DNA of 64,000 bases. It comes from Collinsella aerofaciens. Its GTDB lineage: Bacteria; Actinomycetota; Coriobacteriia; Coriobacteriales; Coriobacteriaceae. The stretch spans positions 124,001-188,000 of the forward strand of contig NZ_JADPCH010000002.1 in assembly GCF_015670745.1 (NCBI RefSeq). The letters are read 5' to 3'. Below are positions 1-64,000 of the stretch, one piece after another. The notes beneath the pieces are model-generated. The model searched no databases. It was not told where the DNA came from and saw only the letters and a list, made by a program, of their open reading frames with translations. How positions within the stretch are numbered: position 1 is the first letter of the stretch; each line of letters begins with the position of its first letter. The position numbers and the translations under genes were made by a program.

Positions 1-2133
<2,133 letters not shown>

Positions 2134-2153
2134 ATATCTCTCCCTTGCCCGTC

Positions 2154-2267
2154 GGCGTGTCCGCCTGCTTGGTTTTCGCTCGGTCAGGTCCTGGGCTCGC
2201 ACGAAGAGCACATTTAGTGCTCTTCGGCTCGTGCGGAATCTACGAAAACCAAGCAGGCGGACACGCC
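2154..2267. repeat. Long two-step hairpin upstream of valS
   Basis: Two perfect 25-nt arms, at 2154-2178 and 2243-2267, share the sequence GTCCGCCTGCTTGGTTTTCG. Inside them a second stem pairs GAAGAGCAC with GTGCTCTTC around a short loop near 2212-2216. The element would lie in the valS 5' leader, 20 nt from the start codon, or could be a small mobile palindrome. It has no T tract and no T-box consensus. It resembles other long hairpins of the window in form but not in sequence. Confidence 0.85.
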
Positions 2268-2342
2268 TTAGGTATCGATTACTTCAGTCTGAAGGTACTA
2301 ACTTGACAATCTCACAGAATAGCACAGGCATACCTGCCGAAA

Positions 2343-2423
2343 AGGGACAGGTTTATTTTGGTAGGTTTTATCAGGGGAAACGACAGTTGCCCATATAAAA
2401 CCGACCAAAATAAACCTGTCCCT
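2343..2423. repeat. 81-bp palindrome with 28-nt arms
   Basis: Arms 2343-2370 and 2396-2423 are complementary at 27 of 28 positions and begin GGGACAGGTTTATTTTGG. The loop is about 25 nt. It lies between the clpX terminator hairpin and valS. The GGGACAGG core recurs in the weaker palindrome near 11830. REP-like or small non-autonomous element is my best description. No transposase gene is present in the window. Confidence 0.85.
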
Positions 2424-2430
2424 AAATGGC

Positions 2431-2458
2431 AGGCCCCGCGGTGGTTGCCGCGGGGCCT
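2431..2458 (-). terminator. Terminator-like hairpin after clpX
   Basis: A perfect 11-bp GC stem (AGGCCCCGCGG with its complement) begins 13 nt beyond the clpX stop codon. The following T-run is poor (CCATTTAGG), so it could also work mainly as a 3'-end stabiliser. Confidence 0.6.
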
Positions 2459-2471
2459 GGATTCAAGCTAT

Positions 2472-3878
2472 TTAACCGTAGATGCGCTGGGGTTGTTCTT
2501 CGCCCTTTACGGAGGCTTCGGTCACGACGACCTTGGAAACGCCCTCCTCGCTGGGGAGGTCGAACATCGTCTGCTGCAGCACGTCCTCGCAGATGGAGCG
2601 CAGGCCGCGGGCGCCGGTCTTGCGGGCAAGCGCCATGCGGGCGATCTCGTGCAGGGCGGCATCCTCAAACTCAAGCTCAACGTCCTCGAGCTGGAACATC
2701 TTGCGGTACTGGCGCACCACGGCGTTCTTGGGCTCGGTCAGGATCGACACCAGGTCGTCCTCGTCGAGCGCCTGCGTCTGGGTGACCACGGGCGTACGTC
2801 CCACAAACTCGGGAATCATGCCAAAGGCGTTGAGGTCCTGCGGGAGCACCTGGCGCAGCAGGTCGTTCTCGTCGACCGAGGTGGGGCCAGCGATCTCGGA
2901 GTTAAAGCCCACGCCCTTGTTGCCCACGCGGTCGGCGATGATCTTGTCCAGACCCACAAAGGCACCGCCGCAGATGAACAGGATGTTGGTCGTGTCGATC
3001 TGCAGCAGCTCCTGCTGGGGATGCTTGCGACCGCCGGTGGGCGGAACGCTTGCCACCGTGCCCTCAAGAATCTTAAGCAGCGCCTGCTGAACGCCCTCGC
3101 CCGAAACATCGCGGGTAATGGAGAGGTTCTCGGCCTTGCGGGCGATCTTGTCGATCTCGTCCACGTAGATAATGCCAACCTGCGCGCGCTCGATATCGCC
3201 ATCGGCGGCGTTGATAAGCTTAAGCAGGATGTTCTCCACGTCCTCGCCCACGTAGCCGGCCTCGGTAAGCGCGGTAGCGTCGGCGATGGCAAACGGTACC
3301 TCGAGGATGCGCGCGAGCGTCTGGGCGAGCAGGGTCTTACCGGTACCGGTGGGACCGAGCAGCAAAATGTTGGACTTGGCGAGCTCTACCTCGTCCATAT
3401 CGTCGTCGAACTGCGAGCCCATACCGTCGTCAAAGGCAGACACCGCGGCGCCGCCCTCGATCACGCGACGATAGTGGTTGTACACGGCCACCGACATGGC
3501 GCGCTTGGCGTCCTCCTGGCCCATTACATAGGCCGAGAGCTCGTCATAGATCTCGTGCGGCGTCGGCACGTGCGTGATGACCTGGCGGTCGTCCTCGAGC
3601 TCAAAACCCTCGGTCTCGGGGTCCACGGCGGGCTGGGATGCAGCCTGACCATGGTCGTTGAGGAAGCCTGGCAGCTTGCCGTTGCGGGCAGCGTCCATAA
3701 AGTCCGAAGCCAGCGACTCCTCCAGAATCTCGGAGCAAGCGGCGACGCACTCGTCACAGATAAAGATGTTGGTCGGGCCCTTTACGAGGCGACGGACCTG
3801 GCCCTGCTCTTTTCCGCAGAAGGAGCAGCGGATAGGGTTGCCGTTCTCGTCAAAGTTGTCCTGCATGTTTCCTGCCAT
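2472..3878 (-). CDS. clpX: ATP-dependent Clp protease ATP-binding subunit ClpX
   Basis: AAA+ unfoldase that selects substrates and feeds them to ClpP. The 468-residue protein has the N-terminal zinc-binding domain (Cys18, Cys21, Cys41, Cys44), an acidic linker around 150-165 (FDDDMDEVE), Walker A GPTGTGKT at 175-182 and Walker B IIYVDEID near 236-243. I chose the ATG at 3878 ([13 protein letters not shown]) over an upstream in-frame start, because the extra residues would lie inside clpP and look like shadow sequence. It begins 1 nt after the clpP stop codon, so the two genes form a translationally linked pair. The length is usual for actinobacterial ClpX. Confidence 0.98.
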
Positions 3879-3879
3879 C

Positions 3880-4506
3880 CTAGGCGTCCTTCGCGGCGAG
3901 GTCGCGCGAGGTGACGATACGGTCAATCAGGCCGTAGTCGAGGGCCTCGGCAGCGGTCAGGTAGTTGTCGCGCTCGGTATCGGCCTGGACCTTCTCGATG
4001 GGCTGGCCCGAGGCATCGGACAGGATCTGGTTGAGCTCGCAGCGGGTCTTCTTAATCTCCTCGGCCACAATCTCGATCTCGGTCTGCTGGCCCTGGGCAC
4101 CGCCGCTGGGCTGGTGAATCATGACCTTGGAGTGCGGCAGGCAGAAGCGTTTGCCCTTGGCGCCGGCCGAAAGCAGCACAGCGGCCATAGACGCGGCCAT
4201 ACCGACGCAAATGGTCGAGACCTGCGGCTTGATGAAGTTCATGGTGTCCAGAATCGCCAGGCCGGAGTAGACCTCGCCACCGGGCGAATTGATGTAGAGC
4301 GAGATATCCTTCTCGGCATCCTGGCTCTCAAGATGCAGCAGCTGGGCAACGACCAGGTTGGCGCTGACGGAGTTGATCTCCTCGCCCAAGAAGATGATGC
4401 GGTCGTTGAGCAGGCGCGAATAGATATCGTAGCTGCGCTCGCCGCGCGGCGTCTGCTCGATAACGTATGGCACGAGGGCGGAATCGAACTTGGCGATCAT
4501 ACGCAT
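3880..4506 (-). CDS. clpP: ATP-dependent Clp protease proteolytic subunit
   Basis: Serine peptidase that forms the barrel degraded substrates enter from ClpX. With the start used here the protein has 208 residues and the catalytic triad Ser106 (GMAASMAA), His131 (VMIHQPSGG) and Asp180 (TERDNYL). Three ATGs lie close together at 4512, 4506 and 4500. I prefer 4506 because AGAGAG is then 7 nt upstream, but 4512 cannot be excluded. It lies between tig upstream and clpX downstream, the usual tig-clpP-clpX order. A single copy is seen here; actinobacteria often have a second one elsewhere. Confidence 0.97.
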
Positions 4507-4663
4507 CTCCATTTCTCTCTTGCGGACCAAATTGGTTCTAGATAAACGTACGGTGCCCGCATGCTATGCATTGGCTGGCACCGTACGAAGCAACCGGATA
4601 ACCGGTGTATAACTTTACCCCATCACGGGCGCACGCATGCGCTCGCGGGCAAGGTGGCGAGAA

Positions 4664-5962
4664 TTACTCGGCGTCCTTGGCGGTCTCGTCGACCTCGGTC
4701 ACCTTGGCGTTCTCGACCAGGTGGTCGACGGCCTTGGAGCGACGGATGGACTCGCGGACGGCAGGCATGCGGCCATCGGCGATGAACTCGGCCTTGGAAG
4801 CCTCGACGTCCTTGACGCCGGCCTTCTCGAACTCGGCGTTGATGTCGTCCTCGGTGACCTCGATCTTGAGCTCACGGGCAAGGGCGTCCAGAGCCAGGGA
4901 CTCACGGGCAACGTCGTTGGCCTGCTTGTGCAGGTCGCCGATGAACTGCTCCATGGTCAGGCCGGAAGCGGGCAGCCAGGTGTCCAGGGTCATGCCGCGA
5001 GCAGCGAGGTTAGACAGGAAGTTCTGGCCGAGCTCCTCAAAGACGGACTGCTCGTAGTCGGCATCCATCTCGTCGAGCTGCAGGCGCTCGGCGAGAGCGG
5101 AGACGCAACGGTTCTCCTTCTCGGCCGGGAGGCGGGAAGCCTTGTCCTGCTCGATCTCGATCTTGATGGCATCGCGCATGGCCTCGATGCTGTCGAAGCC
5201 AAAGTCGGACTTGACGAGCTCATCGGTGAGCTCGGGGGTGTTGCGGACCTTGATGCCCTTGACGGTGACCTCGACGGTGTGGGTCTCGGCCTCCTCGCCC
5301 TCCTCGGCCTCGTCGGTCCAGGTGACGGACTTGACGTCGTCAACGTTGGCACCGATCAGGGCCTCGTTGAACTCCTTGGGGTTGCTGTCGCTACCGGCGA
5401 TGAGCATGCGGCCCTCGGCGGCGAAGTTGTCGGCGTTCTCGACGGCCTTGAGGTCGACGGTCACATAGTCGTCAGCCTCGACGGCGCGACCCTCGACGTC
5501 CTCGAAGGTGGCACGGTAGTTGAGGAGCATCTCGACCTGGTTGTTGATCTCGGACTCGGTGACCTCCGCAGGGGGCATCTCGATCTCGACAGCGTCGAAG
5601 GAGGAGAGCTCAGCGGCGGGACGCAGGGAGAACTCGACGGTGTAGGTGTAGTCCTCGTGATCCTTGGCGAGGTCGAGCTCCTTGTAGTCACCGTTCTTGG
5701 TGGGGACGATGTCCAGCTCGTTGAGGACGGCGGGCTCGTTGGCGGCGATCAGGTCGTTGGTGGCCTGAGCGAGGGTAGCCTCGGCGCCAAGAGCGGAGTC
5801 GATGACCGGACGGGGAGCCTTACCGGCGCGGAAGCCCGGGAATCGGTACTTCTTGGCGGTGTCCTTGTAGGCCTTCTTGATCGCGGCGTCGACGTCGGCG
5901 GCCGGGATGGTGACCGTAGCGGTGAGCTTGGCGTCCTTGACGTCAGAAGCGGTGATGTTCAA
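4664..5962 (-). CDS. tig: Trigger factor, ribosome-associated chaperone
   Basis: Binds nascent chains at the ribosomal exit tunnel and has peptidyl-prolyl isomerase activity. Visible features are the ribosome-binding signature GFRAGKAPRPVID in the N-terminal domain, an FKBP-like middle domain (VEADDYVTVDLKAVENADNF) and a helical C-terminal domain rich in Glu and Lys. The best ribosome-binding site, AGGAGG at 5969-5974, lies 6 nt before a TTG at 5962, giving MNITASDVKDAKL and 432 residues, the family's usual length. A GTG at 5965 and an ATG at 5977 are alternatives, the ATG placing the binding site inside the gene. The operon-like order tig, clpP, clpX supports the call. Confidence 0.95.
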   Translation of the reverse strand: MNITASDVKDAKLTATVTIPAADVDAAIKKAYKDTAKKYRFPGFRAGKAPRPVIDSALGAEATLAQATNDLIAANEPAVLNELDIVPTKNGDYKELDLAKDHEDYTYTVEFSLRPAAELSSFDAVEIEMPPAEVTESEINNQVEMLLNYRATFEDVEGRAVEADDYVTVDLKAVENADNFAAEGRMLIAGSDSNPKEFNEALIGANVDDVKSVTWTDEAEEGEEAETHTVEVTVKGIKVRNTPELTDELVKSDFGFDSIEAMRDAIKIEIEQDKASRLPAEKENRCVSALAERLQLDEMDADYEQSVFEELGQNFLSNLAARGMTLDTWLPASGLTMEQFIGDLHKQANDVARESLALDALARELKIEVTEDDINAEFEKAGVKDVEASKAEFIADGRMPAVRESIRRSKAVDHLVENAKVTEVDETAKDAE

Positions 5963-6053
5963 CACGTTCCTCCTCATACTGCCCAGCTTATCTGAGGTGC
6001 TGGTACCTTTATGCAACAAAGAGTCGCGACGGCGGGAGCCGACGCAGATGCGT

Positions 6054-6137
6054 TGGTGCGGGCGAAAGGACTCGAACCTTCACGGGAATCCCACCAGAAC
6101 CTAAATCTGGCGCGTCTACCAATTCCGCCACGCCCGC
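6054..6137 (-). tRNA. tRNA-Leu (UAG)
   Basis: The acceptor stem GCGGGCG pairs with CGCCCGC, the anticodon loop is TTTAGGT giving anticodon UAG, a class II variable arm is present, and CCA is encoded at 6054-6056. Decodes CUA and probably other CUN codons. Confidence 0.96.
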
Positions 6138-6221
6138 ATGAGCGCACAGACTAGGAATGATAGCAGATACAAGCGGCAAGCGCACGCACACCTTTTACGG
6201 GCTCACGACCTCACCACGAGT

Positions 6222-6248
6222 ACAAAAGGCGGGACGAGTTGTCCCGCC
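6222..6248 (-). terminator. Intrinsic terminator after the molybdenum hydroxylase genes
   Basis: The stem GGCGGGAC/GTCCCGCC with a 5-nt loop is followed on the minus strand by CTTTTG. It starts 29 nt beyond the stop codon of the large-subunit gene. Confidence 0.8.
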
Positions 6249-6277
6249 CCGCCCATTACGATTTGTTCGCTGACCAG

Positions 6278-9109
6278 CTACTCCCCCAGCAGGGCCTTCT
6301 CGGGCGTGATCGGCAGCGAGCGTACCTGATGTCCGGTGGCGTGTGCCACGGCCGAGGCCACGGCGGCGAGCGGCGTGTTGATGACGACCTCGCCAATCGA
6401 CTTGGCGCCAAACGGACCCGTCGGCTCGTAGCTCGGCTCAAAGGCCACGCGAATGCTGCCGATATCCAGGCGCGTGGGCAGCTTGTAGCTCATAAAGTTG
6501 CCGGTGCGCAGGCGGCCGCGATCGTCGTGCTCGACGATCTCGTAGAGCGCGTGGCCGATACCTTGGGCAATACCGCCCTCGGCCTGGACGCGCGCGAGCG
6601 CCTCGTTGATCACGGTACCGCAGTCGACGGCCGCCGCGTAGTCCACCACAGTCACCTTGCCGGTGGCCTTGTCGACCTCGACCTCGGCAATGCCGGCCAT
6701 AAACGGCGGAGGCGAAACGGGGAGGCAGGCAGAGGCATGCGAGGTGAGCGCGTCGCCGCCCGCGATGTTCTTGACGCACAGGTTGGCAAAGTCGCGCAGC
6801 GTGAGGTAGCAGTTCTGCTCGCGCGCGGCGCGCTCGTCGGACAGGCGCACGTACTGACCATCAAAGACCACATCGGCGGCATCCACGTCCCACATCTGGG
6901 CGGCCTTGGTGCAGATCTTCTCGCGCAGCTCGGTCGCTGCGTTCTTGGCTGCCAGGCCCGTCACGTACGTGCCCGAGCTCGCGTACGAGCCGGCATCGAA
7001 CGGCGACACGTCGGTGTCCACGCCGCGCACCACGATCAGCGAGCTCTCCACGCCCAGCTCCTCGGCGGCAATCTGCGCCAGGATCGTGTCGACGCCCATG
7101 CCGTTGTCGGTGGCGCCGGTGCCGATGGTAATGAAGCCGTCCTCTTCCAGGCGCATGTCGATGCCGGCAATGTCCACGTTGGAGATGCCCGAGCCCTGCA
7201 TGGTGAGTGCGCAGCCCAGAGCACGCACGCGGTCGCCCAGGTCGACGGCCAACGGCTTGTCGCGCCAGCCGATCATGTCCATCGCGCGCAGCAGGCAGCG
7301 GTCGAGCGCGCAGGCGTTGAGCTTCTCGTTGTAGTACTGCGGCATGATCTCGCCCTCGTGCACGATGTTCTTAAGGCGAAGGTCAGCCGGGTCCATGTGC
7401 AGCATGTCGGCGAGCTCGTTGACGGCGCTCTCCACGGCAAACTGGCCCTGGGTGGCACCGTAGCCACGATACGCGCCGCCGCGGTTGGTGTTGGTGTAGA
7501 CGGCATCCCAGCTAAAGCGGCTCGCCTTCACGTGGTTGTAGATAGGCAGGCTCTTGTGGCCCGAGAGGCCGATCGTCGTGGTGGCATGCTCGCCATAGGC
7601 GCCGGCGTTGGACAGCGTATGCAGGTCGATGGCCGTGATGGTGCCGTCGTTCATGGCGCCCAGCTTAACGGTCATCTGCATCTGGTGACGCGAGTTGCCC
7701 GCGGTGATGGTCTCCTCGCGGGTGTAGCAGCAATAGCTCGGACGGCCGGTCTGCTGGGTGACGAACGCCACGAAGATCTCGCAGCAGCCCGTCTGCTTGG
7801 AGCCAAAGCCGCCGCCGATGCGCGGCTTAATGACCTGCACCTGCGATTGCGGAATGTCGAGCGACTGCGCGACCATGCGGCGCACGTGGAAGGGCACCTG
7901 TGTAGAGGTGGTCACCGAGATGCGGCCGAACGCGTCGGTCGTCGCGAAGGCGCGGAAGGTCTCCATGGGCGCGGTCTGCGTGGCCTGGCTGGTGTAGGTG
8001 CGCTCAAAGACGATGTCGCTCTGGGCGAACGCTTCATCAAGGTCACCAAAATCACTGGTACCGCTACACACTAGGTTGCGAGCAACATCGCCGCCCTGCG
8101 GGAACATAAAGGTCACGTCGCCCTCGGGGTGGACCACGATGTCGTTATCGAGCGCCTGGGTAAAGTCGAGCAGGGGCTCGAGCACCTCATAGTCGACCTT
8201 GATGAGCTTGAGTGCCTTGTCGGCGGCCTCCTCGGTCTCGGCGGCGACGATCGCCACCTCCTCGTTTTGGTAGCGCACGAGGTTCTCGAGGATCAGGCGG
8301 TCGTAGGGACTCGGCTGCGGATAGCTCTGGCCGGCGATGGTAAAGCGGCGCTTGGGCACGTCCTCGTAGGTGTAGACGCCCACCACGCCGGGCACCTTCA
8401 GGGCGCGCGATGTATCGATGGAGCGAATCTTGGCACGGGCATACGGGCTGCGCTTGAGCTTGACGATCAGGGCGCCGGCGGGCACCAGGTCGCCCGTGTA
8501 GACGGGACGGCCCTCGAGCAGGGCCTTCGAGTCCTTCTTGGGCTGCTTGTGGGTGATCTGCTTGTAGGAGACACCGTCGCAGCTGGTGTCGTTGACCGGC
8601 AGCTCGGGCATCTCAAAGCCCACCCGTACGCCGGACTCGTTAAGGAAGCGCACGATGGCGCGCAGCTGGCTCTCGTAGCCGCTGCAGCGGCAGAGGTTGC
8701 CGGCGAGCTGGCGCGAGAGCTCCTCGCGCGTGGAGACGAGGCTTGGGTCCTCCTTGGCGGCACGGGCAAGCGCCAGCACGTTCATGATAAGGCCGGGGGC
8801 GCAAAAACCGCACTGCTCGGCGCCTTCGGCAGCCATTGAGCGGGCGAGTGCCTCGGACTCGGCCTTGAGTCCCTCGAGCGTGGTGATGGTGTGTCCCTCA
8901 ACACGGGCGGCGGGAACCGAGCAGCTCAGCACCGGGTCGCCGTCGAGCCACACCGTGCACAGGCCGCAGTTGGTGGTCTCGCAGGCGCAGCGCACCGACG
9001 CGCAACCCTGCTCGCGCAGCAGCGCAAAGAGCATGGTATCGGGGGCAATCTGAACCTTGACCTTGCGGCCGTTGAGCATAAAGGAAAGATCGATGGGTTT
9101 GGCAGCCAT
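6278..9109 (-). CDS. Xanthine-dehydrogenase-type molybdenum hydroxylase, fused [2Fe-2S] and Mo subunit
   Basis: Member of the xanthine oxidase family, which hydroxylates purines, aldehydes or other heterocycles at a Mo-pterin site. Residues 1-165 form a two-cluster [2Fe-2S] domain: a plant-ferredoxin part (GCASVRCACETTNCGLC) and a helical part (EQCGFCAPG, NLCRCSGYE). After a linker of about 25 residues the Mo-binding subunit begins (GRPVYTGD) and carries the GGGFGSKQTG pocket. In many bacteria these are separate polypeptides, so this is a small-large subunit fusion of 943 residues. Its ATG overlaps the stop of the FAD-subunit gene by 1 nt. The substrate cannot be told from sequence. A selenium-dependent hydroxylase is possible in this selenium-rich genome, but no marker gene for that is adjacent. 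Confidence 0.9.
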   Translation of the reverse strand: MAAKPIDLSFMLNGRKVKVQIAPDTMLFALLREQGCASVRCACETTNCGLCTVWLDGDPVLSCSVPAARVEGHTITTLEGLKAESEALARSMAAEGAEQCGFCAPGLIMNVLALARAAKEDPSLVSTREELSRQLAGNLCRCSGYESQLRAIVRFLNESGVRVGFEMPELPVNDTSCDGVSYKQITHKQPKKDSKALLEGRPVYTGDLVPAGALIVKLKRSPYARAKIRSIDTSRALKVPGVVGVYTYEDVPKRRFTIAGQSYPQPSPYDRLILENLVRYQNEEVAIVAAETEEAADKALKLIKVDYEVLEPLLDFTQALDNDIVVHPEGDVTFMFPQGGDVARNLVCSGTSDFGDLDEAFAQSDIVFERTYTSQATQTAPMETFRAFATTDAFGRISVTTSTQVPFHVRRMVAQSLDIPQSQVQVIKPRIGGGFGSKQTGCCEIFVAFVTQQTGRPSYCCYTREETITAGNSRHQMQMTVKLGAMNDGTITAIDLHTLSNAGAYGEHATTTIGLSGHKSLPIYNHVKASRFSWDAVYTNTNRGGAYRGYGATQGQFAVESAVNELADMLHMDPADLRLKNIVHEGEIMPQYYNEKLNACALDRCLLRAMDMIGWRDKPLAVDLGDRVRALGCALTMQGSGISNVDIAGIDMRLEEDGFITIGTGATDNGMGVDTILAQIAAEELGVESSLIVVRGVDTDVSPFDAGSYASSGTYVTGLAAKNAATELREKICTKAAQMWDVDAADVVFDGQYVRLSDERAAREQNCYLTLRDFANLCVKNIAGGDALTSHASACLPVSPPPFMAGIAEVEVDKATGKVTVVDYAAAVDCGTVINEALARVQAEGGIAQGIGHALYEIVEHDDRGRLRTGNFMSYKLPTRLDIGSIRVAFEPSYEPTGPFGAKSIGEVVINTPLAAVASAVAHATGHQVRSLPITPEKALLGE

Positions 9110-10023
9110 TAGCGCACCTCGCTAGAATCGACGCCGGGCACGCGGCGGCAGGAATACTCGTCCGTGGCAAACTTGGGAATCTGCACGCCCTCGAGCTCGC
9201 GGGCAAGCGCGGCCGAAAGCTCGATGCCGGCGGCGCGGCGCACGGCCTGAATCGCCAGCGGGGCTGAGATGCGACGGCGGTAGTCAGCCGAGCCCCACAT
9301 GTTGGTGCCGTAGCTCAGGGCACGCACGGATGCGGCCAGGGCGCGCAGCTCGTCCTCGGAAGGCCGCTCGGCGGTAAGGCCGCATGCCTCACCCTGCAAC
9401 AGGGTCGCGCGGAGCGGGCGGGCACCCACGGTGACATGCCAGCTGTTGTCCCACCAGGCGGCGGTGACGTTTAAGGAGGGGAAGTCGGTCGCGGCCTTGC
9501 GCACGGCCTCGTAGCTCGCACGGTAATCGTGCTTAACGACTACGACGTGCTCGATCACGTCGCGCACATAGCCCATGTCCACGAACTCGGCAAGCGGTAC
9601 GCGGCCGGCACCCGTCAGCTCAACGTACGAATCGAGCGCCAAAAATGCCGAGAGCACGTCCGAAAAACCAAAGCGACCGTAGATGCTGCCGCCCGCCGTG
9701 GCGGTGTTACGCAGCTGCACGCCCACAATATCGTGGACGGCGAACTCAAAGACATGGTTGACAAGCGCGTTGAGTTCGGCATGACGCTCGAGCTGGCGCA
9801 GGGTACACATGGCACCGATGCGAAACTCGGTCTCGGTCTCCTCGATCTGATCGAGTCCGCAGGCCGAAAGGTCAATCGCCGTCGCCACGCGACGCGAACC
9901 CAGGCGCATCCAGATGCCGCCGCCCACAATCTTGTTGTTGCGGTTCTTCTGTAAGAGCTCATAGGCTTCGGCCGCGTTTCCAACACGGACGTAGGTACCG
10001 AACTTGAGCACGTTCTCCCCCAT
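9109..10023 (-). CDS. FAD-binding subunit of a xanthine-dehydrogenase-type hydroxylase
   Basis: Medium subunit that passes electrons from the [2Fe-2S] clusters to FAD and then to an acceptor. The 304-residue protein has the N-terminal FAD-binding PCMH fold with VGGGIWMRLG near residue 34 and NTATAGGSIYGRFGFSD near residue 107, and a C-terminal CO-dehydrogenase flavoprotein-type domain. It starts at an ATG at 10023 with few bases before the palindrome at 10103. Translation is coupled to the next gene by a 1-nt stop/start overlap. Together the pair makes a complete hydroxylase (FAD + FeS-Mo). Confidence 0.9.
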   Translation of the reverse strand: MGENVLKFGTYVRVGNAAEAYELLQKNRNNKIVGGGIWMRLGSRRVATAIDLSACGLDQIEETETEFRIGAMCTLRQLERHAELNALVNHVFEFAVHDIVGVQLRNTATAGGSIYGRFGFSDVLSAFLALDSYVELTGAGRVPLAEFVDMGYVRDVIEHVVVVKHDYRASYEAVRKAATDFPSLNVTAAWWDNSWHVTVGARPLRATLLQGEACGLTAERPSEDELRALAASVRALSYGTNMWGSADYRRRISAPLAIQAVRRAAGIELSAALARELEGVQIPKFATDEYSCRRVPGVDSSEVR

Positions 10024-10102
10024 CTCTTCACTTGTCCAGTACCTTTAAGTGTACCAAACGAGGAGCCGCACACCGTTTTAGGACAAAATCCACCCACCCA
10101 TC

Positions 10103-10177
10103 CATAACTTGCGGTGATATACGGACTGATTAGCCGTTATGGGACGCTAAGCAGTCCGTATATCACCGCAAGTTATG
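10103..10177. repeat. Palindromic repeat, copy 1 (AAGTTGCGGTGAAATA family)
   Basis: 26-nt perfect arms at 10103-10128 and 10152-10177 with a 23-nt loop. The arm contains ACTTGCGGTGATATACGGAC. It lies between the 5' end of the FAD-subunit gene and the gdhA terminator. Compared with copies 3 and 4 the arm has GATAT in place of GAAAT, with the matching change in the opposite arm. Confidence 0.9.
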
Positions 10178-10194
10178 AGGAGTCCTCCGGGATA

Positions 10195-10225
10195 GAAAAG
10201 GCTCCCAGCCAAATAGCTGGGAGCC
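10195..10225 (-). terminator. Intrinsic terminator of gdhA
   Basis: The stem GGCTCCCAGC/GCTGGGAGCC with a short AT loop is followed on the minus strand by TTTTCT. It starts 27 nt after the gdhA stop. Confidence 0.9.
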
Positions 10226-10252
10226 TCATCACATGCTATATCGAGCGAAGAT

Positions 10253-11608
10253 TTAGCAGACGCCCTGGGCGAGCATGGCGTCGGCGACCTTCAGGAAGCC
10301 GGCGATGTTGGCGCCCATGACAAAGTTGCCCTCCTGGCCATACTCCTTGGCGGTGTCGTCCACGTTGTGGAACATGCCGCGCATGAGCTGCTCGAGCTTG
10401 CCGTCGACCTCCTCGAAGGTCCAGGACAGGTGCTCGGCATTCTGGCTCATCTCCAGGCCGGACACGAGCACGCCGCCGGCGTTGGCAGCCTTACCGGGCA
10501 TAAAGGCAACGCCGTTCTCCTGGAAGTAGGTCGTGGCCTCGATGGTCGTGGGCATGTTCGCGCCCTCGCCGACCACCTTGCAGCCGTTGGCGACGAGCGC
10601 CTGGGCATCCTCGAGCAGCAGCGTGTTCTCGCGAGCGCAGGGCAGCGCGATGTCGCAGGGCAGCTGCCAAACGCCACGGCCGTCGCCCTCGTGCCACACG
10701 GCGTTGGGCTTCTCGTCAACGTACATGGCGAGCGTAACGCCCTTGTCGTGGCCAGAGCGCTTCTTGTTGTAGATGTGCTCGAGCACGGTGTAGTCGATGC
10801 CGTCGGGATCCTCGACCCAGCCGTGGGTGTCGGAGCAGGCGAGCACCTTGCCGCCGAGCTGGGAAACCTTCTGGACGGCGTAGATGGCGACGTTACCGGA
10901 GCCGTGAACGACGACGTTCTTGCCCTCGAAGGAGTCGCCGCGGCTCTTGAGGTACTCGTCCACAAAGTAGGCCAGGCCGTAGCCGGTGGCCTCGGTACGG
11001 GCGAGCGAGCCGCCAAAGGAGAGGCCCTTGCCGGTAAGGACGCCGGTCCACTCGTTGGTCAGGCGCTTGTACTGACCGAACAGGTAGGCAACCTCGCGGC
11101 CGCCAACGCCCAGGTCGCCGGCGGGAACGTCGGTGTTGGGGCCGATGTGGCGATAGAGCTCGGTCATGAAGGACTGGCAGAAGTGCATGATCTCGTTGTT
11201 GGACTTGCCCTTGGGGTCAAAGTCGGAGCCGCCCTTGCCGCCGCCCATGGGAAGGGTGGTCAGGCTGTTCTTGAGGATCTGCTCCAGGCCCAGGAACTTG
11301 AGCATACCCAGAGTGACCGTCGGGTTAAAGCGCAGGCCGCCCTTGTAGGGTCCAATGGCAGAGTTGAACTCGACGCGATAGCCGCGGTTGACCTGGACCT
11401 TGCCCTGGTCGTCGACCCAGGGAACACGGAACATGACGATGCGCTCGGGCTCGACGAGGCGCTCCAGCAGGGCGGCCTCCTCGTACTCGGGGTGGGCGTC
11501 GAGCGCCGGCTGGATGGTGCCGAGGATCTCGGTCGCGGCCTGGATGAACTCAGGCTGCTCGGGATAGCGGGCCTTGAGCTCTTCGAGAACTTTCTGCGTG
11601 TAGCTCAT
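10253..11608 (-). CDS. gdhA: Glutamate dehydrogenase (NADP-type family)
   Basis: Reversible reductive amination of 2-oxoglutarate to glutamate, for ammonium assimilation. The 451-residue length and the motif LPMGGGKGGSDFDPKGKS near residue 120, with its catalytic lysine, are those of hexameric bacterial GDH. A C-terminal nucleotide-binding domain (VVVHGSGNVAIYA) follows. ATG 11608 has GGAGG close upstream. It is monocistronic, flanked by a terminator and its own leader, which contains a perfect inverted repeat (11643-11665). NADPH preference is inferred from family resemblance, not shown. Confidence 0.96.
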   Translation of the reverse strand: MSYTQKVLEELKARYPEQPEFIQAATEILGTIQPALDAHPEYEEAALLERLVEPERIVMFRVPWVDDQGKVQVNRGYRVEFNSAIGPYKGGLRFNPTVTLGMLKFLGLEQILKNSLTTLPMGGGKGGSDFDPKGKSNNEIMHFCQSFMTELYRHIGPNTDVPAGDLGVGGREVAYLFGQYKRLTNEWTGVLTGKGLSFGGSLARTEATGYGLAYFVDEYLKSRGDSFEGKNVVVHGSGNVAIYAVQKVSQLGGKVLACSDTHGWVEDPDGIDYTVLEHIYNKKRSGHDKGVTLAMYVDEKPNAVWHEGDGRGVWQLPCDIALPCARENTLLLEDAQALVANGCKVVGEGANMPTTIEATTYFQENGVAFMPGKAANAGGVLVSGLEMSQNAEHLSWTFEEVDGKLEQLMRGMFHNVDDTAKEYGQEGNFVMGANIAGFLKVADAMLAQGVC

Positions 11609-11642
11609 GCTTCCTCCAATGATGGGAAACGAAAAATGTTGG

Positions 11643-11665
11643 TCGCGGCACCCTATGTGCCGCGA
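11643..11665. promoter_or_regulatory. Inverted repeat in the gdhA upstream region
   Basis: TCGCGGCAC-CCTAT-GTGCCGCGA is a perfect 9-bp palindrome 35 nt upstream of the gdhA start codon. A regulator site or a leader hairpin would both fit. A possible -10 (TATTAT) lies about 15-20 nt further upstream, but no convincing -35 is seen. The remaining spacer to 11865 holds a degenerate palindrome at 11823-11857 containing GGGGACAGG, and nothing else I can name. Confidence 0.5.
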
Positions 11666-11865
11666 ACTTTATCGAGTATGGATAATATCGCACTGTTGCG
11701 GCAAAGTTACGAATAAGGCCGCGGGCGGATGTTTCATTTTGATTACGATGCAGGTAAAGACGTTTTTGAGTGCCTGACGTGCAAAACCTGTGTTTCAAAC
11801 CTGTTTCGTCCACGTGTTCCAAACCACCACATTGGGGACAGGCACCTTTGTGGTGATGCTGGTGG

Positions 11866-12276
11866 TTAGAGGACGAGCTGATGGTAGTCGGCGGGGGTTA
11901 TGCGGCCTTCGGCGGCAGCGCGGAAGGCGGCGAGCGCATCGCCCGAGAACGGCATGGCCCAGCACAGCCCGCAGCCGGCGGTGATGGAGCCGGGCAGCGG
12001 CATGATGCGCCCGGGCACACCGGCGGCAAGGCACAGCTGCTCGCATTCCATCACATCGAAGGTGCTATCGAACGAAACGATGATCTTGCGTTCGTGATCA
12101 GAGGCATCGCCAAACGAGGCCTCGCGGTGCGACTCGCGATACGCAGCCGCCGCTGCCTCTTCCTCGGCCGTATGTCCACAGCCGCCACAGCCGCAGGCGC
12201 AAGGTTCGGACCCATCGCAAGTGCAAGGTTCCCCGGTATCGGGGCAAATATCATGTGACACGGCATCTCCCGTCAT
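11866..12276 (-). CDS. DUF3343 protein with Cys-rich N-terminal extension
   Basis: The C-terminal 80 residues form a DUF3343 domain, a small fold proposed to carry sulfur or selenium: IIVSFDSTFDVMECEQLC, then PGRIMPLPGSITAGCGLCWA. The first 40 residues are extraordinarily rich in cysteine (CPDTGEPCTCDGSEPCACGCGGCGH), 8 Cys in about 25 residues, suggesting a metal or chalcogen site. The gene follows mobA after 14 nt, in the same orientation as selA, selB and tRNA-Sec. A second, shorter DUF3343 gene lies beside selD and yedF at 39967-40218. Role in selenium or sulfur transfer is inferred from context. Confidence 0.75.
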   Translation of the reverse strand: MTGDAVSHDICPDTGEPCTCDGSEPCACGCGGCGHTAEEEAAAAAYRESHREASFGDASDHERKIIVSFDSTFDVMECEQLCLAAGVPGRIMPLPGSITAGCGLCWAMPFSGDALAAFRAAAEGRITPADYHQLVL

Positions 12277-12290
12277 TGATGTGTGCAGAT

Positions 12291-12923
12291 CTAGGCGAGC
12301 AACTCGGCCGCCGCAAACTCCTCGGGCGTATTAACGTTCTCGAAGCAGAGCGTCGAGCCCGCGGCCTTAACGATCTGCGGCTCATCCATATAACCGGCCT
12401 GAACGCGATTGATCAGGCAGCGAATGCGCTGGCGGTCGCAGGCGAGCAGCTCTTGGGCAACCGGCGCACACGCGTCACGGCGCCAGACGGCGCAAAGCGG
12501 CTCAATCCCCCGCTCCTCGCGCGGCACGCACACGTCGAGCGCCTCGGCCTCAACACGATCGGCAAGCGCGCCGATGAGTTCCGGCGAGACAAACGGCATA
12601 TCACAGGCGACGATAGCCGCATGAGGAAGCCGAGCCGCAGCCAGCGAGCTCGCGATGCCGCGCATGGCGCCCGCCGACCCCTCAAGGTCCGGCACTATTC
12701 GCGGCACCAGGCCGCCAAACGTGCGCTCCTCAAGGTAGGCAAGCTCGCTGGGACGCGACGTCGTCACGACCAACTCACCGGCAACTGGCGCCAACCGACC
12801 CAGTACGCGCTCGATGAGCGGCTCGCCGCAAAACGCCATGCGCGCCTTATCGCAGCCCATGCGCGAGGACAGCCCGCCCGCCTGGACGACACAAGAAAGA
12901 TCGGTACGTCTTACGGTAGTCAT
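12291..12923 (-). CDS. mobA: Molybdenum cofactor guanylyltransferase-like protein
   Basis: Attaches GMP (MobA) or CMP (MocA) to molybdopterin. The 210-residue protein has the nucleotidyltransferase signature VVQAGGLSSRMGCDKA at its N-terminus and the metal site ACDMPFVSPEL near residue 100. I chose ATG 12923 (MTTVRRTDLSCVVQAGG), with GGAGGTG 9 nt upstream. A longer frame runs upstream across the tRNA-Sec gene and is not credible. The bis-MGD enzymes FdhF and the one at 16783-18900 need MobA, while the xanthine-dehydrogenase-type enzyme often needs MocA, so either substrate is possible. Confidence 0.88.
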   Translation of the reverse strand: MTTVRRTDLSCVVQAGGLSSRMGCDKARMAFCGEPLIERVLGRLAPVAGELVVTTSRPSELAYLEERTFGGLVPRIVPDLEGSAGAMRGIASSLAAARLPHAAIVACDMPFVSPELIGALADRVEAEALDVCVPREERGIEPLCAVWRRDACAPVAQELLACDRQRIRCLINRVQAGYMDEPQIVKAAGSTLCFENVNTPEEFAAAELLA

Positions 12924-13077
12924 ACGGCAAAACACCTCCATCGGCATGCTCGAAACCCGGTGCACGATGCTAACTACAGCCGCCGAAATAACGGCGCTAC
13001 GAAAAACTCGTGCAAAAACAAAACAGCGCCTTTGCGGCACGCAGCAAGACCGCGAGCACAAAAGCGCTGGTAGCGTG

Positions 13078-13174
13078 TGGCGGGAACGTATGTGAATCGA
13101 ACACATCCAAGACGTTTTGCACGCCTCGCAACGGTTTTGAGGACCGCGGAGCCCACCGGAGCCCATCCGTTCCC
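13078..13174 (-). tRNA. selC: Selenocysteine tRNA (anticodon UCA)
   Basis: 97 nt including the encoded CCA at 13078-13080. The acceptor stem is GGGAACG(G)/(A)CGTTCCC. The D arm has a 6-bp stem GGGCTC/GGGCTC that closes with two G-U pairs, a tRNA-Sec hallmark. The anticodon loop is CCTCAAA, giving UCA. There is a 7-bp variable arm (GAGGCGT/ACGTCTT) and a T arm ATGTG-TTCGATT-CACAT. Position 33 reads C rather than the near-universal U. The gene lies 134 nt downstream of selB and 154 nt upstream of mobA. Confidence 0.95.
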
Positions 13175-13230
13175 AAGTGCGGCGGTATTTTACCAAACCG
13201 ACAGGCCCCATCCCAAAATGACAAACAAGA

Positions 13231-13296
13231 AGTTGCGGTGGAATAGTTCCTGGTTTGGCGTTAGATGCCGAAAACAGGAACTATTTCACCGCAACT
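13231..13296. repeat. Palindromic repeat, copy 2 (AAGTTGCGGTGAAATA family)
   Basis: 22-nt arms at 13231-13252 and 13275-13296. Only the outer AGTTGCGGTG is shared with the other copies; the inner part (AATAGTTCCTG) differs completely but stays paired with the opposite arm, apart from one G-T pair. It sits between selB and tRNA-Sec. Confidence 0.88.
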
Positions 13297-13308
13297 GATA
13301 AGGGTGGC

Positions 13309-15276
13309 CTAGCGCAGGGAGCGCAGGCCGCCGGCTTCTTTGTCGAGGGATGTGAAGCGCACGGCATCCAGGTGCTCCAAGATGCTGATAGCACGCTTGC
13401 GCGACACACCCAGGGCCTCGCGCAATACACTCGTGGTTGCAGCGCCGCCAGCATCGGCGATGGCGGCGGCAACAAGCTCGCGCGCATGGGCCTCGGCGGC
13501 GGCGGATAGGGCAACGTCGCGCTCGACCTTAACGATCGAGCGATTGAGCGAAAGCTCACGCAGGGCACGCGTCATGGTGTCGCGATCGAGCTGCAACTGC
13601 TCGCCCACTTCGGGCAACGTCGGTGCATCGAGGCCGGCTTCGTTCAGCAAGGCAACGATACGTTCGCAGGCCTCGCGCACCACACGCGCCGCGGCGGCAG
13701 CGGAGTGCGGGTCGAATACCTCGGCACCCTCGGCGGCACACACGCCACGCGAGCAGCCCTCGGCAATCAGAGCCGCGGCAACGCCATCATCAGCGGCAGG
13801 CCACGCAGCATGGGCAACGGCGCCGGGCGTAAAGCCCGTCTCCTTGGGAGACGCCGCGTGCATGGCTGACAGGGTCGCCGCCAGTGCATCCATCGCAGCG
13901 TCGAGCACCACGGCGTCCGCCAAGTAGTCCGCATCACCCATAGCAAGCTTGCGAACAGAGCCCTGCGACACCAACCCGCGCAGTGCGGCATCGACCTCGC
14001 CGACACCAAGATCCAAAGCGTCAGTAACATCAACAGCCGTAACTGGCAGCATCTGCAGCGCCAGCCAAGCGCCCACGCTGCCCGCGGTATCGCCGGACTC
14101 AAGCGCCGCAAACAGTGCGCGCTCACCGGCAGAAAGCTCGCGCGAGCGACGGCAGCGCGAAAGCAGCACGCGCCCGCCGCCGATGAGCATAACGGGCGAA
14201 TACGACAGCACCACGGCATGGTCTCCGGCACACAGCGGCAGCGGCTCCTCCAGGCGCACCTGCACGGTACGGGTCTCGCCCACCGCCATGGGGGCCTCGC
14301 CCTCCAAAAGCATGATGCGGCCGACGACCTCGGCCGTGCCGGCCATCACATGCGCGCGCGCGCCCGACTCGAGCACGCGCGGCTTGGTGCCCTCGCGGCC
14401 CAAATACGTAAACGCCATCATAAATCGCATCGTCTGGCCAAAGCGGTCCGCCACGCCCAGCATCTCGCCACGGTCAAGCGCCGCGACACCGTCACCAACT
14501 AGGTTGAGCGCCACACGCTGACCAGGCAGCGCGCGCGGCGTATCGCCATGCACCTGAATCCCGCGCACGCGGCAGACCGTACGCGACGGCAAAGCCATCA
14601 GCTCGTCGCCCACCGCAACCGGCGCATCGTGCAGCGTTCCCGTTACGACAGTGCCGACGCCCTTAATCGTAAAGCAGCGGTCAATCGGCAGGCGCGGCGC
14701 GGCATCGGTGCGCTCGGCACGGTCGCGGCAGGCATCCCAGCAGGCACTTACCTGCTCGTCGAGCACCGCAAGCAGCCCATCGACCCCCTCGCCCGTCTTA
14801 GACGACACGGGCACAATCGGCGCGCCCGCAAACACGGTACCCGACAAAAAGTCATCGACATCGAGCTCGGCAAGCTCGGTCATCTCGGCGTCGGCCAGGT
14901 CACACATCGTCAGCGCCACCACCATATGCGTGACGCCCAGCATCTCCAGCACGTGCACGTGCTCGCGGGTCTGCGGCATCACGCCCTCGACGGCCGAAAC
15001 CACCAGCACGGCCACGTCGATGCCCGTGGCGCCCTGCACCATGGCGCGCAGGTAATGCGCGTGGCCCGGCACGTCGACCAGGCCGACGATCTTGCCACTC
15101 GGCAGCGCCAGCTCACCAAAGCCAAGCTCCACCGTCATGCCGCGACGACGCTCGACCTCAAGGCGATCGGGATTCTTGCCGGTCAGTGCCTCGATCAGCG
15201 CCGACTTACCGTGGTCGACGTGGCCCGCCGTGCCAACGATAACGGGACACTCCACCAGCGCTTTAACCTCACTCAT
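13309..15276 (-). CDS. selB: Selenocysteine-specific elongation factor
   Basis: GTPase that delivers Sec-tRNA to UGA codons followed by a SECIS hairpin. The 655-residue protein has G1 GTAGHVDHGKSALIEALTG at 15-33, G3 as DVPGHAHYL near residue 70 and G4 as TMCDL. Three beta-barrel domains follow, then a C-terminal tail of winged-helix repeats that would bind the mRNA hairpin (ALREALGVSRKRAISILEHLD). Its ATG overlaps the selA stop in ATGA, so the genes are translationally coupled. It is upstream of tRNA-Sec. Confidence 0.97.
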   Translation of the reverse strand: MSEVKALVECPVIVGTAGHVDHGKSALIEALTGKNPDRLEVERRRGMTVELGFGELALPSGKIVGLVDVPGHAHYLRAMVQGATGIDVAVLVVSAVEGVMPQTREHVHVLEMLGVTHMVVALTMCDLADAEMTELAELDVDDFLSGTVFAGAPIVPVSSKTGEGVDGLLAVLDEQVSACWDACRDRAERTDAAPRLPIDRCFTIKGVGTVVTGTLHDAPVAVGDELMALPSRTVCRVRGIQVHGDTPRALPGQRVALNLVGDGVAALDRGEMLGVADRFGQTMRFMMAFTYLGREGTKPRVLESGARAHVMAGTAEVVGRIMLLEGEAPMAVGETRTVQVRLEEPLPLCAGDHAVVLSYSPVMLIGGGRVLLSRCRRSRELSAGERALFAALESGDTAGSVGAWLALQMLPVTAVDVTDALDLGVGEVDAALRGLVSQGSVRKLAMGDADYLADAVVLDAAMDALAATLSAMHAASPKETGFTPGAVAHAAWPAADDGVAAALIAEGCSRGVCAAEGAEVFDPHSAAAAARVVREACERIVALLNEAGLDAPTLPEVGEQLQLDRDTMTRALRELSLNRSIVKVERDVALSAAAEAHARELVAAAIADAGGAATTSVLREALGVSRKRAISILEHLDAVRFTSLDKEAGGLRSLR

Positions 15277-16730
15277 CGAGCAATCGCCTTCTTAACGCAC
15301 GCGACGAGCGTCGTTGCCGCCGTCTCGATATCGCGGTCACCCACGAGTGTACGCACGTCAAACAGGACGCGATCGTGCGAGGCGCGTGTGACGACCGGCG
15401 TGTCGAAATCTTGGACGAGCGAGCGCTTGAGTGCGTCAACGGAAAGACGCTCATCGACGAGGCGCACGGCAACGCACATGGTGGGCAGCTCGACGGTAGG
15501 CAGCGAACCGCCACCGGGGGTCGACGATTCCTCGACAATCTCCAACTCAACGGCACACGGGCAACCAGCCTTATCGAGCCCGGCGACCATACGATCACGC
15601 AGCTTACGGGCACGTCGCTCCAAATGGGCCTGCGGCAGCGTAAGCATGCTGAGCACCGGAATATCGCGATGGGCAACATCGGCGCCATCCATGTAGATAC
15701 GCAGCGTGGCCTCGAGCGCCGACAGAGCCAGTTTGCCCGGACGCAGAGCGCGCATGAGCGGATGTGCGCCGCAGGCCTGGACCAGATCGCGACGGCCCAT
15801 GATAATGCCCGCCTGCGCGGCACCAAGCAGTTTATCGCCCGAGCACGACACCAGATCGAGCCCTGCCGAAACCGAAGCCGGCGTGGTTTCTTCGCCGCCG
15901 CGCACCAAGATGTCGTCGGGCAACAGCGCGCCCGAGCCCTGGTCCTCGTAGAACAGCAGGCCATGCTTGTGAGCAAGCGCCGCAAGCTCCCGAGAATCCA
16001 CCTCCTCGTGAAAGCCCTCGATGCGATAGTTGGAAGGATGGACCTTGAGGATCATGGCCGTATCGGGTGTGATGGCTTGCTCATAATCTGCCAGGTGCGT
16101 GCGGTTGGTGGCGCCGACCTCGACGAGCTTGGCGCCCGAAGCCTCCATGACATCAGGGATGCGGAAGCTGCCGCCGATCTCGACAAGCTCGCCGCGGCTG
16201 ACGATGACCTCTTTGCCTGCGGCATGGGTCGCCAGCACCAGCAGCACAGCGGCGGCGTTGTTATTAACGACCAGCGCGTCCTCGGCACCGGTAAGCGAGC
16301 GGATCAGCTGCGCGGCATGTTCCTTGCGCGACCCACGCGAGCAGGTGTCCACGCTGTACTCGAGTGTGCTGTACCCGCGCGCGACCTCGGCCACGGCCTT
16401 TGCCGCCGACTCCGCGAGCGGGGCGCGGCCCAAGTTGGTATGGATGACCACGCCCGTAGCGTTGACGGCGGGGCGCAGGCTCGGCAACGCGGAGCGGTGC
16501 GCACGCCACTCGATGGCCGAGGCCAGGTCGCGCTTAGAGCGCGGGGCGGCACCGGCGCGAATGGCGGCGCGCTCCTCGTCGAGCTCGGCCGTGACGGCGG
16601 CATGCGCCACCGCGTCGCAGGTCTCCCCCGCCGCCTTCACAACCGGCCACTCGGCAAGCAGCTCGTTGACGGAAGGAATGGCGCGCAGGCGGGCGCGTAC
16701 CTCATCGGACATGTTCTGGCAATCGCTCAT
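15273..16730 (-). CDS. selA: L-seryl-tRNA(Sec) selenium transferase
   Basis: PLP enzyme that converts Ser-tRNA(Sec) to Sec-tRNA(Sec) using selenophosphate. The 485-residue protein has the family signatures VNATGVVIHTNLGRAPL near residue 90, NNNAAAVLLVL near 155, and the PLP lysine in SCSGDKLLGAAQAG. ATG 16730 is preceded by AAAGG. It starts 52 nt after the molybdo-oxidoreductase upstream, so the genes may share a transcript. It leads a selA-selB-selC run. Confidence 0.97.
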   Translation of the reverse strand: MSDCQNMSDEVRARLRAIPSVNELLAEWPVVKAAGETCDAVAHAAVTAELDEERAAIRAGAAPRSKRDLASAIEWRAHRSALPSLRPAVNATGVVIHTNLGRAPLAESAAKAVAEVARGYSTLEYSVDTCSRGSRKEHAAQLIRSLTGAEDALVVNNNAAAVLLVLATHAAGKEVIVSRGELVEIGGSFRIPDVMEASGAKLVEVGATNRTHLADYEQAITPDTAMILKVHPSNYRIEGFHEEVDSRELAALAHKHGLLFYEDQGSGALLPDDILVRGGEETTPASVSAGLDLVSCSGDKLLGAAQAGIIMGRRDLVQACGAHPLMRALRPGKLALSALEATLRIYMDGADVAHRDIPVLSMLTLPQAHLERRARKLRDRMVAGLDKAGCPCAVELEIVEESSTPGGGSLPTVELPTMCVAVRLVDERLSVDALKRSLVQDFDTPVVTRASHDRVLFDVRTLVGDRDIETAATTLVACVKKAIAR

Positions 16731-16782
16731 GTGCGGCCTTTCAAAAGAAACGTGGATCAGTCGAATACATCAGCTGAGTCAA

Positions 16783-18900
16783 TTACTCGTTATTATCCTC
16801 GCGCGCCGCGATCTTTTCCACGCGAACGGCGTTTTCCTGAGTGAGCGCGGCGCCCGTCAACGGGTCCCAACGCAACGGTGTATGGTCGAGCGGGCCGACG
16901 CCCAAGGCTTGAGCGCCGCCGGCATCGGCGCCAAACGAACGTCCGCCGGGGGCGGCCGACGTAAAGATACACGCCGGATGCAGATACGGCGTCGTCTCCA
17001 CGCGCACGCGGTCGCGGCCCATATCGCTCACGAGCTCGACGATCTCGCCGTCGGCGATGCCCATGTGCGCAGCAGCATCGGCATTCATCTGCACGGCATC
17101 CAGGTCCGATCCAGCCTCAGCGGCACCTTGGGCCGCGAGCCTGCGCGAAGTATGCGACTCAAAGGGACGGTTGCCGCTAATGAGGCGAAACATCCCCGGG
17201 CCGGGCTCCACCATCGGCGCAATCCAGCCTGGCACGCGTCCCAGACCGGCTCGTTCCCACACGTCGCTTGCCAGCGCAATTTTGCCGCCATCCAAGGGAA
17301 TCACCGGCTCGCCTGTACGCGACGGCAACGCAACACCCGTGTCGGCCCAGCCGCGCTCCTTGAGCTCGTCCAGATTGATCCCAAACGGCGCCACCTGGGC
17401 AGCCGCTAGATCGTCGGACGTAAACTGGAAGTACTCGCCCGCGCCACACGCCTGCGCCAGACAGGCAAAAATCTCCCGACCGGGACGTGTGTCGTCGTGC
17501 TGCACGGGCAGCACGGCGTTGCGGTAGAACACGCGCGCATCGTTGACGCCCGCCACCGTTCCCACGCCGCGGTCGGCCTCCAGATACGTCACGTCGGGCA
17601 GCACGAAGTCAGAAGCACGTGCCGTCTCGGACCAGCGAATATCAATCGTCACGAGCAAGTCGAGCTTCTGCAAAATACCCAGCCAAGCCTGTGCATTGCC
17701 ATAGCCCGCACCGGGGTTACTGGCATAGACGATGAGCCCGCACAAATCGCCGGCAAGAATCGACTGGCCGATGGTCGTGCACAGGCCGCGCACCGGATCG
17801 ACCAGTGGATAGCGCTCGGACCCCAGCTTGGGCCCGCGAGGCACCGGCGGCGTCGCAAAGCGTGCGGGATCGAGATCGCCCAACACAAGCGGCGTGGATG
17901 GGTTGAGCGCGCCGCCCGCATGTCCAATACAGCCCAGCAGCACATCGACCAAGCAGATAGCGCGCGCGGTCTGGGTGCTATTGGCATACGCGATACCGAT
18001 GCCACCATGAAAGCCCGCATCCACCACAGCGGCAGGCGCGGCGGCAGCCAGATCGCGCGCCGTCGCAACAATCTCTGCGGCAGGCACGTCACACATCGAC
18101 TCGGCCCACTCGGGCGTCCAAGCACGGGCCGCCTGCGCCAGCTCGTCAAAACCCGTGGTGTAGCGGGCAACAAACTCGTGGTCGTACAAGTCCTCGGCAA
18201 TGAGCACATGCGCAATGCCCAGCAGCAAGGCCAGGTCGCAGCCCGGGCGCACGCGCAACCAGCGGTCGGCAAGCGCAGCCGAGCCGCTGCGCCGGGGGTC
18301 GACCACGATAATCTTCGCCCCACGGCGACGGGCATCGTTGAGCGCATCAACAGCCCCCATCGTCGACGAATCGACAATGGAGCGCCCCAGATACATGATG
18401 CAATCGGTGTGCGCAAGGTCGGAGGCGGGACTATAGCCCAGACTGTGCTCCCAGCCGGTAAGTCTGCTTACCTCGCAGGCACCGTCGGCACCGTATACGT
18501 TGGGCGAGCCCAGCGCATGCATAAAACGATACGCCCAGTAACGGTCGAACGAGGGCACGCCGAGCGTCATGCCCAGCGCGCGCGGACCATGCCCGCCAAC
18601 AATCCCCAAAAGGCGCTCGGCAATCTGAGCAAACGCCTCGTCCCAGGTAATCGCATCGAACCCCGAGCCATCCCGGCGGCGTCGCATGGGGTGCACAATG
18701 CGGTCGCGCTCGTCAAACGGCATTGCCAGGCGATGCCGTCCGCGGGCGCACAGGGCACGCGCCGCGCACGGATGCCCCGCAACCGGCAGCTCAGCCACCA
18801 CACGCCCATCCTCAACATGGGCCGCAAAGGCGCAATCGGCATAGCATCCCCCGCATGTGGTCACCACGGCGCGACCGTCACGCTTCACAGCAGATGCCAT
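16783..18900 (-). CDS. Mo-bis-MGD oxidoreductase of the DMSO reductase family, substrate unknown
   Basis: Catalytic subunit related to thiosulfate/polysulfide reductases and formate dehydrogenases. The 705-residue protein starts MASAVKRDGRAVVTTCGGCY. A [4Fe-4S] site is formed by CGGCYADC and then HPC/ALC further on. The Mo ligand region is GADGACEVSRLTGWEH, which suggests a cysteine ligand, and SNPGAGYGNAQAW plus a C-terminal MGD-binding domain follow. No electron-transfer or membrane-anchor subunit is adjacent: upstream is the FocA-type gene with its terminator, downstream is selA. I see no Tat signal, so it should be cytoplasmic. The substrate is not identifiable from sequence. Start ATG 18900 has AGGGG 8 nt upstream. 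Confidence 0.85.
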   Translation of the reverse strand: MASAVKRDGRAVVTTCGGCYADCAFAAHVEDGRVVAELPVAGHPCAARALCARGRHRLAMPFDERDRIVHPMRRRRDGSGFDAITWDEAFAQIAERLLGIVGGHGPRALGMTLGVPSFDRYWAYRFMHALGSPNVYGADGACEVSRLTGWEHSLGYSPASDLAHTDCIMYLGRSIVDSSTMGAVDALNDARRRGAKIIVVDPRRSGSAALADRWLRVRPGCDLALLLGIAHVLIAEDLYDHEFVARYTTGFDELAQAARAWTPEWAESMCDVPAAEIVATARDLAAAAPAAVVDAGFHGGIGIAYANSTQTARAICLVDVLLGCIGHAGGALNPSTPLVLGDLDPARFATPPVPRGPKLGSERYPLVDPVRGLCTTIGQSILAGDLCGLIVYASNPGAGYGNAQAWLGILQKLDLLVTIDIRWSETARASDFVLPDVTYLEADRGVGTVAGVNDARVFYRNAVLPVQHDDTRPGREIFACLAQACGAGEYFQFTSDDLAAAQVAPFGINLDELKERGWADTGVALPSRTGEPVIPLDGGKIALASDVWERAGLGRVPGWIAPMVEPGPGMFRLISGNRPFESHTSRRLAAQGAAEAGSDLDAVQMNADAAAHMGIADGEIVELVSDMGRDRVRVETTPYLHPACIFTSAAPGGRSFGADAGGAQALGVGPLDHTPLRWDPLTGAALTQENAVRVEKIAAREDNNE

Positions 18901-18963
18901 CTCGATTACCCCTTTCATCAGCCAAACACAACAGGCCAAAAGCCCGGCAACGAGCCCCGGACC

Positions 18964-19000
18964 CAAAAAGCCTCCCGCACGGCAACGCCCCGCGGGAGGC
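18964..19000 (-). terminator. Terminator at the end of the formate hydrogenlyase operon
   Basis: Perfect stem GCCTCCCGC/GCGGGAGGC followed on the minus strand by TTTTTGGG. It starts 21 nt after the stop of the formate channel gene. Confidence 0.92.
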
Positions 19001-19021
19001 CAACGTCAAACAGGCGGTACT

Positions 19022-19861
19022 TTACGCCTCGGACTTCTTGGCGTAGACAAACCAATAGCCGAGCGCGATCAGAACCGCGCCGCCCACGATGTTGCCCAGC
19101 GTGGCGGCGGACAGGTTAAACGCAATACCCGCGACGTTGAGCGCATCGGACCCGGCAACCTTGGCACCATAGCCGCACGCGTGCATCACGGCACCCATGG
19201 GCAAAAAGTACATGTTGGCGACGCAGTGCTCAAAACCGCAGGCCACAAAGGCGGCGATGGGCAGCAGAATGCCCACGACCTTATCGACCACGGTCTTGCC
19301 GGCGGTACCGATCCACACGGCAAGGCACACAAAGATGTTGCATAGGATGCCGCGGAAGAAGATCGTCACCCAGTCGACCGTCACCTTGCCGGCGGCGACG
19401 CTCACCATGGAATTGGCGACCGCCTCGCCGTTGAGCTTGTAAATGCCGGCCATGTACACCAAAAAGACGATGAACAGGGCACCGACAAAGTTACCGACCC
19501 ATACGACGACCCAAGCCTTGAGCATCTGGACCAGGGTGATCTTTTTGCTCTTGAGTGCGCAGACCATAAGCGAATTGCCGGTAAACAGCTCGGCGCCGCA
19601 CACCAGCACCAGCACCAGTCCCAAGCAAAAGCACAGGCCGCCCACGACGCGCTGGGCGCCCCAGCCCAGCGCGCTATCGCTCAAGAACACGGTAAAGAAC
19701 AGGCCGCCGAAGGCAATGAACGCGCCGGCGAACATTGCCAACAGAAAGGCCTTTGCGACCGGCAGGTTGGCCTTGGTCACGCCGGCGGCCTCGGTCTTGG
19801 CCTCGATCGCGGCGGGCGCCAGGCAATCGGGAGCGGGGTATTCTGCCTTGGAATCTGCCAT
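19022..19861 (-). CDS. focA: Formate/nitrite transporter family channel, probably FocA
   Basis: Membrane pentamer that moves formate, or related anions, across the membrane. The 279-residue protein has six hydrophobic segments and FNT family motifs: a glycine-rich first helix (FAGAFIAFGGLFF), the pore region CGAELFTGNSL and GNFVGALFIVFL, and FEHCVANMYFLPMG late in the protein. It is the last gene of the formate hydrogenlyase operon, so formate import for hydrogen production is the natural role. I chose ATG 19861 (MADSKAEYPAP), because AGAAGTG lies upstream and the 11 extra residues of the longer frame look unlike a start. Confidence 0.92.
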   Translation of the reverse strand: MADSKAEYPAPDCLAPAAIEAKTEAAGVTKANLPVAKAFLLAMFAGAFIAFGGLFFTVFLSDSALGWGAQRVVGGLCFCLGLVLVLVCGAELFTGNSLMVCALKSKKITLVQMLKAWVVVWVGNFVGALFIVFLVYMAGIYKLNGEAVANSMVSVAAGKVTVDWVTIFFRGILCNIFVCLAVWIGTAGKTVVDKVVGILLPIAAFVACGFEHCVANMYFLPMGAVMHACGYGAKVAGSDALNVAGIAFNLSAATLGNIVGGAVLIALGYWFVYAKKSEA

Positions 19862-19900
19862 GTCAATCACTTCTTTCCTAATCAGCAGGGACAAGCGCTC

Positions 19901-20404
19901 CTATTGCTCTTGTCCCAAGCGGACAAAGTGGGAAAAGTCGTTGGCGGCCACGGCGTCGTACACGGCGTCGACGGCGTCAAAGACCTCCGGGGACATAGGG
20001 TTGTAAAACTCCGTATCGCCCGGCTGAATCCCTATGAAGACGATATCTTCGCACGATTGCTCGATTTCCTCGATCAGAATCGACAAGGGGAGCGAATGCG
20101 TGGTGAACATCGACTTGCGGGCCACATCGCGCTTATCGAGCAGGCGGATAGACCCGACGGGCAGCGCCATGTCGGCGGCATCGACCAAGACCAGACGCGG
20201 CGGACGCTCGCGCTTGACCTCGATAATGTCGTCCTCGGGCGTTTGGCCTCCGTCGATGGTGTACCAACCGGCGATGGGTGCGTCTTCCATCTTTTTGGAG
20301 AGCACGGGGCCGGCGGCATCGTCGGCACGCAGCACGCTTCCCGCCGTGAGCACGATGCCCGCAAACGGGGCGCCGTTCACACGACCATCCACAACGCGAC
20401 CCAT
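19901..20404 (-). CDS. hycI: Hydrogenase maturation protease, HycI family
   Basis: Removes the C-terminal peptide of the [NiFe] hydrogenase large subunit after nickel insertion. The 167-residue protein has the family site GSVLRADDAAGPVL near residue 23, VDAADMAL (second metal ligand region) and GIQPGDTEF (cf. GIQP in HycI). Its target is very probably HycE encoded four genes upstream. The start codon overlaps the hycH stop by 1 nt. Confidence 0.92.
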   Translation of the reverse strand: MGRVVDGRVNGAPFAGIVLTAGSVLRADDAAGPVLSKKMEDAPIAGWYTIDGGQTPEDDIIEVKRERPPRLVLVDAADMALPVGSIRLLDKRDVARKSMFTTHSLPLSILIEEIEQSCEDIVFIGIQPGDTEFYNPMSPEVFDAVDAVYDAVAANDFSHFVRLGQEQ

Positions 20405-20985
20405 TACTGCAACCTCCCCGTCAGATACACGCCCGACACATCGCGCACGCGTTCCACCAGATAGCGAAACTTCATCAGAAACGCGACCTGCTGGGCATGC
20501 AGGCCAAAGTCGTTATCGAACACCGAGATGCCGGCCTTGGCCGAGCCGCGAAAACCGCGCTCGTCGAGCAGCGTATCGCAGGCCTCGAGCAGCGACGGCA
20601 CCGCCGCCTTGTCGAGCTGGCACTCGCCAAAGGAGCGGATGGCCTCGAACTTGGTCTTGGCCTCCCCCTCCGGCAGCGCGTCGATAAGCGTATAGAACAC
20701 GTTCACCGGCACCGACAGGCGCGGCTCAAAGCAGTCGAGCACGCCGGTATGGTGGCCCACGGCGAGCGTGTAGTACAGCACGTCGCAGGCCTCCTGGGGA
20801 ACGTCTTCCTCGGTCTCCACAAACTTACGCGTGAGCTCGTAAAAGACCACCTGGTCGGGCGCATGGTCCAGGCAGGGGTCGGCGACGCCCTCGGCGGCCT
20901 CGTCGCTTGCGCGCGAGGCATCGCCAAAAGAGCCGCCGAGCATGCCGGGACCCGCAAAGTAACCAGAGCGGTCCGTGAGCTCCAT
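20404..20985 (-). CDS. hycH: Formate hydrogenlyase maturation protein HycH
   Basis: Small accessory protein found only with formate hydrogenlyase-type hydrogenases; its molecular role is not well defined. The 193-residue sequence matches the family pattern VVFYELTRKFVE, DVLYYTLAVGHHTGVLDC and the C-terminal FLMKFRYLVERVRDVSG. It follows hycG with no spacer and overlaps hycI by 1 nt. The position between hydrogenase subunits and protease fits the known order. Confidence 0.9.
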   Translation of the reverse strand: MELTDRSGYFAGPGMLGGSFGDASRASDEAAEGVADPCLDHAPDQVVFYELTRKFVETEEDVPQEACDVLYYTLAVGHHTGVLDCFEPRLSVPVNVFYTLIDALPEGEAKTKFEAIRSFGECQLDKAAVPSLLEACDTLLDERGFRGSAKAGISVFDNDFGLHAQQVAFLMKFRYLVERVRDVSGVYLTGRLQ

Positions 20986-21768
20986 CTAGCGACCTCCGGC
21001 CAGCACCAGATCCTGCAGCGCCGAGTACACCTCGACGCGGCGCGGATCGTCCTGCTTATCGATAAGCAGCGCCATGGCGCCGCGGATATCGCCCTTGGGC
21101 GCGCCCTCGAGCGTATCCATAAACTCGTTGGCCAGGTCACGGCCGTAGCGGTAGCCGCTCATGGCGCGAGCCTCACGCTCGATGGCCACACGCAGCTTGT
21201 ACGGCACGCCGGGGTGCAGGATATCGGCCTGCTCGCCGGCGGCCTCCACCGTGGTCTCGGCATGGAGCTTTTGGTCCAGCAGACCGAGCGCCATGGCAAA
21301 GCCGTAGATGGTCTGCGCGGGGCTGGGCGGGCAGCCGGGGATGTAGACATCGACCGGCAGAATCTTGTCCGTGCCGCCCCAGACGCAGTAGTTGTCGTAG
21401 AAGATGCCGCCGGTGCAGCCGCACGCGCCATAGGACACCACGATCTTGGGATCGGGTGCGGCCTCAAAGGCGCGCAGGGCCGGCATGCGCATGGCACGCG
21501 TCACGGCGCCGGTGTACAACAGCACGTCGGCATGACGAGGCGAGGGCACGACCTTGATGCCAAAGCGCTCGACGTCGAAGACGGGCGTGATGGAACCGAA
21601 GATCTCGATCTCGCAGCCGTTGCAGCCGCCGCAGTCAACGCGGTAGACATACACCGAGCGCTTGATCTTCTTAAGAAGGGTCGCCTTGGCCTTCTCGATG
21701 CTCTCGTCGAGCTCGATCTTGGTCGGGCGGTACTGGAGCCGCTCGGGCAAAAGCGTGGGTTCGGCCAT
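20986..21768 (-). CDS. hycG: Formate hydrogenlyase [NiFe]-hydrogenase small subunit
   Basis: NuoB-like protein holding the [4Fe-4S] cluster nearest the Ni-Fe site. In 260 residues I see the CGGCNGCEIE motif near residue 46, YGACGCTGGIFYDNYC, and PGCPPSP, the cluster ligands of the family. No Tat signal and no membrane segment, in line with a cytoplasmic-facing group 4 hydrogenase. Encoded between hycF and hycH. Confidence 0.95.
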   Translation of the reverse strand: MAEPTLLPERLQYRPTKIELDESIEKAKATLLKKIKRSVYVYRVDCGGCNGCEIEIFGSITPVFDVERFGIKVVPSPRHADVLLYTGAVTRAMRMPALRAFEAAPDPKIVVSYGACGCTGGIFYDNYCVWGGTDKILPVDVYIPGCPPSPAQTIYGFAMALGLLDQKLHAETTVEAAGEQADILHPGVPYKLRVAIEREARAMSGYRYGRDLANEFMDTLEGAPKGDIRGAMALLIDKQDDPRRVEVYSALQDLVLAGGR

Positions 21769-21770
21769 GG

Positions 21771-22487
21771 TTACTCCTCCTTCGTTTCAAAATCCATGAT
21801 GATGCCCTCGACCGGCGCCGGACCGGCGGGAATCTCGGGCGCATCGGGGTTGAGCTCGCGGTCGATATACTCCGGGTTCACGCCGTGGCCGCCCAGATAC
21901 TCCATGCCGGGGCCCTGGGGCTCGCCGGACGCAAGCGTCTCGTTGGCAGCCATGCCGTGCGCGTTGCCGGTCTTTACGGCCGAGGCGGCGCGCAGGGCGT
22001 CGAGCTCGCGCTTGCACTCCTGGCACATACCGACGGTACGGGCGGCCTGCTCGGCCTCCATGCCGCCGGCCTTTTGCAGCAGGCGCTTGGCGTAGTCGAT
22101 CTCCTTGTGCGGGGCAAACGGCTTGCCGCAGCGCGAGCAGTGCTCGAGCGTATAGACGCTCTTGCTGGTGAGGTCGTCCTTGCTCATGACGGCCAGCTCA
22201 AACTCCTCGGTGAGCTTGATGGCCTCCATGGGGCAGGCTTCCTCGCAGCGGCCGCAAAAGATGCAGCGGCCGTAGTCGATTGACCAGGTGATGGTATCGG
22301 CCGCAAGGTCGGTGTCCATGCGAATGGCATCGGCCGGGCACGCCACGCCGCAGGCACCGCAGGCGATGCAGAGCTCGGCATTGCGCTCGGGCTTGCCGCG
22401 CATGTCCTTGTTGGTGGGGAACGGCGCAAACGGGTACTTGACCGTCGCGTCGCCGGCCTTGGCGTTAACCTTCCAAAGCTTCAGCAT
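21771..22487 (-). CDS. hycF: Formate hydrogenlyase iron-sulfur subunit HycF
   Basis: NuoI-like ferredoxin that links FdhF and HycB electron flow to HycG. It has two [4Fe-4S] motifs, CIACGACGVACP and CIFCGRCEEACP, then an additional pair CSRCGKPF...CQEC in the C-terminal third that resembles a zinc or extra-cluster site. ATG 22487 is 1 nt after the hycE stop. 238 residues; a longer reading frame upstream lies within hycE and is not used. Confidence 0.94.
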   Translation of the reverse strand: MLKLWKVNAKAGDATVKYPFAPFPTNKDMRGKPERNAELCIACGACGVACPADAIRMDTDLAADTITWSIDYGRCIFCGRCEEACPMEAIKLTEEFELAVMSKDDLTSKSVYTLEHCSRCGKPFAPHKEIDYAKRLLQKAGGMEAEQAARTVGMCQECKRELDALRAASAVKTGNAHGMAANETLASGEPQGPGMEYLGGHGVNPEYIDRELNPDAPEIPAGPAPVEGIIMDFETKEE

Positions 22488-22488
22488 A

Positions 22489-24261
22489 TTAGAGCGCCTC
22501 CTCATCGAGCGGGGCGGCCATGGTGCCCTCGCCCGCGAGCGGCGACTTGTCGCGCCAGACGTTCTCGAACTGCTCCTTGTCGAGCACGTGGTCGCGCTTG
22601 GCGGCGACATCGGTCACCGTCACGCGGTCGGTGCAGGAATAGCACGGGTCGAGCGAGCCAACGATCAGCGCCGCATCGCCCACGGTGTTGCCGCGGAACA
22701 TGTAGCGCAGGACCGGCCAGTTACTGTACGTGGCGGCCTTGGCGCGCCAGCGGTAGCACTTCTGGTTATTGCCGAGCATGGCCCAGTGCACGTCCTCGCC
22801 GCGCGGCGCCTCGGTGGCACCGATGGCGTACTTGTGCGGGGTGTACTCCCAATCCGTGGTGAGGATGGGGCCCGACGGGCAGTTCTCGAGCATGGTCTCG
22901 ATCATATCGATCGAATCGTAGACCTCCTGGATGCGAACGGCGGTACGGCCGAAGGCATCGCAGGTGTCAGCCGTGGCGGCGTGCATCTTTTGAACGTCCG
23001 GATCGGCGTAGCCGTCGAAGGGATGGTCGAAGCGCACGTCGCGGGCATAGCCCGAGCCACGCATGAGCGGGCCGACCGGCGAGAAGTCGCGTGCGATCTT
23101 GCGGTCCAAGATGCCGATGCCACTCGTACGCTCAATAAAGTTGGGCGTGGAGAGCAAGACGTCGACGAGCTCCTGAACCTCGGAGCGCAGCTGGTGGATG
23201 GTCGTGAGCGTGGAGAGCTTCTGCTCGGCCAAAATGTCGCGACGCACGCCGCCGATCACGTTGAGGCCGTAGGTCTTGCGGTGACCGGAGAGCTTCTCGG
23301 CCAGGTCCATGGACTTCTCGCGGACGCGGAAGAACTGCTGGAAGCCGGAGTCGAAGCCCGTGTAGTGCGACGCCAAGCCAATGTTGAGCAGGTGCGAGTG
23401 CAGGCGCTCGACCTCGAGCATGATGGCGCGGATGTACTGGGCGCGCGGCGGGACATGGATGCCCTGGGCGCGCTCGACGGCCTCGGCATAGGCCACCGAG
23501 TGGGCGCAGCCGCAGATGCCGCAGATGCGGTCGGCGAGGAACGTCACGGCGTCATAGTTCAGGCGCGTCTCGGCGACCTTCTCCATGCCGCGGTGCACGT
23601 AGAACAGACGGTAGTCGGCGTCGACGATCGTCTCGCCCTCGACGAACAGGCGGAAGTGACCGGGCTCGTCGGAGGTGATGTGCAACGGGCCCATGGGGAC
23701 GAGCGTCGTCTCCTTGCCCTTGGTGTCGGCCAAGAACTCGTAGTTTTCCATGTCGCTCGCAGGAGCGGGACGGAAGCGGTAGTCCATGGAGTCCTTGCGC
23801 AGCGGGTACAGGCCGCTGGGCCAATCGTCGGGCAGCACCAGGCGACGGCGATCGGGCAGGCCCTCGGGGATCAGGCCGAACATATCGCGCAGCTCGCGCT
23901 CGCCCCACACGCAGGCGGGGACGAACGGCGTCACGGACGGGAACGTCATCTTGGCGGGATCGACCTCGGTGCGCACGGTCACCCAGCCGGGGTCCTCCCC
24001 CTCCATGGAGATGACGTAGTACACGGCGTAACGGCCGCACAGGCTGCGCTCATCGTTGCCGATGATCACGGGAATCCAGCCGTAGCGCTCGTAGTACAGG
24101 TAGTGGACGGCCTCGGGCAGCTTGTCCTGCTTGACGGTAATCGTCAGCTGGTCCTCGCACTGCCACTCAACCTTCTCGATAGCGCCCGGCACTGCGGCGC
24201 GCAGGGCCTCGACGTGGCTTTCGCAACGACGAGCGTAGTCCTTCTTTTCAGGTTCTGCCAT
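22489..24261 (-). CDS. hycE: Formate hydrogenlyase [NiFe]-hydrogenase large subunit, NuoC-NuoD fusion type
   Basis: Catalytic subunit of a group 4 [NiFe] hydrogenase that reduces protons to H2. The first 170 residues are a NuoC-like domain (CVWGERELRDMFGL), and the rest is the NuoD/large-subunit domain. Ni-binding Cys pairs are at RICGICGCAHS near residue 245 and DPCYSCTDRVTV near residue 540. A tail of about 48 residues follows the second pair and would be cleaved by HycI. Gap of 4 nt from the upstream hyfF stop. Confidence 0.96.
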   Translation of the reverse strand: MAEPEKKDYARRCESHVEALRAAVPGAIEKVEWQCEDQLTITVKQDKLPEAVHYLYYERYGWIPVIIGNDERSLCGRYAVYYVISMEGEDPGWVTVRTEVDPAKMTFPSVTPFVPACVWGERELRDMFGLIPEGLPDRRRLVLPDDWPSGLYPLRKDSMDYRFRPAPASDMENYEFLADTKGKETTLVPMGPLHITSDEPGHFRLFVEGETIVDADYRLFYVHRGMEKVAETRLNYDAVTFLADRICGICGCAHSVAYAEAVERAQGIHVPPRAQYIRAIMLEVERLHSHLLNIGLASHYTGFDSGFQQFFRVREKSMDLAEKLSGHRKTYGLNVIGGVRRDILAEQKLSTLTTIHQLRSEVQELVDVLLSTPNFIERTSGIGILDRKIARDFSPVGPLMRGSGYARDVRFDHPFDGYADPDVQKMHAATADTCDAFGRTAVRIQEVYDSIDMIETMLENCPSGPILTTDWEYTPHKYAIGATEAPRGEDVHWAMLGNNQKCYRWRAKAATYSNWPVLRYMFRGNTVGDAALIVGSLDPCYSCTDRVTVTDVAAKRDHVLDKEQFENVWRDKSPLAGEGTMAAPLDEEAL

Positions 24262-24265
24262 GGTG

Positions 24266-25831
24266 CTAATTCACCTCGCTTGTCTTGGTCTGGGAACTGA
24301 ACACCATGCGGTAGAGAGGAGCCTCGTGGAGCTCTTCGACGCTCTGGTTCAAAACGACGGACGTTGCATCCTCGACGCCGCTCGTGATGGCGACCGGGGT
24401 GGCGATACCGAACCACATGACCACGATCGCGAGGGCGATCTCGGGGATGATCATGAGGGCGGGCACCTCGTGGCGCTTCATGCCCTCGGGCGCCTTGCCG
24501 AAGATGGACTTGAGCGCGATGCCGGTAAGGGCAAAGTACACGCCGGTGAGGCCAATGGCCACGAGCACGACCACCCAGATGGGACCGGACTGGACGCCGG
24601 CCACGAAGGTGAGGAACTCGGAGATGAACAGGGCGAACGGCGGGAAGGCGGCGAGCGCGAGCAGGGCGATGATGGTGAGCGCTGCCGTGACGGGAGCGAT
24701 CTCGACGACGCCCTTGATCTTGTTCAGGTCGCGGGTGTGGTAGATGTGCTGGATGTTACCGGCCATGCAGAAGGCGAGCGCCTTCGTGAAACCGTGGAAG
24801 ATGCAGTGCAGCAGGCAGGCGGCGATACCGAGCGGACCACCGATACCCAGGCACAGCGCGACCACGCCGACGTTGTCGACGGAGGAGTACGCGAAGCGGC
24901 GCTTGATATCGTCCTGCTTAAAGATGCACAGGGCGGCCACCAGGATGGACAGCGTGCCCAGGATGAGCAGGAGCGTACGCGGATAGGTGTCGCCCACCGT
25001 GATGATGGACAGGGAGTAGAAGCGGATGATTACCAGCATGGCGCACTTGAGCAGCACGCCCGAGAGCAGCGCGGAGACCGGGCTCGGAGCCTGGGAGTGC
25101 GCGTCGGGCAGCCAAGTGTGCATGGGGAACAGGCCCGCCTTGGTGCCGAAGCCGATGACGATGAACGCGAACGCGAGGCGCACGAGCATCGGGTCGAACT
25201 GGTCGGCGTAGGGCATGATGGAGGTGAGGAAGGCTGCCTCATGCGCGTTGGGCATGATATCGGCGGCGTTCGCGTAGATGAGCAGCGTGCCGAACAGGCC
25301 GAAGGCCACGCCGGCGGTGCAGACCATCGCGTACTTCCAAGACGCCTCGAGCGCCTGCTTGTTCTTGTAGATGCCCACGAGGAACACGGTCGACAACGTG
25401 GTGGCCTCGACCGCCGCCCAGGTGAGGATGATGTTGTTGGACAGGCAGGCGAGCAGCATCGTGAAAACGAACAGGCTAAACAGCGCGTAGTACTGCTTGG
25501 TGCGCTCGGCCGGCATGGTCTTCTCCTCGATATCGATCTTGATATAGGAGATGGAGTACACGCCGGTGATGAACCCGATGATGCCTACCAGAAGGACGAA
25601 GATCGACGAGAGCGAATCGAGATGGAGCCACAGGCCCAAAGCGTCGATATTCTGCCCGCTCGAGAGCATGGTTCCCGCGGTGACGACCGAAAGGACGAGG
25701 GTCGCCGCGACGGAGATGGTGTTGAGCCCCGCAAAGACGTTGTAGGACGTCGTCTTGGGGAGCGCAGCCATAATCAGGGAGAACACGAGGGGACAAGCGA
25801 GCAGGGCGACCGTCAGCATTGAAACATCCAT
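24266..25831 (-). CDS. hyfF: Hydrogenase-4 membrane subunit HyfF (antiporter-like)
   Basis: NuoL/M/N-like integral membrane protein of 521 residues with about 14 hydrophobic segments. Family features: GFGTKAGLFPMHTWLPDAHSQ near residue 230 with its buried lysine, LLSGVLLKCAMLV, and DDIKRRFAYSSVDNVG. HyfF occurs only in the Hyf-type (FHL-2) hydrogenases, not in E. coli Hyc, which shows that this complex has the larger membrane arm. May move protons or sodium; that is inference. Confidence 0.92.
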   Translation of the reverse strand: MDVSMLTVALLACPLVFSLIMAALPKTTSYNVFAGLNTISVAATLVLSVVTAGTMLSSGQNIDALGLWLHLDSLSSIFVLLVGIIGFITGVYSISYIKIDIEEKTMPAERTKQYYALFSLFVFTMLLACLSNNIILTWAAVEATTLSTVFLVGIYKNKQALEASWKYAMVCTAGVAFGLFGTLLIYANAADIMPNAHEAAFLTSIMPYADQFDPMLVRLAFAFIVIGFGTKAGLFPMHTWLPDAHSQAPSPVSALLSGVLLKCAMLVIIRFYSLSIITVGDTYPRTLLLILGTLSILVAALCIFKQDDIKRRFAYSSVDNVGVVALCLGIGGPLGIAACLLHCIFHGFTKALAFCMAGNIQHIYHTRDLNKIKGVVEIAPVTAALTIIALLALAAFPPFALFISEFLTFVAGVQSGPIWVVVLVAIGLTGVYFALTGIALKSIFGKAPEGMKRHEVPALMIIPEIALAIVVMWFGIATPVAITSGVEDATSVVLNQSVEELHEAPLYRMVFSSQTKTSEVN

Positions 25832-25834
25832 GGC

Positions 25835-26488
25835 CTACCCCTTCAATTCGGTCAGGTCGTGGGAGTCGAGCGACTTGGTGTCGTTCCAGATCCTCACGAC
25901 GACGGCGGACATGATGATGACGGCGAAAATGGCGTCGGTGGCGATGCCGATCTCGATGATCTCGGGGGCCGTGGGCGCGAGCAGGGCGAGCGTCACGTGG
26001 CTACCGTTCTCCATAAGGCAGTACCCGAAGATTTGCTTGAGGATGTTGCGCTGGGAGATGATGCACGTGAGGCCGACGAAGAAGTGCGCGAAGCTGATGG
26101 CGAGGGCCGGAGTAGTCACCTCAGCGGTGGGCAGGCTCAGGCGCGTGACCACCGCGAAGCAGATGGCCACCTCCAGACCGGTGAGGATGATGGTCCAGGC
26201 CGGCTTGATGGAGGAGGTCAGCGTGCTATCGGCAGGCGAACCCATCTTTTTGTAGGCACGGTTGAGAATGAACGGAACGAGGATCACCTTGGTGACGAAG
26301 GCCGACGCGGCCCACATGAGAAGCTCGGTGGCACCGGTGGTGAGGCCCAGGGTGAGCAGCACGCCCACCAGGACAACCGACTGGATCGCGTACCACTTAA
26401 TGGCGGACGGGATGGTCTTCGAGACGACCACCATGGTGGAGGTCACGATCAGAAGACCGCCCAGGATATTGACTAACGAATAACCCAT
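25835..26488 (-). CDS. hyfE: Hydrogenase-4 membrane subunit HyfE
   Basis: 217-residue protein with about seven membrane segments, related to NuoK/MnhC but longer: LVNILGGLLIVTS at the start, then HFFVGLTCIISQRNILKQIFGYCLMENG. In the Hyf hydrogenases it lies between HyfD and HyfF as here. Gap of 3 nt to hyfF and 10 nt to hyfD. Confidence 0.9.
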   Translation of the reverse strand: MGYSLVNILGGLLIVTSTMVVVSKTIPSAIKWYAIQSVVLVGVLLTLGLTTGATELLMWAASAFVTKVILVPFILNRAYKKMGSPADSTLTSSIKPAWTIILTGLEVAICFAVVTRLSLPTAEVTTPALAISFAHFFVGLTCIISQRNILKQIFGYCLMENGSHVTLALLAPTAPEIIEIGIATDAIFAVIIMSAVVVRIWNDTKSLDSHDLTELKG

Positions 26489-26498
26489 GTCCTACCTC

Positions 26499-27956
26499 CT
26501 AACCCATCCAACTAGAGGACAGAGGACCGGCGACGACGACCATGATCATGAGGACGACGAACACGAACGCCATGGCGCGCGGAAGGGGCTGGCCGGCGGC
26601 CACGGTCTCGCTCGGCTCACCGGGCAGGACCTTACCCATCCAACGCAGGAACCATGCGAAGGTGGCGACGGTCTCGACGACCATGACGCACACGAGGACG
26701 AAGATGACCGTGTTGGAAGCACCAACCGCGAAGCCACCGGAAATAATCTGGAACTTGGAGAAGAACGTGCTCATGGGGGGCACGCCGGCGATAGCGGTCG
26801 CGGCGACCGCGAAGCCCACGCCCGTGACCGGGTACTTCTTCATGAGGCCCTGGATCTTGGGCAACATACGGGTTCCCAGCGTGAAGCTGAGGGAGCCGGC
26901 GATGAGGAAGAACAGGGTCTTGGTGAACGCGTGGTTGAAGATGTGCTCGACGGCGCCGTTGAACGCCATCTGGCTTCCGAACACGGAGAGGCCCAGGCCG
27001 AAGAACACGTAGGCGAGCTGCGCGATCGTCGAGAAGGCGAGCAGGCGCTTCATATCCTTCTGGGGCAAGTACATGAGAAAGCCGAAGAGCATGGTCACGA
27101 CGGCGTCGATGATGGCGACCCAACCGACGATCTCGGGGATATCGCCGGCACTCGCAAGAGCGCGGGCGAACACGCACACGCCGACCTTCACCATGGACGC
27201 GCCATGGAGGTAGGCGGAAACGGGCGTGGGGGCCTCCATTGCGGAGGGCAGCCACATGTAGAGCGGGAACTGGGCGGACTTGGCCCAAGCGGCGAACAGG
27301 ATGAGCAGCAGCACGACGGTCTTCATACCGGAATCGAGCTGGGAGATCGCGCTCAGCGCGAACGTGCCGGTTCCGGCGAACAGGAAGGCCGCACCGATGT
27401 AGAGTCCCAGAGCGCCGATATGGGTGATGATGAGCGCCTTCATACCGGCCTTCTTAGCCGTGGGCGTCATGTAGTAGCTGATGAGGCCCCAGGAGCACAC
27501 GCCGGTGATCTCGAAGAAAACGAGCTGGCCGACGATGGTGGAGCTGTAGGCGAGACCGGCCATGGCGCCGATGAACGTGGAGAAGTACACGTAGAAGCGG
27601 CGACGGGGCGCGTCGGGATGCTCCTTGTTCTTATCGCTCATGTACGGGAACGAATAGATGACGACGAGCAGGCCGATAGCGACGAACGCGGGTGCGAGCA
27701 GCGTGCTCATCCGGTCGAATATGAAGCCCATGACCAAGGTCTGGCCCATACTCGCCCAGGTTACATCGACCGCGTTCATGCCGTTTCCGGCAAACGTCGC
27801 GGCCAAGCCAACGGAAGCGACCGTGGCGATGCCGCCGGCAAAGGCGCAGATCCATTTAGCGTAGGGACGCGGCAGCATGACGATGAGCAGGGAGCCCAGC
27901 ATGGGGACGGCGATCGCCACCATGGCAAAGAGGGACAAGCTCGATTCGATTGACAT
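26499..27956 (-). CDS. hyfD: Hydrogenase-4 membrane subunit HyfD (antiporter-like)
   Basis: 485-residue NuoL/M/N-family protein with about 14 membrane segments. Visible family motifs: AKSAQFPLYMWLPSAMEAPT, ASMVKVGVCVFARA, and KDMKRLLAFSTIAQL. One of three antiporter-like subunits (HyfB, HyfD, HyfF) in this operon. Confidence 0.92.
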   Translation of the reverse strand: MSIESSLSLFAMVAIAVPMLGSLLIVMLPRPYAKWICAFAGGIATVASVGLAATFAGNGMNAVDVTWASMGQTLVMGFIFDRMSTLLAPAFVAIGLLVVIYSFPYMSDKNKEHPDAPRRRFYVYFSTFIGAMAGLAYSSTIVGQLVFFEITGVCSWGLISYYMTPTAKKAGMKALIITHIGALGLYIGAAFLFAGTGTFALSAISQLDSGMKTVVLLLILFAAWAKSAQFPLYMWLPSAMEAPTPVSAYLHGASMVKVGVCVFARALASAGDIPEIVGWVAIIDAVVTMLFGFLMYLPQKDMKRLLAFSTIAQLAYVFFGLGLSVFGSQMAFNGAVEHIFNHAFTKTLFFLIAGSLSFTLGTRMLPKIQGLMKKYPVTGVGFAVAATAIAGVPPMSTFFSKFQIISGGFAVGASNTVIFVLVCVMVVETVATFAWFLRWMGKVLPGEPSETVAAGQPLPRAMAFVFVVLMIMVVVAGPLSSSWMG

Positions 27957-27972
27957 AGTTTCTCCCTTCTCC

Positions 27973-28896
27973 CTACACGCCTACGACGACGAAGACGAAC
28001 GCGAGGACCGCGATGCCGACGACGGCCCAGGTCTGGTTACCGAGCACCTTGAAGCGCGAACGGGAAACGGAGTTCTCGAGCACGCCGCAGACAACGAAAT
28101 CGACCAGGCACTTGACAAGGAAGACGACGGCGCCCACGAGAGCGGTGACGCCGATGGTCGCGGGCTCTCCCCAGGGGATGAAGATGGAGGTGAACCAAGC
28201 GACGACCACGACCTGCTTCATGCCCATGGCGAGCTTCATCATGGCCAGGGACGGGCCGGAGAGCTCGGCGAGCGGGCCCTCCTGGAGCTCCTGCTCGGCT
28301 TCGGCCTGATCGAACGGAAGCTTGCCGAGCTCCATATAGCAGGCGGCCGCGAAGGCGACGCCGGCGAGGATGACGGCGACGACGCTCGAGACGTTGCCCG
28401 TAACGATGTGCTGACCCATGGTCGCAATGTCCGTGGAGCCGCACACGATGGCGACGGTAAACATCGCGATGAGCATGGACGGCTCGATGAGCGCGCTCAT
28501 GAGGAGCTCGCGGATACCGCCGAAGCCCGCGTAGGCGTTGGAGGAATCCACGCCGGACAGCGCGAAGAAGAAGCGGGACAGCGCGAGCGCGTACATGATG
28601 GTGATGGCGTCACCAAAGACGGGCATGGGGCTCTCGAGCGTGAACATGGGCAGGCCCATGGCGAGCATGAACGACACCGCGAGGAACAGCGGCGGCATGA
28701 TGCGCAGCACGAAGCTCGAGTCGGAACTCACGGACTCGGGACGCGCCATGAGCTTCGCGAGGTCCCGGTAATCCTGAAGGATGGACGGACCGCGGCGATT
28801 GTGCATCTTCGCGCGAATCACACGGGCGAGGCCGGAGAAGAAGGGCGCGACCAGCATGACCACGAGGCCCTGCGCTATCGCAAGAACGATGTTCAT
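27973..28896 (-). CDS. hyfC: Hydrogenase-4 membrane subunit HyfC (NuoH-like)
   Basis: 307-residue membrane protein of the NuoH/HycD family that anchors the hydrophilic hydrogenase module. Motifs: RAKMHNRRGPSILQDYRDL in the first loop and ELGKLPFDQAEAEQELQEG in the conserved acidic loop. About eight membrane segments. 16 nt before hyfD and 17 nt after hyfB. Confidence 0.94.
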   Translation of the reverse strand: MNIVLAIAQGLVVMLVAPFFSGLARVIRAKMHNRRGPSILQDYRDLAKLMARPESVSSDSSFVLRIMPPLFLAVSFMLAMGLPMFTLESPMPVFGDAITIMYALALSRFFFALSGVDSSNAYAGFGGIRELLMSALIEPSMLIAMFTVAIVCGSTDIATMGQHIVTGNVSSVVAVILAGVAFAAACYMELGKLPFDQAEAEQELQEGPLAELSGPSLAMMKLAMGMKQVVVVAWFTSIFIPWGEPATIGVTALVGAVVFLVKCLVDFVVCGVLENSVSRSRFKVLGNQTWAVVGIAVLAFVFVVVGV

Positions 28897-28913
28897 AATA
28901 TCCTCTCCCCTCT

Positions 28914-30932
28914 CTAGACCATGACCACGGCGAGCACGAGGAAGACCACGAGCGCCGCGACGATGTAGCAGATGTATACGGAGTAGTTGCCGCCCTCGAT
29001 CTTGGAGGCGAGGCCGGCCAGCTTATCGGCACCCTCGCTCGGTGCATCGACCAGGAAGCGGTCGGGCAGGGGCTCAACGCCCTGGGCGACACCGGTGAGC
29101 TTCTGGAACACGTGCGCGATGGACCAGCAGATCTTGGTGCATACCTCGCGCAGGGTGTAGAGCGGGCCCATGAAGAACTCTACGTCTGACGCGAAGCTCG
29201 TGGCGACGACGGGCATGTGCTCGTTGGGCTCGTAGCCGCACGCCCAAGGGTCGGTCTTCTTAGCGGGGGCCTTGGTGCCGAGGCAGGATCTCAACACGAA
29301 CGCGAGGCCGGTGAGGACCACGAGCGCGATGGCGATCGCGGGGGTGGAGGTGGCGGCACCGGAAATCTCGTTCACCAGAGACACGCCCGAGGTGGCTGTG
29401 ATGGCAGAGCCGGCAAGCACGCTCTGGGCGACGTCGCCCAGAACCGGGGCGATGACGGGAGAGCCGATTCCCAGCACCACGCAGATGGCCGCGAGGAGCA
29501 TCTGCGAGAACAACATCGGAGCCGGGGACTCCTTGGCGTTCGCGGCCTCCTGGGAACGAGGGCTGCTCGCGAACGAGACGCCGTAGGCCTTCACGAAGCA
29601 CGTGACGGCCAGGGCACCGGTGATGGCGAGGGCGGCCGCGGAGGCGACGGCGAACACCATGACGACCGGGTCGGAGAGCGTCGAGATGTTGAACAGGGAC
29701 TGGTAGGTGAACCACTCGGAAACGAAGCCGTTGAGCGGCGGGATAGCCGAGATGGCAAGGGCACCGATGAGGAAGCAGACGGCCGTGACCGGCATACGGC
29801 GGAACAGGCCGCCCATCTTCTCCATGTTGCGCGTACCCGTGGCATAGAGCAGGGAGCCCGCGCCGAGGAACAGCTCGCCCTTGAACATGGCGTGGTTGAG
29901 CGTGTGGTAGAGGGCGGCCATGAGCGCGATCGTCGCGATGACGTCGTTGCCCAGGGCGTGCGCCGTCATGGACGCGCCGACACCGAGCAAGATGATGCCG
30001 ATGTTCTCGACGGAGTGGTAGGCCAGCAGGCGCTTAATGTCGTGCTCGTGGAGGGCGTAGACGACGCCCAGGACCGACGAGATGGATCCGAAGACCAGGA
30101 CCATGAGGCCCCACCAGAGCTGGACGCCCGAACCCGCGAGCAGGTCGAGACCGACCTTGAGGATACCGAAGATACCGATCTTGATCATGCCGCCGGACAT
30201 GAGGGCGGACACGTTGGACGGCGCCTCGGGGTGCGCCTGGGGCAGCCAGGAGTGCAGCGGGATGATACCGGCCTTTGCGCCGAATCCGAAGAACGCGAGG
30301 ACGAAGCACGCGGAGGAGACGGCGGGTCCAAAGTCATGCGTACGGAAATCACTGAAGCTGAAGGAACCGCCCACGCCGTTGGTCATGAGCAGGAAGCTCG
30401 CCATGATAAGGACAAAGCCCACGTGCGCGATGACGAAGTAGAGCCAACCGCCCCTAATGGAGTTCTTGTTCTCCTCGATAACGACAAGGAAGTAGCTCGT
30501 AAGGGACATGAGCTCAAAGGCGACCAGGAACCAGAACACGTTGTCGGCGGTGATGACGAGCATCATCGAGGCGACGAAGGTGTTCATGAAGAAACCGGCG
30601 CGCCCGACCTTGCCCGGGTACTCATCGAAGTAGGACAGACCGTAGATGAAGCCCGCAAAGGCGAGGATTGAGATGAGGACCACAATCAGGCCCGCAAGGC
30701 CGTTGAGCAAGAGCTCGAGACGGGCGAACGGGAAAAAGAAGACCGTGTTGAGGGACGAAACGTCGCCAAGCACGGCCTCGAGGCCCGCGATGAACGACAG
30801 CACGGCCGCGACGGCGCCGATCAGGCAGCCGGCGGTCTTGGCGGCGTTATCGGCCTTGATCAGCAGAACCGAGGCGAGCGCACCGATGCACGAGACGGCA
30901 AGCGATGCGATAAACAGCGCCATGCTATCCAT
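28914..30932 (-). CDS. hyfB: Hydrogenase-4 membrane subunit HyfB (NuoL-like)
   Basis: 672-residue antiporter-like subunit of the HyfB/HycC family. Motifs: GFGAKAGIIPLHSWLPQAHP, MSGGMIKIGIFGILKV, and HDIKRLLAYHSVENIG. The hydrophilic C-terminal part contains DPWACGYEP, typical of HycC/HyfB, and the protein ends with a last membrane helix. The start overlaps the stop of the upstream iron-sulfur gene by 8 nt, so translation is coupled. Confidence 0.94.
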   Translation of the reverse strand: MDSMALFIASLAVSCIGALASVLLIKADNAAKTAGCLIGAVAAVLSFIAGLEAVLGDVSSLNTVFFFPFARLELLLNGLAGLIVVLISILAFAGFIYGLSYFDEYPGKVGRAGFFMNTFVASMMLVITADNVFWFLVAFELMSLTSYFLVVIEENKNSIRGGWLYFVIAHVGFVLIMASFLLMTNGVGGSFSFSDFRTHDFGPAVSSACFVLAFFGFGAKAGIIPLHSWLPQAHPEAPSNVSALMSGGMIKIGIFGILKVGLDLLAGSGVQLWWGLMVLVFGSISSVLGVVYALHEHDIKRLLAYHSVENIGIILLGVGASMTAHALGNDVIATIALMAALYHTLNHAMFKGELFLGAGSLLYATGTRNMEKMGGLFRRMPVTAVCFLIGALAISAIPPLNGFVSEWFTYQSLFNISTLSDPVVMVFAVASAAALAITGALAVTCFVKAYGVSFASSPRSQEAANAKESPAPMLFSQMLLAAICVVLGIGSPVIAPVLGDVAQSVLAGSAITATSGVSLVNEISGAATSTPAIAIALVVLTGLAFVLRSCLGTKAPAKKTDPWACGYEPNEHMPVVATSFASDVEFFMGPLYTLREVCTKICWSIAHVFQKLTGVAQGVEPLPDRFLVDAPSEGADKLAGLASKIEGGNYSVYICYIVAALVVFLVLAVVMV

Positions 30933-31542
30933 TGTTTACGCTCCCTTCTGCTTTCTCGGACAGGCCCTGGGCCACAGCGGTAACGTCGACGACTGGACCG
31001 TTTTCGATCGAGCGCAAGCGCTTGGCCTCGTCGAGCTCGCGATCGGCCGCGCAGCCCATGACGGTCAGCGCCTTGGTGGGGCACGCCGCCACACAATGCG
31101 GGCCGTCCGGATCGAAGGCGCACAGGTCGCACTTGACAGCGCAGGTGTACTGGCCAGGAGCCCACGTAAGCAGGCTGCTCAGGGACTTAGGATACGAAGG
31201 CGTCGGGTCGCACATGCCTGCGACACCGGCGATAGACGTGCCATCGGGATGGATGGCTCCGAAGGGGCACGCGATGGCGCACAGCCTGCACCCGATGCAC
31301 TCCTGCTCCTTGACGTGGATGCGGTCGCCATCGTGCTCGATGGCATTCACCGGGCAGACCTCGGCGCAGGGGGCACCCTCGCAATGGTGGCAGGCAAGGG
31401 CGGCCGAAATACCGCCGGTCTTCACGAGCGCCAGGCGCGGCGTATCCTGAAGACCCTGCATCCGGTGGGCGTCGGCACAGGCGGACTGGCATGTTCCGCA
31501 GCCGATGCACCTCTCCGGGTTGATGTCGATGAAGCGGTTCAT
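30925..31542 (-). CDS. hycB: Electron-transfer iron-sulfur protein, HycB/HyfA family
   Basis: Ferredoxin-type subunit with four [4Fe-4S] motifs: CIGCGTCQSAC, CHHCEGAPCAEVCP, CIGCRLCAIACP and CDLCAFDPDGPHCVAACP. It would carry electrons from FdhF to the hydrogenase module. 205 residues starting at ATG 31542 (MNRFIDINPERCIG) with AAGGAAG upstream; a GTG two codons earlier is less likely. It lies between fdhF and hyfB. A paralogue is encoded on the other side of fdhF (33918-34436). Confidence 0.92.
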   Translation of the reverse strand: MNRFIDINPERCIGCGTCQSACADAHRMQGLQDTPRLALVKTGGISAALACHHCEGAPCAEVCPVNAIEHDGDRIHVKEQECIGCRLCAIACPFGAIHPDGTSIAGVAGMCDPTPSYPKSLSSLLTWAPGQYTCAVKCDLCAFDPDGPHCVAACPTKALTVMGCAADRELDEAKRLRSIENGPVVDVTAVAQGLSEKAEGSVNNG

Positions 31543-31620
31543 CCCCACTTCCTTTCAAAATAACGGGCCGGGCTCCCGAACGTACGGGACGCCCGGCCCA
31601 AAAAGCCAACGAGAACGGAA

Positions 31621-33843
31621 CTACACGATTTGATTCACGTGCGTCTCGTCGTCGAACTTGGCGGCGCCGGGCTCAACGTCCTGGGGAGCGGCGGCGTCCA
31701 CCAGAGCCTGCTTGAGCTCGGTGTACTGACGCTCGACCTCGCCCTCGGCCCAGACCTGGTCGGCGATAGCGTCGACCTGGCAGGCGGAGAACTTGTCCTC
31801 GGGCGTATGCGAGACCGGGTCAACCTTGTGAATGGTCAGCTCGTTGCACTTGCCGATCCACCACTGGTAGGTCATATAGACCGTGCCCTTATTGATGCGG
31901 TCGCTCACGTCGGCGCGGCTGTATACCTGGCCGCGGCGGCTGTGAATCGAGACGATGTCGCCGTTCTTGATGCCGCGCGCCTCGGCGTCCGCGGGATTCA
32001 TGCGGACAAAGCCGGGCTCGTCGGCAAGCAGCGCCAACGTCTTGCAGTTGCCGGTCATCGAACGGCAGCTGTAGTGGCCGACCTCGCGGACGGTGCACAG
32101 GATGAGCGGGTACTCATCGTCGGGAAGCTCGGAGGGCGCCTCCCAGTCGTGCGCCATCAGGTTGGCGCGGCCGTCCTTGGTGGTGAACTTGCCACCAGCG
32201 AACATGTCGGGCGTACCGTGGTCGTTCACATCGGTGCTCTTGACCGGCCACTGGGCGTAGCCGCCCTCGGGAGCCATCTTCTCGTAGGTCGCGCCCACAA
32301 AGTTGGGGCACAGGCTAATGCACTCGTTCCAGATCTGCTCGGTGTTGTCGTAGTGCATGGGGTAACCCATGCGCGTAGACAGGTCCGCGAAGATCTCCCA
32401 GTCGTGACGGCACTCGCCCTTGGGCGGAACGGCCGCGTCAAAGTGCTGGAAGCTACGGTCGGATGCGGTAAAGACACCCTCGTGCTCGCCCCAAGAGGTA
32501 GCGGGCAGGATGACGTCGGCGAGCATGGTCGTCTGCGTCATAAAGATGTCCTGGCAAATGAACAGATCCAGCTCGGAGAGCGTCTTGCGCATACCGGCCG
32601 AATCGGGCTCGGTCTGCACCGGGTCCTCGCCGTAGTTGTAGAAGCAGTGCACCTTGCCCTCGTCGACCAGGTGACCCAGGTCGGTGAGCTTGTAGCCCTC
32701 CTCGAGCGGGAGCTTTTCCTCGGGCACGCCCCAAGCCTTGGCAAACTTGGCGCGCACTGCCGGGTCGGTGACCTTCTGGTAGCCAGGGTACAGGTTGGGC
32801 AGCATGCCCATATCGCAGGAGCCCTGGACGTTGTTCTGACCGCGCACGGGCGCGAGGCCGGAATTGGGTTTGCCGATCTGGCCGGCAACGCAGGCGATGG
32901 AGGCGATGGTGTGCACCGTCTTCAGGTTCTGCTTCTGCTGGCATACGCCCATACCCCAGCCAATGATGGCAGAGGGCTTCGCCGTGGCGTACATCTCGGC
33001 AGCTTGATGGATCAACGCGGGCTCGACACCCGTGATGTCCTGTACGGATTCGGGAGTGTAGTTTTTGATGGTCTCCCACCATTCGTCAAAGCCGTTCGTG
33101 TGCTCGGCGACGAATTCCTTGTCGTAGAGGCCATCGTTGACCAAGCAGTTGGCAAAGGCGTTGAGGAACGCAACGTTGCAACCGTTCTTGATCGGAAGGT
33201 AGAGATCGGCGATACGCGCGGTTTCGATATGGCGCGGGTCGGCGACGATGATCTTGCAACCCTTTTCTTTGGCTCGCACGATACGCCTTGCGACGATGGG
33301 GTGCGAATCGGCAGGGTTATAGCCGAAGAGGAAAATGCAGCCCGCATCCTCCATACCGGGGATGGAGCATGACATGCAACCTGAACCAACCGTGTCCATC
33401 AGACCGAGGACAGTAGGGCCGTGTCAAGTACGGGCGCAGTTGTCCACGCTGTGGGTGCCGATGCACGCACGCGTAAACTTCTGCATGACGTAGTTCGCCT
33501 CATTGCCGCCGCCTCGCGAAGAGCCGGTGGTCATGACAGCGTTAGGACCATATACGTCAATTATGGCCTGCATCTTAGATGCGGTGAAATCCAGTGCCTC
33601 GTCCCAGCTTACGCGCTCAAGATCCGCGCCCTTAGTGCGGCGGATCATCGGGTGCAGTACGCGAGGAGTCAAGATCTTGGTGTCGTTGATGAAGTCGTAG
33701 CCGCTCATGCCCTTAAGGCACAGCTCGCTCTGGTTGGTGATGCCGTTGAGCGGTTCGGTACCCACGACCTGGCCGTTTTGGACCAAGAGGTTAAACTGGC
33801 AACCGGCGCCGCAATACGGGCAGATCACTTTATGCTTCTCCAT
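31621..33843 (-). CDS. fdhF: Formate dehydrogenase H, selenocysteine-containing
   Basis: Oxidises formate to CO2 at a Mo-bis-MGD centre. The frame is interrupted by UGA at 33424-33426, and the sequence around it reads NCART-U-HGPTVLGL, matching the Sec site of FdhF. With ATG 33843 (MEKHKVICPYCGAGC) the UGA is codon 140, the Sec position of the E. coli enzyme. The N-terminal [4Fe-4S] ligands are CPYCGAGC and SELC. The mature length is 740 residues. A SECIS-like hairpin follows the UGA, and selA, selB, tRNA-Sec and selD are all in the window. Not a pseudogene. Cytoplasmic, no Tat signal. Feeds the Hyf/Hyc hydrogenase. Confidence 0.97.
33393..33412 (-). promoter_or_regulatory. SECIS hairpin of fdhF
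   Basis: Eleven nt after the UGA, TGTCC pairs with GGACA around the loop TCGGTCTGAT. E. coli fdhF has its minimal stem-loop at the same distance with the same apical GGUCUG. SelB recruits Sec-tRNA here. Confidence 0.88.
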
Positions 33844-33917
33844 GACACCCTCCTTCCTTTTTCTGCTACCGAATACTCGGTACTTATTTGACAATCATTG
33901 GGCCTGTCGCCCGACGC

Positions 33918-34436
33918 TTACGCCTCGTTTTCGATGGTGGCGCGGGCACGCTCGGCAGTCAGTTCTGCCAGACGCTCCTCGTCTACCAGGGTGAGGCCCT
34001 TGGTCGGGCACGCCTCGGCACACGCCGGACCGCCGGGACGGTCCACGCACAGGTCGCACTTGAGCACGAAGCTCTTAGTCTGCGAGCCCACGCGAACGTC
34101 ACCCATCAAGACGGGGACCTGCGTGGTCGCCACGCTCACGGCGCCAAAAGGGCATGCCATGACGCAGCTCTTGCAGCCGATGCAGTTGTCCTCGTTGACG
34201 CCGATGCGATGGTTCTTTGGATCAAAGAACAAGGCGCCCGTGGGGCAGGCCTTGGCGCACGGAGCGTCCTCGCAGTGGTGACATGCCACCGGTGCGGAAA
34301 TCTCGTAGGTGCGCGTTACGCGCAAGCGAGGTGCGGCGATGTTGCCGGGAATATCGTGTGCCTCGATGCACGCCGCCATACAGGTTTGGCACCCAATGCA
34401 ACGTGAGGAATCGGCTACGACTCGTTTATTGCCCAT
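33918..34436 (-). CDS. Iron-sulfur electron-transfer protein, HycB-like, first gene of the operon
   Basis: 172-residue protein with four [4Fe-4S] motifs: CIGCQTCMAAC, CHHCEDAPCAKACP, CIGCKSCVMACP and CDLCVDRPGGPACAEACP. It is a close relative of the HycB/HyfA protein at 30925-31542, with a different C-terminus. ATG 34436 (MGNKRVVADSSRC) has AGGAGG about 9 nt upstream. It probably partners FdhF. Why the operon needs two such proteins is not clear: one could serve a different acceptor. Confidence 0.9.
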   Translation of the reverse strand: MGNKRVVADSSRCIGCQTCMAACIEAHDIPGNIAAPRLRVTRTYEISAPVACHHCEDAPCAKACPTGALFFDPKNHRIGVNEDNCIGCKSCVMACPFGAVSVATTQVPVLMGDVRVGSQTKSFVLKCDLCVDRPGGPACAEACPTKGLTLVDEERLAELTAERARATIENEA

Positions 34437-34488
34437 GTTGTTCACTCCCTCCTGAATCCCATGCCGGAGAGACCCTGCCGACGTTGCC

Positions 34489-34508
34489 CCGGACCGCCCG
34501 TGGTCCGG
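34489..34508 (-). promoter_or_regulatory. Leader hairpin before the formate hydrogenlyase operon
   Basis: CCGGACC-GCCCGT-GGTCCGG is a perfect 7-bp stem 53 nt upstream of the first gene. It has no T-run, so it is not a simple terminator. Confidence 0.45.
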
Positions 34509-34577
34509 CATCGGCGTATCGAGTGCATGCGGCGAAACAGGCACTTCGATAGAATTCCTCCAACGATATACAGGTTA

Positions 34578-34862
34578 AATATACGCAGTTGCAGGTGGCG
34601 AACTTGAGCATACGCCCTGCAATACGGGTGTATTGCAGGGGTTTTAGCAGGTTGGAACTATTCTCGGATAGCTATAAAGGTGAGTGTATTACATGCGTAC
34701 ATCCAGGGGAGATTTCACGCTCGTTTATAAAGGATGTAATACGTTTGATATATATTTCGTGCTCATTAACTTGAGTGCAATAAAGCAGTGGTTATAAGAT
34801 TGGCTATTATTAGCCAATGTTGTATTTGACCATTCATATTGCACGCTCATTAAGGGAGGCCA
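34578..34862. promoter_or_regulatory. Divergent regulatory region with repeated TGCAATA/TATTGCA half-sites
   Basis: This gene-free stretch separates the minus-strand hydrogenlyase operon from the plus-strand toxin-antitoxin genes. An 11-bp inverted repeat, CCCTGCAATAC-GGGT-GTATTGCAGGG, is at 34615-34640. Further half-sites are GAGTGCAATA (34772-34781), TATTGCACGC (34837-34846) and the variants TGTATTACAT (34684-34693) and ATGTAATACG (34734-34743). A perfect palindrome TTGGCTA-TTAT-TAGCCAA is at 34800-34817. A possible minus-strand -10 (TATATT) is at 34578-34583 without a clear -35. I found no clear -24/-12 sigma-54 promoter. The pattern looks like multiple sites for one regulator. Confidence 0.55.
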
Positions 34863-34865
34863 GTG

Positions 34866-35190
34866 ATGTCATCGACTCAAAAAAAGAGCCATCCTGCAGG
34901 TGCGCATTCGCGAAGAGGACAAACAGCATGCCGAGCGCCTCTACGACGCCATGGGCACATCGCTTGCCGAGGCCGTTCGCCTTTTTGTCGCGCAGAGCAT
35001 TTTGATGCGCAAGCTTCCCTTTCAACCGGTCGCCGTGCGCTCAAAGGACGGCACCGCCGCCTATGGATCGCTCAAAGCATATGGTGACCCCAATCGCCGC
35101 TCCGAAGAGCGCAATGCCTGGATTGAGTACCTTGCCACAGAAAGCGACGATTCGATTTTGGGTCCCGAGGAAGTAGATATCCATGAGTAG
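34866..35190 (+). CDS. RelB/DinJ-like antitoxin, frameshifted at an A7 tract
   Basis: The body, read from GTG 34900 (VRIREEDKQHAERLYDAMG), is a ribbon-helix-helix DinJ-type antitoxin with SLAEAVRLFVAQSILMRKL. The strong ribosome-binding site GGGAGG, however, lies 6 nt before ATG 34866, whose frame reads MSSTQKKSHPAG and does not enter the antitoxin frame. Between them is a run of seven A (34879-34885). With six A the two parts would join as MSSTQKRAILQVRIREED, a natural DinJ-like N-terminus. So it is a one-base frameshift, a slippage-dependent gene, or an assembly error. Its stop overlaps the PIN gene start by 8 nt. Confidence 0.75.
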
Positions 35191-35680
35191 CACCATCATC
35201 GACGAGACCGTCATCCTGCGCTACCTGCTTGACGACGACGAGGTTCTGCCACCGCGCGCCGCCAAGGTCATCGCCACGCGCACCGCTCGCGTCTACCCCG
35301 AAATCATCACGCGCGTCGTGGTCACACTGCGCGACGTCTATAAGGTTCCCCGCGTTGAGATTACTGCGGCCATGAAGAGGTTGCTCGATGACGTCATGGT
35401 CGACGAGCCCACCGTTGTCGCCCTTGCCGTCAAACTCTTTGGCAAGACCCATATGGACTTTACCGACTGCCTCCTCGCAGCCCGAACCGCCATCTACAAC
35501 GATGATGTCGTGAGCTTTGGCAAGCCCATCATCCAAGGCATGATCGATTACCGCCGCAAGCGCCAAACCGTGGCCGACGTTCGCGACCGCGCCGCCGAAG
35601 CCCGCGGCCGTGCCGCCGAAGCCCGCAGCCACGGCACCGATGCCACCATCGACAAGCTCCGCCACCACGGTCGCCACTAA
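35183..35680 (+). CDS. PIN-domain toxin (VapC-like)
   Basis: 165-residue protein with a PIN ribonuclease fold: MSSTIIDETVILRYLLDDDE supplies Asp7, and the second half has HMDFTDCLLAARTAIY with Asp92 and Asp95. Glu40 (ARVYPEIITRVV) fits the usual acidic site. The position after motif 1 is Glu where most VapC have Asn. The C-terminal 30 residues are a low-complexity Arg/Ala/Glu tail with RAAEAR twice. It overlaps the antitoxin by 8 nt, the usual translational coupling for type II modules. With the antitoxin frameshifted, its expression balance is doubtful. Confidence 0.8.
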   Translation: MSSTIIDETVILRYLLDDDEVLPPRAAKVIATRTARVYPEIITRVVVTLRDVYKVPRVEITAAMKRLLDDVMVDEPTVVALAVKLFGKTHMDFTDCLLAARTAIYNDDVVSFGKPIIQGMIDYRRKRQTVADVRDRAAEARGRAAEARSHGTDATIDKLRHHGRH

Positions 35681-35724
35681 CCGACAGGCAACGGCATCGC
35701 CCGTCCCTCAACCCCATCCCCTCT

Positions 35725-35795
35725 TAAGTTGCGGTGAAATACGGACTGTTTCATGCCTTTAAAGGCCTCAACAGTCCGTATTTCACCGCAACTTA
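35725..35795. repeat. Palindromic repeat, copy 3 (AAGTTGCGGTGAAATA family)
   Basis: 26-nt perfect arms, 35725-35750 and 35770-35795, starting TAAGTTGCGGTGAAATACGG, with a 19-nt loop. It is between the convergent PIN toxin and nuclease-like genes. Its arms share 21 identical positions with copy 4 on the other side of the nuclease-like gene. Confidence 0.92.
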
Positions 35796-35821
35796 TTGAA
35801 GGTTGGCTGCGAACGATTTCG

Positions 35822-36835
35822 CTATCGGGAGTCGGCGTAGGGTTTTGTTGTCGGAATGCCGTAACCGCGCATCATGGCACCGAACGATTCTACGTCGTAG
35901 GTGTCCGAAAGTTTGAAATGAATGACGTTGTGGCCCATGGCACGAAGGTTCGCGTCGCGCATGAGGGCCGCTCGATAGGTTTTTGCCGCCGCTTGCTCTG
36001 GATCATCTTGAGCTTCGTCTTCAAACTTACCCAGCCCATGCAGCTCTGCCAGCGTCCATGATCCGTCTGGCATCTGCCAGCCATAATCTGCTAGATAATA
36101 ACCAGCGTTTCCCGGTCGCGTTATCTCAACTTGAAGCTCAGGCGCGGCAACCCCAGCGAGAATCATCGCTGCTCTCGCCTCGGACTCGCCGCCATTGTCT
36201 GACCTGCAGTCCATATGCTCAAAAACGTCAAAAGCACGCGCGATGCCATGCAGCCCTCGGCAATTTGCCTGCGCATATGCTCGCAGCTCTTCGCGTTCAA
36301 CATCGTACTCACGGGCCAAGCCATCGACATAGCCCAGCGCATAGCGAAAGGCGCTCGTTCGGGCGATATCAACAACCGTTCGATACGGATCCGTCAGCGT
36401 AAACAGACCGATCCGCCACACTTCGCCCGCCCGCCAGCGCTTGTATTCAACGAACTCATACGTATCACGCCTTGTAGACCGCGGCAGCAGCACTTGCACT
36501 TTATCCAATAGCGTATACGCAGAGCCGATGCCGTAGAGCAGCGCTGCCGTCGATCCGCAAAACACAGCATCCGGTTCAACGACCGCAATAGCGGATGCCA
36601 GCTGAAAGATGCGATCTTCAACCCCAAGATTATTCCAATAGACCGGATCCGCATACACATGGTTGTAAAGACGAAGCATGAGCTCTTCCTGCATAAGCTC
36701 GCGCGCACGGCGTTCATCCCAAGGATCAATTGTTATAAGCAGCTGTCCATCTTGATGAATTCCAAGGGCCGAGAATAGCATCCTTGCATATGACTGCGGA
36801 ATATGTTTGCCTTTATCGAGCATGGCCAACCCCAT
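35822..36835 (-). CDS. Orphan protein with AbiEi-like region and DUF559-type nuclease-like C-terminus
   Basis: About 337 residues. The middle part (VFCGSTAALLYGIGSAY, then LTDPYRTVVDIARTSAFRYAL) resembles the winged-helix/AbiEi-type proteins common in actinobacteria. The C-terminal part (ESEARAAMILAGVAAPELQVEI, ADYGWQMPDGSWTLAELHG) resembles the DUF559 PD-(D/E)XK endonuclease-like fold, with Asp in ADYGW and Glu in LAELHG as possible catalytic residues. No toxin partner such as AbiEii is seen. Palindromic repeats flank it on both sides. Codon choice looks less GC-rich than its neighbours, hinting at acquisition. The start is uncertain among GTG 36844, ATG 36835 and ATG 36823. Function is not known. 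Confidence 0.6.
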   Translation of the reverse strand: MGLAMLDKGKHIPQSYARMLFSALGIHQDGQLLITIDPWDERRARELMQEELMLRLYNHVYADPVYWNNLGVEDRIFQLASAIAVVEPDAVFCGSTAALLYGIGSAYTLLDKVQVLLPRSTRRDTYEFVEYKRWRAGEVWRIGLFTLTDPYRTVVDIARTSAFRYALGYVDGLAREYDVEREELRAYAQANCRGLHGIARAFDVFEHMDCRSDNGGESEARAAMILAGVAAPELQVEITRPGNAGYYLADYGWQMPDGSWTLAELHGLGKFEDEAQDDPEQAAAKTYRAALMRDANLRAMGHNVIHFKLSDTYDVESFGAMMRGYGIPTTKPYADSR

Positions 36836-37008
36836 AACCGTCACGGCGGAGAGAATACCATTACGCTATCGCATGCTTCCGTCCGTAGGCCTTGCCAAAA
36901 GCTGACCAAAAGCTTGACGTCGCAGGTCAGAGGTTCAAAAAATATTTACACTCTCGGTAGACGGTCGCTACGACCCTCCCAACGGCATCGGAATCCAACC
37001 TTACAAAT

Positions 37009-37075
37009 AGTTGCGGTGAAATACGGACTACATGGGCCATAAAAGCCGGAAAACAGTCCGTATTTCACCGCAACT
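37009..37075. repeat. Palindromic repeat, copy 4 (AAGTTGCGGTGAAATA family)
   Basis: 21-nt perfect arms, 37009-37029 and 37055-37075, AGTTGCGGTGAAATACGGAC at the left. The spacer from 36836 to 37107 otherwise holds only AT-rich sequence (AAAAAATATTTACACTC near 36938) and no gene I can support. Confidence 0.92.
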
Positions 37076-37107
37076 TAGGAGGGGATGTGGGGTCCCCGGC
37101 ATGTATA

Positions 37108-37141
37108 TGAAAACAGCTCTGGTCCCAAAAGGAGCCAGAGC
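37108..37141 (-). terminator. Terminator of the tRNA-Pro/tRNA-Gly transcript
   Basis: The stem GCTCTGG/CCAGAGC with a partly paired 12-nt loop is followed on the minus strand by TGTTTTC, 16 nt after the end of tRNA-Gly. Confidence 0.8.
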
Positions 37142-37156
37142 CGTTCGTCTATCTTA

Positions 37157-37230
37157 TGGAGCGGGCGACGGGAATCGAACCCGCGTCATCAGCTTGGAAG
37201 GCTGGGGTTCTACCATTGAACTACGCCCGC
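37157..37230 (-). tRNA. tRNA-Gly (UCC)
   Basis: The acceptor stem GCGGGCG/CGCCCGC encloses an anticodon loop CTTCCAA giving UCC, a T loop TTCGATT, and CCA encoded at 37157-37159. Confidence 0.96.
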
Positions 37231-37236
37231 AAGATA

Positions 37237-37313
37237 TGGTCGGGACGACAGGATTTGAACCTGCGACATCCTGCTCCCAAAGCAGGCGCGCTACCAAACT
37301 GCGCCACGTCCCG
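37237..37313 (-). tRNA. tRNA-Pro (UGG)
   Basis: The acceptor stem CGGGACG/CGTCCCG encloses an anticodon loop TTTGGGA giving UGG, a T loop TTCAAAT, and CCA encoded at 37237-37239. It is separated from tRNA-Gly by 6 nt. Confidence 0.96.
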
Positions 37314-37364
37314 AAGGTGTTGAGCAGCTAAGGTCTAAACCTTGCGTGTCCCAAAGCGAAGGAA

Positions 37365-37393
37365 ATTATAGGGGAGACTCCCCGCCTGTGCAA
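37365..37393 (-). promoter_or_regulatory. Promoter of the tRNA-Pro/tRNA-Gly pair
   Basis: Minus-strand TTGCAC, a 17-nt spacer, then TATAAT, about 52 nt upstream of tRNA-Pro. A close match to the housekeeping consensus. The spacer contains the short palindrome GGGGAGTCTCCCC. It lies just after the brnQ stop codon. Confidence 0.85.
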
Positions 37394-37404
37394 GCGCAGA
37401 AACC

Positions 37405-38763
37405 CTAGCTCCTCGAATGTGCGACAAAACGACTATGGAGCAGGCCGATCACAAATGCCACCACGGCAACCGGCGCCCACGCGGCACCGATATCCGCCAA
37501 CGGCAGCGCATCAAACGGCAGCCACGTGCCCCCAAAGAACGCATCGCGGACCGAGGTGATCACGCTCTGCACGGCAACCACACCGCCAACCCAGACCCAC
37601 ACCTGCGGATGAGCGTCGCAAAAGCCGTGTACCAAACCCATGAGAACCAGCACGATGGCGACGGGATACAAGGCGTTAAGCATGGGCACCGAGAACATAA
37701 GGATCACGTCGAGGCCCACGTTGGAGAGCACGCACGAAAACGCCGCGAACACAAAGGCAAGGATCGCGAAGGGGCGGCGCATGGCCCCCTCGGAAGCCTC
37801 CGCTCCCCCTTCAACTACGTACGTCTCACAGAAATAGCGCGAGCAGCAGCTAATAAGACCGATGCACACGTTCATGCAGGCGAGGAAAAAGATCGCGAAG
37901 ACCACGACCGTGCCAGCAAGCCCAAAATGCATGGAGGCCGAACGAGCGAGGATGGCAGCGCCGTTGGTGGCATCGGGCATAACCGTGCCGAGTTGCATTC
38001 CGGCAAGCGCCAGGCCGCAGTAGATGATGGCCATGAGCACGCCGGCGATCACACCCGAACGCGAGATCTCGAAGGCCACGCGCCTATCGTCGGTAACGCC
38101 CAACTCGTGGATGGTCTCGGCGATGATGATGCCGAAGGCGAGCGACGCGAGCAGGTCCATGGTCTGATAGCCAGTCAAAAAGCCCTGCACGGCGGCGCCT
38201 GCATCGTAGGGAGCCTGAGGCGCGGCAGCCGGTCCCAGTGGCGAGACCACGGCGGCACCCACGACCAACACTATGAGCACAATGAGCGCGGGGCCCGTAA
38301 TGCGGCCGAGCACGCGCGTGATGACACCCGGGCGCAGCGTGAGAGCAAACGCGACGACAAAGAAGCCAACGGCAAACACCAGGCGAGCCGTGCCAAGCGA
38401 AACGCCCTCGGGCAGCAGCGGCACCAGCATCTCGAAGGCCGTGGAGCTCGTACGCGGAATGGCCAGGCACGGGCCGATGGCCAGATACACCGCCGCAACA
38501 AAGAACTCACCGAACTTGGGGTGCACGCGGCCGGCAAGCTCGCGCGCCGTTCCGGCAAGCGCCACGGCGATAAAGCCCATGACGGGCAGGCCGATGGCGG
38601 CGATGAGAAAGCCGAGCATGGCGACCGGCGTGGCTGAACCTGCTTGCAGCGCCAGCAGTGGCGGAATGATAAGGTTGCCGGCGCCAAAGAGCATCGAGAA
38701 CAGGGCGATGCCGACGGTAACGACATGGTCGGAGCGCAGACCACGCGAGGCGGATGAGGCCAT
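37405..38763 (-). CDS. brnQ: Branched-chain amino acid transporter, BrnQ/LIVCS family
   Basis: Cation symporter for Leu, Ile and Val, a 452-residue protein with about 12 membrane segments. It starts MASSASRGLRSDHVVTVGIA, and the LFSMLFGAGNLIIPPLLALQAG helix is the family signature. It ends with a basic tail. I chose ATG 38763, preceded by AAAGGTG. A hairpin with a T-run lies only about 22 nt upstream, so either the terminator of the previous gene or an attenuator controls this gene. Confidence 0.93.
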   Translation of the reverse strand: MASSASRGLRSDHVVTVGIALFSMLFGAGNLIIPPLLALQAGSATPVAMLGFLIAAIGLPVMGFIAVALAGTARELAGRVHPKFGEFFVAAVYLAIGPCLAIPRTSSTAFEMLVPLLPEGVSLGTARLVFAVGFFVVAFALTLRPGVITRVLGRITGPALIVLIVLVVGAAVVSPLGPAAAPQAPYDAGAAVQGFLTGYQTMDLLASLAFGIIIAETIHELGVTDDRRVAFEISRSGVIAGVLMAIIYCGLALAGMQLGTVMPDATNGAAILARSASMHFGLAGTVVVFAIFFLACMNVCIGLISCCSRYFCETYVVEGGAEASEGAMRRPFAILAFVFAAFSCVLSNVGLDVILMFSVPMLNALYPVAIVLVLMGLVHGFCDAHPQVWVWVGGVVAVQSVITSVRDAFFGGTWLPFDALPLADIGAAWAPVAVVAFVIGLLHSRFVAHSRS

Positions 38764-38785
38764 AGACACACCTTTCGGGTCGAAA

Positions 38786-38816
38786 CAAAAACGGGACGGG
38801 CAAAAGACCCGTCCCG
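38786..38816 (-). terminator. Terminator between the csd-like gene and brnQ
   Basis: Stem CGGGACGGG/CCCGTCCCG followed by TTTTTG on the minus strand. It begins 14 nt after the csd-like stop codon and ends 22 nt before the brnQ start, so it could also be an attenuator in the brnQ leader. Confidence 0.85.
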
Positions 38817-38830
38817 CAAGTATATACGCT

Positions 38831-39970
38831 CTAGCAGGCTAAATCGCGCAAAGCGTCAATCGCGGTGTCGACTTCCTCGTCCGTGTTGAAATACCCAAAC
38901 GAGAAGCGAACGACACCCTGACGCTCGGTCCCCAGCGCACGGTGCATGAGCGGGGCGCAATGGGCGCCGGGGCGCGTCGCAATCCCCCACCCTTGCATGA
39001 GTGCATCCGAGATCTCGGCAGAGTCGATATCGCCCACGTTGAGCGAGACGATCGCCGAGCGCGTCGGTTGGCCAAAGGCACCATAGAGCTTAATCCCCGG
39101 AATCTCGCGCACACCGGCAAGGAAGCGATCAGCGAGCGCACGCTCGTGGGCAGCAATCGCCTCGACCCCACCCTGGGCCTCGATAAAGTCGAGACCAGCG
39201 GAAAGGCCGGCGATACCGTGGCCGTTGAGCGTGCCCGCCTCAAGGCGCGTGGGCCACTCAAGCGGCTGCAGTGGGTCGAAGCTGTGCACGCCCGTGCCGC
39301 CCATGGCCCACGGAGCCACGTCAATGCCCTCCGCCACGGCCAGGCCGCCGGTCCCCTGCGGACCCATGAGCCCCTTATGGCCGGTAAAGCACACAATGTC
39401 GAGGCCCATGGCCTGCATATCGATATGCGCCGTGCCGGCAGACTGCGAGGCATCGACGATCACCAGCGCACCGGCCGCATGCGCGATGGCAGCCACGCGC
39501 GCAATGTCGACCGCGTTGCCGGTCACATTGGAGGCGTGCGTCACCACCACAGCACGCGTACCGGGCGTGACAAGCCGCTCGAGCTCGTCGTAGTCGAGCA
39601 CGCCGTTGGTATCACAGCCCGCATGCTCAACCGTCACACCCTGCTCTGCCGCCAGGCGGTTGAGCGGACGCAGTACGGAGTTGTGCTCGAGCACCGTTGT
39701 GACCACATGGTCGCCGGGGCGCACCACCCCGTTGATGGCGGTGTTGAGCGCCGCCGTGGAGTTGGGCGTAAAGCACACATGGTCCGCCCTCGGGCAACCC
39801 AAAAGGCGCGCGAGCTTGGCACGGCAAGCGTGAATCGTACGAGCGGCATCGAGGGCACCCGACGTGGCGCCGCGCCCGGCATTGCCGAGCGAGCACATCG
39901 CCTGCGTCACGGCATCGATGACCACCTGCGGCTTGTGCATGGTCGTTGCCGCGTTATCCAGATAGATCAT
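38831..39970 (-). CDS. Cysteine desulfurase-like class V PLP enzyme of the selenium cluster
   Basis: Likely mobilises sulfur or selenium from cysteine/selenocysteine. 379 residues starting MIYLDNAATTMHKPQVV. The PLP lysine is in CFTGHKGLMGPQGTGGL. The reactive cysteine is in RPGAHCAPLMH near residue 345, as in the SufS/CsdB-type subfamily. It lies last in the selD-yedF-DUF3343 run, where such a family member is known to accompany YedF and SelD. The ATG overlaps the TGA of the DUF3343 gene (ATGA). Selenocysteine lyase activity is inferred. Confidence 0.85.
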   Translation of the reverse strand: MIYLDNAATTMHKPQVVIDAVTQAMCSLGNAGRGATSGALDAARTIHACRAKLARLLGCPRADHVCFTPNSTAALNTAINGVVRPGDHVVTTVLEHNSVLRPLNRLAAEQGVTVEHAGCDTNGVLDYDELERLVTPGTRAVVVTHASNVTGNAVDIARVAAIAHAAGALVIVDASQSAGTAHIDMQAMGLDIVCFTGHKGLMGPQGTGGLAVAEGIDVAPWAMGGTGVHSFDPLQPLEWPTRLEAGTLNGHGIAGLSAGLDFIEAQGGVEAIAAHERALADRFLAGVREIPGIKLYGAFGQPTRSAIVSLNVGDIDSAEISDALMQGWGIATRPGAHCAPLMHRALGTERQGVVRFSFGYFNTDEEVDTAIDALRDLAC

Positions 39971-40218
39971 CGCACGACCTCCCACATATCGATCACGGTG
40001 AAGCCCTCGGTGGGAACGCCCGCCGAGGCAAGTTCGCCGCGCAGCAGTTCCTCATCGGCAGGCAACGCCTTCCACGCCAAACCGCAGCCGGCAGCGACCT
40101 CCCCGGGCACGGGAATCGTCCGCCCGGGAAGACCGCGCTCGATGCACAGGGATTCGCAACCCATGGCGGCCGCCGTGGTAGGAAACGTGATGACAAGCGC
40201 CGGGCGCTTCTCCCTCAT
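39967..40218 (-). CDS. DUF3343 protein, putative Se/S carrier
   Basis: 83 residues: MREKRPALVITFPTTAAAMG, then CESLCIERGLPGRTIPVPGE and AAGCGLAWKAL, the Cys-containing motifs of the family. A small domain found beside selD, yedF and csd-like genes, proposed to carry selenium or sulfur. I chose ATG 40218 with GGAG upstream. Unlike the paralogue at 11866-12276 it has no cysteine-rich N-terminal extension. Confidence 0.8.
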   Translation of the reverse strand: MREKRPALVITFPTTAAAMGCESLCIERGLPGRTIPVPGEVAAGCGLAWKALPADEELLRGELASAGVPTEGFTVIDMWEVVR

Positions 40219-40237
40219 GGCAACTCCAACCAATACG

Positions 40238-40864
40238 CTACGGGCGCACGACGCGCACGGCCTGCTCCATCTTCTCCACGATCACGTACATGTTGGTGAC
40301 CTCGCCCACCGCAAGCTGGTCTTTAATGCCATAGTGGTCCAGGCAGGTGCCGCAGGTAAGGATCTCGACGCCCTGCTCGGCCAGACCCTTCAGGTCGTCG
40401 AGCACCGGTGAGCCCTCGACGGTGAGCTTGGCGCCGCCGTTATAGAACAGCATGGTCGAGGGCAGCTCCTCCTGCTGTGTCACGGCAAAGATGAAGGCCT
40501 TCATGAGCTTGTGGCCCAGCTCGTCGTCGCCGCGGCCCATGCAGTCGGTGTAGACGGAGATGACGAGCTTGCCCTTGCCGGCGCTGGCATCACAGAAGGC
40601 AGCGCCATCCTGCTCGGGATCGGCCACGGCAACGGCGCCAGAGGTCGCCACGGTCACGTGCCACTCGGCGTCAGAAACCTTCTCGACCGAGGCCGTGCAG
40701 CCCTTCTCCTGCGCCATCTTGGAGATGTTCTTGACGGCGGTCTCGTTATCGACCGAGGTCACGACGGTGCCCTCGCCATCGAGCTGCTTCAGAGCTTTGA
40801 GCGTCTTGACGACGGGCAGCGGGCAGGCATCGCCCATGGCATTGACTTCAATCTTGGTAGACAT
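40238..40864 (-). CDS. yedF: Selenium metabolism protein YedF
   Basis: 208 residues: an N-terminal TusA/SirA-like domain with MGDACPLPVVKTLKAL (Cys near residue 13), and a C-terminal DsrE-like domain (SVYTDCMGRGDDELGHKLMKAF, then CGTCLDHYG). This two-domain form is the sulfurtransferase-like protein of selenium metabolism. Its place, 57 nt downstream of selD, supports a role in passing selenide to SelD. ATG 40864 has AAAGGA upstream. Confidence 0.9.
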   Translation of the reverse strand: MSTKIEVNAMGDACPLPVVKTLKALKQLDGEGTVVTSVDNETAVKNISKMAQEKGCTASVEKVSDAEWHVTVATSGAVAVADPEQDGAAFCDASAGKGKLVISVYTDCMGRGDDELGHKLMKAFIFAVTQQEELPSTMLFYNGGAKLTVEGSPVLDDLKGLAEQGVEILTCGTCLDHYGIKDQLAVGEVTNMYVIVEKMEQAVRVVRP

Positions 40865-40921
40865 ATTTTTTCCTTTCGAATAAATCGTTTTAGAACTGTA
40901 CATAGCTCAATAAACGTGTCG

Positions 40922-41971
40922 TTAACGGACAACGTGGACGGCAGGACCGTCCGGCACCGGCTCGCACACGCGGCCGATTGTGGCGGCAACACGCCCCTCG
41001 GCATGCAGACGGCACGCAAGCTCATCCACATCGGCAGCAGGCGCCGCGATAAGCAGGCCACCAGACGTCTGTGGATCGTACAGCGCGTCGAGCATACCTG
41101 GCTCCAGGTCCTCGTCGGCAGCCACGCGCGGGCCAAAGAAGTCCTGGTTGCGATAGGAGCCCGCGGGGATAATGCCCAGACGCGCCATGTCGAGCACCTG
41201 ATCAAAGAGTGGCACCGCTCCCGAGGCAAGCTCAACCTGCACGCCCGAGCCCTCGGCCATCTCGCACGCATGCCCGATCAGACCAAAGCCCGTAATGTCG
41301 GTGCAGCCGTGAAGCTCAAGTCCCTCGGCCAGACGAATCGGCGCCTCGTTGAGGGTGCACATCGAGTCAAACATGGCTGCGGCCTCGTCTTGCTCGATGA
41401 GCTCGCCCTTAATGGCCGTGGTGATGATGCCCGAGCCGATCGCCTTGGTCAGCAGCAGAACATCGCCCACGCGTGCGCCGCTGTTGGCGAGCATGCGGTC
41501 GAGCGCGACAAAACCACTCACGGACAGGCCGTACTTGGGCTCGTCATCGTTGATGGTATGGCCGCCCGCGATGGAGCAACCCGCCTCGACGCACTTGTCG
41601 GCGCCGCCCGCCAGAATCTGGCCGGCGACCTCGATGCCCAGGCAGCTCGGGATGCACAGCAAGTTCATGGCATGGCTCGGCCGCCCGCCCATGGCGTAGA
41701 TGTCCGACAGCGAGTTGGCCGCGGCGATCTGGCCAAACAGGAACGGGTCGTCGACCATCGGCGGGAAGAAGTCGATGGACTGCACGAGACCAAGGTTCTC
41801 CCCTACGCGGAAGACGCTCGCATCGTCGGAGGTATCGAACCCCACGAGCAAGTTGTCGTTATGCACATTGGGTAAATCGCCCAGGACCTGGGCGAGGGCT
41901 CCGGGGGCCAACTTAGCGGCTCAACCGCTCGCGGCCGTCATGGACGTGAGCCTCATGGTGTCCTTAGCCAT
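40922..41971 (-). CDS. selD: Selenide,water dikinase, a selenoprotein with Sec17
   Basis: Makes selenophosphate from selenide and ATP. The frame contains UGA at 41921-41923: the protein reads MTAASG-U-AAKLAPG, Sec at residue 17, where E. coli SelD has the essential Cys17, with Lys nearby. The ATP-binding part includes GFDTSDDASVFRV and SIAGGHTINDDEPKYGL. 349 residues; start ATG 41971 (MAKDTMRLTSM), with GGGGG upstream. It overlaps the upstream glycosyltransferase gene by 8 nt. Translation of this enzyme therefore depends on its own product, a possible feedback. Confidence 0.97.
41877..41895 (-). promoter_or_regulatory. SECIS hairpin of selD
   Basis: TCGCCC pairs with GGGCGA around the loop AGGTCCT, 25 nt after the UGA. 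The distance is within the bacterial range, and the loop GGTC matches the fdhF loop. Confidence 0.8.
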
Positions 41972-43181
41972 ACGAACCCCCTTCCAACAAATTAACGACT
42001 TTAAGTATACGCCCCAGGCACGCTTCCCAAGAGACCGCCGACGGCTCGAACGTCGAAGGCGGAGCCGCAAGCGCCTGCGCGATAGCATCTGCCAGTGCGC
42101 GCTCAAACAACGGAAGGTCGGCCGCCACGGGCGTGTCGACATCCGTCATACGCGGCGACGCCACCCACGTCACGGGAGCACCGGGAAGCATCGCCTCCAT
42201 CCAGGGACGAACGCCGGGCAAATCGGTCGCCATAACTTTGCAGCCGCACGCGAGGGCCTCGATCGTCACGAGCGGCAAACCTTCGTAAAACGAAGGCAGC
42301 ACAAAGACGTCGGAACTGCGGTAGGCACGCACGAGTTCATCGCTATCCAGGCGCCCCGCCAGCGTCACCGGCACATCCGAGGCCGCGGTCAAGCGCTCGA
42401 TACGCGCGTACTCGGCATCGTCCCCGCGGCCGCCCACAAGTACCAAGCCAGATGAGCGGACGCCATCGTCAATCGGCAATGACACAGCTCGAACCAGCGA
42501 CTCGACGCCCTTTTTAAAGCAAATCTTGCCCACGTACACAAGCGATCCCGGCTGCCTCGCCACGCTTGCGTCGCGGCAGAAGACGCGATGGTCGTAGCCC
42601 GTCCCAATCACGTGGATGCGATCGGCATCGACGCCGCACACCAGGCCAATCTGCTCAGCCTGCTCAGCGTGGAGCGCAAAGACGGCATCGAGCCGACGAA
42701 CCGCACTTACGATGCGATCGCGCTCGAGCGCATGCGAACGCAGCTGGCGCAGGTCGGTCGAATGGCACACGGCAACAACCGGCACGCCCCGGACGCACTC
42801 GCGCGCCAATGCGGTCACAAGATACAGGTGATGGCAGAGCACCAGATCGGGCCGAAACTCAGCCACCGCCCGATCGATTGCAGCAGCAAATGCCCGCTCA
42901 AATGCCTTGAGCATCGAAGGCGTCAGGTCACGATAGCGCGTGGAGGGATAGGGCATGACATCGGACATACCGCAGATGGGAAACGGCAGCTCGGGCGACT
43001 CGAACGGTACGGCAAACACGGCAGCACGCCGGTCCAGCTCGCCTTGGGTATCACCCGGTGCCGCGCCGCAAAGCACGGCGGCGCGATGCCCCGTCTCGAT
43101 CTGTTCGCGTACGAGCGCGGCAAGGTAGGTGCCGCTGCCGGTGCTATCTGGTTTTTGCGCCGAGATATTGAGGATGCGCAT
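41964..43181 (-). CDS. GT4-type glycosyltransferase coupled to selD
   Basis: 405-residue GT-B protein: N-terminal Rossmann half starting MRILNISAQKPDSTGSG, C-terminal half with GLVLVGGRGDDAEYARIERL, VLPSFYEGLPLVTIEAL (the E-x7-E site) and DLPGV. It transfers a sugar from a nucleotide donor to an unknown acceptor. Gene order is unusual: its last 8 nt overlap the selD start, and HgdC-like activase lies 14 nt upstream. A link to selenium (for example a seleno-sugar) is only suggested by this coupling. I cannot tell whether it belongs to the SenB family. Confidence 0.85.
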   Translation of the reverse strand: MRILNISAQKPDSTGSGTYLAALVREQIETGHRAAVLCGAAPGDTQGELDRRAAVFAVPFESPELPFPICGMSDVMPYPSTRYRDLTPSMLKAFERAFAAAIDRAVAEFRPDLVLCHHLYLVTALARECVRGVPVVAVCHSTDLRQLRSHALERDRIVSAVRRLDAVFALHAEQAEQIGLVCGVDADRIHVIGTGYDHRVFCRDASVARQPGSLVYVGKICFKKGVESLVRAVSLPIDDGVRSSGLVLVGGRGDDAEYARIERLTAASDVPVTLAGRLDSDELVRAYRSSDVFVLPSFYEGLPLVTIEALACGCKVMATDLPGVRPWMEAMLPGAPVTWVASPRMTDVDTPVAADLPLFERALADAIAQALAAPPSTFEPSAVSWEACLGRILKVVNLLEGGSYG

Positions 43182-43195
43182 GTCGCGGTACACCC

Positions 43196-43960
43196 CTAGG
43201 CCAAGGCGGCGGCGCGGACAGCCGCGCCGATCGCTCCGGCAAAGCGAGCTTGGGGCGAGGTGGTCACCGGCGACCCCAGTAGCTCGCCCAACCGCTCCAC
43301 CACGAAGGCGTTCTCGCACAGGCCACCGGTCAGGTAGTACGGGGCGCCCGCGGCCTGCCCGGCCATGGTCGCCACGCGCGATACGACACTCTCAATCACA
43401 CCACGGGCGATGTTCTCGCGCGGCTCACCACGGCCGATCAGGCTGATAACCTCGCTTTCGGCAAACACCGTGCACATGCTGCTGATCTTGGTGGGTTCGC
43501 CGGTGCGGGCGAGGTCCGTCATCTGCTGTTGGGAAATGCCTAGGCGGTCGGCCATGATTTCCAAAAAACGGCCTGTGCCGGCAGCGCACTTGTCGTTCAT
43601 GGCAAATTTGGCCACGCGGCCGCCTTTAAGCTGGATGACCTTGGTGTCCTGGCCGCCCACGTCAATCACGGTCCCGTGATCGCCAAACAGGCGCACGGCA
43701 CCGGTGCCGTGGCAGGTGATCTCGGTCACGACCTTGTGCGCATAGGGCACGGCGACACGACCGTAGCCGGTCGCGATCACGCGCACATCGTCGGCTGCCA
43801 CGTCATAGCCGGCCGCTGCCAGCGCCTCGCGCAGCCGCTCGGAAGCATCGACCGAGGAGAACCCGGTTGGCTGCACGCACGTCCACGCCACCGAACCCTC
43901 CCCGTCGACCACAGCAGCCTTAGCCGCCGTAGACCCGATATCGATCCCGATCCCTATCAT
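43196..43960 (-). CDS. 2-Hydroxyacyl-CoA dehydratase activase-like ATPase (HgdC/YjiL type)
   Basis: Homodimeric [4Fe-4S] ATPase that fires an electron into a dehydratase or double-cubane cluster protein. 254 residues: GIDIGSTAAKAAVVDG at the start, VIDVGGQDTKVIQL, MNDKCAAGTGRFLE and ISSMCTVFAESEVISL (Cys ligands of the shared cluster), and PYYLTGGLCEN. Start ATG 43960 with GGAGAGAG upstream. Its natural partners are the two HgdB-like proteins directly upstream in the same orientation. Confidence 0.92.
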   Translation of the reverse strand: MIGIGIDIGSTAAKAAVVDGEGSVAWTCVQPTGFSSVDASERLREALAAAGYDVAADDVRVIATGYGRVAVPYAHKVVTEITCHGTGAVRLFGDHGTVIDVGGQDTKVIQLKGGRVAKFAMNDKCAAGTGRFLEIMADRLGISQQQMTDLARTGEPTKISSMCTVFAESEVISLIGRGEPRENIARGVIESVVSRVATMAGQAAGAPYYLTGGLCENAFVVERLGELLGSPVTTSPQARFAGAIGAAVRAAALA

Positions 43961-44010
43961 GGCTCTCTCCCAATCTAAACATCAAAGACAGCTGCGCGTT
44001 CAGGCGCCTT

Positions 44011-44118
44011 AGCTCTAGGTTTCTCAGGTGCCGGAGATTGCCCCGAAAGAGGAGCGCAGCGTACTTTGGGTACGCAAGCGACGGTTTGAGGAGCAAAATC
44101 CGGTGCCTGAGGAAGCTA
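44011..44118 (+). ncRNA. Structured element B (about 108 nt), next to HgdB-like gene 2
   Basis: A long imperfect hairpin whose arms are around 44021-44041 and 44093-44113, with a conserved inner hairpin GCGTAC-TTTGG-GTACGC at 44060-44076. It is highly similar to element A; loops are conserved as GAAAGAGGAGCGC and AAGCGA.GGTTTGA. Pairing is better when read as plus-strand RNA, where U-G pairs replace what would be A-C mismatches on the minus strand, so the RNA may be antisense to the operon. The HgdB-like stop codon lies in the right arm. It may belong to a known Collinsella RNA motif. Strand call is inference. Confidence 0.6.
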
Positions 44119-45279
44119 CAGGGTTTCGATGAAGGCGGCGATGCGCGTCTCGATCTGGCCTATGTCGCCGTCGCTGTAGTCGGTCTCGATCTTCATATAC
44201 GGAATGCCCGCGCCCTCGACTGCCTCCTGCATGCGCGCACTCTCCACGTTAAAGGTGTGGCACGCCTGGAGCACGTTTTCGACCACACCATCGACGTGAT
44301 ACTTCTCGCACATGGCCAGGGTGTTGTCCATACGGCCGTCGTTGGGCGTCATGACCGAGCAGTTGATATCCAGGTAGCGGTCGGCGATGGCGCGCAGGAT
44401 GTCGGGAGCCTCCGGGTCGATCATCATGGCCGCCGTGCGCTCGCCCGAGCAGTCGTCCATACACACGACCACACCGCCGTTGAACTCGATGGTGCGACCG
44501 ATCTTGTTGATCACACCGCCCACCGGGCAACCGGTGATCAGAATGCGCTTGGCATCCGCCGCAACCGGGCGCTCGCCCGCGTCGTAGGCCTCGCGCAGCT
44601 TGGCGACCTTTTGCTCCAGCTGCTGCGTATAGGCCTCGATATCAAAGCTGAACGTACCAGCAAACATGGTGCTCATCAGGTCGACGCCGCTCATGGCCGC
44701 CGGCTGGTTGGCCTGCAGCGCAAACATCTCGAGCTGGGCCGCACGCAAGCGGTTGCGACGACGGACGGCAGCGCGCAGGTCGTCATCGGTGATCGTAATA
44801 CCGTAGAAGTTCTCGAGCTCCTCCTTGAGCAGGCGGCACTCCTCGTACCAGCCCTCGCGCTCGTAGGCGCGATCGCGGCTCTGCGGCAGGTGCAGAATGT
44901 GCGTGCGCTTGAGCTCGTTGAGTAGCTCGTACATCTTCTTCTTGCCGTCGCAGGTGGTCTCGCCGATGATCATGTCGCTAAAGTACGTAAACGGGCACTT
45001 TTGCGAGTAGGCAAAGCCGTAGGTCGACTTGATGAGCGGGCAGAGGTTTGCCGGCAGCACCTTCTCGGCCTCGGGAATCACCTCGTCGGACGTACCGCAC
45101 AGCGCCACACTTGCAGCGCCCGCGGCATCGATAATCTCGAGCGGCGTATAGCTGCACAAAAAGCCGACCAGGCGATTACCCGCCTGCTTATAATCCTTGA
45201 CGCGAATAAACGCCGCCTTGCGTTGCTCGTTGAACTCCTCAAAAGTGCACGGCAGCAGCTGCTCAATATTTTCCGACAT
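44116..45279 (-). CDS. 2-Hydroxyacyl-CoA dehydratase family / double-cubane cluster protein, copy 2
   Basis: 387 residues starting [17 protein letters not shown]. Iron-sulfur ligands are [12 protein letters not shown] and KCPFTY, and the diagnostic motif [13 protein letters not shown] is the HgdB/YjiM signature; the C-terminal half has [16 protein letters not shown] and [10 protein letters not shown]. It could be a dehydratase subunit or a stand-alone double-cubane reductase of the YjiM/DCCP type. A single-subunit form activated by HgdC fits the context best. The reaction is not determined by sequence. Confidence 0.85.
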
Positions 45280-45316
45280 ATAACTCCTTAACAAACCTTT
45301 TAACCAACCAAGGAAA

Positions 45317-45418
45317 CGGCTTTCCCAGGTGCCCGAGGTTGCCGTGAAAGAGGAGCGCCGCGTACTTTGGTATGCAAGCGATGGTTTGAACGGCAAGATC
45401 GGGTGCCTGGGGAAGCCG
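45317..45418 (+). ncRNA. Structured element A (about 102 nt), between the two HgdB-like genes
   Basis: 28-nt arms at 45317-45344 and 45391-45418 pair at 26 positions on the plus strand, three of them G-U. The inner hairpin is GCGTAC-TTTG-GTATGC at 45360-45375. Compared with element B there are compensatory changes (CCCGA/TCGGG against CCGGA/TCCGG, and CCCAGG/CCTGGG against CTCAGG/CCTGAG). Each element sits directly after an HgdB-like stop codon. Confidence 0.6.
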
Positions 45419-45433
45419 CTGGACCGGATAGCC

Positions 45434-46717
45434 CTAAATGGTTTCCAAGAAAGCCTCAATCCTGGTTTGCAGTTGGCCTGCATCCTCGCCGGCGTAGTCG
45501 GTCGTGATGTGCATAAACGGGATGCTGGCCTCTTCGGCGGCCTTCTCCACGGCAAACGACTCCATCTCGTAGAGCGTGCAGAACTGCAGGGCCACGTCGA
45601 CGATGCCGTCTACATGCAGGTCCTTGGCCATCTGAACGATGTCCTTCATACGCTGGTCGTTGGGCGTAAAGACGGCGCAGTTGATCTTAAAGTAGCGCTC
45701 GGCGATGGCGTCGAGCATCTCGTCGACCGTCTCGCCGGACTCGTCGACCAGGTCCTTGTAGTAGCGCGAGCCCGTGCAGGACTCCTCGCCGACCACAACG
45801 CCGCCGGCCTTCTCGATGAGGTTGAACAGTTTCCAGTTGGGCACGGCCATGGGCGTACCGGTGTACAGGATGCGCTTGGTCCCCTTGGGCGTCACGCCCT
45901 CGCCGGCCTCGACACGCTGCTCGCACTCAGCCGCCATATCGTTGATGGCTCCGGTCAGACGCGGCGTGTCGTCCATAAAGGCGGCCTGAACGGTCAGCAG
46001 GCTGTCGAGACCGCTGATGGGTGCCGGGTCGGCAGCGCGCGTGGCTGCGAGGCGCTGCAGGGCGCGACGCTTCTCATTGACGGCGTGGATGGCGGCCTTC
46101 AGACGCTCGGGCGTAATCTTGACGCCGCACTCGTCCTCGATCTTGGCGGCGAGCTTCTTGACCTCGGCCTTCCAGGTCACGAGCGTCGACTCGTCGTGTA
46201 CGTTGGGAATATCCATGACGTACATGTTCTTTTGCGTGGCAAAGAACTCGTAGGCCTTCTTCTTGCCGTCGCAGGTGTTCTCGCCCACCACCAAGTCGCT
46301 CGACTCGATGTAGGGGCAGACCTCGCCCAGCTTAAAGCCGGCAAAGCTCTTGATGAGCGGGCAGGTGTTGCGCGGCAGATGCTCCTCGACCTTGTCGGTC
46401 GCCCAGTCGGCACCCGAGCACAGACCAACAGGAATGCCGTCACAGGCAAGCACGATCTCCTCGGGCACGTACACGCAGAACGAACCGACGATCTTGGTGG
46501 CCTCGCCGGCCTCCTTCTTGTCGAGCATCTCCTTAATACGGCCGCTATGGATGTTGGTGGCCACAAAGTCCAGGTAGGACGTGGACTTGGGGCGATTGTT
46601 CTGCGTCAGGAACATATCGCCGTACATCTGGCCCACAGCGCCCAGCAGCATGTCGTGATCGGCAAGATTCATGCCGAGGCTCTCCCACATCGGATGGAAA
46701 TCGAATTCTTCAGCCAT
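45434..46717 (-). CDS. 2-Hydroxyacyl-CoA dehydratase family / double-cubane cluster protein, copy 1
   Basis: 427 residues, larger than copy 2 by about 40 at the N-terminus ([18 protein letters not shown]). Cluster ligands: [23 protein letters not shown] and [13 protein letters not shown], later [12 protein letters not shown]. The C-terminus [17 protein letters not shown] is like copy 2. Together they could form a heterodimer like HgdA/HgdB, or be two independent proteins served by one activase. First gene of the presumed operon. RBS GAGGGGAACC. Confidence 0.85.
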
Positions 46718-46876
46718 GACGGTTCCCCTCTCGAACCAAATACGGATAACTACGGTATTGCTGCACGGTGGGCGGCGAAAACCCAGCCGTGCCTAAACCC
46801 GGAATTTTGGGGAACCTGCTTTGCGGTCGATTATTTAGTTGTGCGTCGTCTCTCCCGGAGCCGTGAACATACCTGC

Positions 46877-46945
46877 TCATATGCGACTCCGAGCCATATA
46901 CAGGGCGCGCGCGGCAACGCGGCGAATGTATGTCGTCTGCGGCAT
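46877..46945 (-). CDS. Possible 22-residue leader peptide
   Basis: ATG 46945 has a strong AAAGGAGG ribosome-binding site 9 nt upstream and encodes a basic peptide, MPQTTYIRRVAARALYMARS, ending in RI and TGA at 46877. It lies 159 nt upstream of the first HgdB-like gene. An ATATGA overlap leads to a further 56-codon frame (start 46880) that ends inside that gene's start, but that second frame is weaker. Not confirmed as expressed. Confidence 0.4.
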   Translation of the reverse strand: MPQTTYIRRVAARALYMARSRI

Positions 46946-47146
46946 GTGCGCGTCCTCCTTTACAAGTTAAGATCAACTATATCAACGGTCGTCGACCATG
47001 CGAACACCGTTGACATTCGTACGACAGCGTCGTGTGCCGCCGTTTAATAAATAATTATCTGTGTTGATAAGAGTTTGTCATTCCCCATTAGGCGAACGGC
47101 AAGACAAAGCCGCCGAGACTTATATCCCCGACGGCATTACCCGGCG
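46946..47146 (-). promoter_or_regulatory. Presumed promoter region of the HgdB/selenium operon
   Basis: The spacer between modC and the first HgdB-like gene holds a minus-strand TATAGT (possible -10) about 30 nt before the leader ATG, with a weak TTCGCA 17 nt upstream. Partly palindromic sequence GTCGTACGAATGTC/CGACGACC lies further upstream. No terminator for modC with a clear T-run was found; nothing else is visible. Confidence 0.35.
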
Positions 47147-48217
47147 CTACCGACAAACCAGATGGATCCTGCTGGCATCAAAATGCATACGCAGGGTCTC
47201 GCCTTCTTGCGGTAACCCATCCGCTGGTACGCTCAATTTGTTGACCTTCCACTGCAGACGCGTTGGCGCATCGGCCCGCGGCGCATCCAACAGCACCAGG
47301 CGCTCAAAACGCGAATCGCTCACGCGCGCCACGTGCAGGTCGTAGCTGTTGCGACCCCGCTCGGCACGGTTGTCCACATGGAAGTAGCTCGCGCGAATGC
47401 CCAGGTACGCCACATTATCGGGAACCTCGCGACCCACGTTAAAGGTCATGCCCCAATCGAGCGCCTCAACTTCTTCGTCGCCGATCTTGCGCGCCCGGCT
47501 TGTGTTCTTGCAGCCCGTCAGGCGCAGCGCCGCCAGCGTCTGCGGACGGCGGACCACGTCCTCGACGGAGCCGATCTCCTCAACATGCCCGTCGTGCATC
47601 ACGCAGATGCGCTGGCACAGGCGGCACGCTTCGTCGATGTCGTGGCTCACATAGAGCACGGTGCGGTTGCATACATCGAACAGGTCGAGCATGTTCTGTT
47701 CGAGGGCGCTCTTAAGATAGGAATCGAGTGCGCTCATGGGCTCGTCGAACATAAAGATGCCCGGGTGAGCCGCCACCATACGGGCAAGCGCCACACGTTG
47801 CTGCTGACCGCCCGAGAGGCGCGCGGGATAGCGGTCGGCAAAATCGGCTAGGCCAAAGATGCCCAGGTAGCGCTCGGCAAGTTTTTTACGCGCCGCGGCG
47901 TCGCCCGCGTCCTTTACGCCGGCACATACGTTATCGGCCACCGTCATGTTGGGAAACAGCTGATAGTTTTGGAACAGCAGGGCGCATTTGCGCTCCTGGG
48001 GCGACAGGTTGATGCCCGCCGCCGAGTCAAAAAAGGTCACGCCGTTGACGACGATCTTGCCCTCGTCGGGCGTCTCCACACCGGCAATGCAGCGCAAGGT
48101 GCAGCTCTTGCCGCAACCCGAGGCACCGAGCAGCGCCACACGCTCCTCGCCGGCCTCAAGCTGCATGTCGAGCATAAACCCGGGATAGCGCTTTTTAATA
48201 TCCAGAACGAGCGACAT
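47147..48217 (-). CDS. modC: Molybdate ABC transporter ATP-binding protein
   Basis: Energises molybdate uptake by ModAB. 356 residues: Walker A LLGASGCGKSCTLR near residue 29, ABC signature LSGGQQQRVALARM, Walker B IFMFDEPMSALDSY, H-loop YVSHDIDEA, and a C-terminal extension of about 120 residues. Starts 3 nt after the modB stop. The C-terminal domain is more divergent than the molybdate-binding (MOP) domain I would expect, so its ligand is unproven. Confidence 0.9.
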   Translation of the reverse strand: MSLVLDIKKRYPGFMLDMQLEAGEERVALLGASGCGKSCTLRCIAGVETPDEGKIVVNGVTFFDSAAGINLSPQERKCALLFQNYQLFPNMTVADNVCAGVKDAGDAAARKKLAERYLGIFGLADFADRYPARLSGGQQQRVALARMVAAHPGIFMFDEPMSALDSYLKSALEQNMLDLFDVCNRTVLYVSHDIDEACRLCQRICVMHDGHVEEIGSVEDVVRRPQTLAALRLTGCKNTSRARKIGDEEVEALDWGMTFNVGREVPDNVAYLGIRASYFHVDNRAERGRNSYDLHVARVSDSRFERLVLLDAPRADAPTRLQWKVNKLSVPADGLPQEGETLRMHFDASRIHLVCR

Positions 48218-48220
48218 GGC

Positions 48221-49663
48221 CTATCGACCTCCCTTCGCGACCGCGTCATCGCGCATAAGCTCGGCCAGCGCCTCGCGATCGATTCGCAGGGCATCGCCGC
48301 CCGCCGGGTCGAGCGAATCACCCTGTCCGGCGAGGTCTTTGGCCTGCTTGCGCCCCGCATGGGAAAGGCCCCGCTCGCGATACTTTTGCGAATGGGCGGT
48401 GTACATGTTAATGAACAGGATGACCAGGAAGCTGAACGCAATTACGACCACGACCCAGAAGAGCGCGACCGACGTATTGCCGCCCATCCACTCAAAATAG
48501 ATGGCGATGGGGATGGTCTGCGTAATGCCGGCGTAGTTGCCCGCAAAGAACAGCGTGCAGCCAAACTCTCCCATCGCGCGGGCAAAGGCGAGGACCGTAC
48601 CAGCAGCAATAGAAGGCCACCCAAGCGGCATCATAAGCTTGGCAAAGATGCGACGCTCGGACCATCCCAGGGTTCGCGCGGCGTCAAGCATCTGCGTGTC
48701 GAGGCTCTCAAAGGCGCCGAGCGCCGTACGGTAGACCAGGGGGAACGATACCACCACGGCAGAGATCACCGCCGCCGGCCACGTAAAGACAATCGAGACG
48801 CCGTGCGCAATCAGCCACTGGCCCACCCCGGTCGAGCGACCAAACAGCATAAGCAGCAAAAAGCCGCAGACCGTGGGCGGCAACACCATGGGGATGGTAA
48901 AGACCGAGTCGAGCAGGCCCTTGATGCGACTCGAGGTACCCATAGTCTTCCACGCGGCGAACAGGCCCAGCGCAAGGGAGATCACCAGGGCAAGGCCGCT
49001 CGTTTTAATGGACACCCAAAACGGGCGATAGTCGATGTCGCCCAAAAAGGAGACCAGAGAGGTCAAGGGCCCTTGCTCATCCCGCAACATGACAGACGAC
49101 GCCTCTACCATTTGAGCGCTATCAAGCCAACGCGCGCCGCCCTTGGCATCACCCGAGGCTGATGCAATCACCACATAGCGGTCCCCATCCGCACCGCGCT
49201 CATCAAAGCCATAGGTATACCCGCCGGCATCAAACGTTGTTTCCGCCGTGACATACCAAGGAAGATCCACGTCCCCCAGCCGCGCACCTCCCATGCAGTT
49301 TGCGCTGTCGAGGTCACAGACGAGGGCCTTGAGACCCGATACGCACTCGTTGTCCTGCGGATCCAATCCATACTTCTCGACCGCCTTGGGCGATATCCAC
49401 GCCACAACGCGATCGGCAGCAGGCGCCACTACAAGGTCCACATCCTCGTCAACGGGAAACCGGTAGCCCTCAGGCTGGCCCTCCATGGCACGAGCGGTCC
49501 CCTTCGCCAACCGCTCAAAACCCTCGATTCCATAGGAAAGCCCATGAGCGGTCGCAGCAACCTGGGCCCCGTCCTCGGCGTCCCCGGCAAACGCAAATCC
49601 CGGCACCCAGCAAAGCGCGAAGGTCAAAGCACAGGCGACAAGCATGCGGAATCTATTAAGCAC
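48221..49663 (-). CDS. modB: Molybdate ABC transporter permease with large N-terminal extracytoplasmic domain
   Basis: The last 260 residues are a ModB-type permease: WVSIKTSGLALVISLALGLF, FTIPMVLPPTVCGFLLL, the EAA-like AARTLGWSERRIFAKLMMP and FARAMGEFGCTLFFAGN. The first 215 residues are extra: a signal peptide or first helix (MLNRFRMLVACALTFALCW) followed by a hydrophilic domain with no family I can name (VDLPWYVTAETTFDAGGYTYGF). ModB is usually about 225 residues; this is 480. GTG 49663 has GGAG 6 nt upstream and puts NRFR before the hydrophobic stretch. A fused sensing or binding domain is a guess. Confidence 0.85.
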   Translation of the reverse strand: MLNRFRMLVACALTFALCWVPGFAFAGDAEDGAQVAATAHGLSYGIEGFERLAKGTARAMEGQPEGYRFPVDEDVDLVVAPAADRVVAWISPKAVEKYGLDPQDNECVSGLKALVCDLDSANCMGGARLGDVDLPWYVTAETTFDAGGYTYGFDERGADGDRYVVIASASGDAKGGARWLDSAQMVEASSVMLRDEQGPLTSLVSFLGDIDYRPFWVSIKTSGLALVISLALGLFAAWKTMGTSSRIKGLLDSVFTIPMVLPPTVCGFLLLMLFGRSTGVGQWLIAHGVSIVFTWPAAVISAVVVSFPLVYRTALGAFESLDTQMLDAARTLGWSERRIFAKLMMPLGWPSIAAGTVLAFARAMGEFGCTLFFAGNYAGITQTIPIAIYFEWMGGNTSVALFWVVVVIAFSFLVILFINMYTAHSQKYRERGLSHAGRKQAKDLAGQGDSLDPAGGDALRIDREALAELMRDDAVAKGGR

Positions 49664-49731
49664 GAAAAGCTCCAAGCGAATACAAGGACGGAGTGAAACA
49701 CAAAACGATGAAATTATCGCGCCAAGCCGCA

Positions 49732-50604
49732 CTACTCGGAAAGCTCAAAGCCGTACTTGCCCCAAATCTTCTGGGCCTTCTTGTTGGTCAGGCAGAAGTC
49801 GATGAACGCCTTGGCCTCGTCGGCGTGCTCGGAGCTCTCGGCGACGGCACCGGGATACACGATGGGCTTGTGCGAGTCCTCGGGGCACACGAAGGCCTCC
49901 TCGATGCCGTCGTAGCGGAAGATGTCGGAGCTGTAGACAAAACCCGCCACGCAGTCGCCTGTAGAGACGTAAGACGCAGCGGTGCCGACCTTGTCGGCCA
50001 GGGCTACCTTGTCGGCGAGCTCGGGCGCGTACTCGCCGTCGTCGCCCTCGGTACCGGTATAGAGGCCCACGGAAGCCAGCGCCTGGTTGGCGTACTTGCC
50101 GGCGGGGACGGTCTTGGCGTCGCCGATGGCAATCTTACCGTCCAGATTCGCGACGTCGGCGATGGCCTCGACCTTAGTATCGGAGCCCTCGGCGCGAATG
50201 ATCACGAGGTCGTTGACGAACATGTCCTCACGCGTGTCGGCGTCGACGAGCTCGGCGGCCTCGGCGTCATCCATGGTGCCCTTGGAGGCCGTGATAAGCA
50301 CGTCGACGGCGGCACCGGCGCGCATTTGCTCGACAAGGTCGCCAGACGCCTTAAACTGCGTGTCGGCAAACGTGGTACCGGTCTGGTCGGTGTAGAGCTC
50401 CTGAACCTCGGGCAGAGCCTTCTCGAGCGAGTTGGCAGCAAAGACCTGCAGCTCGACGACCTTCTTGGAAGATGCCTTAGCAGAACCGGCATCGGATCCG
50501 GCCGGCTCGGACGTCTTGTTGCCCGAGCAGCCGGCAAGGCCAAGGCCGGCGGCAGCGGCAGCAGAAAGCGAGACAAAACCGCGGCGTGAAACCATATCGA
50601 ACAT
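49732..50604 (-). CDS. modA: Molybdate-binding lipoprotein
   Basis: Solute receptor of the molybdate transporter. 290 residues. MFDMVSRRGFVSLSAAAAAG is a twin-arginine signal ending in a lipobox LAGC, so it is probably a Tat-exported lipoprotein. The mature part has VFAANSLEKALPEV and SSKKVVELQV typical of the ModA N-lobe, and SGDLVEQMRAGAAVDVL. Start ATG 50604 has AAAGGG 6 nt upstream; it has its own promoter region. Confidence 0.93.
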   Translation of the reverse strand: MFDMVSRRGFVSLSAAAAAGLGLAGCSGNKTSEPAGSDAGSAKASSKKVVELQVFAANSLEKALPEVQELYTDQTGTTFADTQFKASGDLVEQMRAGAAVDVLITASKGTMDDAEAAELVDADTREDMFVNDLVIIRAEGSDTKVEAIADVANLDGKIAIGDAKTVPAGKYANQALASVGLYTGTEGDDGEYAPELADKVALADKVGTAASYVSTGDCVAGFVYSSDIFRYDGIEEAFVCPEDSHKPIVYPGAVAESSEHADEAKAFIDFCLTNKKAQKIWGKYGFELSE

Positions 50605-50665
50605 ATTCAACCCTTTCGAACGCTATGCCCGGGCACCCCGCCGCAGGCTTTATTCTGTTACTAGA

Positions 50666-50717
50666 TTATACTTCCGCGCGAATAATGATAATGAGAAATT
50701 ATTCTCTCTAGAGAATA
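50666..50717 (-). promoter_or_regulatory. modA promoter region with a palindrome
   Basis: A minus-strand TATAAT lies near 50666-50671, about 60 nt upstream of modA; the -35 is weak. Just upstream is the perfect inverted repeat TATTCTC-TCTA-GAGAATA (50700-50717), an operator candidate for molybdate or anaerobic control. It is not the ModE consensus I know. Confidence 0.55.
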
Positions 50718-50756
50718 TAGTTTCGAGTTGCCGTGCACCTCGGCGTCGCTTCGGCG

Positions 50757-50794
50757 GAAAACAAAGGCGGAGCAGCCGTTCAGGTCGCCCCGCC
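50757..50794 (-). terminator. Likely terminator after mog
   Basis: Stem GGCGGGGCGACC/GGCTGCTCCGCC (imperfect) followed by TTTGTTTTCC on the minus strand, 14 nt after the mog stop. Separates moeA-mog from modABC. Confidence 0.6.
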
Positions 50795-50807
50795 GCAGGT
50801 AAACCGC

Positions 50808-51287
50808 TTATTTGGTATGTCCGCCGCCCGCCGTCATTTGGGCCGCATGCTCCAGCTGATCGCTCACGGCCTCCCAGCTTTCGCGGGCCGCTTTCGTGGA
50901 TCCCGGAAAGTTGATGACAAGCGTATGCCCACGCTGCATGCACACGGCGCGCGAGAGCATAGCGCGGCGCGTCTTGGTCATGGAGTACGCACGGATTGCC
51001 TCTGCAATACCCGGCACATCGCGGTCGCAGACGGCACGCGTCGCCTCGGGCGTCACGTCGCGCATCGAAAGTCCCGTGCCGCCACAGGTGAGCACGACAT
51101 TGGCGTGGCACTCATCGGCAGCTTCCACAATGGCATCACCGATCTCGCTGGCGTCGTCGCGCACGACCACATGTGAGACGACCGTCCAGCCCTGCGCCTC
51201 GATAAGTTCCTCGAGTGCGGCTCCAGCCTCGTCCTGAGCAAGATCGCGTGTATCCGAGCACGTCACGATCGAAATCTTCAACTCCAT
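50808..51287 (-). CDS. mog: Molybdopterin adenylyltransferase, MogA/MoaB family
   Basis: Adenylates molybdopterin before molybdate insertion by MoeA. 159 residues: IVTCSDTRDLAQDEAG at the start, VVLTCGGTGLSMRDVTPEAT with the family GGTG site, and INFPGSTKAARE near the end. I used ATG 51287 (MELKISIVTCS). It follows moeA after 10 nt. MogA and MoaB are hard to tell apart. Confidence 0.9.
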   Translation of the reverse strand: MELKISIVTCSDTRDLAQDEAGAALEELIEAQGWTVVSHVVVRDDASEIGDAIVEAADECHANVVLTCGGTGLSMRDVTPEATRAVCDRDVPGIAEAIRAYSMTKTRRAMLSRAVCMQRGHTLVINFPGSTKAARESWEAVSDQLEHAAQMTAGGGHTK

Positions 51288-51297
51288 AGTCTTCCTC

Positions 51298-52560
51298 CTA
51301 CAACACCGTGCCCTCGGGCAGGTCGACACGCACGACATCCACGACGTCGCCCGCCTTGAGCTCGCACGGTCCTTCGTCAATACGCAGCAGGCAGTTGGAC
51401 CGCTGCATCGTGCCGAGCAGCGCCGAATTCTGCGTCTTGGCCTCGGTCACCAACAGCTCACTGGTCTCGGGGTCCCGCAAAACCGTGGCGCGATCGAAGA
51501 AGCGTCGGTCCTGGCGCTTTTTCACGCCGTGCGTGAGCGTCGCCTGCTGCACGGGACGCACGCCCTCGGCAAAGCCGCGCATCTTGCGAATCGCCGGACG
51601 GGCGAGCATCTCAAAGCCCACATACGCCGCGGCCGGATTGCCTGAAAGCCCTAGGTAGGGCTTGCCCCCGAGCAAGCCAAACGTGATGGCCTTGCCCGGA
51701 CGCATCGAGATGCGATCGAACAGCACCACGCCCTCGCGCCGGACGAGCGCCGTCACGTAGTCGTAATCGCCCGCCGAGGCGCCGCCGCTCGTAATGACAA
51801 AATCGCACTCTCGCGTGGCGCGATGCACCAGCTCGCCAATCGCCTGCTCATCGTCGGGCGCAATACCGTAGAACACGGGCTCGGCGCCGGCATCGAGCGC
51901 CTCGGCCATCAGCGCCGAGGAGTTGGAATCGCGAATCTGACCGCGCGCCGGTACCTTACTCGGTGCGACCAGTTCCGTGCCCAGCGAGATGATGCCCACA
52001 CGTGGGGCAGCGTGCACCTTCACGCTCGCGTATCCGGCGCTTGCCAGCAAGCCGGCGCCCGCCGGAGCCACGACCTCGCCGGCATGCATCACAACATCGC
52101 CGGCATGGGCCTCCTCGGCGGCAGAGCGAACGTTCTCCCCTACCTTGGCAGGCGCCGAGAAGCGAACGTGCGAGCCCTCGTTGCCATCGCCATCGAGTAC
52201 GTCGACGATCTCGTACTTCACCACGGCATCGGCACCTTCGGGCACCGGCGCGCCTGTCATGATGCGGACGGTCTCGCCCGCGCCGATTGTGCCCTCAAAG
52301 ACATGGCCCGCGGCCTCGTGTCCTACGACGGAGAGCGTCACCGGAGTGTCACCGGCGGCCGCAGCAAGATCGGCTGCGCGCACGGCATACCCGTCCATGG
52401 CGCTGTTGGCAAACGGCGAGATGTCGATATCGGCCACCGCGTCCTCGGCCAAGGGAAGACCGGCGGCCTGCCACACGGGAATTTCGACGAGATCGGTCGG
52501 AGCAACGTGCGACAGAACAATCGACTGCGCGTCCTCCAGCGGAATGAGTTTCTCTGCCAT
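51298..52560 (-). CDS. moeA: Molybdopterin molybdenumtransferase
   Basis: Inserts molybdate into adenylated molybdopterin. 420 residues: starts MAEKLIPLEDAQSIVL, then DISPFANSAMDGYAVR, ITSGGASAGDYDYVTALV, KPYLGLSGNPAAAYVGFE and a C-terminal domain. Standard MoeA length. Start ATG 52560 with AGAGGTG upstream. Leads moeA-mog, reading away from the ClC gene. Confidence 0.96.
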   Translation of the reverse strand: MAEKLIPLEDAQSIVLSHVAPTDLVEIPVWQAAGLPLAEDAVADIDISPFANSAMDGYAVRAADLAAAAGDTPVTLSVVGHEAAGHVFEGTIGAGETVRIMTGAPVPEGADAVVKYEIVDVLDGDGNEGSHVRFSAPAKVGENVRSAAEEAHAGDVVMHAGEVVAPAGAGLLASAGYASVKVHAAPRVGIISLGTELVAPSKVPARGQIRDSNSSALMAEALDAGAEPVFYGIAPDDEQAIGELVHRATRECDFVITSGGASAGDYDYVTALVRREGVVLFDRISMRPGKAITFGLLGGKPYLGLSGNPAAAYVGFEMLARPAIRKMRGFAEGVRPVQQATLTHGVKKRQDRRFFDRATVLRDPETSELLVTEAKTQNSALLGTMQRSNCLLRIDEGPCELKAGDVVDVVRVDLPEGTVL

Positions 52561-52617
52561 ATGCACCTCTTAATGCCACGGCGCACAACAGGGGCGCCGA
52601 TTCTTTATGCTTGTCTC

Positions 52618-52741
52618 AGTATAATCCCCCGACGCACGACCGCGACTCGGCCTGCACCCGCAAATACACCTGTCGGTTGCAGGCCGCGAAACAGAATGGA
52701 AACCAACCCACCGGCTCGTCGCGTTTACCGCGTTTTATAAT
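52618..52741. promoter_or_regulatory. Divergent promoter region moeA / ClC channel
   Basis: A plus-strand TATAAT at 52736-52741 precedes the channel gene by 30 nt. A minus-strand TATACT (52618-52623) points to moeA. Neither has a good -35 at 17 nt, so the -10 elements are the firm part. Confidence 0.45.
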
Positions 52742-52770
52742 GCTTGCGTTGCAACCTAAAAGAGGAACGT

Positions 52771-54192
52771 ATGGCTCATAACGACAAACCCGAAAGCGCA
52801 AACGAAGCGCAGGATCATTCCCAGCCGCTCGACGAAGGCGGTTATTTCTCCCTGAACGACGTCATCGCGGCAGGCAGGCATCAGCTCACCCGCTCTGAGC
52901 ATCTCTTGGCTGCCGACACGCGCCGCAACGCCCGCAACCTACTCGCGAGCGCCAAGTTGCTCGCACTCGTCGTCATCGTCTCGCTCGCCATGGGCGTTGC
53001 CGCTTGGGCGTTTTTGGCCTCGTTGAATATCGCGACCGACTATCGCGAGCACCATGTGTGGGTCTACGCCTTGCTTCCCGTTGTGGGCATGGCCACCGCA
53101 TGGGCCTACAAGAACCACGGTCTCGCCGCCAAGCGTGGCAACAACCTGGTCATCGACTCCGCTCTGGGCACACGCCTCATCCATATGCGCATGGCCGTCC
53201 TCACCTTCGTCTGCTCCACGCTCACGCACCTAACGGGCGGATCGGCCGGTCGCGAGGGAGCTGCGGTGCAGATTGGCGGCACCATCGCCAGCAACATCTC
53301 GAGCCTCGCCCACCTCAAAAAGCATGACCACCACGACCTCATGCTCGCCGGCATCTCGTCGGCCTTTGGCGCCGTATTCGGCTCGCCCCTTGCCGGGGCT
53401 TTCTTTGGCATGGAGATGTGCTTTATCGGCAAGATCGACTACACCGCGGGCATCTACTGCCTGGTCGCCTCGTTTACCGGCTACTTTACATCACTCGCCC
53501 TAGGTACCGAGTACGAGGCGAATGTCATCGCCAGCGTTCCCGCTATGACGCCCAAAACGGTCGTCATCGTTGTTATCAGCGCAATTATCTTCGGTCTGAC
53601 GGCACGCCTCTTTGCCTGGTCGGTTCGAACCGTCAAGAGCCTCTACGGTCGCTTTATCACCAATTACCTCGTTCGCGCACTCATCGGCGCACTCGTGGTT
53701 TTGGCCGCCTATGCCCTCCTCGACGCCTGGAACTACGCCGGCCTTTCCACGTGGCTTTCCGGCGCCGGATTTGCCGGCAACACCACCCTGACGGACGCAG
53801 CCATCAAGTTGGTCGTCACAGCGCTTACCCTGGGCGCGGGCTTCCAAGGCGGCGAGGTCACGCCCCTGTTTGGCATCGGTGCGGCGCTCGGCGGCTGGAT
53901 AGGTTGCCTCGTCGGAATCGATCCCAGCTTTCTGGCAGCGCTGGGCATGCTCGGCGTGTTCTGCGCCGGCCTTAACGTGCCTATCACCACCTGTATGATG
54001 GCCATCGACCTGTTCCACGGCACGGCTGCCGGGTTCTTTGTCATCGTGGCCTTTATCAGCTACCTAACCGCCGGACACCGCGGCGTGTACCCCGCCCAGC
54101 GCATCATCTCGCCCAAGCGCCGTTCGCTTATTGTGGATGAGGGCGGTACGGTAGCGGATGCTATCGAGCGCCACAACGACCTGATAGAGTAG
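52771..54192 (+). CDS. ClC family chloride channel or exchanger
   Basis: 473-residue membrane protein. Family motifs: GSAGREGAAVQIGG with the gating Glu, GSPLAGAFFGMEMCF, and GVFCAGLNVPITTC. About 12 hydrophobic segments. Start ATG 52771 (MAHNDKPESANEAQD) with AGAGGAA upstream; the hydrophilic N-terminus of about 55 residues is cytoplasmic. Channel or H+/Cl- exchanger cannot be decided. 88 nt upstream of the diacylglycerol-kinase-like gene on the same strand. Confidence 0.92.
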   Translation: MAHNDKPESANEAQDHSQPLDEGGYFSLNDVIAAGRHQLTRSEHLLAADTRRNARNLLASAKLLALVVIVSLAMGVAAWAFLASLNIATDYREHHVWVYALLPVVGMATAWAYKNHGLAAKRGNNLVIDSALGTRLIHMRMAVLTFVCSTLTHLTGGSAGREGAAVQIGGTIASNISSLAHLKKHDHHDLMLAGISSAFGAVFGSPLAGAFFGMEMCFIGKIDYTAGIYCLVASFTGYFTSLALGTEYEANVIASVPAMTPKTVVIVVISAIIFGLTARLFAWSVRTVKSLYGRFITNYLVRALIGALVVLAAYALLDAWNYAGLSTWLSGAGFAGNTTLTDAAIKLVVTALTLGAGFQGGEVTPLFGIGAALGGWIGCLVGIDPSFLAALGMLGVFCAGLNVPITTCMMAIDLFHGTAAGFFVIVAFISYLTAGHRGVYPAQRIISPKRRSLIVDEGGTVADAIERHNDLIE

Positions 54193-54279
54193 ACGTAAGT
54201 ATTCGCCGTGCAGCCACAATCGGGGGCAATTCGACCTGAGCGCGACCGCACCGTCACGTCATACGCCGGGAGTCGCCCC

Positions 54280-55242
54280 ATGCACGCAACTGATTTTGGT
54301 CGCACGCTCATCATCGCCAACCCAGCCGCCCAGTCGGGTGCGGCGCACGAAGTTGCCGAGCGCCTGCAGCGCTTTTTGGACATGACTGCACGCGCATCCC
54401 AGTTTGACCTGGTGCTGACCGAGCGCATGGGGCACGCCGAGGAGCTAGCCGCCCAGGCAACGGGCTATCGCACCGTTATCGCCCTTGGCGGCGACGGCGT
54501 GATCCACGAGGTCGTCAACGGGCTTATGACGCAGGATGAGGCGGTCCGTCCCGCCCTTGCCGTCCTGCCCGTAGGCTCCGGCAACGATTTTGCCCAAACG
54601 CTCGGTATCGATGATTTCTCCGGCAAAGATTTTGGCGCGCTGCTCACCTGCGAGCTGCAGCGTCAGGACATCGGGCGCATTCGCTCGTGGAGCCCTGCGA
54701 GCGGCAACGGCGAGGCTGCCGTTGAGTACTACGACCAGACGCTTTCGGTCGGCATCGATGCCGCCATCGGCCTGAGCACCACCGAACTACGCAAAAAGAC
54801 GGGCCTCGCCGGCGCTCCGCTCTACACTCTTTCGGGACTTGAGCAGTTTGGCCTGCGCTATCGCAACTACCCCATGACCGTCAGCTTTGACGGCGCGCCC
54901 GCCGAGCGCGTAAGGGCGATTATCATGGCGATTCAGCTGGGCCCCACCTATGGTTCGGGCTATCGCATCTGCCCCGACGCCGACCCGTGCGACGGCATAC
55001 TCGACGTCTGCTACGCCTGCGGCCCCGTCCCTCGTGCGGTCGCGCTTCCCATGTTCCTTTCGGCCAAGGACGGCCACCATACCAAGCTGCCACCGGTTCG
55101 CATGCGCCGTTGCCGTCATGCCGCGCTCACGTTCGAAGAGCCCGACTACCCCATCCAAGCCGACGGCGAGCCCGTTGTCGCCTCGCGCATTGAGGTCGAC
55201 GTCCTCGGCGGAGCCCTTCACGTCTGGCACCCCACCCGCTAA
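54280..55242 (+). CDS. Diacylglycerol kinase catalytic-domain protein (YegS/BmrU/DagK type)
   Basis: Lipid kinase-like protein of 320 residues: GRTLIIANPAAQSG at the start, VIALGGDGVIHEVVNG near residue 65 (the GGDG nucleotide site), LPVGSGNDFAQTLG, and a C-terminal beta domain. I chose ATG 54280 (MHATDFGRTL) with GGGAG 8 nt upstream; a GTG at 54208 would add 24 unrelated residues. Substrate (diacylglycerol, sphingosine or other lipid) unknown. Ends 7 nt before palindromic copy 5. Confidence 0.9.
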   Translation: MHATDFGRTLIIANPAAQSGAAHEVAERLQRFLDMTARASQFDLVLTERMGHAEELAAQATGYRTVIALGGDGVIHEVVNGLMTQDEAVRPALAVLPVGSGNDFAQTLGIDDFSGKDFGALLTCELQRQDIGRIRSWSPASGNGEAAVEYYDQTLSVGIDAAIGLSTTELRKKTGLAGAPLYTLSGLEQFGLRYRNYPMTVSFDGAPAERVRAIIMAIQLGPTYGSGYRICPDADPCDGILDVCYACGPVPRAVALPMFLSAKDGHHTKLPPVRMRRCRHAALTFEEPDYPIQADGEPVVASRIEVDVLGGALHVWHPTR

Positions 55243-55249
55243 CCCCACC

Positions 55250-55320
55250 TAAGTTGCGGTGAAATGGGGACTGTTTATGCAGCTAAAGCCGCAAAACAGT
55301 CCCCATTTCACCGCAACTTA
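55250..55320. repeat. Palindromic repeat, copy 5 (AAGTTGCGGTGAAATA family)
   Basis: 27-nt perfect arms, 55250-55276 and 55294-55320, with a 17-nt loop, between two convergent genes. The inner arm has ATGGGGACTG where copies 3 and 4 have ATACGGACTG; the opposite arm changes to match. Confidence 0.92.
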
Positions 55321-55329
55321 TTGAGAAGA

Positions 55330-55710
55330 TCATTCCTCCCCGCCTGGCTTGCGACGGTTGGCCTTTTTAATGGCGTTGAAGTGCTTGTCGTTGAGCCTGC
55401 GCTGGCGCGATCGCTGAGGCACCTTGGTCTTGACGCGTCGGCGCGGTGGACGCCCGCGACGCTCAAGCTCTGCCCTCAGCTTACGCAGACAGCAGCTGCG
55501 ATTCTGAAACTGACTGCGGCTCTCACGCGCCGTCACGACAATCCCCGTGGGCCCATGCTTCATGCGCACCGCCAAGTCCGTCGTGTTCACGCCCTGTCCA
55601 CCCGGACCCGTCGCGCGAAACACCTGCACCTCGCAATCGCGTGCCAGCTCCTCGACCGACATCTCGGCATAGCGCGCATACTCGCGCCATCCCATCTTGT
55701 TCTCATCCAT
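55330..55710 (-). CDS. Release-factor-like protein with GGQ motif (RF-1 domain)
   Basis: 126 residues. The peptidyl-tRNA hydrolysis motif is in [18 protein letters not shown] near residue 38, and the C-terminus is Arg/Lys rich ([18 protein letters not shown]). It lacks a codon-recognition domain, so it may act like ArfB/YaeJ in ribosome rescue or on another substrate. I chose ATG 55710 ([15 protein letters not shown]) with GGGAGGTG 7 nt upstream. Which rescue role it plays is inferred. Confidence 0.82.
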
Positions 55711-55730
55711 ATCAGCACCTCCCCTCATAC

Positions 55731-55765
55731 AAAAAATGTGACAAAGGGACAGTCCCTTTGTCACA
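55731..55765 (-). terminator. Terminator of xpt
   Basis: TGTGACAAAGGGAC pairs with its complement almost without a loop, followed by TTTTTT on the minus strand. It starts 29 nt after the xpt stop codon, 55 nt before the start of the release-factor-like gene. Confidence 0.93.
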
Positions 55766-55793
55766 TCGCATACCAATCGCTTGTGCCGCGCGC

Positions 55794-56372
55794 TTAGGCA
55801 AAGGTGATCTCGCCGGTCTCGCAGTCCATATCGGCGATACGGGCCAGGCTCTCGACGCGGAATCCGCGCTCGCGGAGCTTATCGCCGCCGCCCTGGAAGC
55901 CCTTTTCCACGGCAATGCCAATGCCGGCAACCTCGGCACCCGCAGCCTCGCAGATCTTGATAAGACCCTCGAGCGCGCAACCGTTGGCCAGGAAGTCGTC
56001 GATAATCAGGACCTTATCGCCCTCGGACAGGAAACGCTTACCCACGATAACCGGGTACTCCTTCTGCTTGGTAAAGGAATAGATGGTCGTGGCATACTGC
56101 TCGCCGTCGAGGTTGATGGACTGGGCCTTCTTGGCAAAGACCACCGGCACGCCGCCAAAATGCTGAGCCGCGATGCAGGCCATGCCAATGCCCGAAGCCT
56201 CGATCGTCAGGATCTTGTTGATCTCGACACCCTCGAACAGACGGGCCCACTCGGCACCCATGTGGTCGAACAGCTCAACGTCGCACTGGTGGTTGAGGAA
56301 GGCATCAACCTTAAGGACGTTACCGGCCTTTACGATGCCGTCATGGCGAATACGATCCTCAAGCTCCTGCAT
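55794..56372 (-). CDS. xpt: Xanthine phosphoribosyltransferase
   Basis: Salvages xanthine to XMP. 192 residues; PRPP-binding loop [16 protein letters not shown] near residue 120, hood region [15 protein letters not shown]. Start ATG 56372 ([12 protein letters not shown]) has AAGGGG upstream. No purine riboswitch signature is visible before it. Confidence 0.95.
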
Positions 56373-56531
56373 GGCGCAACCCCTTCTCGCGGCAACGATA
56401 CCGCGCGATTAATAAACGTTGTTCGATAGTCTACCACGGACCGACCCCCGCCCGGCCCACAAGCCGCATCGCACCACAAAGCCGCAAGACCAGTAGATAG
56501 GCCCGATTCATGGCAAGCCTGCCCCCACAAG

Positions 56532-57836
56532 CTAATGGCGGGCGCGTATCCTCACCAAACGCACCATGGCAAGCGCAAAGCCCACGGCGGCCACAGCCAT
56601 GAGCACGTAGAACACCGAACGGAAACCGAACAGGAACACATCCGGACGACCTGCAACAAAACTGGTCACGGCCTCGCCCATCGCCACGCTCATCTGCCCA
56701 TACAGGATATGCGACGCCACCGTAATACCGAGTGCCATGCCGGCGTAGCGCGCCAAACTGCCCAAGCTGCCCGCAAAGCCGAGCGCTTCGCGCGGAGCCG
56801 AACCCATATACAGCGAGTTGTTGGGGCTCTGGAAAATCGACGTGCCGCACGACATAAATGCGACGCAGCACACGATCACAGGGATAGAAGAGTGCTCGTT
56901 GAGCGTGCTCACCGCAAAGAGACCGCACACATATACGCCCAGGCCGACCGCCGTGGGGCCCTCGCAGCCGACACGGTCCGAAACCGTTCCCGAAAGCGGG
57001 CCGATAAAGGCATTCACCATTGGCAGCGCCAAAAACAGCAGGCCCGAAACGTCAGACCCAAACCCATGCGCATCCTGAAAATAGAACGGCAGGATAAACT
57101 CGGATGCGCCAATGCCAACGAACACGATGAGCATGCAGGCAAGGTTGATGGTGAAGGCCGAATTTGCAAAGCAGCGACGAGCGGCCTCGATCATGGACAT
57201 GGGACGCTCGCCGGCCTCTGGCTTAACATGCGGCAGCGTATAGAGACCCACGATAAACGAGATCACGCCAATGGGCAGGTTGATGAGGAAGATGCTCTCC
57301 CAAGGAAAGCTTGCCACCAGCATGCCGCCGAGCACGGGGCCACACATCATGCCGAGGGCCACAAAGGTCGCGAGAATACCCATAGCACGGCCTCGTTCGC
57401 GCGCCGGAAACGACTCGGTGATGATACCCATGTTGTTAGCCATGGCCGCCGCGCAACCGACGCCCTGAACAATGCGTGCCAGGATAAGAACCTCGAGCGA
57501 GGACGAAAGGCCGCACAGCAGCGAACCGACCGAAAAGACGATGACACCCAGCTGGAACACATTCACCTTGCCGCGCACGTCGCCCAAGCGGCCAAACGGC
57601 AACATAGCCACGCATGTCGCAAGCAGGTACACCGAGCTCACCAGCTGAATGCGATCGAGGCCCACGCCCAGCTCCTTTTGCATCACGGGCAGCGCCACGG
57701 TCACGACGGTCGAATCCAGACACACCATAAACGTCATGATGAGCACGGTAAATAGAATCGCCCATTTGTTCTTGCCATGGGTGTCGCCCTCTAGGGCAAT
57801 ATGCTCGCGGCGCAGCTGCTCTGCAGTTTTCTCCAT
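56532..57836 (-). CDS. MFS drug transporter (DHA2, EmrB/QacA family)
   Basis: 434 residues, about 12-14 hydrophobic segments. Motif A-like GRLGDVRGKVNVFQLG, and LDSTVVTVALPVMQKEL near residue 40 (family motif D1). Substrate unknown; multidrug export is typical. I chose ATG 57836 (MEKTAEQLRREH), with AAAGG 6 nt upstream, over one two codons earlier. No adjacent regulator. Confidence 0.9.
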   Translation of the reverse strand: MEKTAEQLRREHIALEGDTHGKNKWAILFTVLIMTFMVCLDSTVVTVALPVMQKELGVGLDRIQLVSSVYLLATCVAMLPFGRLGDVRGKVNVFQLGVIVFSVGSLLCGLSSSLEVLILARIVQGVGCAAAMANNMGIITESFPARERGRAMGILATFVALGMMCGPVLGGMLVASFPWESIFLINLPIGVISFIVGLYTLPHVKPEAGERPMSMIEAARRCFANSAFTINLACMLIVFVGIGASEFILPFYFQDAHGFGSDVSGLLFLALPMVNAFIGPLSGTVSDRVGCEGPTAVGLGVYVCGLFAVSTLNEHSSIPVIVCCVAFMSCGTSIFQSPNNSLYMGSAPREALGFAGSLGSLARYAGMALGITVASHILYGQMSVAMGEAVTSFVAGRPDVFLFGFRSVFYVLMAVAAVGFALAMVRLVRIRARH

Positions 57837-57862
57837 ATCCATCCTTTCGAGTGGCGCAACGC

Positions 57863-57909
57863 AAAAACGGGGCCCCAATCGCCTGTAAACAGTCGCAATT
57901 GGGGTCCCG
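57863..57909 (-). terminator. Terminator of metY
   Basis: CGGGACCCCAATTGCG pairs imperfectly with CGATTGGGGCCCCG and is followed by TTTTTGC on the minus strand, 69 nt after the metY stop. Confidence 0.85.
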
Positions 57910-57977
57910 CCTACGGAATCGGAACGAAAGGCCACCGAAGCTTTCTGCCAGCATCGGCGCCTTGTGCGAACGCTAGC

Positions 57978-59261
57978 CTAGCACTGCTCGAGTGCCTGCT
58001 CAAGGTCGGCAATCAAGTCGGCCGTGTCCTCGAGGCCGCACGACAGGCGCACCATGTCGGCGGAGATGCCACAGGCGATGAGCTCCTCATCGTTCATCTG
58101 GCGATGTGTGGCATTAGCGGGATGCAGGCAGCAAGTGCGGGCGTCGGCCACGTGCGTGGCGATCTGGGCGAGCTTGAGGCTCTTCATAAAGGTCTCGGCC
58201 GCCGCGCGACCACCGTTAAAGCCAAAGCTCACAACGCCGCAGGTACCGTTGGGCATGTATTTCTGAGCGATGTCGTAGTACTTATCGCCCTCCAGGCCCG
58301 GATAGCTCACGAAGCGTACCTTGGGATGACTCTGCAGGAACTTGGCAACGGCCAGGCCGTTCTCGCAATGACGCGGCATGCGCACATGCAGGCTCTCGAG
58401 CGAGCTGTTCAAGAAGAAGGCCGCCTGAGGGTTCTGCATGGGGCCGAGGTCGCGCATGAGCTGAGCGGTTGCCTTGGTAATGAAGGCGCCCTCACGACCG
58501 AACTTCTCGGCATAGGTCACGCCGTGGTAGCTCTCGTCGGGCGTGGTGAGACCCGGGAACTTGTCCGCATGGGCCATCCAGTCAAACTGGCCGTGGTCGA
58601 CGATCACGCCGCCCAGGTAGGCAGCATGTCCATCCATGTACTTGGTGGTGGAGTGCGTAACGATGTCGGCGCCCCACTCAAAGGGGCGGCACATCACGGG
58701 CGTCGGGAAGGTGTTATCGACCATCAGCGGCACGCCGTGGTCATGCGCGGCCTTGGCAAAGCGCTCAATATCGAGCACGGCAAGGGCGGGATTGGCGATC
58801 GTCTCGCCAAAGACGAGCTTGGTATTGGGCTCAAAGGCTGCCTCGAGCTCCTCATCGGTGCAGTCGGGGGCGACGAACGTGCAGGTCAGACCCATGCGCT
58901 CCATAGTATGGGCGAGCAGGTTATACGTACCGCCGTAAATGGCAGAGCTCGCGACCACATGATCGCCGGCACCGGCCACGTTAAAGATCGCGAGGAAGTT
59001 CGCAGCCATGCCCGAGCTCGTGAGCATCGCGGCGGTGCCTCCCTCCATCTCGCAGATCTTGGCGGCAACCAGATCGCACGTGGGGTTCTGCAGGCGGCTG
59101 TAGAAGTAGCCCGACTCCTCCAGGTCAAACAGCTTGCCCATATGCTCCGACGTGTCGTACTTCCACGTGGTGGACTGGTAGATGGGCACCTGGCGCGGCT
59201 CGGCATCTCCCGGGTGATAGCCGCCTTGAACACATGTAGTACCGATGGTCTGCTCGCTCAT
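57978..59261 (-). CDS. metY: O-acetylhomoserine sulfhydrylase family enzyme
   Basis: PLP enzyme of the Cys/Met metabolism family that makes homocysteine from O-acetylhomoserine and sulfide. 427 residues: QVPIYQSTTWKYDTSEH at the start, the PLP lysine in HSTTKYMDGHA, and GMAANFLAIFNVAG. The length is typical of MetY rather than the shorter MetB/MetC. Start ATG 59261 with GGGAGC upstream. Other family members (cystathionine lyases) remain possible. Confidence 0.88.
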   Translation of the reverse strand: MSEQTIGTTCVQGGYHPGDAEPRQVPIYQSTTWKYDTSEHMGKLFDLEESGYFYSRLQNPTCDLVAAKICEMEGGTAAMLTSSGMAANFLAIFNVAGAGDHVVASSAIYGGTYNLLAHTMERMGLTCTFVAPDCTDEELEAAFEPNTKLVFGETIANPALAVLDIERFAKAAHDHGVPLMVDNTFPTPVMCRPFEWGADIVTHSTTKYMDGHAAYLGGVIVDHGQFDWMAHADKFPGLTTPDESYHGVTYAEKFGREGAFITKATAQLMRDLGPMQNPQAAFFLNSSLESLHVRMPRHCENGLAVAKFLQSHPKVRFVSYPGLEGDKYYDIAQKYMPNGTCGVVSFGFNGGRAAAETFMKSLKLAQIATHVADARTCCLHPANATHRQMNDEELIACGISADMVRLSCGLEDTADLIADLEQALEQC

Positions 59262-59445
59262 ATCTAGCTCCCTTGCCTGGGTTACGTTTCATTCGGTTCA
59301 CGATACCGCTACCCTGCACCCCTCTCAACCCATCCCCAAGGTAGGTTATGGGACTAATTGATCAGGGGTATTTATCTCAAGCCTTGGGCATTTGCTCGAT
59401 AGATAAAAACGAGGCATACATGAAGCTCTCGATGATTACATGCCC

Positions 59446-59476
59446 GTCACGGGTACCATAGGCGGGTACACCGTGA
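59446..59476 (+). promoter_or_regulatory. Inverted repeat before the C_GCAxxG_C_C gene
   Basis: GTCACGGGTACC pairs with GGTACACCGTGAC around ATAGGCG, ending 4 nt before the GGAG ribosome-binding site. It could hide the site or bind a regulator. Confidence 0.4.
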
Positions 59477-59490
59477 CCAAGGAGACAACG

Positions 59491-59937
59491 ATGAAGCAAA
59501 TCGATACGGCCCAGCTCGACATCACCGCCTGTCAGGCTCAAGCTGCCGAATATCACGCCCGTGGCTTTAACTGCGCCCAAGCCGTCGCCTGCACGCTCGC
59601 GCCCGCCGTCGGGCTCGACCCCCAGGTCGCCTTTACCCTCACCGAGGGCTTTGGCGCCGGCATGGGCGGCATGACCGAAACCTGCGGCGCCATCTCGGGC
59701 GCCGTGGCCATCATGGGCTTTGTAATGAGCGACGGCATGGAAAACCCCAAGACCAAGGGCCAGACCTACAAGCTGTCGCGCGAAATCGCCAAGCGCTTTG
59801 GCGAGAAGAACACGACGACCGTCTGTGGCACGCTCAAGGGCATCGGATCGGACAAGGGTCCGCTCCGCAGCTGCCCCGGCTGCATCGACGATGCCGTCGA
59901 GATCGCCTGCGATGTGCTAAAGCAGCTCGCCGAGTAA
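59491..59937 (+). CDS. C_GCAxxG_C_C family probable redox protein
   Basis: 148 residues with the family Cys pattern: GFNCAQAVACTLA, ETCGAISGAVAIMG, VCGTLKGIG and RSCPGCIDDAVEIACD. Six cysteines could bind a metal or form redox disulfides. Start ATG 59491 (MKQIDTAQLD) with GGAG 7 nt upstream. The biochemical role is unknown. Confidence 0.85.
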   Translation: MKQIDTAQLDITACQAQAAEYHARGFNCAQAVACTLAPAVGLDPQVAFTLTEGFGAGMGGMTETCGAISGAVAIMGFVMSDGMENPKTKGQTYKLSREIAKRFGEKNTTTVCGTLKGIGSDKGPLRSCPGCIDDAVEIACDVLKQLAE

Positions 59938-59954
59938 ACGGCGGCAACATAAAT

Positions 59955-60001
59955 CGACGGCCGGCGCGCTTGGAATCAATCCAAAAGCACGCCGGCCGTC
60001 G
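59955..60001. terminator. Bidirectional terminator between convergent genes
   Basis: CGACGGCCGGCG with its complement and a 23-nt loop lies between the two convergent stop codons. T-runs are weak on both sides, so strength is uncertain. Confidence 0.6.
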
Positions 60002-60004
60002 CCG

Positions 60005-60643
60005 TTAGAACTCGGCAAATTCGGGAGCGCCGACCTCAATCTCCTCACGCCCCGCCATAAGCTCGCGCATCTTAGCGCAAAACGGCTCCTGCTCCCCCGC
60101 CTTAAACACCAAATGAAGTGTCACGGCGTCCGCGTAATCGGTATCCGAAACCTTGGCACCCGAATCCTGCGCCAAGCGAAGCACCTGCTCGTACTGCGGA
60201 TAGGCCACATGCACGTCAACCGGCACGACGCTCGTCATCTCGACAATCTGCCCGGCCTCCTGAGCCGCGGCCACCGCCGCCTGCGTCGCCGCGGTATAGG
60301 CGCGTACCAAGCCACCAGGCCCCAACAGCGTGCCACCAAAATAGCGCGTCACCACGCAGCAAACATTTTTGAGCCCCGCGCCGCGCAGCACCTCGAGCGT
60401 CGGCATACCGCTCGTGCGGCTCGGCTCACCGTCATCGCTCTGGCGTTCGCGTCCATCGACCAAAATCCACGCGGGAACATTGTGTCGAGCGTCGTAATGA
60501 CGCTTGCGAACCATCTCGATAAAGGCATTCGCCTCATCCTCGAACTCAATATGGACCAGCTGGGCAATAAACCGGCTCTTGCGGTCCACAAACTCGCCCG
60601 AAGCCTCAATATTCGATTGCAGAGTAAAATAGCTGTCCAACAA
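60005..60643 (-). CDS. yigZ: IMPACT/YigZ family protein
   Basis: 212 residues: N-terminal UPF0029 domain (SGEFVDRKSRFIAQL, AWILVDGRERQSDDGEPSRT) and GTLLGPGGLVRAYT, with a C-terminal domain (VDVHVAYPQYEQVLRLAQDSG). The family acts on translation in eukaryotes; bacterial role uncertain. The start is a TTG at 60643 or 60640 after GAGGGG, because no ATG gives a full domain. Confidence 0.88.
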   Translation of the reverse strand: MLDSYFTLQSNIEASGEFVDRKSRFIAQLVHIEFEDEANAFIEMVRKRHYDARHNVPAWILVDGRERQSDDGEPSRTSGMPTLEVLRGAGLKNVCCVVTRYFGGTLLGPGGLVRAYTAATQAAVAAAQEAGQIVEMTSVVPVDVHVAYPQYEQVLRLAQDSGAKVSDTDYADAVTLHLVFKAGEQEPFCAKMRELMAGREEIEVGAPEFAEF

Positions 60644-60754
60644 AGCCCCTCAACAAAACTAAGCGCGGCAACAAACAGCCTCAATCATACGGCAAAGACA
60701 GCACCGTTGACCTCGCCAACAAGAACGGAAACGCCAATGATACCGTCACCAACA

Positions 60755-60861
60755 GCGAGAACCCGTCAGCGCGAGCAAGGTGCCTTGAAAGACGAGGGCA
60801 TTGACCTTATGGTCATGCCCGAAGGCTTGAAAGGCAGATTGCCGCGCTGACGGGTTCGCAG
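60755..60861. repeat. Long imperfect hairpin between yigZ and rnpB
   Basis: 14-nt perfect outer arms AACCCGTCAGCGCG at 60760-60773 and 60843-60856; the apex GGGCATTGACC-TTAT-GGTCATGCCC at 60796-60820 is also strongly paired, with GCAA..TGCCTT matches in between. It starts 13 nt after the end of rnpB on the minus strand. The rest of this spacer, 60644-60754, shows nothing I can name. Confidence 0.75.
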
Positions 60862-60873
60862 CGTCAACAAAGT

Positions 60874-61233
60874 GCCGAGTGGGCCTATAAGCCGGGTTCT
60901 GTCGTGAACGGTCATTTATCTTGTCTGCACGTTACCGTGCAGCTCCACGCACGCTACCCGAACGCGGACCGGGCCGGCCCATAGCGTTCCTATTCGCGCT
61001 TGCTCCGGATGGGGCTTGCCAAGCCGCCGTGTTGCCACGACGCTGGTGGTCTCTTACACCACCGTTTCAGCTTTTCCCTTTACGCCTTGCGGCGCAGGTG
61101 GGAGTCTTCTTTTCTGCGGCGCTTTCCGTCGGATCACTCCGCCCGGCCGTTAGCCGGCATCCCGCCCTCTGGAGCCCGGACTTTCCTCACGCGTGCTGCA
61201 AGCAGCACATCGCGCGACCGTCTGGCCCACTCA
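60874..61233 (-). ncRNA. rnpB: RNase P RNA, bacterial type A
   Basis: Catalytic RNA that trims tRNA 5' leaders. The 5' end is GTGGGCCAGACGGTCGC, followed by the invariant GAGGAAAGTCCGGGCTCC and, near the 3' end, ACAGAACCCGGCTTATAGGC. These are the conserved regions CRI, CRV and the P1 pairing (GAGTGGGCC / GGCCCACTC). Length about 360 nt. A -10 element TACACT (61244-61249) lies 11 nt upstream. Confidence 0.97.
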
Positions 61234-61515
61234 GCAGTGCAAGAGTGTAACACACCGTTGCCGCAGGCAATGGCACAACGCAAACGCTCGACACGATAAA
61301 CCAAGAACCGCCATGCGCTACAATGGTCCTGTCGATGGGCAACGTCGTCAGTCGAGACGCGACCGCGCTCCACACCCCTCCGTCTACTCGGTGTGTTCCC
61401 GCCTCCTCCCCGAGGCGGGATGTCGGCATTTTTCATGCACCGACAACCCAATAGCAAACAGACAACCCGGGCAGCATTGCGCACGGATAGCATCGCGCGC
61501 CTCAGCAGCAAATGC
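61234..61515. other. Spacer between rnpB and rpsA
   Basis: Holds the rnpB promoter (TACACT at 61244-61249, no strong -35) and, near 61397-61418, a CCCGCCTC/GAGGCGGG stem followed on the plus strand by GCATTTTT, terminator-like but with no gene before it on that strand. No ORF I would support. Confidence 0.5.
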
Positions 61516-61550
61516 AAAAAGGGACCCGTCCATTGCGGACGGATCCCTTA
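61516..61550 (-). terminator. Terminator of rpsA
   Basis: GGGATCCGTCC pairs with GGACGGGTCCC and is followed by TTTTTGC on the minus strand, 23 nt beyond the stop codon. Confidence 0.92.
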
Positions 61551-61573
61551 AAACAAGTGATCGTCAAACAGAT

Positions 61574-62740
61574 TTACTCGGCGTCGGTCTCCTCGTCCTT
61601 CTTCTCGGAAGGAAGCGGGGTAACCTCGATCTCGACGCCCAGAGTCTCAGCAGCAGACTTCATGGACAGGGAGATGCGACGACGGTCGAGGTCGATCTCC
61701 ATGACCTTGACCTGAACCTTGTCGCCCACGTGGGTGACCTGAGAAGGCTGGTCGACGTGCTTGTTGGCCATCTCGGAGATGTGCACCAGGCCCTCGATGC
61801 CCTCGCCCAGGTCGACGAAAGCGCCGAACGGGACAAGCTTGGTCACAGTGCCCTCGACGATAGCGCCGACGGGGTACTTCTTGACCAGTGCGCGCCACGG
61901 ATCCTCGGTGGTCTGCTTGAGACCCAGGGAGATGCGCTCGCGGTTGAGATCGACGTCGAGAACCTCGACCTCGACCTCCTGGCCGACCTTGACAACCTCG
62001 GAAGGATGGTTGACGTGGTTCCAGGAGAGCTCGGAGATGTGGATGAGGCCGTCGATGCCGCCGAGGTCGACGAAGGCGCCGAAGTCGACGATGGAGGAAA
62101 CGGTGCCCTGGAGACGCATGCCAGACTTGAGCTTGGACAGGATCTCGGAGCGCTCGGCCTTACGGGACTCCTCGAGCACGACGCGACGGGAGAGGACGAC
62201 GTTGTTGCGGTTGCGGTCCATCTCGATGACGCGAGCCTCGATGCGGGTGCCCATGTAGGAGGTGAGGTCCTTGACGCGACGGAGGTCGACGAGGGAAGCG
62301 GGCAGGAAGCCACGCAGGCCGATGTCGAGGATCAGGCCACCCTTGACAACCTCGATAACCTCGCCCTCGACGTTCTCGCCGGAGTTGAACTTCTCCTCGA
62401 TGCGGTTCCAAGCACGCTCGTACTCGGCACGCTTCTTGGACAGGACCAGACGACCGTCCTTGTCCTCCTTCTGGAGAACCAGAGCCTCGATGGGATCACC
62501 GAGTGCAACGATGTCTGCAGGGTTAGCGTCCTTGCGGATGGACAGCTCGCGGACCGGGATAACGCCCTCGGACTTGAATCCGATGTCAACGAGCACCTCG
62601 TCATGCTCGATCTTAACGACAGTGCCGTTAACGAGATCGCCCTCATCAAAGTCGGTAATCGTACCGTCGATGAGGTTGTTCATCTCCTCCTCGTTGACAT
62701 CGTCAAGAGAGAAAATGGACGAGTTCTGAATCTCACTCAA
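61574..62740 (-). CDS. rpsA: 30S ribosomal protein S1 (four S1 domains)
   Basis: RNA-binding ribosomal protein that helps mRNA loading. 388 residues with four S1 repeats: GDLVNGTVVKIEHDEVLVDIG, GENVEGEVIEVVKGGLILDI, GMRLQGTVSSIVDFGAFVDL and GAIVEGTVTKLVPFGAFVDL, each ending in an SxK(S/R)-type turn. Shorter than the six-repeat E. coli protein, as in many actinobacteria. Acidic C-terminus (KKDEETDAE). ATG 62740 with AAAGG upstream. Confidence 0.93.
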   Translation of the reverse strand: MSEIQNSSIFSLDDVNEEEMNNLIDGTITDFDEGDLVNGTVVKIEHDEVLVDIGFKSEGVIPVRELSIRKDANPADIVALGDPIEALVLQKEDKDGRLVLSKKRAEYERAWNRIEEKFNSGENVEGEVIEVVKGGLILDIGLRGFLPASLVDLRRVKDLTSYMGTRIEARVIEMDRNRNNVVLSRRVVLEESRKAERSEILSKLKSGMRLQGTVSSIVDFGAFVDLGGIDGLIHISELSWNHVNHPSEVVKVGQEVEVEVLDVDLNRERISLGLKQTTEDPWRALVKKYPVGAIVEGTVTKLVPFGAFVDLGEGIEGLVHISEMANKHVDQPSQVTHVGDKVQVKVMEIDLDRRRISLSMKSAAETLGVEIEVTPLPSEKKDEETDAE

Positions 62741-63055
62741 AGGTGGACCCCTTTCGAACTACGGGGCCCCGATTGCTAGGACCTACAGAAGGGTGCGACA
62801 AGCACACAACGTTTAGGAACACTCGGGAGCCGACAGATACTAATGTGACGCTTATGCAATCACGTTCGTATAGGTTACGGGGAAATGAGTTCGATTTCAA
62901 GCGTGAACTGCGATTTTTTACTCGTGTGGAGACTTTTTCGTAATCTTATGAACACACGTCTCCACAACTTGACGATAACCAGCCAGGCATTTGGCTTTGG
63001 GGTAAAGTATCCGGAGCCAACGACTCTAGATCAAATTTACGAGAAAGGTGCCCGC
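62741..63055. promoter_or_regulatory. Divergent spacer rpsA / HAD hydrolase
   Basis: Gene-free. A plus-strand TTGACG (62966-62971) has no -10 at the right distance; TAAAGT near 63003-63008 could be a -10 for the HAD gene. A purine-rich AAAGGTG serves as the ribosome-binding site of that gene. I see no riboswitch. Confidence 0.3.
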
Positions 63056-63814
63056 GTGCTCAAAGCAGTCGTTTTCGATATGGACGAGACGCTTCTTAGC
63101 ATCAACCTCAACGCGTTCATCCTTCGCTATTTTAAGGATGTCTCATCGATGCTCGCGGATATCGGGCGTCGCAGCCGCGGTGGCACGATGGCACGCCTCG
63201 GCACCATCCTGGTCGACCTCAACGCCAATCGCCGCAGAGGCACGGATAATCGTACCAATCTTGAGTTTTACCAAGAAGAGGTTGAGCGCCGGTGCGGCAT
63301 TTGCCTCTCGGACCCACTCATCTACGAGGCGTTTACCTACTACGACCGCGAAGTCCTGCCGTACAAGAACGACGATGTCATCAACGCCCACGCCATGCCG
63401 GGCGCACACGCCGCGCTCCAGGCCGTACAGGACGCAGGGCTGCGTTGCGCGCTCTTTACCAACCCCAGCTTTCCCCAGGGGGCCATCGAGTGCCGCATGG
63501 GTTGGGGCGACCTGGCTGACGCTCCCTTTGAGCTCGTCACGCACATGGGAAACGCCACCCGCTGCAAGCCTGATGCCACCTACTATCTAGAGCAGCTTCA
63601 GGTGATGGGGCTCGAGCCGCACGAGGTCCTTATGGTGGGCAACGATCCCAAGCGCGACTTCCCCAGTCCCGCCTGCGGCATTCAAACTGCCTATGTTGGC
63701 CAGGGAAAACCCGGCCGAGCCACCTGGCGCGGAACCATGGAAGACTTCGCCCGCGACTTTAACGCCGTAGTAGAAGCCTTCTACGAACACCAAGTAGCCG
63801 ACGAACTGTCTTAA
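63056..63814 (+). CDS. HAD-superfamily hydrolase
   Basis: 252 residues. Motif I is FDMDETLLS near residue 6, motif II is LFTNPSF, and motif IV is GNDPKRDFPSPACG; Lys in CKPDATYY is motif III. Probably a phosphatase of unknown substrate with a helical cap between motifs. I chose GTG 63056 (MLKAVVFDMDE) with AAAGGTG 5 nt upstream; longer starts add residues that are not family-like. Confidence 0.85.
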   Translation: MLKAVVFDMDETLLSINLNAFILRYFKDVSSMLADIGRRSRGGTMARLGTILVDLNANRRRGTDNRTNLEFYQEEVERRCGICLSDPLIYEAFTYYDREVLPYKNDDVINAHAMPGAHAALQAVQDAGLRCALFTNPSFPQGAIECRMGWGDLADAPFELVTHMGNATRCKPDATYYLEQLQVMGLEPHEVLMVGNDPKRDFPSPACGIQTAYVGQGKPGRATWRGTMEDFARDFNAVVEAFYEHQVADELS

Positions 63815-64000
63815 CAGACCTGGGTTTTGCCGATCATGATGTTGAGGATCTCGACGTCGGTGTCCTTCATGCCCACGCGGCCTACGTAGCCCATACTGGC
63901 GATCGTCTGCTCAACGGTATCTTGGATCAGGCCCTCGCCGGCGCGGAAGCCGCGGCCTTGCATGGCCATATCGTGGCCCAGAATCGCCGCATCGACGGCA
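63811..64000 (-). CDS. C-terminal fragment of an unidentified protein
   Basis: 62 residues are visible, including ILGHDMAMQGRGFRAGEGLI and ending VEILNIMIGKTQVC. It runs off the right edge. The glycine-rich segment reminds me of the GGGtGRt protein family, but I hold this only weakly. Its stop codon and that of the HAD gene share the TTAA at 63811-63814. Confidence 0.5.
   Translation of the reverse strand, partial: AVDAAILGHDMAMQGRGFRAGEGLIQDTVEQTIASMGYVGRVGMKDTDVEILNIMIGKTQVC

Follow-up and report, generated by a model that had tools for sequence, protein, structure and literature searches.

Classical REPs are 20-40 nt long (PMC3733652), and CGTC REPs also occur without a linked transposase (PMC3733652). 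In E. coli, TnpA_REP is strand-specific and requires mismatches in the stem of its substrate (PMC8266576), and IS621 uses REPs there as insertion targets (PMC11208160). The window analyzed here, a 64,000-nt stretch of Collinsella aerofaciens DNA, holds three related hairpins, elements A and B and a copy at 60757..60860, which we interpret, with a probability of about 0.75, as members of a family of non-autonomous, REP-like mobile palindromes in Coriobacteriia.

Much of what characterizes REP/RAYT systems recurs in this family. Many extragenic palindromes are dispersed in each genome, mainly downstream of coding regions; they are strand-specific, carry conserved stem mismatches and are targets of IS110-type elements, and RAYT-like Y1 genes are found in the genome. 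A CGTC motif lies beside the host-side foot in 32 of 60 copies, A and B being among those without it. The GTAG tag occurs in just three of 60 copies, and the Collinsella-type hairpin, at ~100 nt and with several conserved internal loops, is longer than a REP unit. Unlike in a REPtron, no copy lies beside a Y1 gene, and placement at stop codons is tight and mostly in one orientation. The family thus works like a REP-type mobile palindrome, yet we do not file it as REP because its length departs from the definition, the tag is absent from A and B and there is no linked transposase. With ERIC/IRU and other MITE-like repeats it shares a similar length, a long hairpin, an intergenic position near gene ends and a MITE-like spread. 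It differs from them in its sequence, its clade and its outer stem, which is variable rather than conserved, and neither a matching terminal repeat nor a partner IS was identified here.

Elements A, B and a third copy in the window

Element A (45317..45419, ~103 nt; R1 match with 109.4 bits, E 2.3e-24) and element B (44016..44119, ~104 nt; R1 match with 105.8 bits, E 1.7e-23) are imperfect palindromes on the plus strand, which is the model strand and antisense to the operon, and are about 85% alike. Both folded much better than dinucleotide shuffles, on the plus strand (z of -8.0 for A and -6.1 for B) as well as on the minus strand (-6.8 and -5.5, respectively). On the plus strand, GGUGCC opposite GGUGCC yields tandem U.G/G.U pairs, the minus-strand equivalent of which is A.C mismatches. 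The preliminary description of two similar, structured elements with genuine plus-strand G-U pairs was thus confirmed, as was its placement of each right behind an HgdB-like gene. Element B starts at the stop codon of a gene encoding an HgdB-like double-cubane anaerobic reductase (44116..45279, minus strand; NF040772, 495 bits; PF06050), and A starts 14 nt past the stop codon of a second such reductase gene (45434..46717, minus strand; NF040772, 491 bits). The outer stem of B extends to the stop codon of the upstream gene, reading CTCTAG...CTAGAG in most relatives. Element A is kept at its site in 22 aligned records; B is present in L127-L128 and L130-L133 and absent from L129 and L134.

The third copy (60757..60860, plus strand; R1 match with 75.5 bits, E 4.4e-16) is a divergent variant antisense to the RNase P RNA gene (60872..61233, minus strand; RF00010, 283.6 bits). 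Separated by 11 nt from the 3' end of that RNA, it corresponds to an insertion of ~149 nt relative to an empty site in genome G024.

Window positions 43196-46717 comprise the two tandem HgdB-like double-cubane reductase genes, followed, downstream of B, by the gene for the BcrAD/BadFG-type activator ATPase of the reductase operon (43196..43960, minus strand; PF01869, 195 bits). This operon is variable among close relatives (L129, L134). Elsewhere in the window, a selenocysteine tRNA gene is located at 13078-13174, and the source organism therefore probably makes selenoproteins.

A dispersed family at the 3' ends of genes

A covariance model built from 15 copies of the source genome returned 31 matches in its 2.1 Mb, including A, B and the third copy, a number greatly exceeding chance. 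Proteins close to the window protein come from Collinsella aerofaciens (96-98% identity). The family was present in 41 of 45 Collinsella genomes, with 0-42 copies each and 29-42 matches in most genomes of the C. aerofaciens complex, and in 122 of 300 genomes and 40 of 125 genera of a Coriobacteriia sample. In Rfam, no family matched above the gathering score and just sub-threshold microRNA noise was returned. Identity with an Rfam RNA was rejected on this basis, and the earlier idea of a copy of a known gut Collinsella RNA motif found no counterpart there. Our literature search likewise found no paper that describes the hairpin family; if so, it constitutes a previously uncatalogued, class-wide repeat family of gut bacteria.

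Two overlapping forms can be distinguished. In the A/B-like form, the outer stem begins at the stop codon or up to ~15 nt from it. In the composite form, the stop codon is followed by a short hairpin (for example, GTTACGCGGTTTTACCAAACCGCGTAAC), a linker ending in TCGACGCTGC, the large hairpin, CGCTG and a tail. The hairpin measures ~103 nt, and the unit ~140-160 nt when the short hairpin and linker are included. The composite form also occurs in an Eggerthellaceae MAG (L151) and in G121, which represents another sampled family of the order.

Placement was assessed with gene calls from a purpose-made codon-usage finder. Among 64 non-redundant copies, those between co-directional neighbors were antisense in 37 cases versus sense in five, the remaining orientations being 16 convergent and two divergent. 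Where a sense host lay upstream, 27 of 53 copies were within 15 nt of its stop codon, compared to 7.6 expected under uniform intergenic placement. The same placement rule held in the other Coriobacteriia genera checked as outgroups. Hosts were unrelated to each other and included HgdB-like reductases, an ABC substrate-binding protein, an ammonium transporter ahead of P-II (amt, named from its sequence alone), LytR and RNase P RNA. A specific association with HgdB was rejected, since other copies lie behind unrelated genes and the third behind RNase P RNA; the HgdB link is incidental. Because one copy follows RNase P RNA, we take the rule to concern the 3' end of a gene and not translation as such. 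Stop-codon identity was likewise rejected as the target: the observed counts (TAG 30, TAA 17 and TGA 1, against a background of 420/414/80) did not deviate significantly (p 0.12, 0.08).

Orthologous sites revealed both gain and replacement of copies. The SBP_bac_3/BPD_transp_1 junction is empty in 17 relatives, which carry the overlapping stop/start CTCAAGTAATG (CTCAAGTAATGTC) or a close variant. At the same point, G000, G010 and G019 share one ~140-nt insertion and G005, G045, G018 and G055 carry another hairpin, with a tail common to both hairpins. The insertion breaks the overlapping stop/start TAATG of this binding-protein/permease junction (L376-L382), where the downstream gene now appears to start with TTG and to take its ribosome-binding site from the inserted tail. 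The L070 copy, too, is an insertion relative to G024. Taken together, the polarized empty sites show that the unit inserted at gene 3' ends measures ~140-150 nt. An AACCACC direct repeat was seen at L070 only, and the ABC-transporter site showed no clear target duplication.

At the amt/P-II site, G005 is empty, and elsewhere one hairpin, a different one, or a half plus a full element is found. Three hairpin variants lie behind one LytR stop codon in different species, one genome having half of one variant followed by another variant complete. Such replacement could stem from homologous exchange among copies instead of a new insertion. The copies are thus dispersed, with gains and replacements at orthologous sites, and are located at gene 3' ends, mostly antisense. 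The "repeated mobile hairpin" that the preliminary description had offered as an alternative is borne out by the dispersed copies, polarized empty sites, copy-number variation and different hairpins at one site.

Covariation across the family and decay of resident copies

The alignment used for covariation comprised 112 matches, 92 of them distinct; about ten of the 112 rows were reverse-strand matches of the same copies and were left out of the strand counts. Standard pairing was found in 94% of pair cells, and 35 of 37 pairs showed two-sided change, which none of 500 shuffles came near. On the model strand, which runs antisense to the host gene, the A/B-like form had 117 G-U pairs versus 11 A-C and the composite form 65 versus 12, a bias that is probably somewhat inflated in size because the alignment was fitted to the model strand. 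Hence, the hairpin is conserved across the family, with wobble pairs as the signature of one strand. The wobble asymmetry does not separate DNA from RNA, since G.T is tolerated in folded single-stranded DNA just as G.U is in RNA.

Change within resident copies followed a different pattern. Across 17 orthologous sites or haplotypes, with the structure taken from one sequence each, 70 of 1392 paired columns (5.0%) and 23 of 508 unpaired columns (4.5%) had changed. The 70 paired-column changes were one-sided in 65 cases and pair-breaking in 30, with 28 G-U versus 18 A-C and at most five two-sided changes in total. Site A showed no two-sided change in 15 distinct sequences, and at site B paired differences were present in L133. 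Resident copies therefore decay as if neutral, the structure not being held at a locus, although some weak selection may remain, as this comparison spans shallow divergence. Since paired columns change as often as unpaired ones and mostly on one side, the covariation arises as copies multiply and not during residence. Such a pattern sits poorly with a functional RNA at either element, and is expected for a mobile element whose fold is important while it multiplies. The preliminary description had taken compensatory change as strong evidence for structure. That holds for structure during propagation, or for mutation by arm copying, and fails for a functional RNA at the two loci. More generally, this is a clean case in which strong RNA-style covariation does not indicate that a resident copy functions as an RNA, and covariance-based RNA discovery should take it as a warning.

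Several palindromes run on into the host gene. In L081, TTCTCAAATAG, including the stop codon, pairs with CTATTTGAGAA beyond the hairpin. At least eight host bases were paired to the far arm in five of 25 stop-proximal copies, versus a mean of 1.1 with swapped flanks and no value as high in 100 trials; the excess depends on this cut-off, as at five or more bases it was not clear (seven, versus a mean of 3.2 and a maximum of eight in the swapped-flank control). In G121, two short hairpins (L426 ~368; L427 ~12723) each have one arm made of the host's last codons, with the stop codon in the loop. Host ends in the far arm above expectation suggest that the host end serves as template for at least part of this arm, through snap-back or template switching.

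These far arms, together with the junctions of a half and a full element, also fit a reading in which covariation is mainly mutational, with template switching during replication of quasi-palindromes copying one arm to the other without selection on the fold. This reading is compatible with mobility and would replace selection as the cause of covariation. We consider it rather unlikely, as the conserved loops and mismatches survive although arm copying would erase both, two-sided changes in situ are so few, and arm copying alone does not explain dispersal. Similarly doubtful is a new kind of single-strand hairpin mobile element that would build its own palindrome upon insertion at a gene 3' end by copying the host gene end into the far arm, each copy thus being tied to the stop codon of its host and to a single strand, with no REP/RAYT or MITE mechanism involved.

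A cis-acting 3'-UTR RNA would have the mRNA strand fold past the stop codon and alter mRNA decay, the release of ribosomes or the expression of what lies downstream, copies being retained for their usefulness. The distance of copies from stop codons (0-15 nt) and the stable fold of the sense strand fit this proposal, and there are precedents: ribosomes can stall where a REP lies no more than 15 nt from a stop codon (PMC12306157), and the stability of upstream mRNA is changed by ERICs (PMC2229807). However, the family's wobble pattern favors the antisense strand, pairing is not constrained in resident copies, the same gene in a sister species lacks a copy or has another hairpin, and one copy follows RNase P RNA instead of an ORF, making this role distinctly unlikely. 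Even less probable is a structured plus-strand RNA transcribed against the operon, as had been put forward initially on the strength of the G-U versus A-C asymmetry. The strand call stands at the family level, but G.T wobbles in folded single-stranded DNA yield the same asymmetry, copies sit between co-directional genes of many operons, and a resident function is not supported, as pairing is not maintained at orthologous sites and the other strand is the one certainly transcribed. Dispersed attC-like integron sites, in which a gene and its 3' hairpin would recombine through the single strand antisense to the gene, have the same anatomy (a hairpin right behind the stop codon, a variable stem, strand asymmetry and a structure that outlives sequence) but negligible probability, as the R'' (RYYYAAC) and R' (GTTRRRY) boxes were absent from all 60 copies, on which ground attC identity was rejected, and copies are dispersed and not in arrays.

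Proposed mobility and associated elements

For the REP-like mobile palindrome that we favor, we propose that the moving form of the unit is a folded DNA single strand, namely the one antisense to the gene. A trans-acting single-strand transposase would recognize its shape together with the conserved loops and mismatches, possibly one of the RAYT-like Y1 enzymes that these genomes encode. Insertion directly past a gene end would be tolerated and apparently preferred, and the arm far from the gene may then be partly copied from the host gene end by snap-back or template switch, lengthening and repairing the palindrome.

The source genome has three RAYT-like Y1_Tnp genes, one of them broken (NF047646 below cut-off). 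A ~340-aa Y1 version is found in most high-copy relatives, and G001 and G004, with zero and three copies, have no Y1 gene. Conversely, G014 has a Y1 gene and no hairpin copy, and G005, which lacks the common ~340-aa Y1 gene, carries 28 copies. No copy lay within 1.5 kb of any of the 32 Y1 loci scanned. As the relation between Y1 genes and copy number is confounded with phylogeny, the RAYT-like Y1 transposase is a candidate mover only and unproven. The three genes themselves (G000:C33:20162, G000:C33:4301 and G000:C25:4054) are divergent and IS200-like with long C-terminal extensions, one having an in-frame TAG; one of these Y1 subfamilies is mostly single copy across the genus.

Several copies are directly flanked by IS110-family elements (PF02371, PF01548), which split the CGCTG foot. 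Such repeats reshuffle the sequence behind genes and attract other jumping elements, and the family lends itself to studying how palindromic repeats select gene ends, keep their arms complementary and draw IS110 elements. IS110-family records include positions 124-1218 in each of L091, L123 and L125, as well as L280 and L282.
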